DNA of 64,000 nt from Geobacter sp. AOG1 (GTDB lineage Bacteria > Desulfobacterota > Desulfuromonadia > Geobacterales > Geobacteraceae): the NCBI RefSeq assembly GCF_019972315.1, contig NZ_BLIZ01000001.1, positions 2,424,558 through 2,488,557 of the forward strand. The letters run 5' to 3'. Position numbers and translations under genes: made by a program. Positions 1-64,000 of the stretch are shown here, piece after piece (position 1 is the first letter of the stretch; the number at the start of each line of letters is the position of its first letter). The notes under the pieces are model-generated. The model was not told where the DNA came from. It searched no databases and saw nothing but the letters and a program-made list of their open reading frames with translations.

Positions 1-644
1 CAGTCATCGCCAAAGATCAGTTGAAGCCGCTCAATAAGGCCCTTGCCGACCAGCTCCCCATAAGGATAGCCGCCCAGTACAATTTCAACTTCATGTCCGC
101 CGCCGGTACCGCCATCCTCATTGCCGCGCTGCTCTCCGCGCTACTTTGTGGCCTGGGAGTGGGGGATACTGTGAAGATTGCCGGGAAAACCCTCGTCGAT
201 ATGCGCCTCCCAGCACTCACCGTCGCGTCGGTCCTTGGCCTGGCCTATATCATGAACGCCGCCGGTATGACCAACTGCCTCGGTCTCATGTTTACCAAGA
301 CCGGCCACCTGTTCCCCTTTATTGCCCCCTTCCTCGGCTGGCTGGGGGTCTTCCTGACCGGCTCCGACACCTCCAGCAACGTCCTGTTCGGCGGCCTGCA
401 GAAGGCGACCGCGGAACAGCTCGGCATCAACCCCATACTCACCGGGGCGGCCAACACGAGCGGCGGCGTCATGGGGAAGATGATCTCTCCCCAGTCCCTG
501 GCCGTAGCCTGCGCCGCCACCGGCATGGTTGGGGAGGAGGGGACTCTGTTCCGGTTCACCCTGAAGCATTCGATTTTTCTAACTGTTCTGGTGGGGATCA
601 TTGTATATCTGCAGGCATATGTCTTCCAGTGGATGATCCCTTGA
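1..644 (+). CDS. lctP: L-lactate permease, C-terminal part (5' end outside window)
   Basis: The reading frame is open from base 3, so the start lies left of the window; about 213 C-terminal residues are visible against roughly 550 for the family. The protein is an inner-membrane lactate permease of the LctP/GlcA family that imports lactate or glycolate. Several hydrophobic membrane segments can be seen, separated by short loops. Gly/Ser-rich stretches such as GSDTSSNVLFG and GAANTSGGVMGKMISPQS match the conserved C-terminal half of LctP. The next genes encode an FAD/FeS 2-hydroxyacid dehydrogenase and a FadR-type regulator, so the locus most likely imports and oxidises lactate. Family assignment is firm; lactate versus glycolate preference is inferred from context. 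Confidence 0.9.
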   Translation, partial: VIAKDQLKPLNKALADQLPIRIAAQYNFNFMSAAGTAILIAALLSALLCGLGVGDTVKIAGKTLVDMRLPALTVASVLGLAYIMNAAGMTNCLGLMFTKTGHLFPFIAPFLGWLGVFLTGSDTSSNVLFGGLQKATAEQLGINPILTGAANTSGGVMGKMISPQSLAVACAATGMVGEEGTLFRFTLKHSIFLTVLVGIIVYLQAYVFQWMIP

Positions 645-693
645 GAGAGGGATGCGGCTTTTCCGCCCTGGCTGTGTAAGTCTTCGGAAGCAG

Positions 694-780
694 TTGTGCG
701 GCGTAGCGCTGTTTATGCCCGATTTTTGGGTGCTACGCCTCCGCCCGCTTCCTTGACAGCCTTGCCAGGACGAAAAATCC
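694..780. repeat. Dispersed intergenic repeat, copy 1
   Basis: An 87-base stretch beginning TTGTGCGGCGTAGCG and ending GAAAAATCC fills most of the gap between lctP and glcD. It contains arms GGCGTAGC and GCTACGCC that can pair. A diverged copy of equal length lies at 26111-26197 before ribD. An open frame from 696 runs through it into glcD, but it is not needed for that protein. Confidence 0.6.
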
Positions 781-815
781 ACATCCCACGGAACGCTACA
801 GGATATGAGGTTGTT

Positions 816-2186
816 ATGGAAACTTCGTTCATTAATGAACTGAAAAATATTGTCGGCGAGCAATACACCCTTTTCGACAAGGAGTCGCTGGCAGTCTATG
901 GCTATGACTCGACGCCTGAACTGGAAAGCCTCCCCGGAGCGGTGGTGCTCCCCGGTACGCCGGGGGAGATCGCCAGGGTCATGGCGCTCTGCCATGACGC
1001 CGGCATCAGTGTCACTCCCCGTGGTTCGGGAACCAATCTTTCCGGCGGCTCCCTTTCGGCCGGCGGGGTGGTCCTCCAGACGAGCCGCCTGAACCGGATC
1101 GTGGAGATCGACGAGGAGAACCTGACCGCCACGGTGGAGACCGGGGTCATTACCAGTGCCCTCCACCGGGACGTGGAAGCGCGGGGACTCTTCTACCCTC
1201 CCGACCCGGGCAGCATGAACATCTCCACCATGGGGGGGAACGTGGCAGAAAACTCGGGCGGGTTGCGGGGGCTCAAGTACGGCGTAACGTCGGACTACGT
1301 TATGGGGCTCACCACGATACTTCCGAATGGCGAACTCCTGAAAACAGGGGGGAAGGCGGTCAAGAACGTGGCGGGCTACAACCTGAACGACCTGCTTGTC
1401 TCGTCGGAGGGGACCCTCGGCATCTTCACCGACGTGATGGTCAGGCTGATTCCCAAGCCCCAGGCGAAGAAAACCATGCTCGTCCATTTCCCCGAGCTGG
1501 AGCAGGCGGCCCTGACCGTCTCCCATATCATCGCTGCCCGGATCATACCGGCGACCCTGGAGTTCCTGGACAAGGTGACGATCAGGTGCGTGGAAGATTA
1601 CGCGAAGGTGGGGTTACCGCTGGACGTGGAGGCGGTGCTGCTTATCGAGGTGGACGGCCACCCGGCGATGGTGGAGGATGATGCCGCGGCCATACGGGCC
1701 ATCTGCGAGAAGCACCGCTGCTCCTTCTTCCAGACTGCCGCCACGGCTGACGAGGCGCTGAAGCTTTCCACCGCCCGGCGGGTGGCCCTCTCCGCCCTGG
1801 CCCGGGTCAAGCCGACCACCATCCTGGAGGACGCCACCGTCCCCCGGAGCTGCATCGCGCCGATGGTGAAGCTGATCCAGGAGACCGCACGGAAATACGA
1901 CCTCACCATCGGCACCTTCGGCCACGCGGGGGATGGCAACCTCCACCCCACCTGCCTGACCGACGAGCGGGACAAGGACGAGATCGCCCGTGCCCATCAG
2001 GCGTTTGCCGAGATCTTCGATGCCGCCATCGCCATGGGGGGGACCATCACCGGGGAGCACGGCGTCGGCCTGGCGAAGAAAAAGTACCTGCCGAAGCTGG
2101 TGGGGGAATCAGGGATCAGGGTGATGCGGGATATCAAGACGGCATTTGACCCGAAGGGGATTCTCAATCCCGGCAAAATGTTTTAA
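816..2186 (+). CDS. glcD: FAD-binding 2-hydroxyacid (D-lactate/glycolate) dehydrogenase subunit GlcD
   Basis: This 456-residue flavoprotein oxidises a 2-hydroxyacid, probably D-lactate or glycolate, and should pass electrons to the GlcF iron-sulfur subunit encoded next. The N-terminal PCMH-type FAD domain shows PRGSGTNLSGG near residues 68-78 and GSMNISTMGGNVAENSGG further on. The C-terminal domain carries GHAGDGNLHP and TGEHGVG, typical of the GlcD/Dld/VAO group. I chose ATG 816 because homologues start near METSFINELK; a frame opening at 696 would add 40 residues encoded inside an intergenic repeat. The site before ATG is weak (ATGAGG). Placement between a lactate permease and glcF argues for lactate, but the family is also annotated as glycolate oxidase. 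Confidence 0.9.
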   Translation: METSFINELKNIVGEQYTLFDKESLAVYGYDSTPELESLPGAVVLPGTPGEIARVMALCHDAGISVTPRGSGTNLSGGSLSAGGVVLQTSRLNRIVEIDEENLTATVETGVITSALHRDVEARGLFYPPDPGSMNISTMGGNVAENSGGLRGLKYGVTSDYVMGLTTILPNGELLKTGGKAVKNVAGYNLNDLLVSSEGTLGIFTDVMVRLIPKPQAKKTMLVHFPELEQAALTVSHIIAARIIPATLEFLDKVTIRCVEDYAKVGLPLDVEAVLLIEVDGHPAMVEDDAAAIRAICEKHRCSFFQTAATADEALKLSTARRVALSALARVKPTTILEDATVPRSCIAPMVKLIQETARKYDLTIGTFGHAGDGNLHPTCLTDERDKDEIARAHQAFAEIFDAAIAMGGTITGEHGVGLAKKKYLPKLVGESGIRVMRDIKTAFDPKGILNPGKMF

Positions 2187-2251
2187 ACGGTGACCGGTGA
2201 TCAGGGACCGGTAAGATTTTACTGGTCCCGGGTCCCCAGTCCCGGGTCACG
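2187..2251. repeat. Intergenic hairpin repeat (GGGACCGG type), copy 1
   Basis: The glcD-glcF spacer holds GGGACCGGTAA and TTACTGGTCCC, an 11-bp stem with one G-U pair around GATT at about 2203-2228, followed by repeats of CCCGGGTC and CCCAGTCCC. A related arrangement lies after smpB at 54200-54262. It could be a weak intra-operon attenuator or a passive repeat. Confidence 0.5.
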
Positions 2252-2260
2252 GGGTTTCCA

Positions 2261-3502
2261 ATGGATTACGAAAAACTGATCAACTGCATGCGCTGCGGCA
2301 TGTGTCTTCCCCACTGCCCGACCTACAAGGAGACCTTCCTGGAGACAGCTTCTCCCCGCGGGAGGGTGGCGCTGGTCCGCAAGTTCCAGGAAGGGGAATT
2401 GGAGGCGAGCGAGCGGTTCCTCGACTATCTCTCCCTCTGTCTCGACTGCCAGGCCTGTGCGTCCGCCTGCCCCTGCGGGGTGAACGCCGGCGAACTGGTT
2501 GCCGAATTCAAGTGCGAGAAGAAGGACCGGGATGGACTCACCTTCATGGAGGAACTCGTTTTGCACCGGCTCCTCCCCCACCCGGACCGCCTGGAGACGG
2601 CGGTATCCCCCCTGAAGCTCTACCAACGCTCCGGCCTGCAGAGAGTAGTGCGCAAACTAGGGCTGCTCAAGATGTTTCCACCCCGCCTGTCGCGGATGGA
2701 GGGACTTCTCCCCGAACTGCCGGCCAGCCCGCTCAGGCGTACTCTCCAGGAAGTTACGCCGGCCCAGGGGGAAGAGCGGGGGACCGTCGGTTTTTTCCTT
2801 GGCTGCGTCATGAGCCTGGTCTTTTCCGAGGCGAGCTTCGCCACCGTCCAGCTCCTTTCCGCCCTCGGCTACCGGGTTATCACCCCGAAGGCCCAGAAAT
2901 GCTGCGGTGCACCGAACATGCTCGCCTCCGACCGGGCGGGCATGGAAGAGATGGCCCGCTTTAACGTGGAACTGTTCAGCAGCTACGACCTCGACTTCAT
3001 CGTGACCGATTGCGGCGGCTGCGGTGCCGAACTGAAGAAGTACGGCCACCACCTGGAAGGTGACGGCCATGCGGCTATTTTCAGCGCCAAGGTGCGCGAC
3101 ATCTCCCAGGTGCTCGTCGAAGGGGCGGCTCTGCTCGGGGAGAAGCTGCACCCCCTGCCGTACCGGGTCACCTACCACGACCCCTGTCATATCGCCCACT
3201 GCCAGGGAATCAGGAACGAGCCGCGGCAGCTTCTCCGGATGGTGCCGGGCCTCGACTATCGGGAACTTGCCGATGCGGATGCCTGCTGCGGCAGTGCCGG
3301 TACCTACAACATCGAGCGACCGGAGATGGCCGACCGGGTGCTCCGGCGCAAGCTCGACACGATCCGGAACACCGGCGCCGAGTACCTGGTGACGAGCAAT
3401 CCCGGTTGCCTGCTGCAGCTGAAACAGGCCCTCGCCCGGACGGAACCCCAGGTCCGGGTCATCCATCTGACCGAACTGTTACAGACGAGCATGACCGGCT
3501 GA
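2261..3502 (+). CDS. glcF: Iron-sulfur subunit of 2-hydroxyacid dehydrogenase (GlcF-like)
   Basis: This 413-residue protein should relay electrons from the GlcD flavoprotein to the quinone pool. The N-terminus has two 4Fe-4S motifs: C9-x2-C12-x2-C15-x3-C19, and a second cluster around CLDCQACASACPCG near residues 58-72. Two cysteine-rich CCG domains follow, one containing AQKCCGAPNML and TDCGGCGAEL, the other HDPCHIAHCQG and DACCGSAG. Length and order match GlcF. It follows glcD by about 75 bases on the same strand, and a terminator lies downstream at 3605-3633, so lctP, glcD and glcF probably form one transcript. Confidence 0.92.
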   Translation: MDYEKLINCMRCGMCLPHCPTYKETFLETASPRGRVALVRKFQEGELEASERFLDYLSLCLDCQACASACPCGVNAGELVAEFKCEKKDRDGLTFMEELVLHRLLPHPDRLETAVSPLKLYQRSGLQRVVRKLGLLKMFPPRLSRMEGLLPELPASPLRRTLQEVTPAQGEERGTVGFFLGCVMSLVFSEASFATVQLLSALGYRVITPKAQKCCGAPNMLASDRAGMEEMARFNVELFSSYDLDFIVTDCGGCGAELKKYGHHLEGDGHAAIFSAKVRDISQVLVEGAALLGEKLHPLPYRVTYHDPCHIAHCQGIRNEPRQLLRMVPGLDYRELADADACCGSAGTYNIERPEMADRVLRRKLDTIRNTGAEYLVTSNPGCLLQLKQALARTEPQVRVIHLTELLQTSMTG

Positions 3503-3574
3503 TTCGGCAGAAGCTGTCCGAAGCAAGCCAGGACAACTCCACCAGCCGTACCATGGCGCATTTTAACCGTAATC

Positions 3575-3603
3575 TTGTTGCCATCGGCGGGGTAATGTAG
3601 TAT
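3575..3603 (+). promoter_or_regulatory. Probable sigma70 promoter of the FadR-type regulator
   Basis: TTGTTG at 3575-3580, a 17-bp spacer and TAGTAT at 3598-3603 form a plausible promoter. The predicted transcription start, about 3610, falls inside the left arm of the following terminator hairpin, so this transcript would lack a complete hairpin. Predicted by eye only. Confidence 0.45.
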
Positions 3604-3604
3604 T

Positions 3605-3633
3605 AAAAAGGGCTGAAATTAGCCCTTTTTTTT
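3605..3633 (+). terminator. Rho-independent terminator after glcF
   Basis: AAAAAGGGCT (3605-3614) pairs perfectly with AGCCCTTTTT (3621-3630) around the loop GAAATT, and T continues to 3633. It ends only 11 bases before the regulator ATG at 3645. Confidence 0.85.
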
Positions 3634-3644
3634 ATTGGAACAGT

Positions 3645-4364
3645 ATGAATTTCAAACCGATCAAACCGAAGAAGGTTTCCACCCAGATAGCTGACCAGAT
3701 CCGCACCTCGATCCTGGCCGGGGAGTTCAATCCGGGTGACAAGCTCCCCCCCGAGCGGGAGCTGGCCGAGATGTTCGGCGTTTCCCGCCCGTCGGTGCGG
3801 GAGGCCCTCAACATGCTGGCGGCATCTGGCCTGGTGGAGTCCTACCAGGGTGGGGGGACGGTGGTCAAGTCCCTCGTGGAGACCTCGGCCGGCAATACGC
3901 TCTCCGATCTCATCAAGGTGGAACGGGCGCGGGCGCTGGACGTCGTCGAGGTACGGAAGGGGATGGAGACCTGGACTGCCTACTATGCGGCCCAGCGGGC
4001 CCTTCCGGAGGATGTGCGGAAATTGGAGGAAATAGTTGCCCAGATGGAGCGGAATCTGGACGGTATGAAGCCGTCGCAGGATCTGGACGCCAATTTCCAT
4101 ATCGTCATCGCCCGGGCCACCCATAACGTGGTCTGGCAGCACCTCATGCAGAGCATCTTCGATGCCATGCAGGAGTTCCAGAATAGTGTCTGGCGGGCGG
4201 TCTACATGGCCGGAGAGGACCACCGCACCCTGTTCGGCCAGCACCAGGCCATCTTCCTGGCCATCAGGGACCGTGACCCGGAGCGGGCTCGGGACGCCAT
4301 GCTGGCCCACCTCACTTTTGCCGAACAGCGGAGCAGCGCCTACGTCCGGCAGGCAAAAAACTGA
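3645..4364 (+). CDS. GntR-family transcriptional regulator, FadR subfamily (LldR/PdhR-like)
   Basis: This is a 239-residue cytoplasmic DNA-binding regulator. The N-terminal winged helix (about residues 10-75) contains the GntR signature LPPERELAEMFGVSRPSVREAL, here split across FNPGDKLPPERELAEMF and SRPSVREALNMLAASG. The C-terminal half (about 90-225) is an all-helical FCD ligand-binding domain with metal-ligand-like residues D/H in DLDANFHIVIARATHN and AGEDHRTLFGQHQ. FCD regulators of this type respond to lactate, pyruvate or similar acids, so control of lctP-glcDF is likely. The start ATG at 3645 has no clear ribosome binding site and lies just beyond a terminator hairpin. The actual effector is not visible in the sequence. 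Confidence 0.88.
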   Translation: MNFKPIKPKKVSTQIADQIRTSILAGEFNPGDKLPPERELAEMFGVSRPSVREALNMLAASGLVESYQGGGTVVKSLVETSAGNTLSDLIKVERARALDVVEVRKGMETWTAYYAAQRALPEDVRKLEEIVAQMERNLDGMKPSQDLDANFHIVIARATHNVVWQHLMQSIFDAMQEFQNSVWRAVYMAGEDHRTLFGQHQAIFLAIRDRDPERARDAMLAHLTFAEQRSSAYVRQAKN

Positions 4365-4385
4365 TAGTACCTTCATATGAACGTG

Positions 4386-4420
4386 AAAGGCCCACCCGTT
4401 TCGGCAGGTGGGCCTTTTTC
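4386..4420. terminator. Bidirectional terminator between convergent genes
   Basis: AAAGGCCCACC (4386-4396) pairs with GGTGGGCCTTT around a short loop and is followed by a T run, with A residues on the other side. It can end both the regulator transcript and the convergent response-regulator transcript. Confidence 0.85.
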
Positions 4421-4468
4421 AGGTCCGGGAACGTTTTTAAGAAGTGGTAACAGGAGCCGGCTCCCGCA

Positions 4469-5152
4469 TTATTCGTCCGGCTGCACTGCCTCGTATTTAT
4501 AGCCGACGCCGTAGACCGAATGGATGATATCTGCGCCGGGGCTCACTTCTTCGATCTTTCTGCGCAGCTTCTTGATGTGGCTGTCGATGGTGCGGTCGCT
4601 GACGATGCGCTGGTCGGGGTAGATCCGGTCCATGAGCAGCTGCCGGCCGTAGATGCGGCCAGGATTGGCGGCCAGGAACTGCAGCAGCTTGAATTCCACC
4701 GCCGTCAACTCCAGGTCGTGGCCGTTGAGTGTCGCCTGCAGGCGTGACTCGTCGAGAACCAGTCCGGACGACTGAAGTGTCTGCCCCCCGCCGGTACGGC
4801 GCAGGACTGCCTTCACCCTGGCCACAACCTCCCGCGGGCTGTACGGCTTGCAGATGTAGTCGTCGGCTCCCAGTTCCAGCCCCAGCAGGCGGTCGATCTC
4901 CTCGATGCGGGCGGTGACCATGATGATCGGCACCGAGGAAAAGGTGCGGATCTCCTTGCAGATCTCCAAGCCGTCACGACCCGGCAGCATCAGGTCGAGC
5001 AGGATGAGATCGGGCATCCGTTCCCGGACCCAGGGGACCACCTCTCCACCGGTTGCCAGGCAGAACGGATCGAACCCCCCCTGCCGCAGGTAATCCCGCA
5101 ACAGTTCCGCAAGCTTCTGCTCATCCTCCACAACCAGAACCTTTCCGGTCAT
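4469..5152 (-). CDS. OmpR-family response regulator (BaeR-like)
   Basis: This 227-residue response regulator has an N-terminal receiver domain with acidic residues E9-D10, phospho-acceptor D53 in LILLDLMLPG, T in MVTAR and K in CKPYSPRE. A C-terminal winged helix follows (about 130-222) with ELTAVEFKLLQFLAANPGR and a recognition region around RTIDSHIKKLRRK. Its ATG overlaps the stop codon of the histidine kinase gene by four bases (ATGA), so the two are translationally coupled. The divergently transcribed Spy-like gene and the downstream MacAB-type exporter resemble the targets of BaeR/CpxR envelope-stress regulators. Control of those genes is inferred from context, not seen as a binding site. 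Confidence 0.9.
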   Translation of the reverse strand: MTGKVLVVEDEQKLAELLRDYLRQGGFDPFCLATGGEVVPWVRERMPDLILLDLMLPGRDGLEICKEIRTFSSVPIIMVTARIEEIDRLLGLELGADDYICKPYSPREVVARVKAVLRRTGGGQTLQSSGLVLDESRLQATLNGHDLELTAVEFKLLQFLAANPGRIYGRQLLMDRIYPDQRIVSDRTIDSHIKKLRRKIEEVSPGADIIHSVYGVGYKYEAVQPDE

Positions 5153-6597
5153 CGGTTTCCCTCCGCAAGCGGCAGCGTAACGCTGATTTCTATACCACCC
5201 CGCGCCGAATTCCGAGCGGCGATGCTGCCGGCGTGGGCCTCGACGATGTTCCGGCAGATGGCCAGGCCGAGTCCGGCACCTCCGGCGGCGCGATTCCGGG
5301 ATGTCTCCACCCGATAGAGCCGGTCGAACAGCCTGTCCAAGTCTTCCTTCGCCACTCCTGGTGCCGAATCCTCCATGTCGACCTTTGCCATGCCGTCACT
5401 ACAGGTGAGACGAATTGCGACCTCTCCCCCCGGGTCGGTGTATTTCAGCGCGTTGTCCAGCAGGTTGGTGAAGAGCTGGTGAAGCCGTTCGGCGTCGGCG
5501 AAGATCATTGCCGGCTTTTCCCAGGGGACGGCGGTGGCGAGCGTGATGTTTTTGCGGGCGAATTCCTGGCGGTAGGGGGCAAGCGCGGTAGAGATGAGGC
5601 TGGTCAGGTCAAGTTCTTCCTTGTGGTAGGTCAATGCCCCCAGGTCGGAGAGCGAAAGCTGGTAGAGGTCGTCCACCAGGCGTCCCAGGCGGAGCACCTC
5701 CCCATGGAGGGAATGGATTGCCGGCGGGTTCACCGGCCGGACGCCATCCTGGAGTGCCTCGATTTCTCCCCGCAGGACGGTCAGGGGGGTGCGCAGCTCG
5801 TGGGAGATGTCCGCGACCCACTGGCGCCTTGCCTGATCGTTTTTTTCAAGGGTCAGGGCAAGGGCGTTGAAATCGCGGGCGAGATGACCCAGTTCGTCGC
5901 CGGAGGTTACCGGTACCCGCGCGGCGAATTCCCCGGCCGCCAGGCGGTCGGTGGCAGTGGCCAAGGCCCGGATCGGCCGGACCAGACGGCGTGCCAGGAG
6001 GAGGGAGAAGCCAGCGGCCACCAGTACTACCATTCCCGCCACCATGGCAAGGGCGAATTTCTGCTCTTTCAGAAAACGGACCTGGTGCTCGTCAGACAGC
6101 TGTTTGCGCGGCAGGAGCCCCAGGTATCCCACGATCTGGTCCTGATGATGGAGTGGCCTGGTCACGGCATTGGCGGGGATATCCTTCGGACCGATGAGTG
6201 GCAGTTTGCCGGTATCGAGCAGGAAAACCCGCATGGCGAAGCCACGCCCCAGGTGGGGTGGCAGGGGAGGGCGAGAGTCCTTTCCGTCAGGTGGAGAGGC
6301 GTTCTGACCCCGCCGTGCTCGGTCCGGAGTGCCCGGTTCCTCGTCGGGAATGGAGGCGACAAGGATGCGACGCCACGCGCCCGGGTCGTTTTTCAGGAAA
6401 TCCCAGCTTTCCTGCGTCGCGTAACGCTCTTCCAGTTGTCCGGCAAGCCTGGTGAGGCGCGTCTGCTCGATGCTCCCCACATAGCGCTTGAATCCTCGGT
6501 CGATGCTCCACTGCATGATGATGAACATGCTGACCACTGACAGGAACGCGGCGGCCAGGATCGCCAGGAAAAGCCGCTGAGTGATGCCGATCTTCAT
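5149..6597 (-). CDS. Envelope-stress sensor histidine kinase (BaeS-like)
   Basis: This 482-residue membrane histidine kinase has a first membrane helix at about residues 8-30, a periplasmic sensor of about 150 residues, and a second helix at about 181-202. It is followed by HAMP (about 203-255), HisKA with H266 in DISHELRTPLTVL, and HATPase_c with NLLDNALKYTDPGG and [18 protein letters not shown]. The periplasmic part contains a proline/arginine-rich stretch near residues 85-115. It is transcribed ahead of the response regulator with a four-base overlap. Architecture and neighbours match BaeS-type sensors of envelope damage or toxic compounds. The stimulus cannot be read from the sequence. 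Confidence 0.9.
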   Translation of the reverse strand: MKIGITQRLFLAILAAAFLSVVSMFIIMQWSIDRGFKRYVGSIEQTRLTRLAGQLEERYATQESWDFLKNDPGAWRRILVASIPDEEPGTPDRARRGQNASPPDGKDSRPPLPPHLGRGFAMRVFLLDTGKLPLIGPKDIPANAVTRPLHHQDQIVGYLGLLPRKQLSDEHQVRFLKEQKFALAMVAGMVVLVAAGFSLLLARRLVRPIRALATATDRLAAGEFAARVPVTSGDELGHLARDFNALALTLEKNDQARRQWVADISHELRTPLTVLRGEIEALQDGVRPVNPPAIHSLHGEVLRLGRLVDDLYQLSLSDLGALTYHKEELDLTSLISTALAPYRQEFARKNITLATAVPWEKPAMIFADAERLHQLFTNLLDNALKYTDPGGEVAIRLTCSDGMAKVDMEDSAPGVAKEDLDRLFDRLYRVETSRNRAAGGAGLGLAICRNIVEAHAGSIAARNSARGGIEISVTLPLAEGNR

Positions 6598-6809
6598 TGC
6601 TCTACCCCATGTGAGCCCACGTCTCGTTTTCAGTAACCCGCTGATTGAACTTTATCACAAGAAATTGGCGGATAACCATCTTCAAAATGGTGCATTACCG
6701 CCTTTCCTCATTTCCTCCACAATTCAGCCACATTTCCCTGGTATTTGTTTTCCCAGCGCATGACGTCGCGTCGGTGGCGTCCATAAAGAGTGACGAAAGG
6801 AGAAACATC

Positions 6810-7316
6810 GTGAAACGACAGATCATCATTGGTACTTTTTTGGCGGCGACGCTGGCAGGGGGGAGCTACGGCACGTGGGAGGTGAGCGCTGCCACTACCA
6901 GGCCGGCAAAGGGGATGCAGGAAGGGCGAGGACCGACGGGGGAGATGTTCCCTGAGAAACGCCTTGCCCGCATGGCCCGGGAACTGGGTTTGAGTGATGC
7001 CCAGCAGGCACAGATCAAGGCCATTTTTGCGGCAGAGCGGGAGAAGAACGGGCCGCTCATGGAAAAAATGAAGGCGTACCGGAAGCAGCTCCATGATGCT
7101 GCGAAGGCCACTCCCTTTGACGAGGCGGCTGTCCGAACTGTTGCCACGAACCAGGCTCAGGTCGAGGTCGAGTTGGCAGTATCCCGTGCCCGGATACAGA
7201 GCCAGATCAACGGCATACTCACCCCTGAGCAGCGGCAAAAGCTCGAAAAACTTCGCCCCCCCATGGGGAAAGGGGAAAGGCTTCCTCCCCCTCCTGACGA
7301 CGAGCCCCTTCCCTGA
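6810..7316 (+). CDS. Spy/CpxP-family periplasmic chaperone-like protein
   Basis: This is a 168-residue exported protein. I chose GTG 6810 because GAAAGGAG lies just upstream and the protein then begins with MKRQIIIGTFLAATLAGG, a normal signal peptide; an upstream frame would add an implausible leader. The mature part is charged and helical and has two LTxxQ-like motifs, LSDAQQ at about 61-66 and LTPEQR at about 137-142, the signature of the Spy/CpxP family. Members are periplasmic chaperones or metal-responsive modulators induced by Bae or Cpx systems. It is divergent from the BaeSR-like pair, which is the classical arrangement. A perfect stem-loop follows at 7328-7358. Confidence 0.8.
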   Translation: MKRQIIIGTFLAATLAGGSYGTWEVSAATTRPAKGMQEGRGPTGEMFPEKRLARMARELGLSDAQQAQIKAIFAAEREKNGPLMEKMKAYRKQLHDAAKATPFDEAAVRTVATNQAQVEVELAVSRARIQSQINGILTPEQRQKLEKLRPPMGKGERLPPPPDDEPLP

Positions 7317-7327
7317 TTTCGTGACGA

Positions 7328-7358
7328 CCACCCCCGGCTGTATGGCAGCCGGGGGTGG
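7328..7358 (+). terminator. Strong stem-loop after the Spy-like gene
   Basis: CCACCCCCGGCTG pairs perfectly over 13 bp with CAGCCGGGGGTGG around a five-base loop. No T tract follows directly, so it may be a 3'-end stabiliser, a partial terminator or a processing site rather than a classical terminator. Confidence 0.55.
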
Positions 7359-7406
7359 CATGTGCCGGTTTTCGAAAAATGCATCTGCAGAAAGGTGACC
7401 AAAAAT

Positions 7407-7595
7407 ATGGCAACGACCTATTATTTCTGGTGTTTTAGCTGCCAACGGGCTTTTAGCTGTGACGCAGATGAGCGACAGCCCATATGTCCCAACGAACACT
7501 GCACCTCGCGATACACCTATCGGTGGCAGACATTGCGACTTTTGGAACGAACGTTACCGGTTATTCCGGTTCCGGGGGACAGGTATTCATTTTAA
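7407..7595 (+). CDS. Small zinc-ribbon-like protein
   Basis: A 62-residue frame starts at ATG 7407 behind AAAGGTG. It has C9-x2-C12 and C27-x4-C32, plus C18, and many aromatic residues (YYFWCF near the start). The cysteine spacing suggests one small zinc ribbon, but I do not recognise the family. It lies between the Spy-like gene and the efflux adaptor on the same strand, so it may be part of the envelope-stress unit. The start at 7362 would add 15 residues without a ribosome binding site. Being short and without a known homologue, it remains a probable rather than certain gene. Confidence 0.55.
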   Translation: MATTYYFWCFSCQRAFSCDADERQPICPNEHCTSRYTYRWQTLRLLERTLPVIPVPGDRYSF

Positions 7596-7685
7596 GCAGA
7601 TTCTAGGCACGCCTGCCTTTACCGACCACGTGATCACGTTCGCCCGGGCCGGTAGTAATGCAATTCGCAGCAAAGGAAACAAGCC

Positions 7686-8873
7686 ATGAATGTTCCCAAA
7701 AAGAAGACGGTCATAATCGCCATCATTGTCATTCTCGTGGTATCGGCCGGGGCTGCGGCCGCCAGGAAGTTCTTCGCACCCCAGAAGATCACCTACATCA
7801 CTGCACCGGCCTCCCGCCTTGCCCTGGAGGAGAGCGTGCTCGCCACCGGTATCCTGAAGGCATTCAAGACGGTCGCGGTTGGGGCCCAGGTCAATGGGCA
7901 GCTCAAGACTCTCCACGTCGCCCTGGGCGACAAGGTGAAGAAAGGGCAACTGCTGGCGGAGATTGACCCGGTCCTCCCGCAGAACACCCTCAAGGACGCC
8001 GAAGCCCAGGTGGAGAACCTGCAGGCGCAGAAGCGCTCGAAGCAGGCTCTCCTGAAGCAGTACGAGCTGGCCTACCAGCGCCAGAGCCAGATGAACGCCA
8101 AGGATGCCGGTTCCCGTGCCGACCTTGAGAGTGCGCAAGCCCAGCTTGAGAGCACCCGGTGTGACATCACCTCCCTGGTGGCCCAGATCAAAAAGGCGAT
8201 CATTGCGGTTGATACGGCCAGGGCCAACCTGGGTTACACCCGTATCCATGCCCCCATCGACGGGACCGTCATCTCCATCGACACCGAAGAGGGGCAGACC
8301 GTGGTATCGAACCAGTCGGCCACGACAATTCTGACCCTGGCCACCCTGGATACCATGACGGTCAAGGCAAAAATTTCCGAAGCGGATGTGACGCGGGTCA
8401 AGCCCGGACTTTCGACCTACTTCACCCTGCTGGGGGACAGCGATACCCGGTATTACGGGAGGCTGCGGGCCATAGAGCCCGGTCCGGTAAACGGGACCTC
8501 AACTACCGGAACGAGCAGCACCAGCAGTTCCAGTTCGGCAATTTACTACTACGGCCTCTTTGAAGTGCCCAATCCCGATAACAAGCTGAAAGTGTCCATG
8601 ACCACCCAGGTGGCGGTGGTGCTGAATCAGGCGAAACAGGCGCTCTGCATCCCGGTTTCGGCTCTTGGGGAAAAGCAGAAGGACGGCACGGCGACTGTTC
8701 GGGTGTTGGCGGGGGAACAGCCGGAAACCCGGACGATCCGCACCGGCATCTCCAACAATGTGCAGATTCAGGTTCTGGACGGCTTGAAAGAGGGGGAAAA
8801 GGTAATCATCGGCGACAGTTCCAGCCTGCCGAAAACCGATTCAAGCAAAATGCCCCCTCCGGGGAGACGGTAG
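7686..8873 (+). CDS. macA: MacA-like periplasmic efflux adaptor
   Basis: This 395-residue membrane-fusion protein links the MacB-type ABC transporter to an outer-membrane channel. An N-terminal hydrophobic anchor (about residues 8-27) precedes the first lipoyl half (VNGQLKTLHVALGDKVKKGQLLAEID). A helical hairpin rich in Q, A and E follows at about 105-165, then the second lipoyl half (YTRIHAPIDGTVISIDTEEGQTV) and beta-barrel and membrane-proximal domains. A Ser/Thr run near residues 272-290 (TSTTGTSSTSSSSS) is an unusual insertion in the barrel domain. The stop is two bases from the macB start, so the genes are coupled. The match to MacA is strong; the substrate is unknown. Confidence 0.92.
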   Translation: MNVPKKKTVIIAIIVILVVSAGAAAARKFFAPQKITYITAPASRLALEESVLATGILKAFKTVAVGAQVNGQLKTLHVALGDKVKKGQLLAEIDPVLPQNTLKDAEAQVENLQAQKRSKQALLKQYELAYQRQSQMNAKDAGSRADLESAQAQLESTRCDITSLVAQIKKAIIAVDTARANLGYTRIHAPIDGTVISIDTEEGQTVVSNQSATTILTLATLDTMTVKAKISEADVTRVKPGLSTYFTLLGDSDTRYYGRLRAIEPGPVNGTSTTGTSSTSSSSSAIYYYGLFEVPNPDNKLKVSMTTQVAVVLNQAKQALCIPVSALGEKQKDGTATVRVLAGEQPETRTIRTGISNNVQIQVLDGLKEGEKVIIGDSSSLPKTDSSKMPPPGRR

Positions 8874-8875
8874 CC

Positions 8876-10834
8876 ATGGGGAAGCCGCTCCTGGAAATAT
8901 ACGGTCTGGTGCGCCGCTTCTCGACGGGGGATCAGCAGATCGACGTTCTCAAAGGGATTGACCTGACCATTCGGGCCGGGGAAATGGTGGCGATTGTCGG
9001 CGCGTCCGGTTCGGGCAAATCCACGCTGATGAATATCCTCGGCTGTCTGGACCGCCCCAGCGAGGGGAGCTACCGGATCGACGGACGTGAGACCGGCAGC
9101 CTCTCCGATGATGAACTTGCCAGCCTCCGGCGGGACTACTTCGGGTTTATCTTCCAGCGTTACCACCTGCTGCCGCACCTGACCGCTGCTCAGAATACCG
9201 AGATACCGGCAATCTACGCCGGTATCAACAAACATTCCCGGCAGGAACGTTCCCGCAAGCTTCTTGAGCGCCTTGGTCTTGGTGATCGGAGCGAGCATCG
9301 TCCCAACCAGCTTTCCGGCGGTCAGCAACAGCGGGTCAGTATCGCCAGGGCGCTGATGAACGGCGGTGACGTCATCCTGGCGGATGAACCTACCGGCGCT
9401 CTGGACAGTAAGAGCGGCAAGGAAATGATGGCGGTCCTGCATGAACTGCACGCCAACGGCCACACCATCATTCTGGTCACCCACGACCAGCAGGTGGCCG
9501 CCCATGCCGAACGGATCATCGAGATCAGCGACGGCACGATTGTCCGTGATCAGGCCAACCCGGACCGACAGGCAACAACGACTGCCACTCTGCCAACAAA
9601 GATTTCAGCCGAGCGGTCGGTCAACTTTGTCCAAGCCAATTGGGGAAGATTTGCTGAGGCTTTTAAGATGGCCCTCATCGCCATGCTTTCCCACCGCATG
9701 CGGACCCTGCTGACCATGCTCGGGATCATCATCGGCATCACCTCGGTTGTTTCGGTGGTGGCGCTGGGGCAGGGGGCGCAGCAGAAGGTCATCAAGGACA
9801 TCAGTGCTATGGGGACGAACGTTATCGACGTAAACCCCGGCAAGGATTGGGGGGACGAGGACGCTGCCAGTATCCAGACCCTCGTGCAGTCCGACCTGGA
9901 GGCGCTGAAAGCACAGGTATACGTGGACAGCGCCTCCCCGGCAACCGGGGGGAGCCAGTTGCTTCGCTACCGAAACGCCACCGCCAATGCTTCGGTGAAC
10001 GGCGTGAGCGAACAGTACTTCCGGGTCAAGGGGTACGACATCGCCGACGGCATCGCCTTTACCGCTGATGAGGTGAAACAGCAGGCCCAGGTGGTGGTGA
10101 TCGACCAGAACACCCGCAAGAAGTTTTTCTCCACGGAAGACCCCATCGGCAAGATACTCTTCATCGGCGAACTCCCCTGCCGGGTGATCGGTGTCACCAA
10201 GGAGAAGGACGGCCCCATGGGGAACAGCTCGAACCTTGAGGTCTGGATTCCCTACAGCTCTGCAATGAACCGTCTGCTGGGGCAGCAGTATTTCAGCTCC
10301 ATCTCGGTGCGTGTCAAGGACGGCATCTCCAACCAGGTGGCGGAACAGAGCATCACAAAGCTGATCACCCAGCGTCACGGCCGCAAGGACTTCTATACGA
10401 ACAGCAGTGACAGCATCATGAAGACCATCAACAAGACCACCACCACGCTGAAGCTGATGATCTCGGCCATTGCCGTCATCTCCCTCATCGTCGGCGGCAT
10501 CGGCGTCATGAACATCATGCTGGTATCGGTGACGGAACGGACCCACGAGATCGGCATCCGGATGGCGGTCGGGGCACGTCAGGAGGATATCATGCAGCAG
10601 TTCCTCATCGAGTCGGTCCTGGTCTGCCTGTTGGGGGGGATGATAGGCATTGTCTGCTCCTGGGGAGTCGGCAAGGTGTTCTCCCTGTTCGTGACGAGCT
10701 TCGCCATGCAGTTTTCGGTCATGTCCATTGTCTCGGCATTTTTCTGTTCAACTTTGATCGGTGTCATCTTTGGTTTCCTTCCGGCGCGTAACGCGGCGCG
10801 GTTGGATCCGATCGAAGCGCTGGCACGGGAGTAG
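8876..10834 (+). CDS. macB: MacB-like ABC transporter, ATPase and permease fused
   Basis: This 652-residue inner-membrane mechanotransmission ABC transporter has an N-terminal ATPase with Walker A GASGSGKST (about 38-46), signature LSGGQQQR, Walker B VILADEPTGALD and the switch VTHD. After a linker come membrane helix 1 (about residues 275-297), a large periplasmic MacB domain, and three C-terminal FtsX-like helices with NIMLVSVTERTHEIGIRMAVGA. Full length for the family. MacA lies two bases upstream and an outer-membrane lipoprotein follows, giving a complete tripartite exporter. Known MacAB systems export macrolides, lipopeptides, toxins or heme-like compounds; the substrate here is not deducible. 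Confidence 0.94.
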   Translation: MGKPLLEIYGLVRRFSTGDQQIDVLKGIDLTIRAGEMVAIVGASGSGKSTLMNILGCLDRPSEGSYRIDGRETGSLSDDELASLRRDYFGFIFQRYHLLPHLTAAQNTEIPAIYAGINKHSRQERSRKLLERLGLGDRSEHRPNQLSGGQQQRVSIARALMNGGDVILADEPTGALDSKSGKEMMAVLHELHANGHTIILVTHDQQVAAHAERIIEISDGTIVRDQANPDRQATTTATLPTKISAERSVNFVQANWGRFAEAFKMALIAMLSHRMRTLLTMLGIIIGITSVVSVVALGQGAQQKVIKDISAMGTNVIDVNPGKDWGDEDAASIQTLVQSDLEALKAQVYVDSASPATGGSQLLRYRNATANASVNGVSEQYFRVKGYDIADGIAFTADEVKQQAQVVVIDQNTRKKFFSTEDPIGKILFIGELPCRVIGVTKEKDGPMGNSSNLEVWIPYSSAMNRLLGQQYFSSISVRVKDGISNQVAEQSITKLITQRHGRKDFYTNSSDSIMKTINKTTTTLKLMISAIAVISLIVGGIGVMNIMLVSVTERTHEIGIRMAVGARQEDIMQQFLIESVLVCLLGGMIGIVCSWGVGKVFSLFVTSFAMQFSVMSIVSAFFCSTLIGVIFGFLPARNAARLDPIEALARE

Positions 10835-10844
10835 GCATGGCTGT

Positions 10845-10950
10845 GCAAAAAGTCCATCTGCTGCGTTACGCTCGACCCTCGTCACTGCGGCGTACCAGTA
10901 GTACGCCTCATTCCTCAGATCTCGCAAGCCTTGCATCTGGAGCTTTTTGC
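10845..10950. repeat. Imperfect palindromic intergenic element, copy 1
   Basis: A 106-base element is bounded by perfect terminal inverted repeats GCAAAAAG and CTTTTTGC. The next bases are also related in inverted form (TCCATCTGC and CAGATGC). Its centre has GGCGTACCAGTAGTACGCC. A diverged relative lies on the other side of the next gene at 12377-12501. It resembles the palindromic spacer repeats common in Geobacter-type genomes. Confidence 0.7.
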
Positions 10951-10979
10951 CCAGTCATGGGAGGAAATTGGAGGAAGTT

Positions 10980-12377
10980 GTGAAGCACCAAACAAACGAA
11001 AACCGAATCACCACCCTGATGCTGTTGGTACTATCTCTCCTCCTGGGAGGATGTAGTGGCCTGCTTCCGCGCAGCCAGTACGTCCGGCCGGACGTGGCAG
11101 TGCCGCAGCAGTGGCAGGCATCAACCGTCACCGGCTCATCCGTCGCCACAAAAGAGCAGTGGTGGCGTGATTTCAACGATTCGACCCTGACCGAACTAAT
11201 TGAACGGGCGCTCACAACCAACAACGACCTGGCGGCAGCCGCCATCAAGGTGCGTCGCGCCCAGCTGAATGCCAGTCTCTCCGATACCAACCTTAGCCCC
11301 TCCGTGAGTGTAACGGCCAGCAGCAGCATAAGCCACGACCTGAAGAATCACGTGGATAGCAAGTCAAGCGGTGCCACCGGTACCGCAAGCTATGAGCTGG
11401 ATCTGTGGGGAAGGCTTGCCAGCGCACGCGACGCCAGCCGATGGGAAGCGGAGGCGACCGAGTCTGACCGGCAGAGCACGGCACTGGCGCTGATCGGCAC
11501 CACGGCAGCCGATTACTGGCAGATCGCCTACCTGAACGAGCTGATTGACACCGCCCACGCGAGCATCGCTTATGCCGAGAAGATCCTGGAATTGGTGGAA
11601 GTGAAATACCAGGCCGGGGCCGTTTCCTCCCTGGATCTGGTTCAGGCCAGGCAGACAGTCGCCTCCCAGCGTGCCGAATTGACGCAGCTTCTTCGGCAGC
11701 GCACGGAGGCACGCAACGCCTTGGCGATCCTGTTCGACCAGGCGCCGGAGAACAGCGTGCCCGAACGGCAACGATTGCCGGACGAAGCACTTCCGACGGT
11801 TTCTGCCGGACTCCCTGCAAGCCTGCTGGCTCAACGCCCCGATCTGAAGGCGGCGGAACAGAGGCTCAGAAAATTCCTGGCTAACATCGACAATACCCGG
11901 GCGAGTTACTATCCGGCTTTCACCCTCACCGGCACCCTTGGTACGAGCAGCACCAGTCTGTTAAACGTTCTGCAAAACCCTTACGCCGCCTTGGGAGCGG
12001 GTTTGACGCTGCCGTTCATCCAGTGGAATACCATGAAGCTGAACGTGAAGATCTCGAAGACGGAGTACGAGGAGGCGGTCGTAAACTTCCGCCAGACACT
12101 CTACTCCGCCCTGAGCGACGTGGAGAACGCCTTGGCGGGCCGAACCCGTTACGAAGAGGAGAACAAGCTCCTGGAAGAGTCTCTGGCCTTGGCGCGGAAG
12201 GCGGAGGAACTGGCCGAAGTCCGCTATCGTGCAGGGGCGACCCCTTTGCAGTCATGGCTGGATGCCCAGGAGAGCCGGCGGAGCGCGGAAAAATCGTTGG
12301 CGCAGAACCGGCTGAATCGTCTCACCAGCCAGATGAAACTGTACCAGTCCCTCGGAGGAGGTACGAACCTGCGATAA
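10980..12377 (+). CDS. Outer-membrane efflux lipoprotein (NodT/TolC family)
   Basis: This 465-residue outer-membrane channel completes the MacAB exporter. GTG 10980 is preceded by GGAGGAA at good spacing; the frame opens further upstream but only into the repeat. The N-terminus is a lipoprotein signal ending in the lipobox LGGC. Two outer-membrane efflux (OEP) repeats follow, with WWRDFNDSTLTELIERAL at the start and SYELDLWGRLASARD and YYPAFTLTGTLG later, all typical of the NodT subgroup. Long alpha-helical stretches alternate with beta segments. It is separated from macB by a repeat element, which might tune expression or mRNA decay. Confidence 0.9.
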   Translation: MKHQTNENRITTLMLLVLSLLLGGCSGLLPRSQYVRPDVAVPQQWQASTVTGSSVATKEQWWRDFNDSTLTELIERALTTNNDLAAAAIKVRRAQLNASLSDTNLSPSVSVTASSSISHDLKNHVDSKSSGATGTASYELDLWGRLASARDASRWEAEATESDRQSTALALIGTTAADYWQIAYLNELIDTAHASIAYAEKILELVEVKYQAGAVSSLDLVQARQTVASQRAELTQLLRQRTEARNALAILFDQAPENSVPERQRLPDEALPTVSAGLPASLLAQRPDLKAAEQRLRKFLANIDNTRASYYPAFTLTGTLGTSSTSLLNVLQNPYAALGAGLTLPFIQWNTMKLNVKISKTEYEEAVVNFRQTLYSALSDVENALAGRTRYEEENKLLEESLALARKAEELAEVRYRAGATPLQSWLDAQESRRSAEKSLAQNRLNRLTSQMKLYQSLGGGTNLR

Positions 12378-12501
12378 TACCAATTCCACATCAAGGCGCT
12401 ATCTGCGTTGGCTCGTCTTCGGCTCCTCAACGTACTGTCTGTACGCCTGCGTCGCCTCAATCCTCGCCGCCTTGATTTCATCCTTGATCAGAAATTGGTA
12501 T
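12377..12501. repeat. Imperfect palindromic intergenic element, copy 2
   Basis: A 125-base element is bounded by ATACCAATT and AATTGGTAT. The inside, CTGCGTTGG...CGTACTGTCTGTACGCC...CTCAATCCTCG...GCCTTGA, follows the same order of blocks as the element at 10845-10950. The remaining bases to 12675 hold a possible promoter with TTGACA at 12604 and a poor -10. Confidence 0.65.
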
Positions 12502-12675
12502 AACACCACCATTCCATGGTATCCACGGCACCAGGTCGGGGAACCATTGGCCGCGGTGCGGTACCTCCCTGCATCGCGGCCCTTTGTAAACAGCCCCTCG
12601 TGCTTTGACAATCCTGAAATATTGACTACTCTTGCTAGCAGAGTCCACACCATCAAGCTTTTACCGAGGAGCCCG

Positions 12676-15150
12676 ATGCAGACCCTGCTCGACCTGTTCC
12701 ACACGTTCCACTCCCGCGGAGAGAAGAGCGCGCTGGTCTATCGAACCGGCGTGCGCCGTCTCTCCCTTTCCTACCGGGAGCTCGCCGATTTGTCCCTCCG
12801 GATGAATGGATGGCTGGCGGCCCAGGGGGTCGGGGCGGGGGACCGGGTCGTCATCTGGGGGCCCAATTCACCCTGGTGGGTGACTGCTTTCTGGGGACTC
12901 ACGGCCCGGGGAGCGGTGGTGGTACCGGTGGATTTCATGTCGGGTCGGGAGCGGGCCGAGACCATTGCCCGCCTGACCGACGCCCGGTTGGTCATCCAGA
13001 GCCGCTTCAAGGCGGAACGGCTGACCGGCTGGCCGTCGGTCATGCTGGAAGAGTTGCCGTACCTCCTTGCCGATACGCCTCCCTTGGCGGACACCGCAAC
13101 CCCGAACCCGGACGACATGGCCCAGCTCATCTACACCTCGGGGACCACCGGCAACCCCAAGGGGGTGATTCTCACCCACCGCAACCTGATGGCCAATCTC
13201 CTCCAGGTGAACGGCCATATCCCCGTCGTGACGGACCGGTTCAGGTTCCTTTCCCTCCTTCCCCTCTCCCATATGTTCGAGCAGATGGGGGGCTTTTTCA
13301 CCCCCCTCTATCGGGGGAGTGCCATCGTCTACCTCCGCACGCTCAAGCCGTCGGCCATCATGGAAGCGCTGGCGGAAGAGGATGTCTACGCCGTCATTGC
13401 CGTTCCCCGTCTGTTGCAGCTGCTGCAGACCTCCATCATGGGGGAGCTGGCGGCACGGCATCTGAAAAGGCCGGTCGGCTGGCTTTTGGAGCGTTCAGCG
13501 GGGCTTTCCCCGGCCACCAGGAAACGGCTCTTCTTTCCCATCCAGCGCAAGTTCGGCCCCCATTTCACCCTCTTCGTCTCCGGCGGCGCCCCCCTTGACC
13601 CGGAGGTGTTCCGGTTCTGGAGCGGCCTCGGCTTCGCGGTGGTGGAGGGGTATGGACTGACCGAATGCGCACCGGTCCTGACCGCCAATACCATGGAGCG
13701 CCAGCTGGTCGGGTCGGTCGGTATGCCGCTGCCAGGTGTTGAGATCAGGCTTGACGAGCGCCAGGTTCTGGCCCGTGGCGCGAACGTTTTCCCCGGTTAT
13801 TACGGCAACGATGGCGCCACGCGCGCCGCCTTCACCCCTGATGGCTGGTTCAGGACCGGTGATCTGGGGGAGATCGATGCCGAAGGGTGGCTCCATATCC
13901 GGGGGCGGGAGAAGGAACTCATCGTCACGGGGGCGGGAATCAACGTCTATCCCGACGAAGTTGAGGGGGTGCTCGGCCGGGTCAGGGGGGTGCGAGAGGG
14001 GTGCGTGATCGGTCTCGACCGGGGGGCGGGGGAGGAAGTGCATGCGGTCCTCATTCTGGACGGGAGCGGCCGACCCGCCGACGAGATCGTCCGGGAGGCC
14101 AATGCCGGCCTGGATACGCTGCACCAGATCACCGGCTTTTCCCTCTGGCCCGAGGCGGAATTCCCCAAGACCACCACCCTCAAGGTCCGCAAGTTCATGG
14201 TGAAGGAGAAACTCAAGCAGGGGCGTGAAGTGCCGAGCGGCGAGGTCGCGGACCTCCTTGTCGGTCTCATCGCTCGTGCCACCGGGGCTTCCCCAGCGGA
14301 AATCCGCGAGGATGCTTTCCTGGTTGCGGATCTGGGGCTTACCTCCATCGGCCGGCTGGAGTTGGTTAATTTCCTGGAGCAGGAGTTCCGCCTCGACCTG
14401 GAAGATTCACTCATCGGACCCCAGACCCGGGTGAACGACCTGCGTGCCATCGTTGCCCGGCGGGAAAAGGTGGAAAGCCGCGACCGGTTCCGGTTCTGGC
14501 CGAACCGTCCCTGGGGGCGCTTCATCCGGATGGCCTGTGACCTCGTTGTTCACCGGCCGCTCCTTGCCTGTTTCGTCCGGTTGTGGGTCGAGGGTTCCCA
14601 CCGGCTGGCGGATCTTGACGGGCCGGTGCTGTTTGCCGCCAACCATCTCAGCTATTTCGACCAGCCGACCATCATGTCTGCTCTGCCAAGCTCCCTGCGC
14701 TACCGGACCGCCACGGCAGTCTGGGCCGAGTTCTTCTTCCAGAATTTTCGCAACATCTTTCAGCAGCTCTGGAAGCGTTCTACCTACGAGTACGGCACCA
14801 TCGCCCTCAACCTCTTTCCCCTCCCCCAGACCCGCGGCTTTCGCAGCTCTCTTCGCTTCATGGGGCGGCTGGCGGACCACGGCATAAACCTGCTGGTCTT
14901 CCCGGAAGGGGAGCGGTCAGAGGACGGCACCCTGCTTCCGTTCAAACAGGGGCTCGGCATCATGGTCCAGGAACTGGAAATGCCGGTGGTGCCGGTCAGG
15001 ATACGGGGGCTGGAGTATGTCTACCCCCGCGGGGCGTTCTGGCCGAAGCGGGGTGATGTGACGGTCACATTCGGCGAGCCGCTCCGCTTCCGGGGGGAAG
15101 GGGCGGAGGAGATCGTTGCAGCGACGCGGCAGGCGATAGAAAAATTGTAA
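12676..15150 (+). CDS. Fused acyl-CoA/ACP synthetase, acyl carrier domain and 1-acylglycerol-phosphate-type acyltransferase
   Basis: This 824-residue protein joins three activities. Residues about 1-530 form an AMP-dependent acyl-activating enzyme with YTSGTTGNPKG at 153-163, GYGLTE and GWFRTGD motifs. About 535-605 is an acyl carrier domain with the phosphopantetheine serine S557 in LGLTSIGRLEL. About 640-824 is a PlsC-type acyltransferase with H657-x4-D662 (NHLSYFDQP) and FPEGERS at 742-748. The start ATG 12676 follows GAGGAG. The design suggests that a fatty acid is activated, loaded on the built-in carrier and transferred to a lysophospholipid or glycerol phosphate, as in the Aas salvage enzyme but with the domains in the opposite order and an added carrier. 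The exact substrate is inferred. Confidence 0.85.
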   Translation: MQTLLDLFHTFHSRGEKSALVYRTGVRRLSLSYRELADLSLRMNGWLAAQGVGAGDRVVIWGPNSPWWVTAFWGLTARGAVVVPVDFMSGRERAETIARLTDARLVIQSRFKAERLTGWPSVMLEELPYLLADTPPLADTATPNPDDMAQLIYTSGTTGNPKGVILTHRNLMANLLQVNGHIPVVTDRFRFLSLLPLSHMFEQMGGFFTPLYRGSAIVYLRTLKPSAIMEALAEEDVYAVIAVPRLLQLLQTSIMGELAARHLKRPVGWLLERSAGLSPATRKRLFFPIQRKFGPHFTLFVSGGAPLDPEVFRFWSGLGFAVVEGYGLTECAPVLTANTMERQLVGSVGMPLPGVEIRLDERQVLARGANVFPGYYGNDGATRAAFTPDGWFRTGDLGEIDAEGWLHIRGREKELIVTGAGINVYPDEVEGVLGRVRGVREGCVIGLDRGAGEEVHAVLILDGSGRPADEIVREANAGLDTLHQITGFSLWPEAEFPKTTTLKVRKFMVKEKLKQGREVPSGEVADLLVGLIARATGASPAEIREDAFLVADLGLTSIGRLELVNFLEQEFRLDLEDSLIGPQTRVNDLRAIVARREKVESRDRFRFWPNRPWGRFIRMACDLVVHRPLLACFVRLWVEGSHRLADLDGPVLFAANHLSYFDQPTIMSALPSSLRYRTATAVWAEFFFQNFRNIFQQLWKRSTYEYGTIALNLFPLPQTRGFRSSLRFMGRLADHGINLLVFPEGERSEDGTLLPFKQGLGIMVQELEMPVVPVRIRGLEYVYPRGAFWPKRGDVTVTFGEPLRFRGEGAEEIVAATRQAIEKL

Positions 15151-15155
15151 GTTAT

Positions 15156-15204
15156 AGAGGACATAGGTGACAAAGAGGACGCAGGGGACGCAGGGGACGT
15201 AGAG
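15156..15204. repeat. Short degenerate tandem repeat
   Basis: The spacer before the P-type ATPase contains repeated units of the form GAGGAC, GACGCAGGG, GACGCAGGG, GACGTAGAG. It is a small low-complexity repeat with no other visible signal. Confidence 0.5.
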
Positions 15205-15227
15205 AGTTGCCCAGAAGGGTTTAAACC

Positions 15228-17846
15228 ATGGAGTGGCATCGAAAGAGTATCGCCGATACCGTTGCCGATCTCGGCTCCTCTCTCGCGGGACTCACCGCGG
15301 AGGAGGCGGCGGCGCGGCTGGCTGTCCACGGTCCCAACGAACTCGTGGAAAAGCGGGCCCGCACGCCGCTGGCCATGCTCCTTGCCCAGTTCATCGATTT
15401 CGCCATCCTGGTGCTCCTCGGGGCAGCGATCCTGTCGGCGGCGCTGGGGGACTTCCACGATGCCCTGGCGATCCTGGCCATCGTCGTTCTCAATGCGGTG
15501 ATCGGTTTTATCCAGGAATACCGGGCGGAAAAGGCGATTGCCGCCCTGAAACGGATGGCGGCACCCTCGGCTACGGTGCTGCGTGATGGCGTGCCGGTGC
15601 AGATTCCTGCGGTACTCATCGTGCCGGGGGATGTGGTGCTTCTGGAGGCGGGAAACGTGGTGCCGGCAGATCTGCGGCTTGTAGAGGCGGTACGGCTCCA
15701 GGCGGAGGAGTCTGCCCTGACCGGCGAGTCGGTTCCCGTTGAAAAAAACGTTGATCCCCTTGCCGGAGACCGCCTTCCCCTGGGGGACCGGATGAACCTC
15801 ACCTACAAGGGGACGGTGGTGGTGACCGGGCGGGGGAGGGGGGTGGTTATTGCCACCGGCATGGAGACGGAGTTGGGGAAGATCGCCGCCATGCTCCAGA
15901 CGATGGGAGAGGTGAAGACCCCCTTGCAGAAGCGGCTGGCGGGTTTCGGCCGGCGGCTCGCCCTAGTGATCCTGCTCGTCTGCGCTGCAGTCTTTCTGCT
16001 CGGGTTCCTTCGGGGGGAACCGCCCCTCCTCATGTTCCTTACCGCCGTTTCCCTCGCCGTTGCCGCCATTCCCGAAGCGCTCCCCGCCGTGGTCACCATC
16101 TCCCTCGCCCTCGGGGCGCGCAAGATGGTGCAGCAAAACGCCCTCATCCGCCGCCTGCCGGCGGTGGAGACCCTCGGTTCCGTGACCCACATCTGCTCCG
16201 ACAAGACCGGCACCCTCACTCTGAACCGGATGACCGTCGAACAGGTATGGCTGGAGGGGCGACTTATTTCCCCGGTCGAACTGCCGGCGCCGGCAGGCCC
16301 CCCTGCCGTGACCCCTGGTGAATGGCTGCTGGCGGCATCAGCCCTCTGCAACGATGTCCATTATGCCGGTGCTGCTGCGGGGGTGGGGGACCCCACCGAG
16401 GTGGCCCTTTACGCCATGGCTGCGGCAGGAGGGTACGACAAGAAGGAGTTGGTCCACCGCTTCCCCCGGCTGGCGGAACTCCCCTTCGATGCCGGACGCA
16501 GGTGCATGACCACCTTTCACCGGGGGGAGGGAGGGTTTGTTGCCTTCACCAAGGGCGCAGCGGAGGTGGTGCTGGCACGCTCCACCCACCTCCTGACAGC
16601 CGCCGGTCCCTCCCCCTTTGATCGAGAGGAGTTGCACCGTGCCAGTGAGTTTATGGCCGATCAGGGACTGCGGGTGCTGGCCTTGGCCATGCGCTGCTGG
16701 GAAGGGGTGCCCGACCTGCTGGAAACGGATGCGGAAACCGGTCTTACCCTCATAGGCCTGGTCGGCATGCTGGATCCCCCCCGCGAGGAGGCGGTGGCGG
16801 CGGTAGCCCTCTGTCGCGGGGCGGGGATCACACCGGTGATGATCACGGGCGACCATCCCGTCACGGCCCGGGTCATCGCCCGGCGGGTCGGCATTCTCAC
16901 CGACGGGGGTGAGCTGGTGCTTACCGGCAGGGACCTGGAGGATATGCAGCTGGAGGAACTGGAGCGGGAAGTCGAGAGAGTGCGGGTCTACGCACGGGTC
17001 GCCCCGGAGCAGAAGCTGAAGATCGTCCGGGCGCTCCAGGATAAGGGACATTACGTCGCCATGACCGGCGACGGAGTGAACGATGCGCCGGCCCTGCAGC
17101 GGGCCGACATCGGGGTCGCCATGGGGATAACCGGCACCGATGTGGCGAAGGAGGCGTCGGCCATGATCCTCCTGGACGACAACTTCGCTACCATCGTCAA
17201 GGCGGTCAGGGAAGGGCGGCGGATCTACGCCAACATCCTCAAGTTTATCGTCTATTCCATTACTTCCAACACCGGCACCCTCGTCGCCATCTGCTGCGCA
17301 CCCTTGATGGGGCTGCCGCTGCCGCTCCTTCCCATCCAGATCCTCTGGCTCAACCTGCTCTGCGACAGCCTCCCCGGCTTGGCACTGGCGGCAGAACCAG
17401 CGGAGCCCGATGTCATGGAACGGCCTCCCGTGAAACCGGACGAGGAGGTCTTTGCCGGTGGTCGTGGCTGGTTCATCGCCGGCTTCGGTCTCCAGATCGG
17501 GATCGTCGCCCTGCTCCTCCAGCATTACGCCATGACTAACGGCATGGCCTGGCAGACCATGATCTTTACCTTCCTGGTGGTGAACCGGATGGCGGTCGCC
17601 TTCATCGTACGCTCCAAGCGGCAGTCCCTCTTCACGATCGGAATGTTCAGTAACCGGCTGCTCGTAGCTGCCGTTCTCCTGACCCTCGTGCTGCAACTGG
17701 CTGCTGTCTACCTGCCGGTGTTCAATCACCTCTTTACCACTGTTCCCCTCGCTCCTGTAGAACTGGCCATGACCCTTATCCTTGCCGTCGGCATGCTGGC
17801 GGTGGGGGAAGGTGAAAAGTACCTGCTCCGGCTGTTGCAGCGTTGA
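15228..17846 (+). CDS. P-type cation-transporting ATPase (P2A, calcium-type)
   Basis: This 872-residue membrane pump has an N-terminal cation-ATPase domain, an actuator domain with TGES at 165-168, the phosphorylated aspartate D325 in DKTGTLT, a nucleotide-binding domain, and the hinge TGDGVNDAPA starting at 613. The membrane motif is PEALP at 282-286, as in SERCA/PMR1-like bacterial calcium pumps rather than the CPC or SPC of heavy-metal pumps. Ten membrane helices are expected; the C-terminal six are clear. It most likely exports Ca2+, or possibly Mn2+, from the cytoplasm. It stands alone between the acyltransferase fusion and a sensor kinase. The family is certain, the ion is inferred. Confidence 0.92.
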   Translation: MEWHRKSIADTVADLGSSLAGLTAEEAAARLAVHGPNELVEKRARTPLAMLLAQFIDFAILVLLGAAILSAALGDFHDALAILAIVVLNAVIGFIQEYRAEKAIAALKRMAAPSATVLRDGVPVQIPAVLIVPGDVVLLEAGNVVPADLRLVEAVRLQAEESALTGESVPVEKNVDPLAGDRLPLGDRMNLTYKGTVVVTGRGRGVVIATGMETELGKIAAMLQTMGEVKTPLQKRLAGFGRRLALVILLVCAAVFLLGFLRGEPPLLMFLTAVSLAVAAIPEALPAVVTISLALGARKMVQQNALIRRLPAVETLGSVTHICSDKTGTLTLNRMTVEQVWLEGRLISPVELPAPAGPPAVTPGEWLLAASALCNDVHYAGAAAGVGDPTEVALYAMAAAGGYDKKELVHRFPRLAELPFDAGRRCMTTFHRGEGGFVAFTKGAAEVVLARSTHLLTAAGPSPFDREELHRASEFMADQGLRVLALAMRCWEGVPDLLETDAETGLTLIGLVGMLDPPREEAVAAVALCRGAGITPVMITGDHPVTARVIARRVGILTDGGELVLTGRDLEDMQLEELEREVERVRVYARVAPEQKLKIVRALQDKGHYVAMTGDGVNDAPALQRADIGVAMGITGTDVAKEASAMILLDDNFATIVKAVREGRRIYANILKFIVYSITSNTGTLVAICCAPLMGLPLPLLPIQILWLNLLCDSLPGLALAAEPAEPDVMERPPVKPDEEVFAGGRGWFIAGFGLQIGIVALLLQHYAMTNGMAWQTMIFTFLVVNRMAVAFIVRSKRQSLFTIGMFSNRLLVAAVLLTLVLQLAAVYLPVFNHLFTTVPLAPVELAMTLILAVGMLAVGEGEKYLLRLLQR

Positions 17847-17870
17847 GACTCAATAAGCATGCCTTCATCA

Positions 17871-17899
17871 TTGACAAGAATGGTCAGTAAATATATATA
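17871..17899 (+). promoter_or_regulatory. Probable sigma70 promoter before the PocR histidine kinase
   Basis: A consensus TTGACA (17871-17876), a 17-bp spacer and TATATA (17894-17899) lie about 170 bases before the kinase start. The long AT-rich leader after it has no other recognised element. Confidence 0.65.
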
Positions 17900-18069
17900 G
17901 TGCATTCTTATTGAAATATTTTTATCGTAACTTCCGTATAGTGGGTATTCAACAGCGATGCATTATGGGGCTGAGAAACCTCAACTGACACTTCCTGGGA
18001 CCGTCACAACATGCCAGCCTGAAGCAGTACGATATAAGTTTTTTTAGGTCAGAACATACAGAGGGAATT

Positions 18070-20613
18070 ATGGCGATGCCTCAGGAACAGCTTCAGCAGA
18101 ACAAGTCGGATCTGCCGGATTTTTCGGATGTCGAGCTGTCAGACGTCATCGATGCTCGTGCCCTCCAGGAGATGATGGACAACTATTATGCTCTTACCGG
18201 TATCGGTATCGGTATCATCGACCTTAAAGGCAATGTTCTGGTAGGCACCGGATGGCAGGATATCTGCGTCAAGTTCCACAGGGCAGTTCCGGAATCCTGC
18301 GCCTTCTGCCACGAAAGCGACATATCCCTCTCCAGTGGCGTCCCGCCGGGAACCTTCAAGGAGTACCGCTGCAAAAACAACATGTGGGATATCGTCACAC
18401 CGGTCATGCTGGGTGACATGCATATCGGCAACGTTTTTCTGGGACAGTTTCTCTATGAGGACGAGGAACCGGATTATGAGCTGTTTCGCACCCAGGCACG
18501 GCGTTATGGCTATGACGAGACAGAGTACCTGGCGGCACTGGACCGGGTACCGCGCTGGAGTCGGGAGACTGTCAGCAAAGCCATGGAATTCTATGCAAAA
18601 CTTGCCCGGATGATCTCCAAGGCGAACTACAACAATGTGATCCTTGCGGATACCTTGGCCAGACGGGAGCGGGCGGAGGAGGCACTGCGATTGACGCGCA
18701 CGAGTGTGGAGGTCGCATCCGATGCACTCTTCTGGGTGGCGCCCGACGCCAGTATCGTGGATGTCAACGAAGCTGCCTGCCGCTCTCTCGGCTATACGAG
18801 GGATGAATTGCTCCGGCTGCATGTCCCCGACGTCAATACCCGCTTCAATGCCGAAAAGTGGCCGCAGTATTTTGACGACCTCAGACGCAGGGGTACGTTA
18901 ACATTTGAAAACCAGTTGATCGCAAAAGACGGCGGGGTGTTCCCGGTGGAGGTCGTCGACAACTATGTCAAGCTGGGCAACAGGGAACTCAACTGCTCCT
19001 TTGTCCGCGATATAAGCGAGCGCAAGCAGGCAGAGGCCGAACTTAAGGAAAGTGAGCGTCTATTGAACAAGGCGCAGGAAATTGGTCAGTTAGGTTCCTG
19101 GTCACTTGATCTTATGACAAACCGGCTAGTCTGGTCTGACGAAATCTATCGCATATTTGGCCTGCAACAACAGGAATTTACCGCCACCTATGAAGCCTTT
19201 CTCGAGGCGGTGCATCCGGAAGATCGCGATGCTGTTAATTCGGCGTATGAAGGTTCAATACAGGAAGGCAAAGACGGTTACGAGATCGAGCACCGGATTA
19301 TCCGCAAGGACACCGGACAGATTCGCTATGTGTATGAAAAATGCGAACATCTACGAGATGCGTCAGGCAAGATTATCCGCTCCGAGGGGATGGTACACGA
19401 TGTCACCGATCTCAAGCAGACAGAGCGGGAGTTGCAGCAGGCCAAAGCCGCCGCCGAAGCCGCCAACATCGCCAAGAGTCGCTTCCTGGCTACCATGAGC
19501 CACGAAATCCGTACGCCGATGAATGGCGTTATCGGCATGCTCGAATTGCTTGAACACACCGAACTGACCACTGAACAGCACAGTTACGCCGAAAGCGCCA
19601 AAAATTCCGGCGTAGAACTGGTACACCTGCTTAACGACATCCTCGATCTCTCCAAGGTCGAAGCGGACAAACTGGAACTGGACCTTTCTGCATTTGACCT
19701 GAGACCGGTGATTTCCGATACCATCAACCTCCTGTCGCTGCAGGCACGGGAAAAAGCGGTACTACTGGTCTCGTCGATAGATAGCGACGTGCCGACTGCC
19801 GTAAAAGGCGATGCTGGGCGACTTCGTCAGATCATCACCAACATTGTAGGGAATGCCATCAAGTTCACCCCCAAAGGCACGGTAACGCTTCATATCCGGA
19901 AAGATCAAGAGGATGCAAACTCAGCAACTCTTCGCTTTCAGGTTAACGACAGCGGCATCGGCATACCGGTCGACAAGCTGGAACATATATTCGAGCCGTT
20001 CACCCAGGTCGACAGTTCCACCACCCGCAAATTCGGCGGCACAGGGTTAGGTCTGGCGATTTGCAGGCGGCTTGCAGAACTGATGGGGGGAAGTATCGGT
20101 GTGGAGAGTACCGAGGGTGAGGGCTCTACCTTCTGGTTCACCGTCGTTTTGGAGAAGCTGGTTCAAGGCGAGCTTGTGCCGCCCAAACCGATTTCCGCAC
20201 CCGACCCCGCCATCAAGAGGCAGGCAGTCGGCAGCAGAATCAGCCTACTGTTGGCAGAGGACGATCCAACCACGCAACAATTAGTACGAGCCCTGCTGGG
20301 TCGGTACGGCTACGACGTGGATGTGGCCAGTAATGGCAAGAAGGCACTGCTGGCTCTTGAGGAAGCAGACTACGGCCTGGTACTGATGGACTGCATGATG
20401 CCGGAAATGAACGGCTACGAAGCCACCGCCATCATCCGCGATCCGACTTCACCCGTGCGCCGGCACGACATTCCGGTAATTGCGCTTACCGGAAATGCCA
20501 TGAAGGATGATTTTGACAGATGCATAGCTGCCGGGATGAACGATCATCTCTCCAAACCGTTTGCTTTGAAGGATTTACTTGCCAAGCTGGATGCGTGGTT
20601 GAATACGAAGTAA
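18070..20613 (+). CDS. Hybrid histidine kinase with PocR, two PAS, HisKA, HATPase and receiver domains
   Basis: This 847-residue protein without membrane helices is a cytoplasmic hybrid sensor. Residues about 25-195 are a PocR ligand-binding domain ([18 protein letters not shown], then a Cys/His-rich part with CVKFH and CAFCHESD). Two PAS/PAC regions follow at about 205-320 and 330-455. HisKA has H478 in [13 protein letters not shown]; HATPase_c shows [13 protein letters not shown] and [18 protein letters not shown]. The C-terminal receiver has phospho-acceptor D774 in [13 protein letters not shown]. PocR domains are known from PocR of the propanediol/cobalamin genes and are thought to bind small hydrocarbon-like ligands. 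No output regulator is adjacent, so the partner is unknown. Confidence 0.9.
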
Positions 20614-20786
20614 TTATTTACTGCGTTGCAGATGACCAGGAAACGTCTGGTAAAAAGTCATTGTTCCCACCAACCGCTGGGCCTGACCAATATCCCCGAC
20701 AGGTCAACGGCCGGGGATGGCCAGTTTAACCTCAAGGGGCCATCGCGACAAGCAGACCCGTGAAGCCGACCGTTCAGGTTTGAGAT

Positions 20787-21218
20787 CTAGATATCCAGCA
20801 CCACGGTTCCCTCCCACCTCCCATCCACCTGTTCGACCCGCAACCGGTAGAGGGTCGCCGCCTTCACGTCCGCCAGCAGATGGTGACGTGCCGGATCGAT
20901 CCGTTCGCCGCAACAGCTGGATCGCAGCGTGAAACCGTCTGGCCCCTCCCCGATCTCCAGCTCATCCACTTTGAGCAGAAGCTGTCGTGCGTCCTTCAGG
21001 TAGATCAGCTCGCTGAGGAAGTCCATGAGGAGCAGGTCGAGTGCGCCCTGTTCAAGGGTGAACTCCACCGTTTCCCGGGGGTGGATGGCGGCGAGGTTTT
21101 CCACCATCTCGTGCACGAGTGCTTCGGCGGCGGACCGGAACAGTTCTTCCCGGCTCTCACCCCAGAGGGCAAAGGCGGCGTCGGCGGTGGCGATGTCGTC
21201 GATGTAGCGGTAGGGCAT
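20787..21218 (-). CDS. Archease family protein
   Basis: This 143-residue protein matches archease in length and sequence: an N-terminal YIDDIATADAAFALWGESREELF segment (given here as YIDDIATADAAF and WGESREELF), acidic residues suited to metal binding, and the C-terminal KAATLYRLRVEQVDG. Archease is an activator of the RNA ligase RtcB, speeding its guanylylation and allowing multiple turnover. It is the last gene of a minus-strand group with the DRTGG P-loop gene 12 bases upstream and rtcB beyond that, so a functional link with RtcB is strongly supported. The ribosome binding site is weak, which would fit translational coupling. Confidence 0.88.
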   Translation of the reverse strand: MPYRYIDDIATADAAFALWGESREELFRSAAEALVHEMVENLAAIHPRETVEFTLEQGALDLLLMDFLSELIYLKDARQLLLKVDELEIGEGPDGFTLRSSCCGERIDPARHHLLADVKAATLYRLRVEQVDGRWEGTVVLDI

Positions 21219-21230
21219 GGCGTTTCCGCG

Positions 21231-22322
21231 CTACAGCAGTGCATCAAGCGCAGCGAAGTCGATATCCTGTTCGGCGTTGGCCCTGATCCAGTTGAGCTTT
21301 TCCTGGTCTTCCGCGGTGATCTTGGCCACGTCATCCATGAGAGTAGTAAAAATTGTCGAGGTGGTTTCCTCGACACGGATGTAGGGGATGGAGCTGTCGT
21401 CCAGGATCTGTTGGCTGATCTTGGAAACTGGGGCATGACCGGTGATCACCATTCCAGCCAGTTTGTGCCGGTAGTCGGGGATGTGGTAGAGGGATGCGAG
21501 GGTGACGAGCAGTTCGTCCCGGGAACCGGTTACCACCACCAGGGTCGATTCCAGGAGGGCGTCCACTACGCGCTGGGACGAGGCGGCACCCAACTGGATG
21601 TGGTGGATGATCCGGCTCCGTTCGTCGGGATTGCCGTGGACAGGGAGCTTGAGGAGCTTGCCGATGTGGGAGAGGGTAGGGTTGGCGAGGATGGGGGAGT
21701 AGTTGAAGCCGCCGACCACATGGATACCCTTGCCGTCAAAGGCGGTGTGCAGGTATCCGAGAATATCGTTCCGCTTGGCGGGGAGAAGCTTGTTCATGAT
21801 GACGGAGCGGACGTCGGCCCCTTCCTGGCGGTAGAGGGCGAGGTTCAGGTTGATGGCGTCGATGGCCCGCCCGATGCCGCTTTCGGTGACGATGAACACC
21901 GGCGCGCCGAGCATTTTCGCCACCCGCGCGTTGTTAAGGCCGATGACCGACCCGACGCCGCCGTGGCCGGCACCTTCGATGATGAGAAGGTCGTACTTGG
22001 CGTCCAGTTCCTCCACCGCTTCCATGATCTTTTTTTCCAGGTCCAGGTCGGCAAGGCGGCCGGCGAGGTAGTCGCGGGTAAAGTTCTGGTGGAGTGCTAC
22101 CGGCGACATGAGGGCGATGTCTTCTTCGAGCCCGTAGGCCTTTGCCATGAGCACCGCGTCCATGTCCACCATGAAATCGTCGTAATATTCAATCTTCGGA
22201 CCGATGGGCTTGATGAAGCCGACCCGGTTGTATTTTTTGCGCGCCAGATGCATAAGCGAGACGCTGATGGTGGTCTTGCCACAGTTTTGTCCCGTTGCAC
22301 CTATGAATACCTTTTTTGCCAT
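21231..22322 (-). CDS. BioD-like P-loop ATPase with DRTGG domain
   Basis: This 363-residue cytoplasmic protein starts with a P-loop GATGQNCGKTT at residues 8-18, as in dethiobiotin-synthetase-like and cobyrinate-synthase-like enzymes. A Walker-B-like LLIIEGAGHGG follows near 110-120. The C-terminal third has a DRTGG-type fold, around 210-320, with KLAGMVITGHAP. The same two parts form the N-terminus of long phosphotransacetylases, but the catalytic phosphotransacetylase domain is missing. The start ATG 22322 has a good GGAGGGAG site. It lies between archease and rtcB on one strand, so a role connected with RNA repair or its energy/metabolite sensing is possible, but no function is established. 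Confidence 0.8.
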   Translation of the reverse strand: MAKKVFIGATGQNCGKTTISVSLMHLARKKYNRVGFIKPIGPKIEYYDDFMVDMDAVLMAKAYGLEEDIALMSPVALHQNFTRDYLAGRLADLDLEKKIMEAVEELDAKYDLLIIEGAGHGGVGSVIGLNNARVAKMLGAPVFIVTESGIGRAIDAINLNLALYRQEGADVRSVIMNKLLPAKRNDILGYLHTAFDGKGIHVVGGFNYSPILANPTLSHIGKLLKLPVHGNPDERSRIIHHIQLGAASSQRVVDALLESTLVVVTGSRDELLVTLASLYHIPDYRHKLAGMVITGHAPVSKISQQILDDSSIPYIRVEETTSTIFTTLMDDVAKITAEDQEKLNWIRANAEQDIDFAALDALL

Positions 22323-22370
22323 GCTCCCTCCGTAATATGAAATATTGACAGTTCATGCACTAACGTCTAT

Positions 22371-22475
22371 TCCCCCTCCCTTGATGGGAAGGGGTGAGCG
22401 GGAGGGTGATCGGGAGTGCAGAGTTGCCAGGCTTTTTCGCCCCCACCCCGGCCCTCCCCCATCAAGGGGGAGGGA
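22371..22475. repeat. Inverted repeat with CCCTTGATGG / CCATCAAGGG arms
   Basis: TCCCCCTCCCTTGATGG at 22371-22387 and CCATCAAGGGGGAGGGA at 22459-22475 are inverted copies with a few differences; the stretches inside them (GGAAGGGGTGAGCGGGAGGG and CCCACCCCGGCCCTCCCC) are complementary too. The element separates rtcB from the DRTGG gene and could form a long hairpin in their transcript. It resembles common C-rich spacer palindromes. Confidence 0.7.
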
Positions 22476-22496
22476 GTTCAGTGGGCTTATGCCAAT

Positions 22497-23954
22497 CTAT
22501 CCCTTCACGTTGCCGACCGGAATCAGCTTGACGATACGGCGGCTCAGCCCTGCCAGTTCGGTGGCTTCCACCACATCGTCGATGTCCTTGTAGGCGGCTC
22601 CCGCCTCTTCGGCGAGCCCGCCGTAGGAGGCGGTCTGCACATAGATGCCCCGTGCTTCCATGTCCCGCTGCAGCTTCTGCCCCTTGAAGAGCTTCTTTGC
22701 CTGGTGGCGGCTCATGGTCCGGCCGCTGCCGTGGGCGGTGGTATAGAAGGCCTGGTTTCCGCTGGCCATGCCGGCGAGAAGATAGGAGCCGGTCTCCATG
22801 CTCCCGCCGATGATGACCGGTTGGCCGGTCTCCCGGTAGCAGTCGGGGATTCCCTCCATGCCGGGGCCGAAGGCGCGGGTCGCCCCCTTGCGGTGTACAA
22901 GCACTTCCATGATGTTACCTTGTACCCTGTGTCGCTCCAGCTTGGCGGTGTTGTGGGCCACATCGTAGACCATGTTCATCCCCAGATCGCGGGGGTCGCG
23001 ATGGAAGACGTCGGCGAACACCTCCCTGATCCGGTGGAGGATCACCTGCCGGTTGGCGAAGGCCATATTGACGGCGCACTTCATGGCGGCGAAGTAGTCC
23101 TGCCCTTCCCGGGACCGGAAGGGGGCGCAGGCCAGCTCCCGGTCGTTGACCCGGATACCGTACTTCTTCTCCATGACTCCGAGGAACGTCTGGAGATAGT
23201 CGGTCGCCACCTGGTGGCCGAAGCCGCGGCTGCCGCAGTGAAACATGATGACCACCTGGTCGGGACGGGCGATGCCGAAGGTGCGGGCGGTCTCCGCGTC
23301 GAAGACGTTCTCCTGCCGGGCGACCTGGATCTCCAGGTAGTGGTTTCCCGAACCCAGGGTGCCGATCTGGTTATACCCCCGGTCGATGGCCTTGGCGCTC
23401 ACCTTGGTGGCATCGGCACCGGCGAAGCATCCTCCCTCCTCGGTCATTTCCAGGTCCTCGGGCCAGGCATAGCCGTTTTTCAGGCACCAGCGGGACCCTT
23501 GTTCCACCACCTGGCAAAACTCGTCGTGGGAGAGTTTGACGAAACCATGCCCCCCCACGCCAGCCGGAACCCGGTAAAAGAGCTGGTCCACCAGGTGGTG
23601 CAGTTGGGGCTGCACCTCGTCGTAGGTAAGGTTGGTCAGTACGAGCCGCATGCCGCAATTGATGTCGAAACCGATGCCGCCGGGAGAGATGACTCCCGAC
23701 TCCGGGTCCATGGCGGCCAGCCCGCCGATGGGAAAACCGTATCCCCAGTGGCCGTCGGGCATGCAGTAGGCGTGGTCGATGATGCCGGGGAGGCAGGCGA
23801 CGTTGGACACCTGTTCGAACACGCCGGCGTCCATGGCGTTCAGCAGCTTTTCCGTCGCGAAGATCCGTGCCGGCACGAGCATCCCCGGCTTATGGCCGAC
23901 GGGGAGTTCCCAGACGGTGGGGGAAATATTTCTGAGGGTAGACGGAACGGGCAT
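22497..23954 (-). CDS. rtcB: RNA-splicing ligase RtcB
   Basis: This 485-residue GTP- and Mn-dependent ligase joins RNA 2',3'-cyclic phosphate or 3'-phosphate ends to 5'-hydroxyl ends. Signature segments are visible in order: PDGHWGYGFPIGG, GIGFDINCGMRL with a metal-binding cysteine, GSGNHYLEIQ, FHCGSRGFGHQV, and near the end the guanylylation region with HGSGRTMSR. I chose ATG 23954 behind AAAGGGAAGG; the frame opens 13 codons earlier only at TTG. It heads a minus-strand group with the DRTGG and archease genes. Bacterial RtcB is linked to tRNA and rRNA repair after damage, and archease nearby supports an active repair system. Confidence 0.96.
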   Translation of the reverse strand: MPVPSTLRNISPTVWELPVGHKPGMLVPARIFATEKLLNAMDAGVFEQVSNVACLPGIIDHAYCMPDGHWGYGFPIGGLAAMDPESGVISPGGIGFDINCGMRLVLTNLTYDEVQPQLHHLVDQLFYRVPAGVGGHGFVKLSHDEFCQVVEQGSRWCLKNGYAWPEDLEMTEEGGCFAGADATKVSAKAIDRGYNQIGTLGSGNHYLEIQVARQENVFDAETARTFGIARPDQVVIMFHCGSRGFGHQVATDYLQTFLGVMEKKYGIRVNDRELACAPFRSREGQDYFAAMKCAVNMAFANRQVILHRIREVFADVFHRDPRDLGMNMVYDVAHNTAKLERHRVQGNIMEVLVHRKGATRAFGPGMEGIPDCYRETGQPVIIGGSMETGSYLLAGMASGNQAFYTTAHGSGRTMSRHQAKKLFKGQKLQRDMEARGIYVQTASYGGLAEEAGAAYKDIDDVVEATELAGLSRRIVKLIPVGNVKG

Positions 23955-24043
23955 GGCAGGTGTACCTTCCCTTTTGATAGCAGCTGCAGGCAACCAGTGC
24001 TACTTTATCATAACGCAAGGGAAGGGCAATCGGGTGCTCATGG

Positions 24044-24592
24044 TCAGGTGAGGGAGAAGAGCTGTTGCCAGGTTTCGAACGTGGACACCTTGTTGCTGCC
24101 GAATCTTGCGAGGGATTGCTTCACATCAGCCAGTGATTTTTCAACGGCTATCTTGCCCGGATGCTTCGAATAGAACAGATCTGCGCAGCAGACGATCTGC
24201 TCCTCCCGGCTGACGGGGACCATATCCCGGTGCGGGAGGGGGAGCTGCTGGGCTCGGATGTCCTCGATAGTAAGTCCCACCCCGATGTGCCGCTCGCAGA
24301 CCAGCGCGTGACGCGCCAGCCCTTCACGTTCCAGAATTTCCCTCCCCAGAATGCCATGACAGATATAGGGATTCGCGCCGATAAGGCCCATGCCCGGCGC
24401 ATGGACGCGACAGACGCCGATGTCGTGGAGGAGTGCCGCTTCTTCGATGAACTGCCGGTCGAGTCCTGCCATGCAGCAGTGGTCGGTGATCTGCAGGGCC
24501 TTGGCCGCCACTAGCCGGCTGTGTTCCAGCACGATTGTCCCGGCTTCGGGTGCATCGGCGAAATAGTGTTGCAGAAGAGCTGTGGGATCCAT
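24044..24592 (-). CDS. HD-domain phosphohydrolase-like protein
   Basis: This 182-residue protein has an HD domain: H24 in LEHSRLVA, the H56-D57 pair in LLHDIGV, and further histidines and aspartate ([25 protein letters not shown]). HD proteins are metal-dependent phosphohydrolases acting on nucleotides or related phosphate compounds. A good GAGGTAA site precedes ATG 24592. It lies upstream of rtcB on the same strand, with 90 bases between, and is divergent from the small GGQ protein gene. Whether it belongs to the RNA-repair group is unclear. Its substrate cannot be told from sequence. Confidence 0.8.
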
Positions 24593-24680
24593 GGTTTACC
24601 TCGGTGCAAATTACGGGTATTATGGAACAGTCCGGCGTCTGCTGTCAACGATCGGAACTGAAACGGCTTCGAGGAATGTC

Positions 24681-25007
24681 ATGTCGGTAGAGATCAAAGA
24701 AACGGACCTGAAGATCGAATTTTTCCGTGCTTCCGGCCCTGGCGGCCAGCACCGCAACACCACAGATTCGGCGGTGCGCATCCGGCACCTCCCGACCGGC
24801 ATCGTGGTCCAGGCCACGGAGAACCGTTCCCAGCTCCGCAACCGGGAGGTGGCAATGGAGAGGCTTCAGGAAGCTCTCCGCAAGCGTGAACGAAAAGTGA
24901 AAAAACGGCTCGCTACCCGGGTTCCCAAGGGAGAAAAGGAACGGCGGATTACGGAGAAAAAGCGGAATGCCGCCCGCCGCCATCATCGTCAGGTAGGGGA
25001 CGAGTGA
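24681..25007 (+). CDS. Small peptide-chain-release-factor-like GGQ protein
   Basis: This 108-residue protein has the catalytic GGQ at residues 21-23 ([12 protein letters not shown]), followed by [14 protein letters not shown], the fold of release-factor domain 3. The C-terminal third is a highly basic helix ([16 protein letters not shown] and NAARRHHRQ). It lacks codon-recognition domains. The form recalls ribosome-rescue hydrolases such as ArfB, whose basic tail enters the empty mRNA channel, but the core resembles the RF-like small protein family more than ArfB itself. ATG 24681 has CGAGGA upstream. It may hydrolyse peptidyl-tRNA on stalled ribosomes; the function is inferred. Confidence 0.82.
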
Positions 25008-25091
25008 TCGGCGTTTTGTAAACCCCCTAATTTCTTGACCATTCGACCCCAATGGGGTATTTTACGCTGATAAATTGCCGAGGAGCGCCCT

Positions 25092-25553
25092 ATGACCCGT
25101 CCCAGCTGGGATGAATACTTCATGGAGATCACCCATCTTGTCGCCAAGCGCTCAACCTGCCTGCGGCGGCAGGTCGGGGCGGTGGTGGTGAAGGACAAAA
25201 ACATCCTGACCACCGGCTACAACGGTGCTCCTTCCGGCGTGGCACACTGTCTTGAGGTGGGGTGCCTGCGGGAAAAGCTGCAGATTCCTTCCGGAGAGCG
25301 CCACGAACTTTGCCGCGGCCTCCATGCCGAGCAGAACGCCATCATCCAGGCCGCCAAACACGGCACCAACATCGACGGCGCAACCCTCTACTGCACCACC
25401 ATGCCGTGCATCATCTGCTCCAAGATGATCATCAATGCCGGTATCCGGCGCGTCGTCTACGAAATGGGGTATTCGGACCAACTGGCGGAGGAGATGGTCC
25501 GCGAGTCGGGAGTGGTCGTCGAAAAATTCCCCACACCGGGAGTCTCTCCATGA
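25092..25553 (+). CDS. Deoxycytidylate (dCMP) deaminase
   Basis: This 153-residue zinc enzyme converts dCMP to dUMP for thymidylate synthesis. It has the cytidine-deaminase signatures: catalytic HAEQNAI, with the zinc histidine and glutamate, and PCIICSKMI with the two zinc cysteines. The N-terminal [21 protein letters not shown] and length match the ComEB/dCMP deaminase family. The site GAGGAGCGCC lies just before ATG 25092. Its stop codon overlaps the start of nrdR (ATGA), so the two are co-translated. That pairing links dNTP salvage with the ribonucleotide reductase repressor. Confidence 0.92.
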
Positions 25554-26002
25554 AATGTCCGTTCTGCTCCTTTGCCGACAGCAAGGTGGTCGATTCCCGT
25601 CCCGACAAGGGGGGCTCCACCATCCGCCGCCGCCGCGAATGCGAATCATGCGGCAAGCGCTTCACCACCCACGAGCGTGTTGAGGATATTCTTCCCCTCG
25701 TGGAGAAGAAGGATGGCCGGCGGGAGCCCTTCGACCGCCTCAAGCTGATCGCCGGGATCCAGAAGGCGTGCGAGAAGCGACCGGTGTCGGCGGAGGCGAT
25801 CGAACACATGGTGGACCGTCTGGAGACGCGGCTTCAGGAGAGCAGCGAAAAAGAAGTGCCGAGTACTACCATCGGTGAATGGGTGATGAACGAGCTCCAC
25901 GACCTGGACCAGGTGGCTTACGTCCGGTTCGCCTCGGTCTACCGGTCGTTCAAGGATATCAACGAGTTCATGTCGGAACTGCAGGACCTCCTCAAAAAGT
26001 AG
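25550..26002 (+). CDS. nrdR: Transcriptional repressor NrdR
   Basis: This 150-residue repressor of ribonucleotide reductase genes starts at ATG 25550, overlapping the dCMP deaminase stop by four bases; the frame continues upstream but only as a shadow of that gene. The N-terminal zinc ribbon has C3, C6, C31 and C34 (MKCPFCSF and CESCGKRF), with the DNA-binding RRRR run between. The ATP-cone domain (about 50-140) includes [17 protein letters not shown] and [13 protein letters not shown]. NrdR senses dATP/ATP and binds paired NrdR boxes at nrd promoters. No nrd gene is in the window. Confidence 0.96.
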
Positions 26003-26110
26003 GAACGCGCCTTTTCCGCAATCTCTGCGTTTTCCTTCGTGATTCCTTGTGACTCGGCCTGACGACCGCCCCCGCAGGGGCGCCTTCGCGGTCTAATTTC
26101 GCAAGCGAAA

Positions 26111-26197
26111 TTGTGCGGTGTAGCGATTTTATTCTTGATGTTTGGTACTACGACTCCGCGTCATCCCTCGGGTGCCTTGACCTTGTGAAAAAATCAC
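26111..26197. repeat. Dispersed intergenic repeat, copy 2
   Basis: This stretch is 87 bases long, from TTGTGCGGTGTAGCG to AAAAATCACG, and resembles 694-780 in block order: GTGCGG-GTAGCG, TTTGG-CTACG-CTCCGC, CCTTGAC, AAAAATC. It lies in the 255-base gap before ribD. Just before it is a short palindrome AATTTCGCAAGCGAAATT at 26096-26113. Confidence 0.6.
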
Positions 26198-26256
26198 GTT
26201 CGTTGGTATGGGAATTTGATTTGAATACCGAAGCGTATGAGAATTTTAAGAAGCAG

Positions 26257-27342
26257 ATGATGCGGCGAGCCCTTGCCCTAGCCCGGAAGGGGGTGGGGAA
26301 GACCTCTCCCAATCCGGCGGTGGGGTGCGTCGTCGTCAGAGACGGCGTGATCGTGGGAGAAGGGTGGCACCGGAAGGCGGGGACCCCCCATGCGGAAGTA
26401 CATGCCCTGGCTCAGGCAGGGGATGCTGCCCGGGGAGCCGATGTCTACGTGACACTGGAACCGTGCGCTCATCATGGCAAGACCCCTCCCTGTGCCGATG
26501 CGCTCGTCGAGGCGAAGGTGGGGCGGGTCTTCGTCGGTATGGTCGATCCCAACCCGCTGGTAGCGGGGCGTGGTCTTGAGCTGCTGCGGCGTGCGGGAAT
26601 CGTGACGGAGTCCGGCCTGCTGGAAGAGGAATGCCACCGACTCAACGAGCCATTCATCAAGCATGTTACCACCGGCCGTCCTTTCGTCATTCTGAAGAGC
26701 GCGTTGACCCTGGACGGCAAGATCGCCACGGCGACAGGAGATTCCCGCTGGATCACCAATGACCGGTCACGGCGGTACGTCCACAAACTGCGGAGCGAGA
26801 TGGATGCTGTTATGGTGGGGGCCGGGACCGTACTGGCCGACGACCCCCAGTTGACCTCCCGCCTGCCTGGTGGGAAGGACCCGATGCGGGTGGTGGTGGA
26901 CAGTACCCTGCGCATTCCACTCCATGCCCGGCTGCTCCATCTCCACTCATCGGCGCCAACCGTAATCGCCACCACGTCGGGGGACGAGGCGAAAATAGTA
27001 CGGCTGGAAGCGGCAGGCGCCGAGGTGCTGCGGTGTGCCGGATTTAACGGCCACGTGGACCTGACGGACCTGCTCCGTCAACTGGGAGAGCGGGGGGTGC
27101 AGTCGGTGCTTCTGGAGGGAGGGCGTGAACTGGCGGGGAGTGCGCTTCATCGTGGCCTCATCGACAAATTTCTCTTCTTCTACGCACCGAAGATCGTCGG
27201 CGGAGACGGACTCGATCCCTTTGCCGGGCCGGGGGCGGAGCGGATCGACCGAACACTGCGGCTGGCGCGTATCGCCACGCGGCGGTTCGGCGACGATATC
27301 TTGTTGGAAGGGTATCCGGAGGCTGCATGTTCACAGGTCTGA
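26257..27342 (+). CDS. ribD: Bifunctional riboflavin deaminase/reductase RibD
   Basis: This 361-residue enzyme performs the second and third steps of riboflavin synthesis: deamination of the pyrimidinone and reduction of its ribosyl side chain. The deaminase half has TSPNPAVGCVVV, the zinc motif HAEVHAL and PCAHHGKTPPCADAL. The reductase half shows LKSALTLDGKIAT, DSRWITND and VMVGAGTVLADDP, and ends with LLEGGRELAGSAL. I chose ATG 26257, or the adjacent ATG 26260, since the family starts close to MRRALALARKG; the frame reaches back to 26113 through a repeat, and TTG 26221 is another option. The 3' end overlaps ribE by 16 bases. No FMN riboswitch is seen upstream. Confidence 0.92.
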   Translation: MMRRALALARKGVGKTSPNPAVGCVVVRDGVIVGEGWHRKAGTPHAEVHALAQAGDAARGADVYVTLEPCAHHGKTPPCADALVEAKVGRVFVGMVDPNPLVAGRGLELLRRAGIVTESGLLEEECHRLNEPFIKHVTTGRPFVILKSALTLDGKIATATGDSRWITNDRSRRYVHKLRSEMDAVMVGAGTVLADDPQLTSRLPGGKDPMRVVVDSTLRIPLHARLLHLHSSAPTVIATTSGDEAKIVRLEAAGAEVLRCAGFNGHVDLTDLLRQLGERGVQSVLLEGGRELAGSALHRGLIDKFLFFYAPKIVGGDGLDPFAGPGAERIDRTLRLARIATRRFGDDILLEGYPEAACSQV

Positions 27343-27971
27343 TCGAAGTAGTGGGGAAAGTAGTCCAGCTCGACCGCACCGGCAGCGCCGCCCGGCTCAC
27401 GGTGGCCGCCACGTTTCCTGACGATGCCGTTCGTCTGGGGGATTCCATTGCCATCAACGGCGTCTGCCTCACCGTTGTCACGCAGGGTGGGGGAACGTTT
27501 GTCTTCGATGTTTCCCCCGAGACCCTGGAGCGAACCGCATTCCGTGGGTTCAAGCCCGGCACGCCGGTGAACCTGGAACGGGCGTTGCGTCTCTCCGACC
27601 GGCTCGGCGGCCATATCGTCACCGGTCACGTGGATTGCGTGGCCACTATCGTCGAGCGGCGCGAACAGTCGGGCAATACCGTCTTTAACTTCCGCCTCCC
27701 CCGCGACGCCGTTCGCTATGTGGTGGCAAAGGGATCAGTGACTATCGACGGCATCAGTCTGACGGTCAACACCGTCACCGAGGGCGGATTCAGCGTCAAC
27801 ATCATACCCCATACGGCGGTGAGCACCACGCTGCAGTTCCGGAAACCGGGGGACGAAGTGAACATCGAGACCGACATTCTGGGCAAGTACGTGGAGCGAC
27901 TCCTTGGGGGACAGAAGGACGCCGGCACGGGACTGACGCTGGAACTCCTTGCCAAAAACGGCTTTCTGTGA
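27327..27971 (+). CDS. ribE: Riboflavin synthase alpha chain
   Basis: This 214-residue trimeric enzyme makes riboflavin by dismutating two lumazine molecules. It starts with MFTGLIEVVGKV and consists of two similar lumazine-binding barrels: the first includes GDSIAINGVCLTVV and GGHIVTGHVD, the second GSVTIDGISLTVNTV and NIIPHTAVSTTLQ. Both duplicated G-x-SLTV-like motifs are intact. The start lies inside the end of ribD, which indicates translational coupling. The order ribD-ribE-ribBA-ribH is the usual riboflavin operon. Confidence 0.95.
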   Translation: MFTGLIEVVGKVVQLDRTGSAARLTVAATFPDDAVRLGDSIAINGVCLTVVTQGGGTFVFDVSPETLERTAFRGFKPGTPVNLERALRLSDRLGGHIVTGHVDCVATIVERREQSGNTVFNFRLPRDAVRYVVAKGSVTIDGISLTVNTVTEGGFSVNIIPHTAVSTTLQFRKPGDEVNIETDILGKYVERLLGGQKDAGTGLTLELLAKNGFL

Positions 27972-28069
27972 CATAAAGAACGACGCTGTAATGGTTTGTG
28001 GTATCCCGGTTTTTCAGTGTGCAGTACCTCAGGTTGTTTTTAGTTCTCAGGATAGACAGGATTCAGGAC

Positions 28070-29275
28070 ATGACAGTAGCCAGAATTGAAGATGCGATAG
28101 AAGACATACGCCAGGGGAAGATGGTGATCCTCGTGGATGATGAGGACCGTGAGAACGAGGGCGACCTCACCATGGCCGCAGAGATGGTTACGCCCGAGGC
28201 GATCAACTTCATGGCCCGTTTCGGCCGAGGGCTCATCTGTCTCACCATGACCGCCGAGAAGTGCAACCAACTTGACTTGCCGCTCATGGTGAGTGAGAAT
28301 ACCTCCTCCTTCGGGACTGCCTTCACCGTCTCCATCGAGGCGCGCCGGGGCGTCACTACCGGCATCTCTGCCGCCGACCGCTCGCACACTATCCTCACCG
28401 CAGTGGCGGATGACGCGCGCCCCGGGGATCTGTCCCGCCCCGGCCATGTTTTCCCTCTCCGGGCCAAGCCGGGAGGTGTGCTCGTACGTGCCGGCCAGAC
28501 CGAAGGCTCTGTCGACATGGCTCGCCTGGCAGGGCTCAGGCCGGCCGGCGTCATCTGCGAGATCATGAACGATGACGGTACCATGTCCCGGATGCCCGAG
28601 CTGAAGAAATTCGCCAAGGAGCATGGTCTCAAGATCTGCACCATCGCCGACCTGGTTGCCTATCGTCTGAAGCATGAATCACTCGTGCGCCGGGCGACCG
28701 ATGTGATTCTCCCCACCAGCTACGGCGGCGACTTCCGCGCCATCGCCTATGAGAACGACGTGGACAAGCTGGAGCACCTGGCCTTGGTGAAAGGGGAAAT
28801 CAAGGGTGACGAGCCGGTCCTCGTGAGGGTCCATTCCGAATGTCTGACCGGTGACGTATTCGGCAGCAAACGGTGCGATTGTGCCGACCAGCTCCATGAT
28901 GCCATGGCCATGATCGAGCGGGAAGGGAAGGGTGTCATCCTCTATATGCGCCAGGAAGGGCGGGGGATCGGTCTTGTCAACAAGCTGAAGGCCTATGCCC
29001 TCCAGGACCAGGGGAAGGATACGGTCGAAGCGAACCTGGCTCTCGGATTCAAGGCAGACCTGAGGGATTATGGGATAGGCGCACAGATCCTCGTCAACCT
29101 CGGGGTGAAGCGCATCCGGCTCATGACCAACAACCCGAAGAAGGTAATCGGACTCGAAGGGTATGGCATCAACATCGTGGAACGGGTCCCCATCGAGACG
29201 GAGCCGTCCACGACCAACCTGAAGTATTTACAGACCAAACGCGAGAAGATGGGCCATCTGCTTGAGAATATTTAG
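28070..29275 (+). CDS. ribBA: Bifunctional DHBP synthase / GTP cyclohydrolase II RibBA
   Basis: This 401-residue protein supplies both branches of the riboflavin pathway. The N-terminal half, about residues 1-200, is 3,4-dihydroxy-2-butanone-4-phosphate synthase with [11 protein letters not shown] and GRGLICL. The C-terminal half is GTP cyclohydrolase II, with zinc-binding cysteines in [17 protein letters not shown] and the motif [11 protein letters not shown]. Both active sites look complete. I chose ATG 28070 ([10 protein letters not shown]) because homologues begin there; the frame extends 24 codons upstream through poor coding sequence. The ribosome binding site AGGA is close to the start. 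Confidence 0.94.
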
Positions 29276-29348
29276 GAGCGTGACTTTTCCGCATCTGTAC
29301 GTTCCTTAAGGGATAGAGTACGAATCATTTGCCAGGAGGAACAAGGAT

Positions 29349-29816
29349 ATGCCCAAGTTCTTTGAAGGAAAGCTGGACGCCAAGGGGCTGAAGGTCGGGA
29401 TCGTGGTAGCACGGTTTAACAGCTTCATCGCGGAACGACTACTGGAAGGGGCGCTGGACGCCCTGGTTCGCCACGGTGCGGATGATAAGAGTATAGACGT
29501 CGCCCGGGTGCCGGGAGCATTTGAGATCCCCCTTGCAACCGCCAGAATGGCCCAGTCCGGCAAATACGATGCCCTGATCTGCCTCGGTGCCGTCATTCGC
29601 GGCTCTACCCCACATTTCGATTATGTGGCGGCGGAGGTTTCCAAGGGAGTCGCCCAGGTTTCCCTCTCCAGCGGTGTGCCGGTCGCCTTCGGTGTCCTTA
29701 CCACCGATACCATTGAGCAGGCGGTGGAGCGGGCCGGCACTAAGGCAGGGAACAAGGGATTCGATGCGGCCATGACCGCCATTGAGACCGTAAATTTGCT
29801 GAAGGGTCTGAAATAG
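29349..29816 (+). CDS. ribH: 6,7-dimethyl-8-ribityllumazine synthase
   Basis: This 155-residue enzyme condenses the pyrimidine and butanone phosphate products to form lumazine, normally as an icosahedral shell or pentamer. It shows the family segments [42 protein letters not shown] and [15 protein letters not shown]. The catalytic His is in [18 protein letters not shown] site precedes the ATG. Its stop shares one base with the GTG start of nusB. Confidence 0.95.
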
Positions 29817-30226
29817 TGGGATCACGCCGGGAAAGTCGCGAACTGGCGCTGCAGGCTCTCTACTCCTTCGACCTCAATCCGATGGAACTCAGGCAATCGC
29901 TTGTGCTGTTCTGGGAGCATAATCGGGCGGCGCCGACAGTCCGGGATTTTGCCGAGCACCTCGTGCTCGGCGTGGCCGAGCACCGGGACGAGATAGACCG
30001 GATTATCGAGGAGAAGTCGAAGAACTGGAGCCTCGGCCGCATGGCCAAGATCGACCTTAACATCCTCAGGATAGCGGTTTACGAGCTCCATTACCGGCAT
30101 GACATACCGAAAAACGTGACCATCAACGAGGCGATAGAGGTAGCGAAGAAATTCGGCACCGATGAATCCGCCGCCTTCATTAACGGCATCATTGACGAAG
30201 TGGCCTCCAACGCGCCGGACAAGTGA
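29816..30226 (+). CDS. nusB: Transcription antitermination factor NusB
   Basis: This 136-residue all-helical RNA-binding protein acts with NusE and NusA in rRNA antitermination. It opens with [16 protein letters not shown], containing the arginine-rich helix, and ends with [23 protein letters not shown], both conserved in NusB. GTG 29816 overlaps the last base of the ribH stop, and the ribH-nusB pairing is common in bacteria. Confidence 0.95.
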
Positions 30227-30286
30227 TACATGCGGGGCAATCCATGAATTGCCCCGGCTCATATACATATAAACATGCGAGGGGTT

Positions 30287-31597
30287 ATGCAGGAGATAAA
30301 GATCGGTCTGCTTGGTTTCGGTACCATCGGTACCGGCGTGGCCAAGCTGCTGATGAATAATAGTGAGCTGATCGAGGAGAAGCTCGGTGCCCGGCTCGTC
30401 CTGAAGCGGATTGCCGATCTGGACATTACCACCGACCGGGGTATTTCCCTGCCGGCGGGAATGCTCACCACCAATGTGGACGAGGTACTGACCGACCCGG
30501 AAATCGCCATTGTCATCGAGCTGATCGGTGGCTACGACCCTGCCAAGCGCTTTGTTCTCCGGGCCATAGAGCACGGCAAGCACATTGTGACTGCCAATAA
30601 GGCGCTTCTGGCGGTGCACGGGGAAGAGTTATATGCGGCTGCTGCCCGGCAGGGTGTCGAGGTTTTGTTTGAGGCGGCGGTAGGTGGCGGTATCCCTGTC
30701 CTCTCGGCTATCAAGGGGAACATGGCGGCGAACAACTTCGCCACGGTCTTCGGCATCCTGAATGGTACATGTAACTATATACTTACCCGCATGACCCAGG
30801 AAGGTGCGGATTTTGGTGCAGTGCTGAAGAATGCCCAGGAACTGGGATACGCCGAGGCGGATCCGACCTTCGACATCGAGGGGGTCGATACCGCCCACAA
30901 GCTGAGCCTTCTCCTCTCCCTCTGTTTCGGTACCCGTGTCGATTTCGACCATATCCATACCGAGGGTATCAGCGCCATTTCCGCCATCGACGTCAACTTC
31001 GCCCGGGATTTCGGCTACAAGATCAAGCTCCTGGCCATAGGCAAGCGGGACGGAGACCGGATCGAGGCGCGCGTCCATCCGACCATGATCCCGGTAAACT
31101 ACCCCCTGGCCGACGTGGATGGTGTTTTCAACGCCATCCGCCTGTCCGGCGATTTCGTCGGTCCGGTCATGTTCTACGGACGCGGGGCCGGCATGGATCC
31201 TACCGCCAGCGCCATCGTGGGCGACCTGATGGACATTTCCCGCAACATCCTGGCCGGCATCGGCCGGAGGACCGCACCTCTGGGCTACCTGGAAGAGCGG
31301 GTGAAGACGCTCGGCATCAAGCCGATGGGTGAGATCGTCAGCAAGTACTGTCTTCGCTTCAGTACCCTGGACAAGCCGGGTGTTCTGGCAAAGATTGCGG
31401 GGGCACTGGGGCGGCATGGCATCAGCATCGAGTCCATGATCCAGAAAGGGAGGAGTGCTGGCGAAACGGTCCCCATCGTCATCATGACCCACGAGGCCCA
31501 GGAAAAGGACGTGCGCGCCGCTCTGAACGAAATTGACGAACTGGATTTCATCAGGGAGAAGAGCAACCTGATCCGGATCGAGGACAACCTGGAATAA
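30287..31597 (+). CDS. hom: Homoserine dehydrogenase
   Basis: This 436-residue enzyme reduces aspartate semialdehyde to homoserine for threonine and methionine synthesis. The nucleotide-binding motif GLLGFGTIGTGVAKLL is near the start, VTANKALLA and GILNGTCNYILTRM follow, and EADPTFDIEGVDTAHKL marks the catalytic part. A C-terminal ACT domain, from about residue 350 (LRFSTLDKPGVLAKIAGAL), allows feedback control by threonine. I prefer ATG 30287 because GAGGGG precedes it; ATG 30275 would add four residues. A strong terminator follows. Threonine synthase lies further on the opposite strand; homoserine kinase is not in the window. Confidence 0.95.
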   Translation: MQEIKIGLLGFGTIGTGVAKLLMNNSELIEEKLGARLVLKRIADLDITTDRGISLPAGMLTTNVDEVLTDPEIAIVIELIGGYDPAKRFVLRAIEHGKHIVTANKALLAVHGEELYAAAARQGVEVLFEAAVGGGIPVLSAIKGNMAANNFATVFGILNGTCNYILTRMTQEGADFGAVLKNAQELGYAEADPTFDIEGVDTAHKLSLLLSLCFGTRVDFDHIHTEGISAISAIDVNFARDFGYKIKLLAIGKRDGDRIEARVHPTMIPVNYPLADVDGVFNAIRLSGDFVGPVMFYGRGAGMDPTASAIVGDLMDISRNILAGIGRRTAPLGYLEERVKTLGIKPMGEIVSKYCLRFSTLDKPGVLAKIAGALGRHGISIESMIQKGRSAGETVPIVIMTHEAQEKDVRAALNEIDELDFIREKSNLIRIEDNLE

Positions 31598-31624
31598 ATT
31601 TTCACATTCAGCGATTTTTTAGTA

Positions 31625-31654
31625 CGGGGCACCCCCACAGGGGTGCCCCGTTTT
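31625..31654 (+). terminator. Rho-independent terminator after hom
   Basis: CGGGGCACCCC (31625-31635) pairs perfectly over 11 bp with GGGGTGCCCCG (31640-31650) around CACA, followed by TTTT. Confidence 0.9.
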
Positions 31655-31899
31655 GCGTAGTATCTGGTAATTCCGTGAACGAGGGACATCCGTCGCAATC
31701 TCGTCCGCTACGGTCGGCCCTTCGCTGCGGACCTTGACTGGTTCCCAGAGAGAAGGACATGCAGAGCTGCATCCAGCATGGCTCGTAGGAGTTGATTTCG
31801 GCGGGCGTCCGCTTGCCGTTCGGACTTTCCCTCCACTCCCGAGACCACGACGGAAGTCCACGGGAATGTGGGAAGACCATATTCATGGGTGAGGAGATA
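31655..31899. other. Intergenic region without an identified gene
   Basis: About 245 bases lie between the hom terminator and the HAD gene. Open frames on the minus strand cross it and even read through the terminator, but they have no ribosome binding site and unusual composition. I recognise no RNA gene or mobile element in it. Confidence 0.4.
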
Positions 31900-32580
31900 T
31901 TACAATCGAACCGACAGGGAGCCCGCTGGCGGGATGAGTTGGCTGAAGTAGTGGATTGAGGTGAAGCTGGATGAGGGGATCGGTGTTGCGGTGGAGCTGA
32001 AACGGCTCACGTAGATGAGGTAGCCAATGTTATACGCGGCGGCGGTGGAGAGATTGGTCTCGCTGTCCTCTCCCAGAAGTGTGCGTGCCGGGTCGTAGGG
32101 TATCCTCTCCCTGAGTTTCCCCCAGAAGGCAGGTTCCTCCTTGGGGAGCCCCAGTTCGTGGGCTGAAATGATGTCGGTGAAGTACTGCCCGACACGGGTT
32201 TTGCGCATCTTTAGCTCAAGTGTCTTGCTGTGGGCGTTGGTCACCAGGCAGATGCGCTTTTCATGTTGTCTAAGGAAAAGGAGAAACTCCACCACCCCCG
32301 GGTGGACGGCGATCAGGTGATCCACTTCCCGTTTAAGGAGCGGGATATCGAGCCCGAGTCGCTCGGACCAGTAATCCAGGTCGGTCCAGTTGAGGGTCTT
32401 CTCCTGGGAGCGGAACAGCGGAATGAGAATGTCCTTCGCCTCCTGCACGGAAAGAGCGTGCTTTCGCGCATAGGTGTGGGGGACGTGCTCCAGCCAGAAG
32501 TGGTCGTCGAAATGGCGATCCAGCAATGTCCCATCCATGTCGAGGAGAACGGTGTCAATATCTTTCCAGTTTATGTGCAT
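31900..32580 (-). CDS. HAD-superfamily hydrolase (YrfG-like nucleotidase)
   Basis: This 226-residue protein carries HAD motif I with D14 and D16 in LLDMDGTLLD, motif II VTNAHS, a lysine in GLPKEEPAFW for motif III, and GEDSETNLSTAAAYNIGYLIYV (a split of motif IV: GEDSETN and AAYNIGYL). The helical cap fits subclass I. YrfG-type members dephosphorylate GMP or IMP, and that is my best guess. Motif IV reads GED rather than the usual DD, which is tolerated in parts of the superfamily. The C-terminal tail is rich in serine and threonine. It stands between hom and thrC, so a threonine-pathway phosphatase is an alternative. Confidence 0.82.
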   Translation of the reverse strand: MHINWKDIDTVLLDMDGTLLDRHFDDHFWLEHVPHTYARKHALSVQEAKDILIPLFRSQEKTLNWTDLDYWSERLGLDIPLLKREVDHLIAVHPGVVEFLLFLRQHEKRICLVTNAHSKTLELKMRKTRVGQYFTDIISAHELGLPKEEPAFWGKLRERIPYDPARTLLGEDSETNLSTAAAYNIGYLIYVSRFSSTATPIPSSSFTSIHYFSQLIPPAGSLSVRL

Positions 32581-32740
32581 AGGAAATCGGAATTAACAGG
32601 GATATTCAGTAATCAGGATGAAAGCTCCACGATGTTGACATTACTAATGTCGATGCGATTGATCAAATATGTTGGCATGTTACGGCGGTGCATATGTTTA
32701 CCTGTGTACCGTGAATACCGAATGTCGAGGGATATGGCCG

Positions 32741-34126
32741 TCAAAGGGCCTTTTCTTCTATGAATGCCTTGATCGCGGCCCGGTCCGCATCCAGCACCAC
32801 ACAGCGGCTCGGGAGCCTGTCGATTCCCGCAAGGGCTTGGGGGAAGGGTGGCGCGATGCCGGTGGCCTGTTCCACCGCTTCGCCGAACTTGGCCGGGTGG
32901 GCAGTGGCGAGGCAGATCGGAGTGGCGTCGGTTGGCACCAGTTCCTGGGCGGCGCGGACGCCCACCGCTGTGTGGGGATCGAGGAGGTAGCCGGTGGCCT
33001 TATGGAAGGTAGCGATGGTCTCCAGGGTCTCGACTTGGTTGACGGAGCGGGAGAGGAATTCATTCCGTACCTGGGCCAGTTCTGCCTCGCTGAAAGCAAT
33101 CCGTCCCGTTTGTGCAAGCTGTACGAAGGCGTCCCGCACCCGTGCCGGATTTTCATCGTACAGGTAGAAGAGGTAGCGCTCGAAGTTGGATGCCAGTTGG
33201 ATGTCCATGGAGGGGGAGGCGGTCTGTACCACGTCCCCGAGTGAGTAATCACCATCATTGATGAACCGGGTGAGGATGTTGTTTTCGTTGGTGGCGAGCA
33301 GGAGCTTGCTGATCGGGAGCCCCATTCTTTTGGCGATGTAACCGGCGAAGATGTCGCCGAAGTTCCCCGTCGGGACGGAGAAGACGATGTTGGCGCCGCC
33401 GTTGTCGGTCACCCGGAACCAGGCGTAGAAATAGTAGACCACCTGTGCCAGAACCCGTGCCCAGTTGATGGAATTGACCGCCCCGAGGGCGTATTTCTCC
33501 TTGAAGGGGAGGTCGTTGAAGAGGCTCTTGACGATGTTCTGGCAGTCGTCAAAGGTCCCTTTGGCGGCGATATTGTGAACGTTGGCGTCGGTGACTGTGG
33601 TCATCTGCAGCGCCTGGATGGGAGAGGTCTTCAGGTGGGGATGGAGGATGAAGATGTTGATGTTTTCTTTTCCCCGCACGCCGTAGATGGCGGCGCTCCC
33701 CGTGTCACCGGAGGTGGCGCCCACGATGTTCATCTTCTCTCCTCGCTCCTTGAGCAGGTAAGTGAACAGGTTTCCCAGGAGTTGCAGTGCCACATCTTTG
33801 AAGGCGAGGGTCGGGCCGTGGAAGAGCTCCAGAATGTAGACTCCGTCCTCATGCACCACCGGCGTGATCTCCCGGTTGTCGAAGGTGGCATAGGAGCGGT
33901 CGATGAGGTCCTTCAAGTCGTCCGCCGGAATGTCGGTAGCATAGAGGGAAATGAGCTCGAATGCGAGCTGCTGGTAGGAGAGCTCCCGCCAGACGTCCAG
34001 GGTTGCCGCAGAGAGTGTCGGTATCCGCTCGGGGAGGAGAAGTCCGCCGTCGGTGGCGAGACCCATCATGACAGCGTCTTTGAAGCTGACCGGTTCGATC
34101 TGGCCGCGGGTGCTTATGTAGTTCAT
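32741..34126 (-). CDS. thrC: Threonine synthase
   Basis: This 461-residue PLP enzyme converts O-phosphohomoserine to threonine. The PLP lysine is K110 in FHGPTLAFKDVALQ. Other family segments are MNYISTRG at the N-terminus, GATSGDTGSAAI for phosphate binding, and FSVPTGNFGDIFAGY. The length and N-terminal region fit the ThrC class found in E. coli and yeast rather than the shorter plant-like class. Transcribed toward hom and the HAD gene from the opposite side. Confidence 0.94.
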   Translation of the reverse strand: MNYISTRGQIEPVSFKDAVMMGLATDGGLLLPERIPTLSAATLDVWRELSYQQLAFELISLYATDIPADDLKDLIDRSYATFDNREITPVVHEDGVYILELFHGPTLAFKDVALQLLGNLFTYLLKERGEKMNIVGATSGDTGSAAIYGVRGKENINIFILHPHLKTSPIQALQMTTVTDANVHNIAAKGTFDDCQNIVKSLFNDLPFKEKYALGAVNSINWARVLAQVVYYFYAWFRVTDNGGANIVFSVPTGNFGDIFAGYIAKRMGLPISKLLLATNENNILTRFINDGDYSLGDVVQTASPSMDIQLASNFERYLFYLYDENPARVRDAFVQLAQTGRIAFSEAELAQVRNEFLSRSVNQVETLETIATFHKATGYLLDPHTAVGVRAAQELVPTDATPICLATAHPAKFGEAVEQATGIAPPFPQALAGIDRLPSRCVVLDADRAAIKAFIEEKAL

Positions 34127-34677
34127 CGGTTCATCCTGTACGTGGAGTAGCGCTGCAAGAGGCCGTAGTCTAGCAGGAAATTGCTGAAATGGGAAGTCTT
34201 TGCACGTGGGGAAACAGGGTGGCGAAGTGCCGGGTAACTTGCGGAGTGTATATAGGTAAGCAGATACTGTGGTAAGTAGATATATGTGTCGTGTGGTCTG
34301 TTTAATAGCGTGAAAATGAAGTGTTAGCGTGGAGGCGTGATAGCTAAATGTTAACGTTGAGTAGTCCTTACAGTTGTTGGTGCAGGTTTGCCGTGATGTC
34401 TGTGTAATGCAGGGTAAATGCTTTGGTGAAAGTTGAGGTATTACTATATAACTATCAAATAAAAAGGGTTTTGCTTAGAGTTGTGGTGATGGTGGTAGGA
34501 TGTTTGTAGGGCAAAACTTAGAAACTATGGTTTAGGTGCGTTTTCCCGGTGGTCAACCCGCGCGGGAATTCTATCCCTGTGGAGAAGGTGGCCCTCCGGG
34601 GTAAGGGTGCTATACTGTATCGAAATGTGCAGAATTTCCGAAAGATAGACGAAACGCTGCTGAAAGGAGAGAAATCC
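34127..34677. other. Long AT-rich intergenic region
   Basis: This 550-base gap lies between the divergent thrC and quinone oxidoreductase genes. It is AT-rich with GT-rich stretches (for example TGTGGTAAGTAGATATATG). It must hold both promoters, but I cannot name convincing -35/-10 pairs or a structured RNA. Only the last 130 bases, from 34549, are open in the oxidoreductase frame. Confidence 0.4.
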
Positions 34678-35640
34678 ATGAAAGCGATACGTGTCCATGA
34701 GTTCGGTCCTCCCGAAACCATGCGCCTTGAGGAGGTGCCCGGTCTGACCCCCGGTCCGGGCCAGGTGGTCGTCAAGGTCTCTGCCATCGGGGTAAACCCG
34801 GTGGATACCTATATCCGTTCCGGCCTGTACCGGCCGGACATGAAGCTTCCCTATACCCCCGGCCTCGATGCGGCCGGAGTCATCAGTGCCGTCGGTCCTG
34901 ATGTGAACCATCGACGGGTGGGGGATCGGGTCTATGTCGCCGGCTCGCTTTCGGGCACTTACGCCGAAGAGCTCCTCTGCAGGGAGTTCCAGACCCATCC
35001 GCTGCCGGAAGGGATCGGGTTTGGCCAGGGAGCAGCTATCGGGGTCCCGTACGGAGCCGCCTATCGTGCTCTCTTTCAGCGGGCGCACGCCCTGGCGGGA
35101 GAGACCGTGCTGGTTCATGGTGCCAGCGGCGGGGTGGGTATCGCCGCCCTTCAACTGGCCGTTGCGGCCGGCCTCATCGTGATCGGGACCGCAGGTTCTG
35201 ATAAGGGGATGGAACTGGTGCTGGCTCAGGGTGCCCGGCATGCCCTCAATCACCACACCGCCGGGTATATGGAGCAGCTGACGGAACTGACCTGTGGCAA
35301 GGGGGTCGACGTTATCGTCGAGATGCTGGCCAACGTGAACCTGGACCATGACCTGGCCGCGCTGGCGAAAGACGGTCGGGTCGTGGTCATCGGCAGCCGG
35401 GGCAGGGTTGAGATTGACCCGCGCAGTGCCATGGGGCGGGAGGCAGCCATCCTCGGCATGACCCTCTTCAATGCCACGGAAAAAGAGCTGGCCAGTATGC
35501 ATGCCGCCTTTTCGGCAGGTCTTGCCAATGGCACCCTGCGGCCGCTGGTGAGCCGGGAATTACCCCTGGCCGAGGCAGCGGCAGCCCACCATTCGGTACT
35601 GGAGGGGAGCACGCTCGGCAAGATCGTACTCATCCCCTAG
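34678..35640 (+). CDS. Zinc-independent NADPH:quinone oxidoreductase (medium-chain reductase, zeta-crystallin type)
   Basis: This 320-residue cytoplasmic oxidoreductase starts at ATG 34678 behind AAAGGAG. It has the GroES-like fold (VVKVSAIGVNPVDTYIRSG, PYTPGLDAAGVI) and the Rossmann motif VLVHGASGGVGIAALQLA. The zinc-binding cysteines of alcohol dehydrogenases are absent, which places it with the quinone oxidoreductase and zeta-crystallin group. The reaction is reduction of a quinone or enone using NADPH. A terminator-like hairpin follows at 35706-35734. Confidence 0.88.
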   Translation: MKAIRVHEFGPPETMRLEEVPGLTPGPGQVVVKVSAIGVNPVDTYIRSGLYRPDMKLPYTPGLDAAGVISAVGPDVNHRRVGDRVYVAGSLSGTYAEELLCREFQTHPLPEGIGFGQGAAIGVPYGAAYRALFQRAHALAGETVLVHGASGGVGIAALQLAVAAGLIVIGTAGSDKGMELVLAQGARHALNHHTAGYMEQLTELTCGKGVDVIVEMLANVNLDHDLAALAKDGRVVVIGSRGRVEIDPRSAMGREAAILGMTLFNATEKELASMHAAFSAGLANGTLRPLVSRELPLAEAAAAHHSVLEGSTLGKIVLIP

Positions 35641-35705
35641 TCCCGTACCTTTCATTTCATTTACAATGCATTACTTGACAACCGGGGCGTGAAAAGTTTA
35701 TACAG

Positions 35706-35734
35706 CGGGTGTCGCACTCTCGGCACCCGTTTTT
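35706..35734 (+). terminator. Terminator after the quinone oxidoreductase
   Basis: CGGGTGTCG pairs with CGGCACCCG over nine pairs, including one T-G, around CACTCT, followed by TTTTT. It lies about 65 bases after the stop and 50 before the next ATG. Confidence 0.75.
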
Positions 35735-35780
35735 GCGCGGTCGTCGAGGTGGCTTCCTATTTTCTTTCAAGGAGTATTTC

Positions 35781-36269
35781 ATGTCCAATTGTCCCTGCGG
35801 CTCGAACCTCCCCTTTGTCGACTGCTGCGAATCAATCATCAGGGGAAAACGGCCGGCCCAGACCGCCGAACAACTCATGCGTTCCCGCTACAGTGCCTAT
35901 GTGGCGGTCGATACGGATTATATTTTCGAGACCACCCACCCGAAGCATCGCCAGGGGTATGACCACAAGGGAACCCGGGAGTGGGCGGAGAGCGCGGAGT
36001 GGGAGAAGCTGGAGATCGTCGCCACTAAGGATGGCGGGGGGGACGATACCTCCGGCGAGGTGGAATTCAGGGCCACCTACCGGGACAAGGGTGGACGCAA
36101 GGTCCACCATGAGCTGGCGTTGTTTGAGAAGGATGGCGGGAAATGGTATTTCACCGATGGAAATCTGGTGGCACCCAAACCGCTCGTACGGAGCGAGCCG
36201 AAGGTGGGGCGCAACGATCCCTGCCCCTGCGGGAGCGGGGCCAAGTTCAAGAAATGCTGCGGTAAGTGA
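35781..36269 (+). CDS. YchJ-like protein with two SEC-C zinc motifs
   Basis: This 162-residue protein begins at ATG 35781 behind AAGGAG. A SEC-C type motif at the N-terminus ([14 protein letters not shown]) and another at the C-terminus ([16 protein letters not shown]) flank an NTF2-like YchJ middle domain with [20 protein letters not shown] motifs bind zinc and in SecA bind SecB and ribosomes; YchJ proteins have no established reaction. It stands between two terminated units and is probably transcribed alone or from its own promoter. Confidence 0.85.
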
Positions 36270-36430
36270 GTAGACCCTTGATGGCGACAGGGGATTCCCC
36301 CTGTCGCTTTACTGCAGCCAGAGCCTCCTGAAACACGCCTGTTTGTACGCCATCGTCTTCTCTCCCTTCTGCAATCCATCGATCCTGTGATACACTTTTC
36401 CCATCTCAGCATGAAGGAACCGACACTGCC

Positions 36431-37372
36431 ATGAACCTCCCCAAACGCGCAGAAATACTTACCGTCATGGACACACTTACCGGCAGGCACCTGAAAGGGA
36501 AGGACAAGGCGGTCCGGCTCTCGCTGATCGCCCTTCTGACGGGGGGGCACATCCTGCTGGAGGACATACCCGGTCTGGGCAAGACGACCTTGGCCTTGGC
36601 CCTGGCCAACGTGCTCGGTCTCTCGTTTGGCCGGATTCAGTGCACGAGCGACCTGCTGCCGTCGGATATAACCGGGCTTTCCGTTTTCAATCGGGAGGAG
36701 AGTGCTTTCAAGTTCATCCGGGGGCCTATCTTCAACAGCATCGTGCTGGTGGACGAGGTGAACCGGGCCATGCCCAAGACCCAGAGCGCCATGCTGGAGG
36801 CGATGGAGGAGCGGCGGGTTACGGTGGAGGGGGTGACCTATCCCTTGGCCGAACCGTTTCTCGTCATTGCCACTCAGAATCCCCTGGAGCAGGTCGGAAC
36901 CTATCCCCTGCCCGAATCGCAGTTGGACCGGTTCACCATCAGAACCGGCATCGGCTACCCCCCCGAGGAGCTGGAAAAGTCCATTATCTCCTACGGCAGC
37001 ATCCGGGACGACATCCGCCACATCGAGCCGCTAGTGAGCGCTGACGACATCCTGGCTGCCCGGCAGGCGGTGAAAGAAAAGGTGTATCTGTCAGATAAGG
37101 TGACGGACTATATTTACGCCATCGTTACGGCGACCCGCAACCATCACCTGCTCCTCTCCGGCATCTCGACCCGGGGAGGGATCAATATCGCCGAGGCCGC
37201 CCGTGCCAATGCCTACCTGGAGGGACGGGAGTACGTGGTTCCCGAGGATGTGAGAGAAGTCGCGGTGGCGGTCGGTTCCCATCGCCTCATCTGCCGCCCC
37301 GAGCAGGAGAGCATTAACAAGGAGGAACTCTTATCCGCCATCCTCGGAAGCATACCGGTACCGCTGGTCTGA
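36431..37372 (+). CDS. MoxR-family AAA+ ATPase
   Basis: This 313-residue AAA+ chaperone-like ATPase has Walker A with K51 in DIPGLGKTTLAL, Walker B IVLVDEVNRAMPK, sensor 1 ATQNPLEQVG and the MoxR signature YPLPESQLDRF. MoxR proteins assist maturation or assembly of partner complexes and are usually encoded with DUF58 and transglutaminase proteins, as here. The next gene begins at or just after its stop codon. Confidence 0.93.
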   Translation: MNLPKRAEILTVMDTLTGRHLKGKDKAVRLSLIALLTGGHILLEDIPGLGKTTLALALANVLGLSFGRIQCTSDLLPSDITGLSVFNREESAFKFIRGPIFNSIVLVDEVNRAMPKTQSAMLEAMEERRVTVEGVTYPLAEPFLVIATQNPLEQVGTYPLPESQLDRFTIRTGIGYPPEELEKSIISYGSIRDDIRHIEPLVSADDILAARQAVKEKVYLSDKVTDYIYAIVTATRNHHLLLSGISTRGGINIAEAARANAYLEGREYVVPEDVREVAVAVGSHRLICRPEQESINKEELLSAILGSIPVPLV

Positions 37373-37398
37373 CTCTTACCAAGGCCGGCGCGTTTTAC

Positions 37399-38235
37399 GT
37401 GGCCATAACCCTGCTGATCGGCTTCGCTGCGGTGAATACGGGAAACAACCTCCTCTTCTTCATCGTTTCAGCCCTGCTCGGCTTTATGGCGGTATCGGGC
37501 GTCCTAGGTTGGCTCAACATCCATGGCCTCGATGCGGTCCTGACTCCTCCCGACGAGCTCTACAGCGGCGTTTCCACCCTGTTTACCCTGCGACTCACCA
37601 ACCGCAAGCGCCTGCTGCCTTCGTTCCTGCTCCAGGTCCACTGTGACGGGGCGACCGCCGATTTCAAGCTGATGGATCGCCAGGGGATGGCGATCTCATC
37701 CCTCATGACGGCATTCGCGGGGCGTGGTCTCCACACCGTCGAGGTGGTGACGGTCTGTTCCCCCTTCCCCATCAATTTTTTCGTCCGCTGCCGCACCCTT
37801 CCCCTCGATCTGCGGACCATGGTCTTCCCCGCACCCCTTGGCTGCCCGGGTGCGGCAGATTCGCGCAGCCATGGCAGGAGCGGTTCCCTGTCCGCGCGGG
37901 GGAAGGGGCACGAGGGAGACGTCGACCGGATCGTCGCTTACAGCGGTGGCGACCCTCTCAAGATGATCCACTGGCGCCTGTCGGCTCGGCATGGCGAACT
38001 GAAGGTCAAGGAGCTGAGTGCCACGGCGCGGGAACCCCTCGTGATCGACATCGACCGGCTGCCGGCAAGGAACCTGGAAGAGAAGCTCTCCTGCGCGACC
38101 TACCTCGTGAACCGGTTGATGCGTGAGGGGCGGCCAGTGGGGCTCAAGCTGCGGAAGCGACTGCTCAAGCCGGCCGACTCCCGGGGACACCGGCTGCGGC
38201 TCCTGACGGAACTGGCGTTGTATGGTAAGGATTAA
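37399..38235 (+). CDS. DUF58 domain protein, MoxR partner
   Basis: This protein has two N-terminal membrane helices (from AITLLIGFAAVNTG through IVSALLGFMAVSG) and a C-terminal DUF58 region with GDVDRIVAYSGGDPLKMIHWRLSARHGELKVKEL (the core is GGDPLKMIHWRLSAR). GTG 37399 is the first usual start, giving 278 residues, but the frame is open upstream and encodes TLTKAGAFYVA. That segment resembles the conserved DUF58 N-terminus, so translation may really start at CTG 37369, overlapping the moxR stop. It overlaps the next gene by 14 bases. Likely works with the MoxR ATPase at the membrane; the process is unknown. Confidence 0.85.
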   Translation: MAITLLIGFAAVNTGNNLLFFIVSALLGFMAVSGVLGWLNIHGLDAVLTPPDELYSGVSTLFTLRLTNRKRLLPSFLLQVHCDGATADFKLMDRQGMAISSLMTAFAGRGLHTVEVVTVCSPFPINFFVRCRTLPLDLRTMVFPAPLGCPGAADSRSHGRSGSLSARGKGHEGDVDRIVAYSGGDPLKMIHWRLSARHGELKVKELSATAREPLVIDIDRLPARNLEEKLSCATYLVNRLMREGRPVGLKLRKRLLKPADSRGHRLRLLTELALYGKD

Positions 38236-40126
38236 ATCGGTACTGGATATCCTGGCGTACGGCATTGCCCTTCTCGGCTTTGTTCCGCTCGTTGCCTATC
38301 TGGACAATATCCCCCGGTTCCTGTTTCCGGCGGTGCTCCTATTCGCAGTCATTGCCGACCGACGCGGCGCGGTGCTGCGCGGCCACGTGCCGACGGTCGT
38401 ATCCATCCTTTTTTTCATCTATTTTGGCATTCAGTTTTCCCGTGACAATCTGGTAGGACCGGCGGTGAATCTTCTCGTCATTCTTCTGGCGGTACGTCTC
38501 GCGAGCGAGAAGGGGAGCCGGCACTATCTCCAGATCTATGCGCTGGCACTGTTTGCCCTGGCCGGCTCGTCCCTTCTCAACCTGAGTGCCGCCTTCCTTG
38601 TCTATCTTCTTTTGCTCCTCGTCCTGATCGCGGTTTCTCTCGTGCTACTGACTTTCTACGACCGCGACGGCGACACAGTCATCGCCCGGGACGACATGGT
38701 GAAGGTTGTAACCGTTGCCGCCAGCATGCCGCTTGCGGCCATGCCGCTTATTCTCCTCTTCTTCGTCATCCTTCCCCGGACCCCGTTTCCCCTCTGGAAC
38801 GTCCTCAACGTATCGTCCGGTGCTGCGACCGGACTGAGCGACAAGGTACAGCCGGGGGCGGCTCCGGCCGTCACCGAGGTCAAGAATGTCGTGTTTCGTG
38901 CCGATTCTCCCCCCTTGGCAAAAAACCAGCTCTACTGGCGTGGTATAGTACTCAACACCCTGGAAGGGGACAGTTGGGTGCGGAAGCCGGTTCCCGGTGC
39001 AGAGAGGGGCATCCCGGGGCCGGGCAGCGTGGTGAGCCAGACCATCTTCCCGGAGCCGGGCAGGTCCCGTTACTTGCTTGCCCTGAACGTTCCACGTCAT
39101 CTGACCGGTGTCCGTTTCGCCACTGATTCCGATATCGTGCATACTGCCATGCCCTCCGGGCGGCGGCTCAGGTATGAGACCCAGTCCGTCCCCGGCGCGG
39201 TTATCACCAGTCGCGGGATTGACAGGGGGTTCTACCTGCGGCTCCCTTCCGACCTGTCGCACCGGCTTGTCTCCCTGGGGCGACAGATAGCCCGACGGGG
39301 GAAAACGGATGCCGACCGGCTAGACCTCCTGGAAAGGTATTTCGTCGATCGCAAGCTCCGTTACTCAACGATGAATCTGCCGACCGGCAGCGATCCCCTC
39401 GGGCAATTCCTGTTCGATGGAAAGCCTGGCCACTGCGAGTTCTTCGCCTCGACCCTGGCAGTTCTTCTCCGTGCCGCCGACGTCCCTGCCCGGCTGGTAG
39501 GTGGGTACTACGGCGGCGAGTACAATGAGGTGGGTGGCTATTACGTGGTGACCGAAGACCGGGCTCATGTCTGGGTGGAGGCCTACCTCGACGGCAAGGG
39601 GTGGGTCATGGTCGATCCGAGTGCCTGGGCAGTCAATTTTGCCGGAGTGGAGGGGGCAGGGGAGCGGGGGCTCAACCGCAGGGTCCGGATGTATCTCGAC
39701 GCCTTCAGTTATTTCTGGAACCTGACGATAATCAATTACGATCTGGAGCGCCAGATATCTCTGTTCAATCGGGCTGGCCGTCTTCGTCACCTGTCGTTTC
39801 CGAGTCATCTTTCCCTTCGGCCATTGCTGTTTATAGCCGTACCGCTCCTGGTGGCGCTCTCGATCTGGCGATTATATGTCTGGCAAAGGGTCAGCAGGGA
39901 GGAGCGGCTGTTGAAGAACCTATTCAGACTGGTGCGGCGACGGTATGGAGTGGAATGGCCGCCGGACAAGGGCTTGTATGATCTTGCCCGGACTCTTGAC
40001 GAACCGCTTATTACCCGGTTTGTTCATATTTACGGAAAAGCGGTGTACCATGACAGGAAACTGTCCCGAGACGAATATGTCCAGCTTCGGTTTCTCCTGG
40101 CAGAACTACTCGCAGCACCTCATTAG
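38222..40126 (+). CDS. TgpA-like membrane transglutaminase
   Basis: This 634-residue protein has several N-terminal membrane helices (DUF3488 region), then a large extracytoplasmic transglutaminase-like domain with triad C405 in PGHCEFFAS, H449 in RAHVWVEAY and D465 in MVDPSAW. One further helix at about residues 538-555 precedes a cytoplasmic DUF4129-like tail. This matches TgpA of Pseudomonas, an essential inner-membrane protein with a periplasmic transglutaminase domain. The start overlaps the DUF58 gene, so moxR, DUF58 and this gene form one operon. The physiological substrate is not known. Confidence 0.9.
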   Translation: MVRIKSVLDILAYGIALLGFVPLVAYLDNIPRFLFPAVLLFAVIADRRGAVLRGHVPTVVSILFFIYFGIQFSRDNLVGPAVNLLVILLAVRLASEKGSRHYLQIYALALFALAGSSLLNLSAAFLVYLLLLLVLIAVSLVLLTFYDRDGDTVIARDDMVKVVTVAASMPLAAMPLILLFFVILPRTPFPLWNVLNVSSGAATGLSDKVQPGAAPAVTEVKNVVFRADSPPLAKNQLYWRGIVLNTLEGDSWVRKPVPGAERGIPGPGSVVSQTIFPEPGRSRYLLALNVPRHLTGVRFATDSDIVHTAMPSGRRLRYETQSVPGAVITSRGIDRGFYLRLPSDLSHRLVSLGRQIARRGKTDADRLDLLERYFVDRKLRYSTMNLPTGSDPLGQFLFDGKPGHCEFFASTLAVLLRAADVPARLVGGYYGGEYNEVGGYYVVTEDRAHVWVEAYLDGKGWVMVDPSAWAVNFAGVEGAGERGLNRRVRMYLDAFSYFWNLTIINYDLERQISLFNRAGRLRHLSFPSHLSLRPLLFIAVPLLVALSIWRLYVWQRVSREERLLKNLFRLVRRRYGVEWPPDKGLYDLARTLDEPLITRFVHIYGKAVYHDRKLSRDEYVQLRFLLAELLAAPH

Positions 40127-40128
40127 GC

Positions 40129-40157
40129 TTGACATGCCGTGCCGATTCAATTAGTTT
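40129..40157 (+). promoter_or_regulatory. Possible sigma70 promoter before the TPR gene
   Basis: TTGACA at 40129-40134, 17 bases, then TAGTTT at 40152-40157. The transcript would start about 30 bases before the TTG start codon. Only the -35 is strong. Confidence 0.5.
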
Positions 40158-40194
40158 AACTGCGAGAAAATAAAGAAATATTTCACGGATTCCC

Positions 40195-42735
40195 TTGAGT
40201 ACTGCCAAAGAAAAATATCTGGCGAGCGCCCAGAAATTCATTGCCAAAGGTCAGATTGACCGCGCAATAAAGGATTACGAGCAGGTTGTCGTTCTCGACC
40301 CCAACGACATCCGCCATCGGCAGCGGCTTGCCGAGCTGCTGGTAAAGATCAACCGCAAGGACGAGGCGGTAGCCGAGTACAAGGCTATCGGCAAGTATTA
40401 TTCCGACAATACCTATTTCCTCAAAGCCATTGCAGTCTACAAGCAGATACAGAAACTTACCCCCGCCGACATCGACATATCCCTTGCCCTTGCCACACTC
40501 AACGAAAAGCAGGGGTTGACCGGCAATGCCCTTACCGAATATGGCATTGTGCTCAATCATTACCAGCGTGCAGGCAGGCTCAATGATGCCCTCGGGGTGT
40601 TGGAGAGCATGCTCAACCTCGACCCGGAAAACCTCACCACACAGTTGCAGTTTGCCGAATTGCATTTCTCCGCGGGCCAGACTGACAAGGCCTACCAGGA
40701 ATTTACCCAACTGGCGTTGTTGCTCTGGAAACAGGGGAATCACGAGGCCTTTTCCCAGGTGTGCACCCGAATCCAGGTTCTTTTTCCCGAGCAGAAAGAA
40801 TTCCAGCTTGATTTCATCGCGACCCTTTTGGACAAGGGGGAAACCGCGGGAGTCATCCCCCAGTTGCAGCAGTTCATCCGCACCGATGTTGCCAATTTAC
40901 GCGCTTGGCGGCTCTTGGCTGACGTCTGCCGCAGGTTGGGAGAAACCGAAAAGCTGAAGGGGGTGCTACAGCAGATAATCAAGCTGTTTCCGGGGGAGAC
41001 ATCTCTCCGGGAGGATCTTGTGATGCTTTATCTCAATGCCGGTAACATCCCGGGAGCCCTCGAGTTTCTCTCAGGATCGGTACTGGCATTCGTCGCCGCT
41101 GGCGAGGCCGGTCGTATGGAGGCGCTCTACGCGGAAATCGAGAAATTGCTGCCGAAGGATAAGCGAGTTTTCGACGGGTTACGAGCACTCTACGAAGCGG
41201 CCGGTGACAAGGGGAAACTGACAGCTCTGGCGGCGCGAATGGCTCCTCCTCCGGCTCCGCAGACTTCACCTGCGGTGTCTCGGGAAACCACCGAGAAGGC
41301 GCTGACTTCCAGGAAGGGTGTTGCTGACGAAAAACCGCGAATGGCGACGGTATCCGTGCCGACCACCTCTGAGGTTACGGATTGGGAGGAAGAGATCGAT
41401 CTCCCCCTTCCCGACGATGTGGTGGAACCGGTCGGTGGGTCTGAGGAACTGGAGCCGGAGTTGGATTCTGAACTCCCGACCCAAGATCTGCCCGTTGAAA
41501 TCCCCCCGTTTGTTGATTCCGGGATAGTGGCCGATGCGGCTGTTGTCCCCGTTGCCGAGATTGATGAGATCGAAGAGTTGGAACTGGAGCCGGAAGTTGA
41601 GTTGATGGAAGAGGCGCCGGAAGAAATCCTGGAAGAGATCCTGGAAGCGGAGCCGGATGATGAAGAGCTTGAGGAACTGTCCGCCCCGTTGGCCGACGAG
41701 ACGCTTGAACCCGAGGATCTGCTCGAAGAAGATTTGGAGGAAGAGTTCCCTGCCGACCTGGAGCTGAGGGCTGAGCCCCTTGACGAGCCTGAAATCGTCA
41801 CCGGCGAACTTTTTGTCCCTGACTATGGCGAAATGGGGGAACTTTTCACCGAGGGAGAGACCGCCGACGATGAGCTGGAGGAGCTTCAACTCGAACCTGT
41901 CGTTGATGACGCTGCGGCTCCGAGCGAAGAAGCAGGGTGGGTTGTTGCGGAGACGTTGGCAGAAGATTCCGAACCATTGCCGGCCGAAGATGGAACCGTT
42001 GCACTCGTTCTCAATATCGACTCCGAAAACGACTGGCTGACCCGGGAAGGCATTGCTGGCGAGGTAGTAGAGGAAGTTATTGCCAGCGGGGAGACCGGCG
42101 TTGAACTGGATGAATTAGCGACCGTCCTCGGCGAAGGGGCCGGCGAGGGTACAGAGGCGTTGACCGGCTTTTGGGGTGATGACGTAGATCTCTCCACCCT
42201 CGGTGAGGAACTCTTTGCCGATGGCGGTACGGATGCCGGAGCAGATACGGGTTCGAGCGACAAGTACAGCCTGGACGGACTTTTTTCCGCGTTCAAGAAG
42301 GGGCTTGACCAGCAGGTGGAAAGTGGCGACACGGAAACCCATTTTAACCTGGGGATTGCCTACAAGGAGATGGGACTCTATGATGATGCGATCGGAGAGT
42401 TCGAGCAGGCGTCTCACGATCCGCAGCGAATTGCTGACAGCCTTACCCTGCAGGCCATGTGCTACCGGGAGAAGGGGGATGCGGTGAAGGCCGAGGAGCT
42501 TCTGCGTAACGGTGTGGCTCTGAAAAGTCTGAGAAAGGGTGAGATTCAAAGCCTCACCTATGAACTGGCACACCTGCTGGAAACCACGGGACGCCCCACT
42601 GAGGCGTTGCCCTATTACTTAGAGGTTCGGTCTATCGGCCGCGGGTTCCGTGATACGTCAGCCCGAATTGCCGCTCTGGGTGGAGAGGATTCGGAGTTCC
42701 AGGGACTAAGCATCTTCGATTTTGAGGATGACTGA
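40195..42735 (+). CDS. Large tetratricopeptide-repeat protein with acidic central region
   Basis: This 846-residue protein starts at TTG 40195, encoding MSTAKEKYLASAQKFIAKGQ. Residues about 5-360 are TPR units (AIKDYEQVVVLDPND, AVYKQIQKLTPAD, and so on). About 395-690 is an extremely acidic, disordered-looking stretch rich in Glu, Asp, Leu and Pro. A second TPR block fills about 695-830 (HFNLGIAYKEMGLYDDAIGEFEQA). No signal peptide or membrane helix is seen. Geobacter-type genomes have comparable large TPR proteins, but I know no function. The adjacent TonB-like gene is convergent. A scaffold role is only a guess. Confidence 0.85.
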   Translation: MSTAKEKYLASAQKFIAKGQIDRAIKDYEQVVVLDPNDIRHRQRLAELLVKINRKDEAVAEYKAIGKYYSDNTYFLKAIAVYKQIQKLTPADIDISLALATLNEKQGLTGNALTEYGIVLNHYQRAGRLNDALGVLESMLNLDPENLTTQLQFAELHFSAGQTDKAYQEFTQLALLLWKQGNHEAFSQVCTRIQVLFPEQKEFQLDFIATLLDKGETAGVIPQLQQFIRTDVANLRAWRLLADVCRRLGETEKLKGVLQQIIKLFPGETSLREDLVMLYLNAGNIPGALEFLSGSVLAFVAAGEAGRMEALYAEIEKLLPKDKRVFDGLRALYEAAGDKGKLTALAARMAPPPAPQTSPAVSRETTEKALTSRKGVADEKPRMATVSVPTTSEVTDWEEEIDLPLPDDVVEPVGGSEELEPELDSELPTQDLPVEIPPFVDSGIVADAAVVPVAEIDEIEELELEPEVELMEEAPEEILEEILEAEPDDEELEELSAPLADETLEPEDLLEEDLEEEFPADLELRAEPLDEPEIVTGELFVPDYGEMGELFTEGETADDELEELQLEPVVDDAAAPSEEAGWVVAETLAEDSEPLPAEDGTVALVLNIDSENDWLTREGIAGEVVEEVIASGETGVELDELATVLGEGAGEGTEALTGFWGDDVDLSTLGEELFADGGTDAGADTGSSDKYSLDGLFSAFKKGLDQQVESGDTETHFNLGIAYKEMGLYDDAIGEFEQASHDPQRIADSLTLQAMCYREKGDAVKAEELLRNGVALKSLRKGEIQSLTYELAHLLETTGRPTEALPYYLEVRSIGRGFRDTSARIAALGGEDSEFQGLSIFDFEDD

Positions 42736-42752
42736 TTTCAGAAAGTTCATCG

Positions 42753-43433
42753 TTATGATGACATGAGGCTCAGGGGTGCCTTGAAACGAAGCGGTGCACT
42801 GAACAAATCGTTTCCGTATGATTCCGGCAGCGGTGGGAGCGGGCTCGCTGCCGTTACCGCCTGAAGTATCTGCCGGTCGAACACCGGATTGCCCGATCCC
42901 TGAACCAGCAGACTCCGCACTACCACGCCGTCCTTGGCTATGACGAGGTTGACGATGGCGTTCCCTGCCGCTCCCTGATGGCTGCCCGGCTGAAGCCACC
43001 ACTTTTCGTTAATCTGCCGCAGCATAGCAAAGTAGTATTCCCGGATATCATCCCGTAGGGTTTCTCCTTCTCCGATCCCGCTGAAATAACCGTTCGTCAG
43101 GCCAAGTTCGATGCCGCTTTTGTGGAGATCTTCCGGTACCGCCGGGGTGGTTGTTGATGTGTTCTGGGCGGTTTGTGCCGCGCGCGGAGCCGGTGAAGCG
43201 GGTGCTTCTGGTTCGGCAGCTACTGGCTGCACTGCTGTCGCAGGTTTGACAACCGGGGAAGGGATGACGGGAGTGGTCATCGTAAGGTCGAATACCGGAA
43301 CCGGCGGTATCATGTCTCCCACCCGATGGGGTTGCAGCAGGAACAGGGAGAGCAGGGCGTGGCATAGAAGGGATGTGACCAGCATGAGAGGGAAGAAATT
43401 CTTTTTCAGCTGAAAGTGTGATACTGCGTTCAT
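42753..43433 (-). CDS. TonB-family protein
   Basis: This 226-residue protein starts at ATG 43433; the frame reaches further upstream without a suitable start. It has one N-terminal membrane helix (FFPLMLVTSLLCHALLSLFLL region, residues about 12-32), a Pro/Ala-rich periplasmic linker, and a C-terminal TonB-like domain with YYFAMLRQINEKWWLQPG, VVRSLLVQGSGNPVFDRQ and AVTAASPLPPLPE. TonB links the proton gradient to outer-membrane transporters, but no exbB, exbD or receptor gene is adjacent, so it may serve another TonB-like task such as assembly. Convergent with the TPR gene, 17 bases apart. Confidence 0.85.
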   Translation of the reverse strand: MNAVSHFQLKKNFFPLMLVTSLLCHALLSLFLLQPHRVGDMIPPVPVFDLTMTTPVIPSPVVKPATAVQPVAAEPEAPASPAPRAAQTAQNTSTTTPAVPEDLHKSGIELGLTNGYFSGIGEGETLRDDIREYYFAMLRQINEKWWLQPGSHQGAAGNAIVNLVIAKDGVVVRSLLVQGSGNPVFDRQILQAVTAASPLPPLPESYGNDLFSAPLRFKAPLSLMSS

Positions 43434-43525
43434 TGCCCGGACTCCGAAACAGGGGATCGGACCGTCATGGATTTCAACGATCACGATAGATAGTAACAAA
43501 TAGTACGAGGTTGGGGCAACAAAAG

Positions 43526-43559
43526 AAAAGGGGGCTGACGATCTGTCAGTCCCCTTTTT
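43526..43559 (-). terminator. Terminator after the malic enzyme gene
   Basis: AAAAGGGGGCTGAC (43527-43540) pairs with GTCAGTCCCCTTTT, allowing one G-T pair, around a short loop, with A and T runs on both sides. It lies 22 bases past the maeB stop in the minus direction. Confidence 0.85.
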
Positions 43560-43581
43560 GATATATTGTGAAAACAGCCGG

Positions 43582-45843
43582 TTACGAGTTCTGGGCATCC
43601 ACTACGGCGATGGCGGCCATGTTGACGATGTCCGTCACGTCGTCGCCACGCTGCAGGACGTGGACCGGTTTTTTCATCCCCATCAGGATCGGGCCGATGG
43701 CTTCGGCACCACCCAGGTGGTGGAGAAGCTTGTAGCAGATGTTCCCCGAGTTCAGGTCGGGGAAAATGAGGATGTTGGCCGCTTCCTTGAGTGAAGCGAA
43801 GGGGAAGCTCTTCTGCAGGATTTCCGTGACAACTGCGGTGTCCGACTGCATTTCTCCGTCGACGATGAGTCCCGGCGCCTTTTCCTTGACTATCTCCACG
43901 GCACGCTTGATCTTGAGGGCCTGGGGGTGCTGGACAGACCCGAAGTTGGAGAAGGAGAGCATGGCAATAGTCGGTTCGATATCGAGCATCCGGGCCTTTT
44001 CGGCGGCTAGAATGGCGGTTTCGGCCAGTTCCTCGGCGGTCGGTTCGATGCAGACCGTTGTGTCTGCCATAAGAAATATCCCCTTCTTGAAAACCATCAT
44101 GTAGAGGCCGTGCACGCTGGAGAGCCCCTGTTGCTTGCCGATGACTTCGAGAGCGGGGCGGATGGTCTCGGGATAGTGTGTGTCGATGCCGGAAAGAAGG
44201 GTGTCCGCATCACCTTGTCGGACCATCATGCAGCCGAAATGGGTGCGGGATTTGCGGGTCATCAGGCGGCGCGCCTCGGAAAGGGTCAGTCCCTTGCGCT
44301 GCCGCAGGTTGAAAAGTTCCAGGGCGTACTCTTCCGATTTCTCGTAGGAAGAGGGATCGATAATGACCGGCGAGTTGCCGTTGAAGTTGAGACTCAACTC
44401 GTCGATCTGCGCCATGATCTTGTCATGGTTGCCGAGGAGGATCGGTGTGGCGATTTCCTCTTCCATAAGAATATGGGCCGCCCTGAGGATCTTTTCGTTG
44501 TCACCTTCCGGAAAGACGATCCGCTTCGGATCGCTCTTGGCCTTGTTGATGATCATCCGGAGGGTTTCCTTGGCTTTTCCCTGCAGGGACTCAAGGTGTT
44601 CGACGTACTTCTCCATATCCTCGATGGGCTGGCGGGCAACACCCGACTCCATGGCTGCCTTGGCGATGGCCGGAGCAACCCTCAGGAGTGCGCGGGGATC
44701 GAACGGTTTGGGGATGATGTAGTCGCGGCCGAAGGAGAACTTTACGTTGCCGTAGGCACGGCATACCGAATCGGGGCACTCTTCACGTGCCAGTTCGGCC
44801 AGGGCGAACACCGCCGCCTTCTTCATCTCTTCGTTGATGGTGGTGGCGCGCACGTCAAGGGCGCCGCGGAAGATAAAGGGGAAGCCGAGGACGTTGTTCA
44901 CCTGGTTTGGGTAGTCGGAGCGGCCGGTGGCTACGAGGACGTCACCGCGAACAGCCCGGGCCTCTTCCGGCGTGATTTCCGGGTCAGGGTTGGCCATGGC
45001 GAAGATGATCGGGTTGACTGTCATCTTGCGCACCATCTCCGGTGTGAAAGCTCCTTTTGAAGAGAGACCGAACAGTACATCTGCCCCATCTGCAGCCTCT
45101 TCAAGGGTGCGGAGCTGGGTGTCCACGGCAAACCGCTCCTTATACTTGTTCATACCTTCGGTACGTCCCTTGTAAATGACCCCCTTGGTATCGCACATGA
45201 TCATATTTGCCGGCTTCACCCCCAGGGAGATGGCCAGATTGGCGCAGGCAATGGCTGCTGCACCCGCACCGTTAATTACGATTCGTATTTCTTCAATTTT
45301 TTTATTGATTAATTGGAGGGCATTTATGAGCGCGGCGGCCGAGATGATGGCGGTGCCATGCTGGTCGTCGTGGAAGACCGGGATATTCATGGTTTTCTTC
45401 AGCTCTTCCTCGATGTAGAAGCACTCGGGCGCCTTTATGTCTTCCAGGTTGATCCCCCCGAAGGTGGGTTCAAGGAGCTGGCAGACCTTGATGACCTCAT
45501 CGGGGTCTTCCGAGTTGACTTCTATGTCGAAGACATCGATATCGGCGAAGCGCTTGAAGAGGACACCTTTCCCTTCCATGACCGGTTTGCCGGCCAGGGC
45601 GCCGATGTTGCCGAGGCCGAGAACGGCGGTGCCGTTGGAGACAACGGCAACGAGGTTGCCCTTGGCGGTATATTTGTAGGCGTCTTCAGGATTTTTTTCG
45701 ATTTCGAGGCATGGCTCGGCTACCCCCGGCGAATAGGCCAGTGACAGGTCGCGGGAGGTCGAGCATGGCTTGGATGAAATGACCTCGATTTTCCCCTTGC
45801 GGCCGCTTGAGTGGTAATCCAAAGCCTCCTGTTTCTTTCCCAT
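43582..45843 (-). CDS. maeB: NADP-dependent malic enzyme with phosphotransacetylase-like domain
   Basis: This 753-residue MaeB-type enzyme decarboxylates malate to pyruvate. Residues about 1-410 contain the malic enzyme catalytic part ([33 protein letters not shown]) and an NAD(P)-binding fold ([18 protein letters not shown]). Residues about 430-750 are a phosphotransacetylase-like regulatory domain starting near [17 protein letters not shown]. In the family this domain binds acetyl-CoA as an inhibitor rather than catalysing transfer. The gene is monocistronic, with a terminator after it and its own promoter candidate. It feeds pyruvate and NADPH for biosynthesis. Confidence 0.95.
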
Positions 45844-46239
45844 TTCACGCTTCTCCTTTGCTTGTGTTTTATTTAGGTTAAAAAAATATTCTATTAAAAC
45901 AACAGTTCTTCTTCTTAAACAGCCTATATTCCTACGTATTGCACTACCCTATGCCTTTGCCAGGATGTTGTCAAGTATTTATTATCGGTAAAATATAAAA
46001 TCATTTTATTATGTGCGGTGCCTATTTTGTCGTATTTAAAATATTGAAAAACCCGGCTTTTTCGTGAATAATCCAGGTGCCGCGCAAAGAGCAGCTTTCC
46101 GGTGCCGGTCGTTGTAATCTGCACCAATGTGGCCGCAGGTCTTGTCATAGAGTCACGTTACTCAGTAGTTTTTTTCCGGAGGTGCTTGCCGGAAGAGGCG
46201 CCCAATGCGGGACATTGAGCTTTAGTGAGGGCAGAGGAT
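45844..46239. other. AT-rich divergent intergenic region
   Basis: The gap between maeB and the HIT gene is AT-rich for the first 230 bases, then GC-normal. It holds a maeB promoter candidate at 45946-45974. A short frame on the minus strand from 46148 has no support. No RNA gene is recognised. Confidence 0.45.
45946..45974 (-). promoter_or_regulatory. Possible maeB promoter
   Basis: On the minus strand, TTGACA (45974-45969), a 17-base spacer and TAGGGT (45951-45946) lie about 100 bases before the maeB ATG. The -35 is perfect, the -10 is weak. Confidence 0.4.
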
Positions 46240-46725
46240 ATGGAACGGTTGTGGGCACCTTGGCGAATGGATTACATTATAAATGATAAACCGTCCGATT
46301 GCATCTTCTGCGGAGCCGAAACACCGGAACGGGATCGTGAGCGCCTGATTCTCCACAGGACCCCCCTCAGCTTCGTCATGATGAACCGCTATCCCTATAC
46401 GAACGGCCATCTCCTGATTGCTCCCTACCGGCATACCGCGGATTTGAACGAGCTGGACGAGGCGGAGATGCTCGACCTGTTCGCAACCCTGCGCCTCTGT
46501 CGTAATGTTTTACAGGCGACGGCCTCTCCGGGCGGGTTCAATATCGGCATAAACCTGGGGCGTGCAGCTGGCGCCGGGGTCGATGAGCACCTTCACCTGC
46601 ACATAGTTCCCCGCTGGAACGGTGACACCAATTTCATGTCGGTTCTCGACGATGTGCGCGTCATGCCGGAAAACCTCACTGCAACATACGAACGGCTGAG
46701 ACCGGCATTCATGTCAGGGGCATGA
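46240..46725 (+). CDS. HIT-family nucleotide hydrolase/transferase
   Basis: This 161-residue protein starts at ATG 46240 (MERLWAPWRMDYI) behind AGAGG. It has the histidine triad HLHLHIVPRW near residue 110, preceded by a zinc-like C-x2-C (CIFCGA). It resembles the AP4A phosphorylase/FHIT branch, which cleaves dinucleoside polyphosphates. It is followed at 43 bases by phosphofructokinase on the same strand. Confidence 0.9.
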   Translation: MERLWAPWRMDYIINDKPSDCIFCGAETPERDRERLILHRTPLSFVMMNRYPYTNGHLLIAPYRHTADLNELDEAEMLDLFATLRLCRNVLQATASPGGFNIGINLGRAAGAGVDEHLHLHIVPRWNGDTNFMSVLDDVRVMPENLTATYERLRPAFMSGA

Positions 46726-46768
46726 GATTGATTTCCATTCTGACCAATTCGAGTTTGGAGGAAATTGC

Positions 46769-47854
46769 ATGAAACGAATAGGGATTCTCACCGGTGGTGG
46801 CGATTGTCCCGGCTTGAATGCGGTGATACGGGGGGTAGTTAAAGGAGCGTTGATAGGTCGGGGGTGGGAAGTTATAGGTATCGAGGATGGTTTTGACGGC
46901 CTCCTCGACCAGAGCAAGTGCCGCCTCCTGACCCTCGACGACGTACGCGGCATTCTGCCCCGGGGGGGTACCATCCTCGGAACGACCAACCGGGGGAATC
47001 CCTTCTCCTTTCCCGTGGAAAAGAACGGCACAACGGAATTCATCGATATCTCCGACCAGGTTGTAGCAACCTTGAAGGAACTTGGCATTGAGGCACTGAT
47101 CGTCGTCGGGGGGGACGGATCGCTGAAGATTGCCCAGGAACTTATGCGGAAGGGTGTCCCCATCGTTGCGGTTCCCAAGACCATCGATAACGATCTCCTG
47201 GAGACCGATGTCACCTTCGGGTACAACACGGCACTGGAGACGGCTACCGATGCCATCGACAAGCTTCATACCACTGCGGAGAGTCATCACCGGGTCATGA
47301 TCCTGGAGGTGATGGGGCGATATGCCGGATGGATCGCCCTGGAATCGGGTATCGCCGGTGGTGCCGACGTGATCCTGATTCCGGAGATCCCGTTCGAGAT
47401 CAAGAGGATCTGTCGAGCAGTCGATGACCGTCGCCGGCGGGGGCGGCGTTTCAGTATCATCGTGGCCGCGGAAGGGGCATACCCCCGCGGTGGGGAACGG
47501 GTGGTGCGGAAAAAGGCTGAAGCTGCCCACCAGATCGAACGTCTCGGCGGCATCGGCGAGTACGTGGCAAGGGAGATCGGTACCTGTCTCGACATGGATA
47601 CCCGCGTTACGGTGCTGGGACATTTGCAGCGGGGCGGGTCCCCCACCACATTCGACCGCTGCCTCGGCAGCCGTTTCGGCATCAAGGCGCTTGAGCTGAT
47701 AGAAAAGGGAGCGTTCGGCCAGATGGTCTGTCTCAAAGGGAGGGAGATCCGGTCGGTGGCCATAGAAAAGGCGGTCAGAAAACTCAAGTTGGTTAATCCC
47801 GGCGGTGACATGGTCCGGGCTGCAGAAGAACTGGGGATCATGCTGGGGCGCTGA
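46769..47854 (+). CDS. pfkA: 6-phosphofructokinase (group III-like)
   Basis: This 361-residue glycolytic kinase phosphorylates fructose 6-phosphate. It has ILTGGGDCPGLNAVIRG at the start, GGDGS at 114-118, PKTIDND with K137, and MGRYAGWIAL. Position 117 is Gly rather than Asp, which in this family favours ATP over pyrophosphate, while Lys at 137 replaces the Gly of the bacterial group I enzymes. The combination is that of the mixed-substrate group III ATP enzymes. A GGAGG site precedes the ATG. Confidence 0.93.
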   Translation: MKRIGILTGGGDCPGLNAVIRGVVKGALIGRGWEVIGIEDGFDGLLDQSKCRLLTLDDVRGILPRGGTILGTTNRGNPFSFPVEKNGTTEFIDISDQVVATLKELGIEALIVVGGDGSLKIAQELMRKGVPIVAVPKTIDNDLLETDVTFGYNTALETATDAIDKLHTTAESHHRVMILEVMGRYAGWIALESGIAGGADVILIPEIPFEIKRICRAVDDRRRRGRRFSIIVAAEGAYPRGGERVVRKKAEAAHQIERLGGIGEYVAREIGTCLDMDTRVTVLGHLQRGGSPTTFDRCLGSRFGIKALELIEKGAFGQMVCLKGREIRSVAIEKAVRKLKLVNPGGDMVRAAEELGIMLGR

Positions 47855-47975
47855 AGGTTGATGTTGACATTGTGCCATGCCTGACATAGACTGCGCGAAT
47901 GCCCGCAAGGGCGGTTATTGTCAGGGTGTAGCCGTCACCGATCCGTTCACATTGGCAGAGGAGGGATGTTACCGC

Positions 47976-49967
47976 ATGCAACCGCACACAACCTCAAAGA
48001 ACAGAAGCATTATCTACGCCTTGGTCGGATTCATTCTTGGTATCGGTGCACCGTTTGCGTGGACCGTCATCCGGCTCATCCTGTTTCCCGATCCGGCCCA
48101 GGCGCTTTGGCAGCAGATATTCTCCGATATTACCAGAAGCTCCTACCATATAGCTCTTTATACCTATATGGGGGTCGGAACGGCCTGCGTGATGTCGTGT
48201 CTGGGGTTTTTCATCGGTCGTGCCTCCGACCAACTCCATGAACGGGCCGTCGAAATGGATGGCCTCCATCGTGAGGTGGCGTCACAGAAAGAGGTTTTCG
48301 AAAACCGTTACAAGGTACTGGACAACAACATCAAGAACTTCCATCAGATCAGCAGCCGGATCCAGCGGTCGATCAATGTGGAAGAGGTCTTATCCCTCTG
48401 CGCCGAGGGACTGCACGATGTCCTCGGCTACGAGCGAGTCAATATCCTCATGGCCGACGAGGGACGGAACTCGCTCCACTTCGTAACCGCCACCGCATCC
48501 GAAGGGTTCGACACGACCGGGGTGACCGTCCCTCTCGACGAACGGAGCGGGATCATCTTCAAGTGCTTCAGCGACAAGCGCCTCTATTTTGTCGAGGACA
48601 TCAATACCTACCCGAAGGATTACCAGTTGCAGCCCCCCTTCGACAGTATCCGCCCTCTCCGCTCCCGCAACTTTGTTCTCTGCCCCATCGTTGTGAAAGG
48701 TCAGTCTGTCGGCGTGTTCGGTATCGACAACAAGTTCAGTCATCGCTCCCTCAACGATACGGATGTGGATACCATCAAGCTGTTTGCCGACCAGGCCGCG
48801 TCCGCCATAACCCGCATAAACCTGCTCGGAGCGATCGACACCCTGACGGTTGAGTTGGGGAACACCTTTTCAGGTCTCCTGAAAAACCGCGAAGTGTACT
48901 CCCGCAACGTGCAGAACCTTATAAGTGCCGTCACTTCGCTGGCGGATACTACCGCCCACATCGCGTCGTCTTCGGAAAGCGTTCTCTCTTCGGTGGATGA
49001 AACCAGTTCCGCTGTCGGGGAAATATCGGTGGCGATCGAGCAGGTCAGCCGAAATCTCGATGCCCTTTCCGACGCCGTGGACAAGTCGGTGTCCGCCATG
49101 GAGGAAATCAACGCCACCCTTAAAAATGTCGAGACCACCACGGCCGTATCCCACCAGATGGCGAGTCAGGTCAAGGCGCAGGCCGACCGTGGCATGGTCG
49201 TCGTTGACGAAACCATTACGGCCCTGGCCGACATCCAGACGTCGGTAGACCTCTCCTACAGTGGAATCAAGCGCCTGAGTGAAAAGAGCAGTCGTATCGA
49301 CAGTATCGTCAACGTCATTAACGATATAACCAAGCGCACCAATCTGCTCGCACTCAATGCCTCCATAATTGCCGCCCAGGCTGGCGAGTACGGCAAGAGT
49401 TTCGGTGTCGTGGCCGACGAGATCCGCAACCTTTCTCTCCAGACCGGCCAGTCCACGGGGGAAATTACCGGCATTATCGAAGAGATCATGAGCGAATCCC
49501 GCACTGCGGCAGGCAGCGTGAGCGTCACCAAGGAACTTGTTCAGAAGGGAGTCATCCTTGGCCGGCAGACGGGCGAAGCGCTGCGGGTGATACTGGAGAG
49601 TTCAAGCCGGTCGATGGATATGACCGAGGAAATCAAAGTGGCTACCGAGGAGCAGGGGAAGAGCGTCCGACTCGTTACCCAGTCCATGGAAGATGTCAGT
49701 ACCATGACGTCACAGATATTCAATGCCTCCAAGGAGCAGGCCAAGGCCACCAAGAGCATCGTCAGGGCCATTGATTCCATTAAGGAGTTGACGGAAGAAA
49801 TGGTCGGGGTAACTGGCCGACAAGTGGAGGACGGCACCGCCATAAAGGTGGCTGTTGACGAGGTTGGCGAGATGGTTATCGGTCTTTTCGACGATCTGGA
49901 AAAGCGCCGGGGCGAGAGCCGTGCCGTGGTGGACGAACTGGAGATGATCAAAGGAAATGCGGTGTAG
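47976..49967 (+). CDS. Methyl-accepting chemotaxis-like transducer with GAF domain
   Basis: This 663-residue protein (ATG 47976; the frame opens earlier at 47877) has two N-terminal membrane helices ([18 protein letters not shown] and a second at about residues 56-76), with a short loop between them. A GAF domain follows at about 139-288 ([21 protein letters not shown]). The C-terminal half is a long coiled-coil signalling domain. Its hairpin tip is [18 protein letters not shown], deviating from the usual NAAIEAARAGE. Sensing is probably cytoplasmic through GAF. No che genes are nearby, so a role in taxis or another output pathway is open. Confidence 0.85.
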
Positions 49968-50050
49968 GCATAGAATGAAAACAAAACGTCCCCGAAAAAA
50001 TTGTTGGACTTTTTTTAAGGGAGTGTGATAAACGGTTATAAAATCTGTAA

Positions 50051-50187
50051 GGTAAGGCACGCTACTGGGAGTGGAGCCGCAAACGCCTTGCATAAACTGA
50101 ATATACCGCCTGGATTCGGCATCCGAACCGGGACGGAAGGCAATAGCCGATAAGACCGGGAGGTATCCCCCTCTCTGCTGTCGACGT
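50051..50187 (+). promoter_or_regulatory. Structured RNA leader of panB (pan-motif candidate)
   Basis: The 5' region of panB can fold. TAAGGC near 50053 pairs with GCCTTG near 50085. A longer hairpin follows: ATACC (50102-50106) with GGTAT (50162-50166), then a G-A mismatch, then CCTGG with CCGGG, then TCGGC with GCCGA, closing on CCGAACCGGGACGG. Mismatched or bulged A residues within a long stem recall the pan RNA motif described upstream of panB operons. A terminator follows immediately. The identity is inferred from position and structure. Confidence 0.5.
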
Positions 50188-50189
50188 GC

Positions 50190-50219
50190 AACGCCCTCTG
50201 TCATCGGAGGGCGTTTTTT
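50190..50219 (+). terminator. Leader terminator upstream of panB
   Basis: AACGCCCTC (50190-50198) pairs perfectly with GAGGGCGTT (50207-50215), followed by T to 50219. It ends 16 bases before the panB GTG, so it must be bypassed for pantothenate gene expression. Confidence 0.85.
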
Positions 50220-50235
50220 GCATTTGGAGCCCAAT

Positions 50236-51039
50236 GTGAGCAAACGAAAAACCGTACTCGACATCCAAAAAATGAAGGCTGACGGTGATAAGATCACGGT
50301 TCTCACCTGTTATGACTATCCGACGGCACGCATCATGGATGACTGTGGCATCGACATGATCCTGGTGGGGGATTCGGTGGGTGTGGTTGTCGCCGGTCAT
50401 GAGAACACTCTACCGGTTACGTTGGAAGAGATGCTCTACCATACGAGGGCGGTGCAGCGTGCCGAACCGAAAGCGCTTGTGGTGACGGATATGCCGTTTC
50501 TTTCCTATCAGATCGACCTGCGGGATGCACGTCTCAACGCGGGGAGACTGGTGAAGGAGGGGGGTGCGGCTGCAGTTAAGCTGGAGGGGGGCGAACATAT
50601 GGCCTCAACCATTCGGGCCATCGTCGATATGGATATCCCGGTGGTCGGCCATATCGGCCTGACACCCCAGTCGATCCACCGTATGGGTGGGTACCGGGTC
50701 CAGGGGAAGCAGGAGGCCCAGGCTGAACAGCTTCTGGCCGATGCCCGCGCTGTCGAGGCCGCCGGGGCGTTTGCCCTGGTGCTGGAGGGAATACCACTTA
50801 AGCTGGCGCGGCGCATTACCGACGAACTGAGCATTCCGACCATCGGCATCGGCGCCGGTCCCCACTGTGACGGGCAGGTGCTGGTGATCCATGACATCCT
50901 CGGCCTCTGCGAAAAGTATTCACCTAAGTTCGTCAAACGCTACGCCGACGCCCGCGCCCTTATTGCCGACGCGGTTGAGCGTTACATTGCCGATGTGAAG
51001 GGAGGAGAGTTCCCCACCGAGGGGCACTCGTTCAACTAG
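50236..51039 (+). CDS. panB: 3-methyl-2-oxobutanoate hydroxymethyltransferase
   Basis: This 267-residue enzyme makes ketopantoate, the first step of pantothenate synthesis. GTG 50236 is preceded by TTGGAG. Family segments are LTCYDYPTARIMDDCG, ILVGDSVGVVVAGHENT, VKLEGGEHMAS and GHIGLTPQSIHRMGGYRVQG. The panC start follows the stop directly. The gene lies behind a structured leader and terminator, which suggests control by transcription attenuation. Confidence 0.95.
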   Translation: MSKRKTVLDIQKMKADGDKITVLTCYDYPTARIMDDCGIDMILVGDSVGVVVAGHENTLPVTLEEMLYHTRAVQRAEPKALVVTDMPFLSYQIDLRDARLNAGRLVKEGGAAAVKLEGGEHMASTIRAIVDMDIPVVGHIGLTPQSIHRMGGYRVQGKQEAQAEQLLADARAVEAAGAFALVLEGIPLKLARRITDELSIPTIGIGAGPHCDGQVLVIHDILGLCEKYSPKFVKRYADARALIADAVERYIADVKGGEFPTEGHSFN

Positions 51040-51888
51040 ATGCAGACAGTCGAGTCAGTAGCCGATATGCAGAACCTCTCCCGGGCTGCACACAGGTCCG
51101 GCAGAACCATTGCCCTCGTGCCGACCATGGGGTACCTCCACGACGGGCACGCTTCCCTGCTGCGGGGGGGACGCCGCAGGGGTGACCTGCTGGTTCTGAG
51201 TATCTTCGTCAACCCAACCCAGTTCGGGGTGGGGGAGGATTTCGAGTCCTATCCCCGGGACCTGGCGCGGGACCGTGCGGTGGCCGAAAGCGCGGGAGTT
51301 GATGTCATCTTCGCTCCACGGGCCGGAGATATGTATCCCGCCGGCTTCCAGACCTATGTTGATGTGGAACGACTGACCCTCCCCCTGTGCGGTGCGAGCC
51401 GGCCGGGCCATTTTCGCGGAGTGACTACCGTGGTGAGCAAGCTCCTCAATATAGTACAACCCGACGTGGCCCTGTTCGGTGCCAAGGATTACCAGCAACT
51501 GGCAGTTATTCGTCGGATGGTGGCCGACCTGAACATGCCGGTGGAGGTGGTTGGTATGCCGATCGTGCGGGAAGCCGATGGCCTTGCCCTCAGTTCCCGC
51601 AATGCCTATCTGTCGCCGGAACAGCGGCAGGCGGCCCTCTGCCTCAGTCATTCGCTGCGGACGGCAAAGGAGCTCTATAAGGCCGGTGAACGTACCGTTG
51701 CGACGCTACGGGAGCAGGTTACGACGACCATCGCCGCAGAAGCGTCCGCAACGATAGACTACATTGAATTCCGCCACGGAGATTCTCTGGAGGAAGTGGC
51801 CGTTGCCAACGGCCATACCCTTATTGCGCTGGCGGTCAAAATCGGCACGACGAGACTGATCGATAATTGTTTGTTGGGAGAGGAGTGA
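51040..51888 (+). CDS. panC: Pantoate-beta-alanine ligase
   Basis: This 282-residue ATP-dependent enzyme joins pantoate and beta-alanine. It has [14 protein letters not shown] with the HxGH motif, [14 protein letters not shown], and [12 protein letters not shown]. In many relatives the sequence after HDGH reads LIRRAR; here it is LLRGGRRRG. It starts on the base after the panB stop and has no separate ribosome binding site, indicating coupling. Confidence 0.95.
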
Positions 51889-51891
51889 TCC

Positions 51892-52290
51892 ATGGAAAGA
51901 AAGATGCTGAAGAGCAAGATCCATCGAGCCACGGTGACCGGTGCCGACCTTCATTACGAGGGGAGCGTGACCATTGACAAAGACCTTATGGAAGCAGCTG
52001 ATATCATCCCCTACGAGGCTGTCGCCGTCTGGAACGTGACCAATGGCAGTCGCCTGGAAACTTACGCTATTGAAGGAGAGCGGGGTTCGGGTGTCATCTG
52101 TTTGAACGGTGCCGCTGCCCGTCTGGTTGCCCCCCGTGATCTAGTCATCATCGCCAGTTTCGTCAACATGAAGAACGAAGAGGCCCTCAATTACGAGCCC
52201 AAGCTGGTTTTCGTCGATGATCAGAACCGAATGCTGCAGACGAGAAAAGAAGTGGCCGGCCAGGGAAACCTGAAAAAAGTCGTCTGGTAG
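51892..52290 (+). CDS. panD: Aspartate 1-decarboxylase
   Basis: This 132-residue pyruvoyl enzyme makes beta-alanine from aspartate for PanC. The self-cleavage site is the Gly-Ser in YEGSVTID, which creates the pyruvoyl group. The N-terminal [14 protein letters not shown] and [13 protein letters not shown] are typical. ATG 51892 or ATG 51904 could be the start; the second fits family length. panBCD together give the full pathway from ketoisovalerate, apart from ketopantoate reductase. A terminator follows. Confidence 0.95.
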
Positions 52291-52318
52291 ACGGCTTCGC
52301 TGCAAACAGTCAAATGTA

Positions 52319-52366
52319 GGGCCAAGGGGAAACGCGTGCAAGTGTAACCCCTTGGCCCTTTGCTTT
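52319..52366 (+). terminator. Terminator after panD
   Basis: GGGCCAAGGGG (52319-52329) pairs with CCCCTTGGCCC around about 18 bases; TTT and then a further T-rich stretch follow. Confidence 0.75.
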
Positions 52367-52422
52367 TAGGTGACTGCCTGCTACAATTCTGGTACTTCTG
52401 CTGCGGGAGGGACTGACGGGTC

Positions 52423-53667
52423 ATGGAGATATTTGCCGCATCATACGTAGTCCCCATGGAATCGCCAACCATTGAAGGGGGGGCGATTGCCGTGGCTGAC
52501 GGCCATGTTGTCGCCGTTGGTACCCTGGCTGAGCTTCGCTCCGCGTACGGTTGCGCGGTTACTGACTTTCCCAGCTGCGTCATCATGCCGGGACTCGTCA
52601 ACGCCCATACCCACCTGGAACTCACCCATTTCCCCTCGTGGAAGCTGCGCAAGGGGATCGATTATTCTCCCCGCACCTATGTGGACTGGGTAATCCAGGT
52701 CATCAAGATCAAACGAGGCCTGACCAGGGACGAACTGGAGTTGTCGGTCCGCGAAGGAATCCGTATTGCGCTGGAATCGGGGACCACGGCCGTGGGAGAC
52801 ATCCTTACCGAGCGGAGCCTGGTGCCGTGCCATGAAGAGAGTCGTCTCGGAGGACGGCTCTATTTCGAGGCAATCGGCCATGACGAGGGACACTGTTCCG
52901 CGTTGCTGACGGAACTTCGGCATGCCCTGGACACCTTCCCCTCTGGCAGTTTCAAAGCAGGTATCTCCCCACATTCCCCCCATACCCTCTCTCCACGATT
53001 CATGACGGAGGTAGCGGACCTCGCGGTGAGTGCTTCCCTGCCGACCATGGTCCATCTGGCCGAGTCGAGGGAGGAGTTGGCCTTTCTCCACGACTCCGGC
53101 GGCAAGATAGCGGAGCTCCTCTACCCCTTTGCCGGCTGGGAAAGTCACCTGCCCCCTCCACGGCGCACAACCCCTACTGTCTATCTTGATTCCCTCGGGG
53201 TGTTGCGGTGGGATACCGCCGTGGTGCACTGCGTCCACGTCACTCCTGCCGACGTGGAAATCCTCAAGCATCGAGGCGTTACTGCAGTCCTCTGTCCTCG
53301 GAGTAACGACCGGCTTGTGGTGGGAAAGGCGCCGGCGGCACTGTTGAAAAAGGCAGGCATTCCCCTGGCACTCGGGACCGATTCCCTGGCGAGTAACGAC
53401 TCTCTCTCTCTCTGGGATGAAATGCGCTTCCTGCACCAGGAATTTCCTTCGGTATTCACCCCTATCGAAATTCTGGAGATGGCTACCATCGGGGCGGCCC
53501 GAGCCATCCGGCGGGATGATGAACTGGGGTCACTGTCCCCTGGCAAGCTGGCAGATTTTCTCATAGTCCGGCCTGGAGAAACGGGGTCCTCGTCCGAACT
53601 GCCGGAAATCTTGATAGAGCGAAGTGACCTCCTTGAGGTGTTCATTGGTGGCAAGCAGCTGTCCTAG
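52423..53667 (+). CDS. Amidohydrolase-family metal-dependent deaminase (COG0402-like)
   Basis: This 414-residue cytoplasmic enzyme has the metal motif H62-x-H64 in NAHTHLELTH, later metal-binding histidines in MVHLAES and VVHCVHV, and the aspartate in LGTDSLASND. The fold is that of chlorohydrolase/guanine deaminase-like amidohydrolases. In bacteria making menaquinone through futalosine, a related enzyme deaminates aminodeoxyfutalosine, which is a reasonable candidate for a Geobacter-type organism. S-adenosylhomocysteine deaminase is another. The substrate is not decided by sequence. It is transcribed from its own region after the panD terminator. Confidence 0.8.
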   Translation: MEIFAASYVVPMESPTIEGGAIAVADGHVVAVGTLAELRSAYGCAVTDFPSCVIMPGLVNAHTHLELTHFPSWKLRKGIDYSPRTYVDWVIQVIKIKRGLTRDELELSVREGIRIALESGTTAVGDILTERSLVPCHEESRLGGRLYFEAIGHDEGHCSALLTELRHALDTFPSGSFKAGISPHSPHTLSPRFMTEVADLAVSASLPTMVHLAESREELAFLHDSGGKIAELLYPFAGWESHLPPPRRTTPTVYLDSLGVLRWDTAVVHCVHVTPADVEILKHRGVTAVLCPRSNDRLVVGKAPAALLKKAGIPLALGTDSLASNDSLSLWDEMRFLHQEFPSVFTPIEILEMATIGAARAIRRDDELGSLSPGKLADFLIVRPGETGSSSELPEILIERSDLLEVFIGGKQLS

Positions 53668-53740
53668 TTACGTTGCTGTCCGCTTTCCCCTCCGACCTTT
53701 TCCCTTGCTATTATTCCGCCCCCTTTGCTAGTATCAACAT

Positions 53741-54199
53741 ATGGGAGAAAAGCTGATCTGCAACAACAAAAAAGCGTATCACGACTACTTCATCGAAGAG
53801 AAATTCGAAGCGGGAATGGTGCTTCAGGGAACGGAGGTAAAGTCCCTCCGTCAGGGCAAGGCAAATCTGAATGACTCCTTTGCCATGGTGCGGAGCGGAG
53901 AGGCGTTCCTCCATAACCTCCACATTTCCCCCTACGACTTCGGCAATCGGGCGAACCATGATCCGGACCGGATGCGCAAGCTCCTCCTCCATAAGAAGGA
54001 GATATCCAAGCTTTTCGGCAGGATACGCGAACAGGGCTATTCCCTTGTGCCCCTCCGGCTCTACTTCAAGAACGGTATGGTTAAGGTGGAGATGGGGCTG
54101 GCTAAAGGGAAGAAGCTCCATGACAAGCGTGAAGACATGAAAGCGAAGGACATGCGTCGCGACGTGGCTCAAGCGCTCAAGGAAAGAAACAGGGACTAG
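53741..54199 (+). CDS. smpB: SsrA-binding protein SmpB
   Basis: This 152-residue RNA-binding protein delivers tmRNA to stalled ribosomes. It shows [34 protein letters not shown] and the basic C-terminal tail [16 protein letters not shown] that enters the mRNA channel. The ssrA gene follows about 70 bases downstream, a natural pairing. The ribosome binding site is weak. Confidence 0.96.
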
Positions 54200-54262
54200 G
54201 GACTGGATACTAGGGACTGGTAAAGGCTTTACCGGTTTTCGTTACCGATTCCCAGTTCCCGA
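54200..54262. repeat. Intergenic hairpin repeat (GGGACTGG type), copy 2
   Basis: Between smpB and ssrA, GGACTAGGGACTGG and TACTAGGGACTGG are direct repeats, GGTAAAGGCTTTACC is a hairpin, and CCCAGTTCCC is the inverted end. The composition mirrors 2187-2251. Confidence 0.5.
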
Positions 54263-54268
54263 ATTTAA

Positions 54269-54620
54269 GGGGGTGTAAAGGTTTCGACGGGGATACTAAG
54301 CAAAGGTTGCATGCCGAGGTCCGGGTGGCTCGTAAAACAATCCGGGACGCATTAAGCGCCGATAATTATAACTACGCCGTAGCAGCTTAATACCCTGCTA
54401 CCGATCTGCCTGCCCTCTCCCACGGGGGAGGACAGATCGTCATTTTAGTGGGATAGCTGAGGGGAGTGCCTGTGGCCCCAAGGCGAATTTTAGCAGGATC
54501 GACCCCTGAATATCCCGGCCAGTGGAGCTTCAGGGAGCTAAAACAAATACTGGTATAAGCATGTAGACGCCTTCTGTGTACGATCTTCGGACGCGGGTTC
54601 GATTCCCGCCACCTCCACCA
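54269..54620 (+). ncRNA. ssrA: Transfer-messenger RNA (tmRNA)
   Basis: This 352-base tmRNA rescues stalled ribosomes with SmpB. The 5' end GGGGGTG pairs over seven positions with CACCTCC before the 3' ACCA, forming the tRNA-like acceptor stem. The T arm GGTTCGATTCCC is near the 3' end. The tag reading frame begins at GCC 54358 and reads ADNYNYAVAA before TAA at 54388-54390. The mature 3' CCA is encoded. Confidence 0.97.
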
Positions 54621-55032
54621 TTTCAAGGTAACTGCTTAGAATATTGCGGTTATTGCCCCACCTAAGGGCCTTTTTCGGTGTGCTGCATTTTTTGCTACAT
54701 CGAAGAAGGCCCTTTGAATTTTCCCCACCTCTTCAAAAGGAACCGGTGGTATTATTTCCGTGCCGTGATCCTCCCATATTTGCAATGCCACTTCTAGCGG
54801 AAAGAAATTTTGCGGTCTCTTGAGACGTGGAAGACCAAGAGTGCTAAACTTTTGGTCAAGTCACTGTCTAAAAGATTGCCGGGGACCGTGTCGGGAACGA
54901 TGCCTGAGTCTATGTATATGGTAGAAAATGGGACTGGCTGTGACAGGCAATCTTATAGTGGAACATATTTGAACCTTCACCAAATTAACTTTACAGTCGA
55001 AAACATTTACATGGCAATTGTATGGGGGTCTC
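54621..55032. other. Low-GC region downstream of tmRNA
   Basis: About 410 bases are more AT-rich than upstream. They contain the hairpin at 54664-54714 and an open frame at 54810-55073 without a ribosome binding site. No copy of the tmRNA 3' end is seen here, so there is no proof of an integrated element, though tmRNA ends are common integration sites. Confidence 0.45.
54664..54714 (+). terminator. Stem-loop after ssrA
   Basis: AAGGGCCTTTTTCG (54664-54677) and CGAAGAAGGCCCTT (54701-54714) form a 14-bp stem with one mismatch. A tract of T lies in the loop rather than after the stem. It may end the ssrA transcript. Confidence 0.6.
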
Positions 55033-55227
55033 ATGAAAAAAGGTTACCATTGCCCTGCATGTGGAAATCGTGAAGCTGTCAAACTCGCCATAACATCAGC
55101 AAAGGGAAAAAGTCTCTCGGTCCTTTTAGCTTCTCAGAGTACTCTCAACAAACCCGCAACTCAGATTTGTTGTTTAAAATGTAAACATGTAGCGAAATCA
55201 GACAGTTTCCGAATAAAAAGAAGTTAG
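55033..55227 (+). CDS. Small zinc-ribbon-like hypothetical protein
   Basis: A 64-residue frame starts at ATG 55033 with GGGGGT nearby. It has C7-x2-C10 (HCPACGN) and C47-x2-C50 (CCLKCKHV), a likely zinc ribbon, and a basic C-terminus (RIKRS). I know no family. The two matched Cys pairs favour a real gene over a chance frame. It lies in AT-rich DNA after the tmRNA, so recent acquisition is possible. Confidence 0.5.
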   Translation: MKKGYHCPACGNREAVKLAITSAKGKSLSVLLASQSTLNKPATQICCLKCKHVAKSDSFRIKRS

Positions 55228-55367
55228 GGTAGAATACATCTTATCCTAGGAGGTAGGTGGTGGGAAGGCAAGAGATGTATTTGCGAGCCCTTTATTTAGT
55301 TGACTTCCTCGATCTACCTTTGGTAAATAGCAGCCATGGAATTCAAATTGAATTGAGGAGGAATCAA

Positions 55368-55697
55368 ATGAAAAAGATCGTTGCCCTTGTATTTGCATTG
55401 TTGCTCGCTGCATCTGTCTCCTTGGCTGCAGATCAAAAGGCACCTGCTAAACCTGCTAAGGCAGCACCAGCAGTAGAAAAAGCAGCACCAACGGCTAAAG
55501 TTGAATTGGTGGATATCAATACAGCGACTGAAGCGCAGTTAAAAGCTGTCCCTGGTATTGGTGATGTATTTGCTAAGAAAATAATTGCAGGTAGACCCTA
55601 TGCCAGCAAAGACCAACTGTCGAGCAAGAAGGTAGTCCCCGCGGCAACATACGTGAAGATTAAAGACCAGATTATAGCCAAGCAGACCAAGAAGTAG
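55368..55697 (+). CDS. ComEA-like helix-hairpin-helix exported protein
   Basis: This 109-residue protein starts at ATG 55368 behind GAGGAGGAA. Residues 1-21 are a signal peptide (MKKIVALVFALLLAASVSLA). A Lys/Ala/Pro-rich linker follows, then a helix-hairpin-helix domain (about 47-105) with DINTATEAQLKAVPGIGDVFAKKI, whose core is NTATEAQLKAVPGIG. ComEA-type proteins bind DNA in the periplasm during uptake; small solitary members are common in Geobacter-type genomes and their role is uncertain. A good terminator follows. Confidence 0.88.
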   Translation: MKKIVALVFALLLAASVSLAADQKAPAKPAKAAPAVEKAAPTAKVELVDINTATEAQLKAVPGIGDVFAKKIIAGRPYASKDQLSSKKVVPAATYVKIKDQIIAKQTKK

Positions 55698-55722
55698 GGC
55701 TTGATACGAAGGTGATGAAAAG

Positions 55723-55751
55723 AAAACCCAGGCCATATCCTGGGTTTTTTT
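55723..55751 (+). terminator. Terminator after the ComEA-like gene
   Basis: AAAACCCAGG pairs with CCTGGGTTTT around six bases, followed by further T residues. Confidence 0.88.
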
Positions 55752-55916
55752 ATTGGCTGATATCAATCGCGTGGTTAAATATCGTTCTGGATGGTGATCC
55801 GGTTTACGGTGTAAGTTCAGCGTGTTTGTAAAAGTATGTTATTATTAACCAACAATCTGGTGCTGCCCAACTGGTGCACTTCTGCACAGTGAATTACCAT
55901 ATATGTTTGGAGAATC

Positions 55917-57995
55917 ATGCTCAAGATTCTGTTGATCGAAGATATCCCCGACGATACGGAATTGGTGGCAATGCAACTCCGCAGGGAAGGGCTTATCTTT
56001 TCCCTGACGCGGGTAACATTGAAGGAGGAGATGGAAAAGGAGTGCAGGAATTGTGCTCCGGATCTGATTCTTGCGGATTACACGCCTTCTATCAACGGGA
56101 TCGCTGTCTTGCGGATTGCCCGGGTTTTGTGTCCCGATGTACCTTTCATCTTCGTTTCGAATGAAGTGAGCGATGAACGGGCAGTTGAAGCGCTCAAGCA
56201 TGGTGCTACAGATTACATTTCCAAGCAGAATCTTCCCCGCCTTGTACCCTCCATTAAACGGGCCCTTCGAGAAGCAACCGAGCATGATTTTGCCCGCAAA
56301 GCCGAGAAGGCGCGTAAAATCTATAGAGAGCGACAGAGCCGCCTTCTGGAAGTTTCTCTGGAAATGCTTTCGGAAACATCCCTTGATGGAATACTCCCCC
56401 CGATAACAAAGTCGGCCTGCCTCCTGACTGGCGGCAAGATAGGGATGATCGCCTATGGCGCCGCTTCAGATTCACTCAGATTCTTTGCCGCAACGAGGAC
56501 GGGGGAGCCTCTCCCCGCAGGCAACGGAATGCTACCGGTCGAAAAGGGGGGAGTCCATCTAGAGTTGTTGAAGAAGGTCGATGCATTGAACCTAACGGAT
56601 GAAATGTTGCGAAACCATAGTGAGTGGTGGGGGATACCGAATGATCATCTTCTGCTGCGTGGGTTACTCGGAGCCCGTCTTACCGGTGAAAATGGGAATG
56701 CCTGCGGATTCGTCATAGTATCTGATAAACATGATGGCAGTGACTTTACGGACGAGGACCAGGTCCTTCTGAATCAGCTGGCGGCAGTTACATCGCTGAC
56801 GATGCGCCACCTTGCGGCACGGGAGGCGCTTCAGGCGGGCCGGGATGATCTTGAACGGCGGGTAGGGGAAAGGACATCAGAACTGGCCCATACCGTGGCT
56901 GCACTCCAGGGAGAGATTGCCGAGCGAAAACAGGCGGAAAGCGAACTTCTGAAAAGTCAGGAGCGGAACGCACTTGTGGCAATCGGAGCAAACGATGGTA
57001 TATGGGACTGGGATATCGCCAGCGGTCAGGTTTATTTTTCGGCACGCTGGAAGGGAATGTTCGGGTATGAAGAGTATGAAATCAGCAATTCCATCGATGA
57101 ATGGAAAAAAAGGGTTCATCCTGAAGATTACGATACGGTGATGTCTGTATTAGACGCCCATCTGAAAGGGGAAAGCCCTCTCTTTCAAGTGGAGTACCGC
57201 ATGCTCCACAAGGATGGCAACTACCGGTGGATTCTGACTCGCGGGGCCAGTTTTCGCGATACCAAGAAAAAATCATACCGCATGGCCGGTTCGCATACGG
57301 ATATCACCGAGAAAAAACAGGCAGAAGAAAAACTGCTGGCCTCCCATGAGAGTTTGCGTAACCTTTCGTCCCATCTGGAATCTCTGATGGAAAAGGAACG
57401 AAAGAATATATCCCGTGAAATTCATGATGAAGTTGGTCAGTTGCTGACAGCTCTTAAATTCGATGTGTCGTGGCTTGCAAACAGGCTTCCCGCCGACAGA
57501 CCCGCTCTTGCTGAAAAGGCCAGGGGGATGGCCGAACTCATTGATGTAACCGTAGAGACGGTGCAGCGGATTGCGACGGAATTGAGGCCCCGCCTTTTGT
57601 ACGACTTGGGGCTTGTCACGGCCATTGAATGGCATGCGGAAGAATTCCGGAAAAGAACTGGTATCGCGTGCAATCTTTCCCTTGGTATCGACGAAAAGAA
57701 ACTGGATCCAGCTCGGTCGACCGCCCTTTACAAGATATATAAGGAGGCGTTGACCAATGTCATGCGTCATGCCGGAGCTTCACGGGTGGAGGTTTCCCTC
57801 AAGAAAAGGAAAAAGGGAATCATGCTCCAGATCAAGGATAACGGCAGAGGAATACGGGAGGCGGAGATCACCGATCCGAAATCGGTTGGTTTGATCGGCA
57901 TCAATGAACGCGCCCACCTCTGGGGTGGCGAAGTACATATTAGTGGTGTTGCGGGTGAAGGAACCTTGCTCACGGTGATCATACCGATGAATTGA
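55917..57995 (+). CDS. NarL-type sensor kinase with N-terminal receiver, GAF-like and PAS domains
   Basis: This 692-residue cytoplasmic protein begins with a receiver domain (about 1-125) with phospho-acceptor D54 in LILADYTPS. A GAF-like region follows at about 140-300, a coiled linker (LERRVGERTSELAHTVAAL), and a PAS/PAC domain at about 345-465 (NDGIWDWDIASG). The kinase core is HisKA_3 with H503 in ISREIHDEVGQLL and a HATPase_c with NVMRHAGA and IKDNGRGI. GGAG precedes the ATG. It is followed after 60 bases by a matching NarL/FixJ response regulator. An input receiver implies signals from another kinase. Confidence 0.92.
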   Translation: MLKILLIEDIPDDTELVAMQLRREGLIFSLTRVTLKEEMEKECRNCAPDLILADYTPSINGIAVLRIARVLCPDVPFIFVSNEVSDERAVEALKHGATDYISKQNLPRLVPSIKRALREATEHDFARKAEKARKIYRERQSRLLEVSLEMLSETSLDGILPPITKSACLLTGGKIGMIAYGAASDSLRFFAATRTGEPLPAGNGMLPVEKGGVHLELLKKVDALNLTDEMLRNHSEWWGIPNDHLLLRGLLGARLTGENGNACGFVIVSDKHDGSDFTDEDQVLLNQLAAVTSLTMRHLAAREALQAGRDDLERRVGERTSELAHTVAALQGEIAERKQAESELLKSQERNALVAIGANDGIWDWDIASGQVYFSARWKGMFGYEEYEISNSIDEWKKRVHPEDYDTVMSVLDAHLKGESPLFQVEYRMLHKDGNYRWILTRGASFRDTKKKSYRMAGSHTDITEKKQAEEKLLASHESLRNLSSHLESLMEKERKNISREIHDEVGQLLTALKFDVSWLANRLPADRPALAEKARGMAELIDVTVETVQRIATELRPRLLYDLGLVTAIEWHAEEFRKRTGIACNLSLGIDEKKLDPARSTALYKIYKEALTNVMRHAGASRVEVSLKKRKKGIMLQIKDNGRGIREAEITDPKSVGLIGINERAHLWGGEVHISGVAGEGTLLTVIIPMN

Positions 57996-58055
57996 TTTTG
58001 TGTCAGGTATACATAATGTCGCGTCGTGGGCCATGAAATAGCACAGGAGTAGAAC

Positions 58056-58688
58056 ATGATAAAGATACTTATTGCCGATGACCATGTCATGGTACGCAAA
58101 GGCTTGAAACAGATTCTTGATGATGTTCCCGATATGGTGGTCGTGGATGAATGTTCCAATGGAAGCGAACTGTTTGGTAGAATTAATGCGTTGGAATGTA
58201 ATCTGGTCCTACTGGATATCTCCATGCCGGGACGAAATGGCCTGGAGATTCTCGAGCAGTTGCATAACGAAAAACCGACTTTGCCCGTGTTGATTCTCAG
58301 TATGTATCCCGAAGAACAGTATGCGTTCCGTGCCTTGCGTGCTGGTGCATCCGGTTACCTGACAAAAATGAGTGCACCGGATGAACTGATCACCGCCATC
58401 CGCAAGGTATATTGGGGGGGGAAATATGTCAGTGATTCTCTGTCCGAGAAGCTTGCGACTGAGTTGGGAAGAAATACCGGACGACCGAGCCATGATGAGT
58501 TGTCCAACCGGGAGTACCAGATCATGTGCCAATTAGCATCCGGTAAGACCGTCACGGGGATTTCCGACGAACTTTCCCTTAGTGTGAAGACGGTTAGCAC
58601 CTATAGAAAGCGGATCCTCACAAAAATGCAGATGAGGAACAACGCGGAAATCATTAATTACGTTATCAAGCATGGCCTGCTTGATTAA
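58056..58688 (+). CDS. NarL/FixJ-family response regulator (GacA/UvrY-like)
   Basis: This 210-residue regulator has a receiver domain with D54 in LVLLDISMPGRNG and K in GYLTKMSAPDEL, and a LuxR-type helix-turn-helix at about 140-205 (LSNREYQIMCQLASGKTV, then ELSLSVKTVSTYRKRIL). The spacing and HTH resemble GacA/UvrY more than NarL itself. CAGGAG precedes the ATG. It is the likely partner of the kinase just upstream. The exopolysaccharide genes begin 640 bases downstream, preceded by a dyad of the form bound by this class. Confidence 0.92.
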   Translation: MIKILIADDHVMVRKGLKQILDDVPDMVVVDECSNGSELFGRINALECNLVLLDISMPGRNGLEILEQLHNEKPTLPVLILSMYPEEQYAFRALRAGASGYLTKMSAPDELITAIRKVYWGGKYVSDSLSEKLATELGRNTGRPSHDELSNREYQIMCQLASGKTVTGISDELSLSVKTVSTYRKRILTKMQMRNNAEIINYVIKHGLLD

Positions 58689-59328
58689 TTGCAATGACTC
58701 TGAAGCATACCCATCTCATAACGTACTCTAAAATAAAGAGCTACTTCCCCCTCTATGCTCCTTCCAAACCAGTTCCGTCAAGTGTATACCTCAAAAAATC
58801 GTTGTGAAATAATCAATTATTCCCTTAATCGGTGATTTAAGAATGTACTGATTCTTAACTTTTTTTCAAGAGATGGGTTGAGATTGCTGGTTGTTAATAG
58901 TGTTACCTGTGTTGCCCTTCAAAGTACCTCGTGATACCGATTAAATCCCACTGTCTCATTAAAAATTAGTTCTTGTGACATGCCAGGTATCAGCAACATT
59001 AATGTCTTACCGTCCCTTGGTAGGAACTTGTGAAACGTTGCTATGAGTGATTATAAGGAAAAAGTATTAGGCAAAATAATTGTAAAGAGTTTCGTAAATA
59101 TGTGTGATGAAACGGCTTGTAGGACAATTCCTACATTTATTGTTCTGCAAGTCTTACAAAAAAAAGAGGATTAGTCCGACATACATATCAATTATTTATG
59201 AGTAAACTTAAGATAAATCATTAATCAGTGCAAACTTATTACGTGGAAATAGTTGCGGTTAATTAACGATTGTGCCGGTAGTGAATTAGTAACCGCCAAT
59301 AGACTTATTATCAGAGGAGGGGCACCCG
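58689..59328. other. Long AT-rich regulatory region before the exopolysaccharide operon
   Basis: This is a 640-base gap with no convincing gene on either strand. It contains the dyad at 59116-59133, a further half-site CTTACA at 59151-59156, and very AT-rich DNA up to 59250 where the operon promoter probably lies. No structured RNA is recognised. Confidence 0.55.
59116..59133. promoter_or_regulatory. GacA/FixJ-type dyad operator candidate
   Basis: TGTAGGACAATTCCTACA is a perfect 7-bp palindrome around CAAT. It has the layout TGTAGG-N6-CCTACA, close to the GacA/UvrY box TGTAAG-N6-CTTACA. It lies about 200 bases upstream of the wza-like gene and 430 bases after the GacA-like regulator. Confidence 0.6.
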
Positions 59329-60024
59329 ATGTCAACTATAGTCAAAATGTTTATCACGATTCTTCTTTTGAGTGCCTGCAGTGTGGTACGCAATCCGACT
59401 CCGCTGGACTATCCCGGAGTGCAGGCCGTTGCCGTTCCTGCGGAAGACTACCATCTACAGATCGGTGATCAACTCGACATCAAGTTCTTTTATCATCCCG
59501 AATTGAACGAAACGTTGGTGACGGTGCGACCGGATGGACGCATTTCCCTCCAACTGGTGCAGGAATTAAAGGCAGTGGGATTGACTCCCCAACAATTGAC
59601 CGAAAAACTTACCAAAGCCTATTCCGCTGAACTTGAAAAACCTTCTATTGCTGTCATTGTGAGAGCTTTTAACGCCCAAAGGGTGTTTGTGGACGGGGAG
59701 GTTAATAAAGCTGGTCTTGTTGCCATGCTTGGGCCTATGACCGTCCTTCAGTCCATATCCCAAGGAGGGGGATTGAAGGATACCGCAAGGGTCGACGAAG
59801 TCATCGTCATTCGCCGCGTAGGAGAAAACAAAGTCACCTCGATGGTCGTGAACCTGAAGCTAGTGCTTGATGGTACCGATATACGTCAGGACATACTTCT
59901 TCAGCCAAATGACATTGTGTATGTTCCGAAGTCTACTATAGCTGATGTGAATGTATGGGTGGATCAGTATATTAGAAAAAATGTGCCAGTACCGTTTGGG
60001 GTTAGCTATGGCATAGGATTCTAA
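59329..60024 (+). CDS. Polysaccharide export lipoprotein (Wza-like)
   Basis: This 231-residue outer-membrane export protein starts at ATG 59329 behind GAGGAGGGG. The signal ends with the lipobox LSAC. The poly_export domain has YHLQIGDQLDIKFFYHPELN (core LQIGDQLDIKF) and is followed by a SLBB-type domain with RVFVDGEVNKAGLVAM. The C-terminus, WVDQYIRKNVPVPFG, fits the short Wza-type found with exosortase-like exopolysaccharide loci. It heads an operon with Wzz-, ATPase- and CpsD-like genes. Confidence 0.9.
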   Translation: MSTIVKMFITILLLSACSVVRNPTPLDYPGVQAVAVPAEDYHLQIGDQLDIKFFYHPELNETLVTVRPDGRISLQLVQELKAVGLTPQQLTEKLTKAYSAELEKPSIAVIVRAFNAQRVFVDGEVNKAGLVAMLGPMTVLQSISQGGGLKDTARVDEVIVIRRVGENKVTSMVVNLKLVLDGTDIRQDILLQPNDIVYVPKSTIADVNVWVDQYIRKNVPVPFGVSYGIGF

Positions 60025-60055
60025 ATCATTGTTCAGTCAATAGAGGAACCAAATC

Positions 60056-61504
60056 ATGTCAGATATATATCCAATCAAGCAAGAAAAATCACCAGGTATG
60101 AGAGAGTTGCTTTCTATTCTCTTCAAACACAAAGTAATAATATTGACTATATTTTTCTCATGTTCAGTCATAGTATCCATTGGGACACTGGTAAAACCTC
60201 CTGTTTTTATAGCAAAATCTAGCGTTCTGGTGAAGATTGGGCGTGAATACCTCAATGAACCTGAAGTCGGACAAGAGAAAAAGCTAATGACAGTCAACAT
60301 GCCTGACATTATCAAAACTGAGATTCAGATACTGACAAATCGAGAACTAGCAGAGAAAGTTATTTCTACCTTGCATATAGAAACATTGTACCCAGACCTA
60401 GCAACTGGAAATAATTCCTTACAGAAAGCAGTTGCAATATTTCAGAAAAACCTCTTTGTGGAAGGGGTAAAGAACTCCAGTGTTATCCAGGTATCTTTCC
60501 GTCATAACAACCCTAAAATAGCCGCCAATGCTGTAAATCTCCTTGTTGACCTTTATAAAGAAAAACACCTTCAGGTTTTCAGTAATCCTCGTTCTTCATT
60601 TCTTGATCAGCAACTTACTGCCTATGAAAACCAGTTGAAGGAGTCGGAAAAGAATTTTGAGAATTTCAAGCAGAAAAAACAGGTCTATTCACTCGATGAA
60701 CAGCGAAGTCTTATTCTTCAACAGCGGGTGTTGCTAGATACATCTTTGAGGGACGCTCAGAACCGGGTGGATGAATTGAGTAGGAAACTTACGACTCTCA
60801 CTAAACAGAATCAACTTGTAGCCCAAGATAAAAGTCTTAACAGCCAATCAGATTTTGATCGAGTGGTTGGTGAAACTAAGACCAAGCTTCTTGCTCTCCA
60901 ATTGGAAGAACAACAACTCCTCAAAAAATATAATGAAAACAGCCGGATGGTCATGAACATCCGGAAAGAGATTGACCTGGTAAAAGATTTTTTGAAGAGT
61001 CAGGAGGCAGATTTGCAGATTAAACAGAAATCCGGCAATGCTGTCGTCCAACAGGTGCGTATGGAATTGATGAAGACTGAGGCGGACTTGAATTCACAGA
61101 AAGCCAGAGTTAATGCAGTAAGAGGACAATTGAGTCAATTAGACAGCCAGATACAAGCGCTAGAGGGGAGTGCTCAGCAATTTCAAAATTTGAAACGTGA
61201 AGTTGCTGCCACAGAAAAAAATTATCAAACGTATTTGAACAAGTCAGAGGAAGCCCGTTTGTCTGAAGATATGAACCGGCTTAAGTTAGCCAATCTGAGT
61301 GTTATACAGACTGCAATTCCTCCATCCGAGCCCGTTTCGAAAAATAAACTTTTTGCCATTCTGGTAGGGTGTCTGGTTGGAGTTGTTCTGGGGATTTGTG
61401 TTGCATTTATAATCGAAAATTTCTCCAAAAGTCTTTCATCTGTGGAAAGTGCAGAGAGGCGCTTGTGTTTGCCGGTACTAGCTTCCCTGCCATATCGGGA
61501 CTAG
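60056..61504 (+). CDS. Chain-length determinant/polysaccharide co-polymerase (Wzz/GumC-like)
   Basis: This 482-residue inner-membrane protein has a first helix at about residues 25-45 (VIILTIFFSCSVIVSIG), a long periplasmic coiled coil at about 190-400, and a second helix near 425-448 (LFAILVGCLVGVVLG). The GNVR-type tail before it (YLNKSEEARLSEDMNR) is present. No kinase domain is fused; the CpsD-like protein is separate. It sets polymer length with the export porin. The coding sequence is notably AT-rich with many AAA/ATA codons, unlike genes to the left, which suggests transfer of the locus. Confidence 0.9.
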   Translation: MSDIYPIKQEKSPGMRELLSILFKHKVIILTIFFSCSVIVSIGTLVKPPVFIAKSSVLVKIGREYLNEPEVGQEKKLMTVNMPDIIKTEIQILTNRELAEKVISTLHIETLYPDLATGNNSLQKAVAIFQKNLFVEGVKNSSVIQVSFRHNNPKIAANAVNLLVDLYKEKHLQVFSNPRSSFLDQQLTAYENQLKESEKNFENFKQKKQVYSLDEQRSLILQQRVLLDTSLRDAQNRVDELSRKLTTLTKQNQLVAQDKSLNSQSDFDRVVGETKTKLLALQLEEQQLLKKYNENSRMVMNIRKEIDLVKDFLKSQEADLQIKQKSGNAVVQQVRMELMKTEADLNSQKARVNAVRGQLSQLDSQIQALEGSAQQFQNLKREVAATEKNYQTYLNKSEEARLSEDMNRLKLANLSVIQTAIPPSEPVSKNKLFAILVGCLVGVVLGICVAFIIENFSKSLSSVESAERRLCLPVLASLPYRD

Positions 61505-61513
61505 GGCGAATTT

Positions 61514-62749
61514 ATGTACACGGGTTTTTTCGACATGCAAAAGGAGCCTTTCCGGATGACGCCGGACCCAGAGTTTCTGTATCTGAGCCCCAGTCATAAG
61601 GAGGCGCTGGCATCGATCATCTACGGAGTCAAGCAGAGAAAGGGCTTCATCGCCATTGTTGGCGAAGTGGGAGTTGGTAAAACCACAATACTTCGTTCAT
61701 TTTTGAAAACGGTCGACAAAGAGCATGTGAAAGTAATTTATGTGTTTAACGCGGATGTATCGTTCAAGTCATTGCTTCACACCATTTACCAAGGGCTTGG
61801 CAGACCCGTCGAGACGGATGATGTCTATGAGATGTTGAATCAGCTCTATCATGTTCTGATACATGAGTACAAACGTGGCTGCAACGTAGTGCTCATAATC
61901 GATGAAGCACAGAACATGTCACGGCAGACACTTGAAAATCTCCGGATGCTATCCAACTTGGAAACATCCACCGACAAGCTCATCCAGATTATTTTCAGTG
62001 GGCAGCCCGAATTCGAAAAGAATCTTGACAGTTACGAACTGAGACAACTGCACCAAAGAATAGCCGTTAAATCAACCATCAGGCCCCTGACCTTGGATGA
62101 AGGCATGGGTTATGTAAAGCATCGGCTTGCAAAAGCATCCGTTGGTATTGAGTCGGTTTTTCCTGAAAGGGTGCTCAAACAACTGGTCAGGCAGGCAAAA
62201 GGTATTCCACGCACCATTAATATTCTTTGCGACAATTGTCTGATCACTTCATTCGGGTACAAACAAAAAAAAGTAAATCTTTCAGTATTGAAAGAAATCA
62301 GTTCCGATCTCGGTTTAGTGAAACCGACGAGAAGAGAAGCCTTCTTCGTATCGCTCATGCTGCTGGTGATTGGGGTACTCTGTTTCATGATTTACCGCCA
62401 AACTCCACAACAAGCTGGTAGAGACGAAACACAATCTGTTGTCCAAAAGGTCAGTCATGTAACGCCGCGAATGGCAAAAGCTGGAAGCAGTTCCAATTCA
62501 CTCTTACAGGTGCGCAAGAGTGACGAAGTATCCGAAGCAGTTAAAACAAACAACTTATCTGAAGATAACGAAAAATTATTACGTAGAAAACTGATTCGTA
62601 AAGGTGACACCCTGGCAAATCTGATCAAGGACCATTACGGAACGGTTGATTCTCAATTGATTGAGAAAGTTAAACAAAACAACCCTTGGATTAAAAATGT
62701 CAATAAAATCATAGAAGGTGAAAAAATTATTTTCCCACCCCGGGAATAA
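61514..62749 (+). CDS. GspA/ExeA-like AAA ATPase with membrane helix and LysM domain
   Basis: This 411-residue protein starts MYTGFFDMQKEPFRMTPDP, the usual ExeA/GspA-like start. The ATPase has Walker A GEVGVGKTT, Walker B VLIIDEAQNM and the arginine region LHQRIAVKSTIRPL. A membrane helix lies at about residues 275-294 (FFVSLMLLVIGVLCFMIY). A C-terminal LysM domain (about 360-409) includes RKGDTLANLIKDHYG and EGEKIIFPP. LysM binds peptidoglycan or chitin-like glycans, so the ATPase is tied to the cell wall. ATPases like this accompany exosortase-type exopolysaccharide loci; the LysM tail is a distinctive addition. Confidence 0.88.
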   Translation: MYTGFFDMQKEPFRMTPDPEFLYLSPSHKEALASIIYGVKQRKGFIAIVGEVGVGKTTILRSFLKTVDKEHVKVIYVFNADVSFKSLLHTIYQGLGRPVETDDVYEMLNQLYHVLIHEYKRGCNVVLIIDEAQNMSRQTLENLRMLSNLETSTDKLIQIIFSGQPEFEKNLDSYELRQLHQRIAVKSTIRPLTLDEGMGYVKHRLAKASVGIESVFPERVLKQLVRQAKGIPRTINILCDNCLITSFGYKQKKVNLSVLKEISSDLGLVKPTRREAFFVSLMLLVIGVLCFMIYRQTPQQAGRDETQSVVQKVSHVTPRMAKAGSSSNSLLQVRKSDEVSEAVKTNNLSEDNEKLLRRKLIRKGDTLANLIKDHYGTVDSQLIEKVKQNNPWIKNVNKIIEGEKIIFPPRE

Positions 62750-62844
62750 GACAATGACCTTAACCGTTTTGGGCTTCAGTAGGTAGGCCTATGCAGATGT
62801 TTTGCTGCCATCATCATTGACTGTGTCGAGAAGGAGATATTTCC

Positions 62845-63630
62845 ATGAGCAATATATTTGAGGCTCTGCAACTGGCGGAAAAAGAACGGGAAAACGTCCA
62901 AGAGCGACAGGCCGTTACGTCGCCTGAAGAAAAACGTGTTCCGTTAAAAACAACAGTGAAAGAACCGGTACGGGCCGACAAATACCCCTTGCAGAACGTT
63001 GGCCCCACAATTGAAACGGAGATGATAGCCCTCTATCAGAATATCGATTTCGTTCTCCCCGACCTTCCCCAGAGGGCGATTCAGTTCATCAGTTCCCATG
63101 AAGGGGAAGGGGTTTCGACCGTCGTGCGCGAATTTGCTCGACAGGCGGCTGTGGTAATGGGGAAATCGGTACTCATTGTAGATGCCGCCCATCGTAACCC
63201 CAGCCAGCATATATTCTTCAATATCCCTCCCGATTACGGCTGGAAAGACGCCATGAAAAACGGGGATCCGGTTGAAAATGCCGTCTACAAAGCGGGAAAC
63301 CAGAATCTGTACCTTTCTCCACTTGTTCCACACACGACCCTGTCTCCTCATATCTACGACTTCGCTGCAACGAGCAAACTGCTGACTGATTTTAAAAAGA
63401 AATTCGACCTGATTCTGATCGATTCGTCTTCAGCTACCACATCGCCCGACTGTATTGCTCTGACCCGTAGTGTCGATGGCGTGATCCTCGTCATCGAGGC
63501 GGAAAAGACCCGTTGGCAGGTAGCCGAAGCCGTGAGAGACAAAATACACAAAAACGGGGGGAATATCCTCGGCATAGTTCTCAATAAGCGACGATTCTAT
63601 ATACCGGATTCCGTCTACAAGTGGCTGTAA
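62845..63630 (+). CDS. CpsD/CapB-like tyrosine kinase homologue with degenerate P-loop
   Basis: This 261-residue protein is of the BY-kinase/MinD fold; ATG 62845 follows AAGGAG. The Walker A region reads SSHEGEGVSTVV with V90 where the family has lysine (GEGKST). Walker A' reads LIVDAAHRNP from D113 rather than DADLRRP. The Walker B region ILIDSSSATTSPD is present, and the C-terminus is not tyrosine-rich. It is therefore probably unable to bind or hydrolyse ATP normally and may act as a structural or regulatory partner of the Wzz-like protein. The gene position is that of the usual exopolysaccharide kinase. Confidence 0.85.
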   Translation: MSNIFEALQLAEKERENVQERQAVTSPEEKRVPLKTTVKEPVRADKYPLQNVGPTIETEMIALYQNIDFVLPDLPQRAIQFISSHEGEGVSTVVREFARQAAVVMGKSVLIVDAAHRNPSQHIFFNIPPDYGWKDAMKNGDPVENAVYKAGNQNLYLSPLVPHTTLSPHIYDFAATSKLLTDFKKKFDLILIDSSSATTSPDCIALTRSVDGVILVIEAEKTRWQVAEAVRDKIHKNGGNILGIVLNKRRFYIPDSVYKWL

Positions 63631-63682
63631 TTTATGATTGTAGTAACGTTGCAGGCAGCATCTCTACATGCGGGGGGTACTC

Positions 63683-64000
63683 ATGAAACCGACAAATACT
63701 CTGGAAGAAACTGTGCAGGATATGCACAAAAAAGATAATCATATCCCCTATGAACTTCTTGATCAGGAATACGGTCTGTATGTCGAGGACTATTTCAACA
63801 AAACCCTCTGTCTGGAACGGAAACGGTCGGAACGGACCCATAAGCCTATTCTTCTCTTGTTGATCAACGTGGAACAAATTATTTCAGACGATGGGACGGA
63901 CAAGAAAATACAAAATATTGTCAAGTCGCTTACCTCATCCATTCGAGAAGTTGATCTGTGTGGGTGGTATGAGCGTGGAACCGTCATTGGCGTCATGTTT
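63683..64000 (+). CDS. Unknown protein at the exopolysaccharide locus (3' end outside window)
   Basis: At least 106 residues are encoded from ATG 63683 behind GGGGGG; the frame is open to the window edge. ATG 63668 in the same frame would add five residues. Visible features are an acidic, Tyr-rich N-terminus (YELLDQEYGLYVEDYF), a basic RKRSERTHKP stretch and a hydrophobic beta strand (ILLLLINVEQII), then REVDLCGWYERGTVIGVMF. The layout recalls a GGDEF-like or related nucleotidyl-cyclase fold without its signature in the visible part. It probably belongs to the exopolysaccharide operon. I do not assign a function. Confidence 0.7.
   Translation, partial: MKPTNTLEETVQDMHKKDNHIPYELLDQEYGLYVEDYFNKTLCLERKRSERTHKPILLLLINVEQIISDDGTDKKIQNIVKSLTSSIREVDLCGWYERGTVIGVMF

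Follow-up and report, generated by a model that had tools for sequence, protein, structure and literature searches.

Introduction

In purine and T-box leaders, one strand of the sensor domain can also take part in an antiterminator, and the two structures are mutually exclusive. The PyrR binding site is a small-hairpin binding site in a protein-controlled attenuator of a biosynthetic operon. Weinberg and colleagues reported the pan motif in 2010, without a mechanism, as two tandem hairpins located before panB-panC-panD, with two bulged adenosines in each stem (PMC2864571). In the passage on pan in that paper, neither a terminator nor a switching partner is mentioned, and the conserved 3' end is given no function. 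In two Bacillus species, leaders with this motif were reported from transcribed 5' regions (PMC4342826, PMC4634765), and coenzyme A (CoA) was listed in a 2022 review among the cofactors without a known riboswitch (PMC9971707). Among the open-licence PMC papers, we found no published mechanism or ligand for pan.

Here we analysed a candidate pan leader from Geobacter sp. AOG1. It was located in a 64,000-nucleotide stretch of contig NZ_BLIZ01000001.1, which is called the window below and provides the coordinates used throughout.

The pan leader and its operon

The leader was located between a gene of the GAF/methyl-accepting-chemotaxis type (47877-49967) and the panB-panC-panD genes (50236-52290). 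On the forward strand, panB (50236-51039; Pfam Pantoate_transf, E 4.1e-119) was followed by panC (51040-51888; Pantoate_ligase) and panD (51892-52290; Asp_decarbox). The closest named PanB was 95% identical and came from a Deltaproteobacteria MAG (JAJZUQ010000055.1). The most likely start of panB was the GTG at 50236, with GGAG at 50226-50229; the mechanical list of open reading frames offered an alternative start further upstream, a TTG at 50218. Elsewhere in the window, 53741-54620 contained smpB and, after it, a tmRNA gene with the tag ADNYNYAVAA.

The Rfam pan model (RF01749) matched the forward strand at 50056-50140 with 38.0 bits against a gathering score of 36.2, in agreement with the pan motif suggested by the first-pass annotation, and this was the single match of the model in the host genome. 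Since the score was barely above the threshold, the position and the conservation of the element weighed more than the score itself. Together they confirmed 50056-50140 as a genuine member of the known pan RNA class. Other Rfam matches in 49950-50300 (ar14, PyrR and others) were far under their thresholds.

The first pan hairpin, P1 (50056-50078), had bulged adenosines at 50064 and 50075 according to both the Rfam alignment and the predicted fold. The second, P2 (50106-50136), had them at 50114 and 50133 according to the alignment, the fold and the consensus of relatives. In both hairpins, each strand carried one bulged A, with five pair positions between the bulges. P1 also contained an A.G mismatch (50059/50074) that was common to three genomes of the same genus and to two others (G060 and G068). 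In the fold, an outer stem P0 (50046-50053 with 50085-50092) enclosed P1. Thus, the two nested hairpins of the first-pass annotation corresponded to P0 and P1, while P2 followed them un-nested and did carry the bulged positions that had been ascribed to the second hairpin.

The tail GACGGAAGG (50132-50140), our proposed antiterminator strand, combined the 3' side of the base of P2 with a conserved GAAGG. Directly 3' of P2 and beyond the Rfam model, the fold contained a mini-hairpin P2b (GGC-AATA-GCC, 50139-50148), and a hairpin of variable sequence, P3 (50158-50175), separated pan from the terminator; P3 was also seen by eye in relatives. The fold of 50045-50235 had a z-score of -3.07, and 1 of 200 dinucleotide shuffles was as stable. 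A possible pairing of AAACGCC from the P1 region (50082-50087) with the 3' arm of the terminator was rejected, being lost in sister genomes on inspection by eye.

The intrinsic terminator occupied 50190-50219 on the forward strand, with a stem of 50190-50200 and 50205-50215 and a T run to 50219. It had the most pairs (11) of the three sites that the scan of 49400-51000 returned, the corresponding number in shuffles being 1.5 (sd 1.2). Between the end of the T run and the GTG there were 16 nt, the spacing given by the first-pass annotation, and the SD-like GGAG was inside this gap.

A candidate promoter on the same strand (50004-50032) consisted of TTGGAC (50004-50009), 17 nt and GATAAA (50027-50032), with TG before GATAAA. 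A consensus promoter scan found no promoter at this leader, and the first promoter pattern that we tried was discarded, as it missed this site and was found in 1 of 81 leaders versus 3.9% in shuffles. In a second scoring the site obtained 12, and 4 of 79 leaders and 0.4% of shuffles scored at least as high; scores of at least 10 were found in 25 of the 79 leaders versus 10.1% of shuffles. A transcript start below the terminator would have spoken against attenuation. The promoter-like site was instead upstream of the motif, which gave modest support to a transcript that would start from this candidate promoter, ahead of the terminator.

Conservation among relatives

PanB was encoded in 96 of 97 relatives. 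The pan family was detected in 59 of the 97 with E <= 0.001, and 48 scored above the cut-off. Among 95 regions fetched from upstream of panB in relatives, the P2 core of pan was present in 89, namely 86 by pattern and three by eye (G014, G029 and G031). A stricter P2 pattern gave 82 of the 95, and the earliest patterns were too strict. By one rule, 75 of 82 leaders had a terminator between the core and panB. A second rule found one in 85 of 86, including one (G040) that was misassigned, the leader without a terminator being that of G058.

Neither P2 nor a terminator was found before the second panB of one genome (G006b) or before panB of G076, G086 and G088. By eye, an upstream reading frame seemed to extend nearly to panB in the last three (L074 in G076, L116 in G086 and L094 in G088). 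In two loci (L064 in G045 and L099 in G069), P2 was lost and the terminator retained, which contradicted a strict coupling of the two elements. In the wider phylum, pan matches were found in 32 of 297 genomes, and PanB or PanC was encoded downstream within the fetched piece at 26 of 27 loci, with neither at L217. At five loci (L211, L213, L222, L231 and L232), panC and panD came after pan, and PanB was not found in the downstream piece that was fetched.

For the consensus structure we aligned 56 of the 86 leaders; 70 were under 90% alike, and 14 of these were omitted (a divergent group, three of odd length). The RNAalifold consensus contained 18 pairs in P1 and P2, 10 of which had changed on both sides. 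The covariation that the first-pass annotation had named as a check was seen, with at least one compensatory change in 10 of the 18 pairs. All seven consensus pairs of P1 had changes on both sides and P2 was nearly invariant, so the support came mostly from P1. The consensus did not include P0, P2b, P3 or the terminator, whose lengths vary. Taken together, the pan match, the compensatory changes and the recurrent terminators in relatives supported the earlier reading of this sequence as a putative pan RNA attenuator in front of panB.

The additional elements were also recurrent. By rule, P2b was present in 61 of 86 leaders versus 15.4% in shuffles, in the forms GGC-AATA-GCC, AGC-GATA-GCT, GGG-AATA-CCC and others. 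A P0 stem of at least five Watson-Crick pairs was found in 57 of 72 leaders versus 42% for shuffled flanks. In five genomes (G049, G052, G055, G064 and G070), a long P0 stem was immediately followed by a T run, resembling a second terminator upstream of P2. Leaders of one genus, g13 (e.g., L061, L070 and L083), had a variant pan with GGTACGG. Their terminator ended about 110-220 nt upstream of panB, and the interval, in which conserved sequence such as TGTATACG was present, may perhaps contain a separate promoter.

Complementarity between the pan tail and the terminator arm

The complementarity of the 3' end of the motif to the 5' arm of the terminator, a feature absent from the first-pass annotation, was first noticed in loci from the wider phylum. 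In the window, the tail paired at eight of nine positions, with one G.U, with CCCTCTGTC, which comprised part of the 5' arm and the loop of the terminator (50194-50202, forward strand). Over 112 leaders, the duplexes of tails with their own arms had a mean energy of -13.9 versus -12.6 kcal/mol for non-cognate combinations, and none of 20000 permutations was as good as the cognate set, bearing in mind that related sequences inflate such permutation tests. When arms were swapped within groups, the number of equally good permutations out of 20000 was 77 in f1, 62 in f4 and 7 in the wider phylum, and the result was not significant in groups f3 (3998; n = 9) and f2 (10104; n = 4). When each genus was represented by a single leader (n = 55), none of 50000 permutations matched the cognate pairing. 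In this reduced set the mean was -13.4 at the true position of the tail, -5.9 after a shift by -12 and -5.4 after a shift by +8, and pairing was weaker at each shift tried between 4 and 12 nt.

The tail was the best upstream partner of the arm in 94 of 110 leaders, versus 5.5% by position and 40% with shuffled tail letters. Two leaders (L222 and G040) were omitted from this count and from the co-variation and folding counts because the rule chose a wrong terminator for them. Alignment cells that had changed on both sides and were still paired numbered 87, compared with 58.8 +/- 5.1 in permuted sets (0 of 500 as high); the number of tail-arm pair types was less clear (27 of 500).

The most telling cases were the rare tails that were matched both in the 5' strand of P2 and in the terminator arm. 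Namely, the three strands (P2 5' strand, tail, arm) read TCG, CGA and TCG in L211 and in L229, CTG, CAG and CTG in L212, and TGG, CCA and TGG in L213. In six genomes (G053, G059, G063, G073, G087 and G089), CGGACGG tails were accompanied by CCGTCC arms. Pairing was weak in four others (G061, G067, G081 and G083), and fewer than five uninterrupted tail-arm pairs were found in 15 of 147 leaders.

A later set was fetched after the idea had been formed and comprised 38 pan loci from unused genomes, some of which shared genera with the earlier ones; eight loci from already used genomes were excluded, as was one place that had no locus. One of the 38 (L256) was without a terminator by the rule, though one was visible, leaving 37 loci. 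At least seven tail-arm pairs were present in all 37, and the tail was the best partner of the arm in 36. Swapping of arms was not significant in this set (2404 of 20000), because most of the loci belonged to two uniform groups. One later locus (L269) had a very different tail together with a matching arm (GACAGGGTAGC and GCCTATCCTG).

A proposed strand-exchange model for the control of panB-panC-panD

We folded the transcript of the window as it would emerge, assuming a start at 50040. When it ended at 50202 or 50206, the minimum-energy fold contained the antiterminator and the P2 base was open; once it reached 50210, the terminator was formed and P2 was closed. The energy model gave an antiterminator in 68 of 110 leaders and in 23 of the 37 later ones, with just 4 of 29 in group f4. 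It also formed in 45% (199/441) of the controls with shuffled tails, and the energy model was therefore weak support for the switch.

The motif, the terminator, the co-varying complementarity of tail and arm, and the mutual exclusion of the alternative structures through their shared bases were computed results. Since the tail bases can be either in P2 or in the antiterminator, and the 5' arm either in the antiterminator or in the terminator, a closed P2 favours termination. It is probable, in our view, that the pan-motif RNA controls panB-panC-panD by conditional transcription termination through an exchange of strands between tail and arm, the operon being off when P2 is closed. Pan RNAs as a class were already known in 2010; what is added here is a likely mechanism.

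The promoter, the direction of the switch, its operation in cells and its signal are inferred. P0/P1 and P2 would fold first in the nascent leader. As the 5' arm of the terminator emerges, the tail (50132-50140) would pair with 50194-50202, and the antiterminator formed in this way would open the P2 base and block the terminator, so that RNA polymerase would read into panB. If P2 were held closed, the tail would be occupied, the terminator would form and transcription would stop before panB. In this bacterial order, P2b would help to keep P2 closed. A signal that stabilises P1 and P2, probably reporting that pantothenate or CoA is sufficient, would accordingly turn the operon off. This mechanism appears to be general in the phylum.

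Pan beyond the phylum

For panB loci of other phyla, pan was found in none of the five genomes behind them, and it was found in none of 118 genomes from the phylum of G387, which had been reached from a Nitrospirota-titled locus. The panB region of a Thermomicrobium roseum plasmid gave no pan match, whereas the Bacillus subtilis genome was among those brought in by the Rfam search. A P2 pattern was present in three viral contigs, and no pan leader could be recognised by eye at those sites.

On the Enterococcus faecium plasmid NZ_CP066401.1 (L237:32-134), a pan match of 41.7 bits preceded a DUF2520 gene, panB, panC and panD, and no terminator would fit into the leader. On inspection by eye, TGGGACT (102-108) was pairable with AGTCTCA (112-118), which overlapped CACTTC (117-122), and the latter was pairable with the ribosome-binding stretch GAGGTG (129-134). 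This one example may be a counterpart of the switch that acts on translation. A Rossmann-like DUF2520 gene was located directly before panB on both the T. roseum (L236) and the E. faecium (L237) plasmids.

Discussion

The same leader anatomy could serve a different trigger, namely a dimeric RNA-binding protein that takes hold of P1 and P2, with no metabolite involved, and we give this explanation an even chance. Tandem simple hairpins with paired bulged adenosines would suit a dimer, and a dimeric protein-binding motif was suggested by the discoverers in their account of pan (PMC2864571). On the other hand, direct binding of a ligand is compatible with small hairpins as well; a metabolite and a dimeric protein are equally open as the trigger. 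With a metabolite, a wider and still tentative proposal, which we hold to be somewhat doubtful, is that the CoA pathway has its missing RNA sensors in the pan RNAs. Their tandem bulged-A hairpins would bind pantothenate, a pathway intermediate or CoA and relay the signal through an exchange of the P2 3' strand, which would either close the sensor or open the terminator. The ribosome binding site may be the target of this exchange in Enterococcus.

The sign of the switch is not fixed by the pairing alone, and a signal could in principle open P2 and thereby turn panBCD on. We regard this reversed direction as unlikely, since the most conserved part of the motif, P2 with its bulged adenosines, would be intact in the terminating state only, and end-product feedback is generally the usual sense for a biosynthetic operon.

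It is less likely again that the complementarity of tail and arm was a by-product of G-rich pan tails and C-rich terminator arms kept by separate constraints. Such composition had a visible effect: shuffled tails were still the best partner in 40%, and helices of at least six pairs were formed with non-cognate arms in 69%. Nevertheless, cognate pairing was above that of swapped partners, the effect peaked at the position of the tail, and rare tails had matching arms. Finally, it is very improbable that the terminator serves only the chemotaxis-like gene upstream and that panB is transcribed from a separate promoter downstream of the terminator, pan being no attenuator: the distance in genus g13 would leave room for such a promoter, but there was none in the 16-nt gap of the present leader with its GGAG, the four panB genes without pan were also without a terminator by the rule, and the terminator arm co-varied with the pan tail.

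Conditional termination by strand exchange, with the bases named, makes the function of pan testable by mutation and in vitro transcription. Termination could further serve as the readout in a search for the trigger among pathway metabolites and in cell extracts.

In comparison with known systems, the leader in the window resembled the pan motif RF01749 in its two bulged-A hairpins, its location upstream of panB-panC-panD and its score above the Rfam threshold. P0, P2b, the A.G mismatch in P1 and the terminator with a 5' arm complementary to the tail went beyond the published motif. The leader was not a member of the PyrR binding site family (RF00515), which scored it at a chance-level 18.1 bits against a cut-off of 54 and is associated with different genes. 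With riboswitches and attenuators of the terminator/antiterminator type, the pan leader would share the principle that a strand of the sensor is also a strand of the antiterminator. Unlike the purine and T-box leaders, it has two small hairpins as its sensor.
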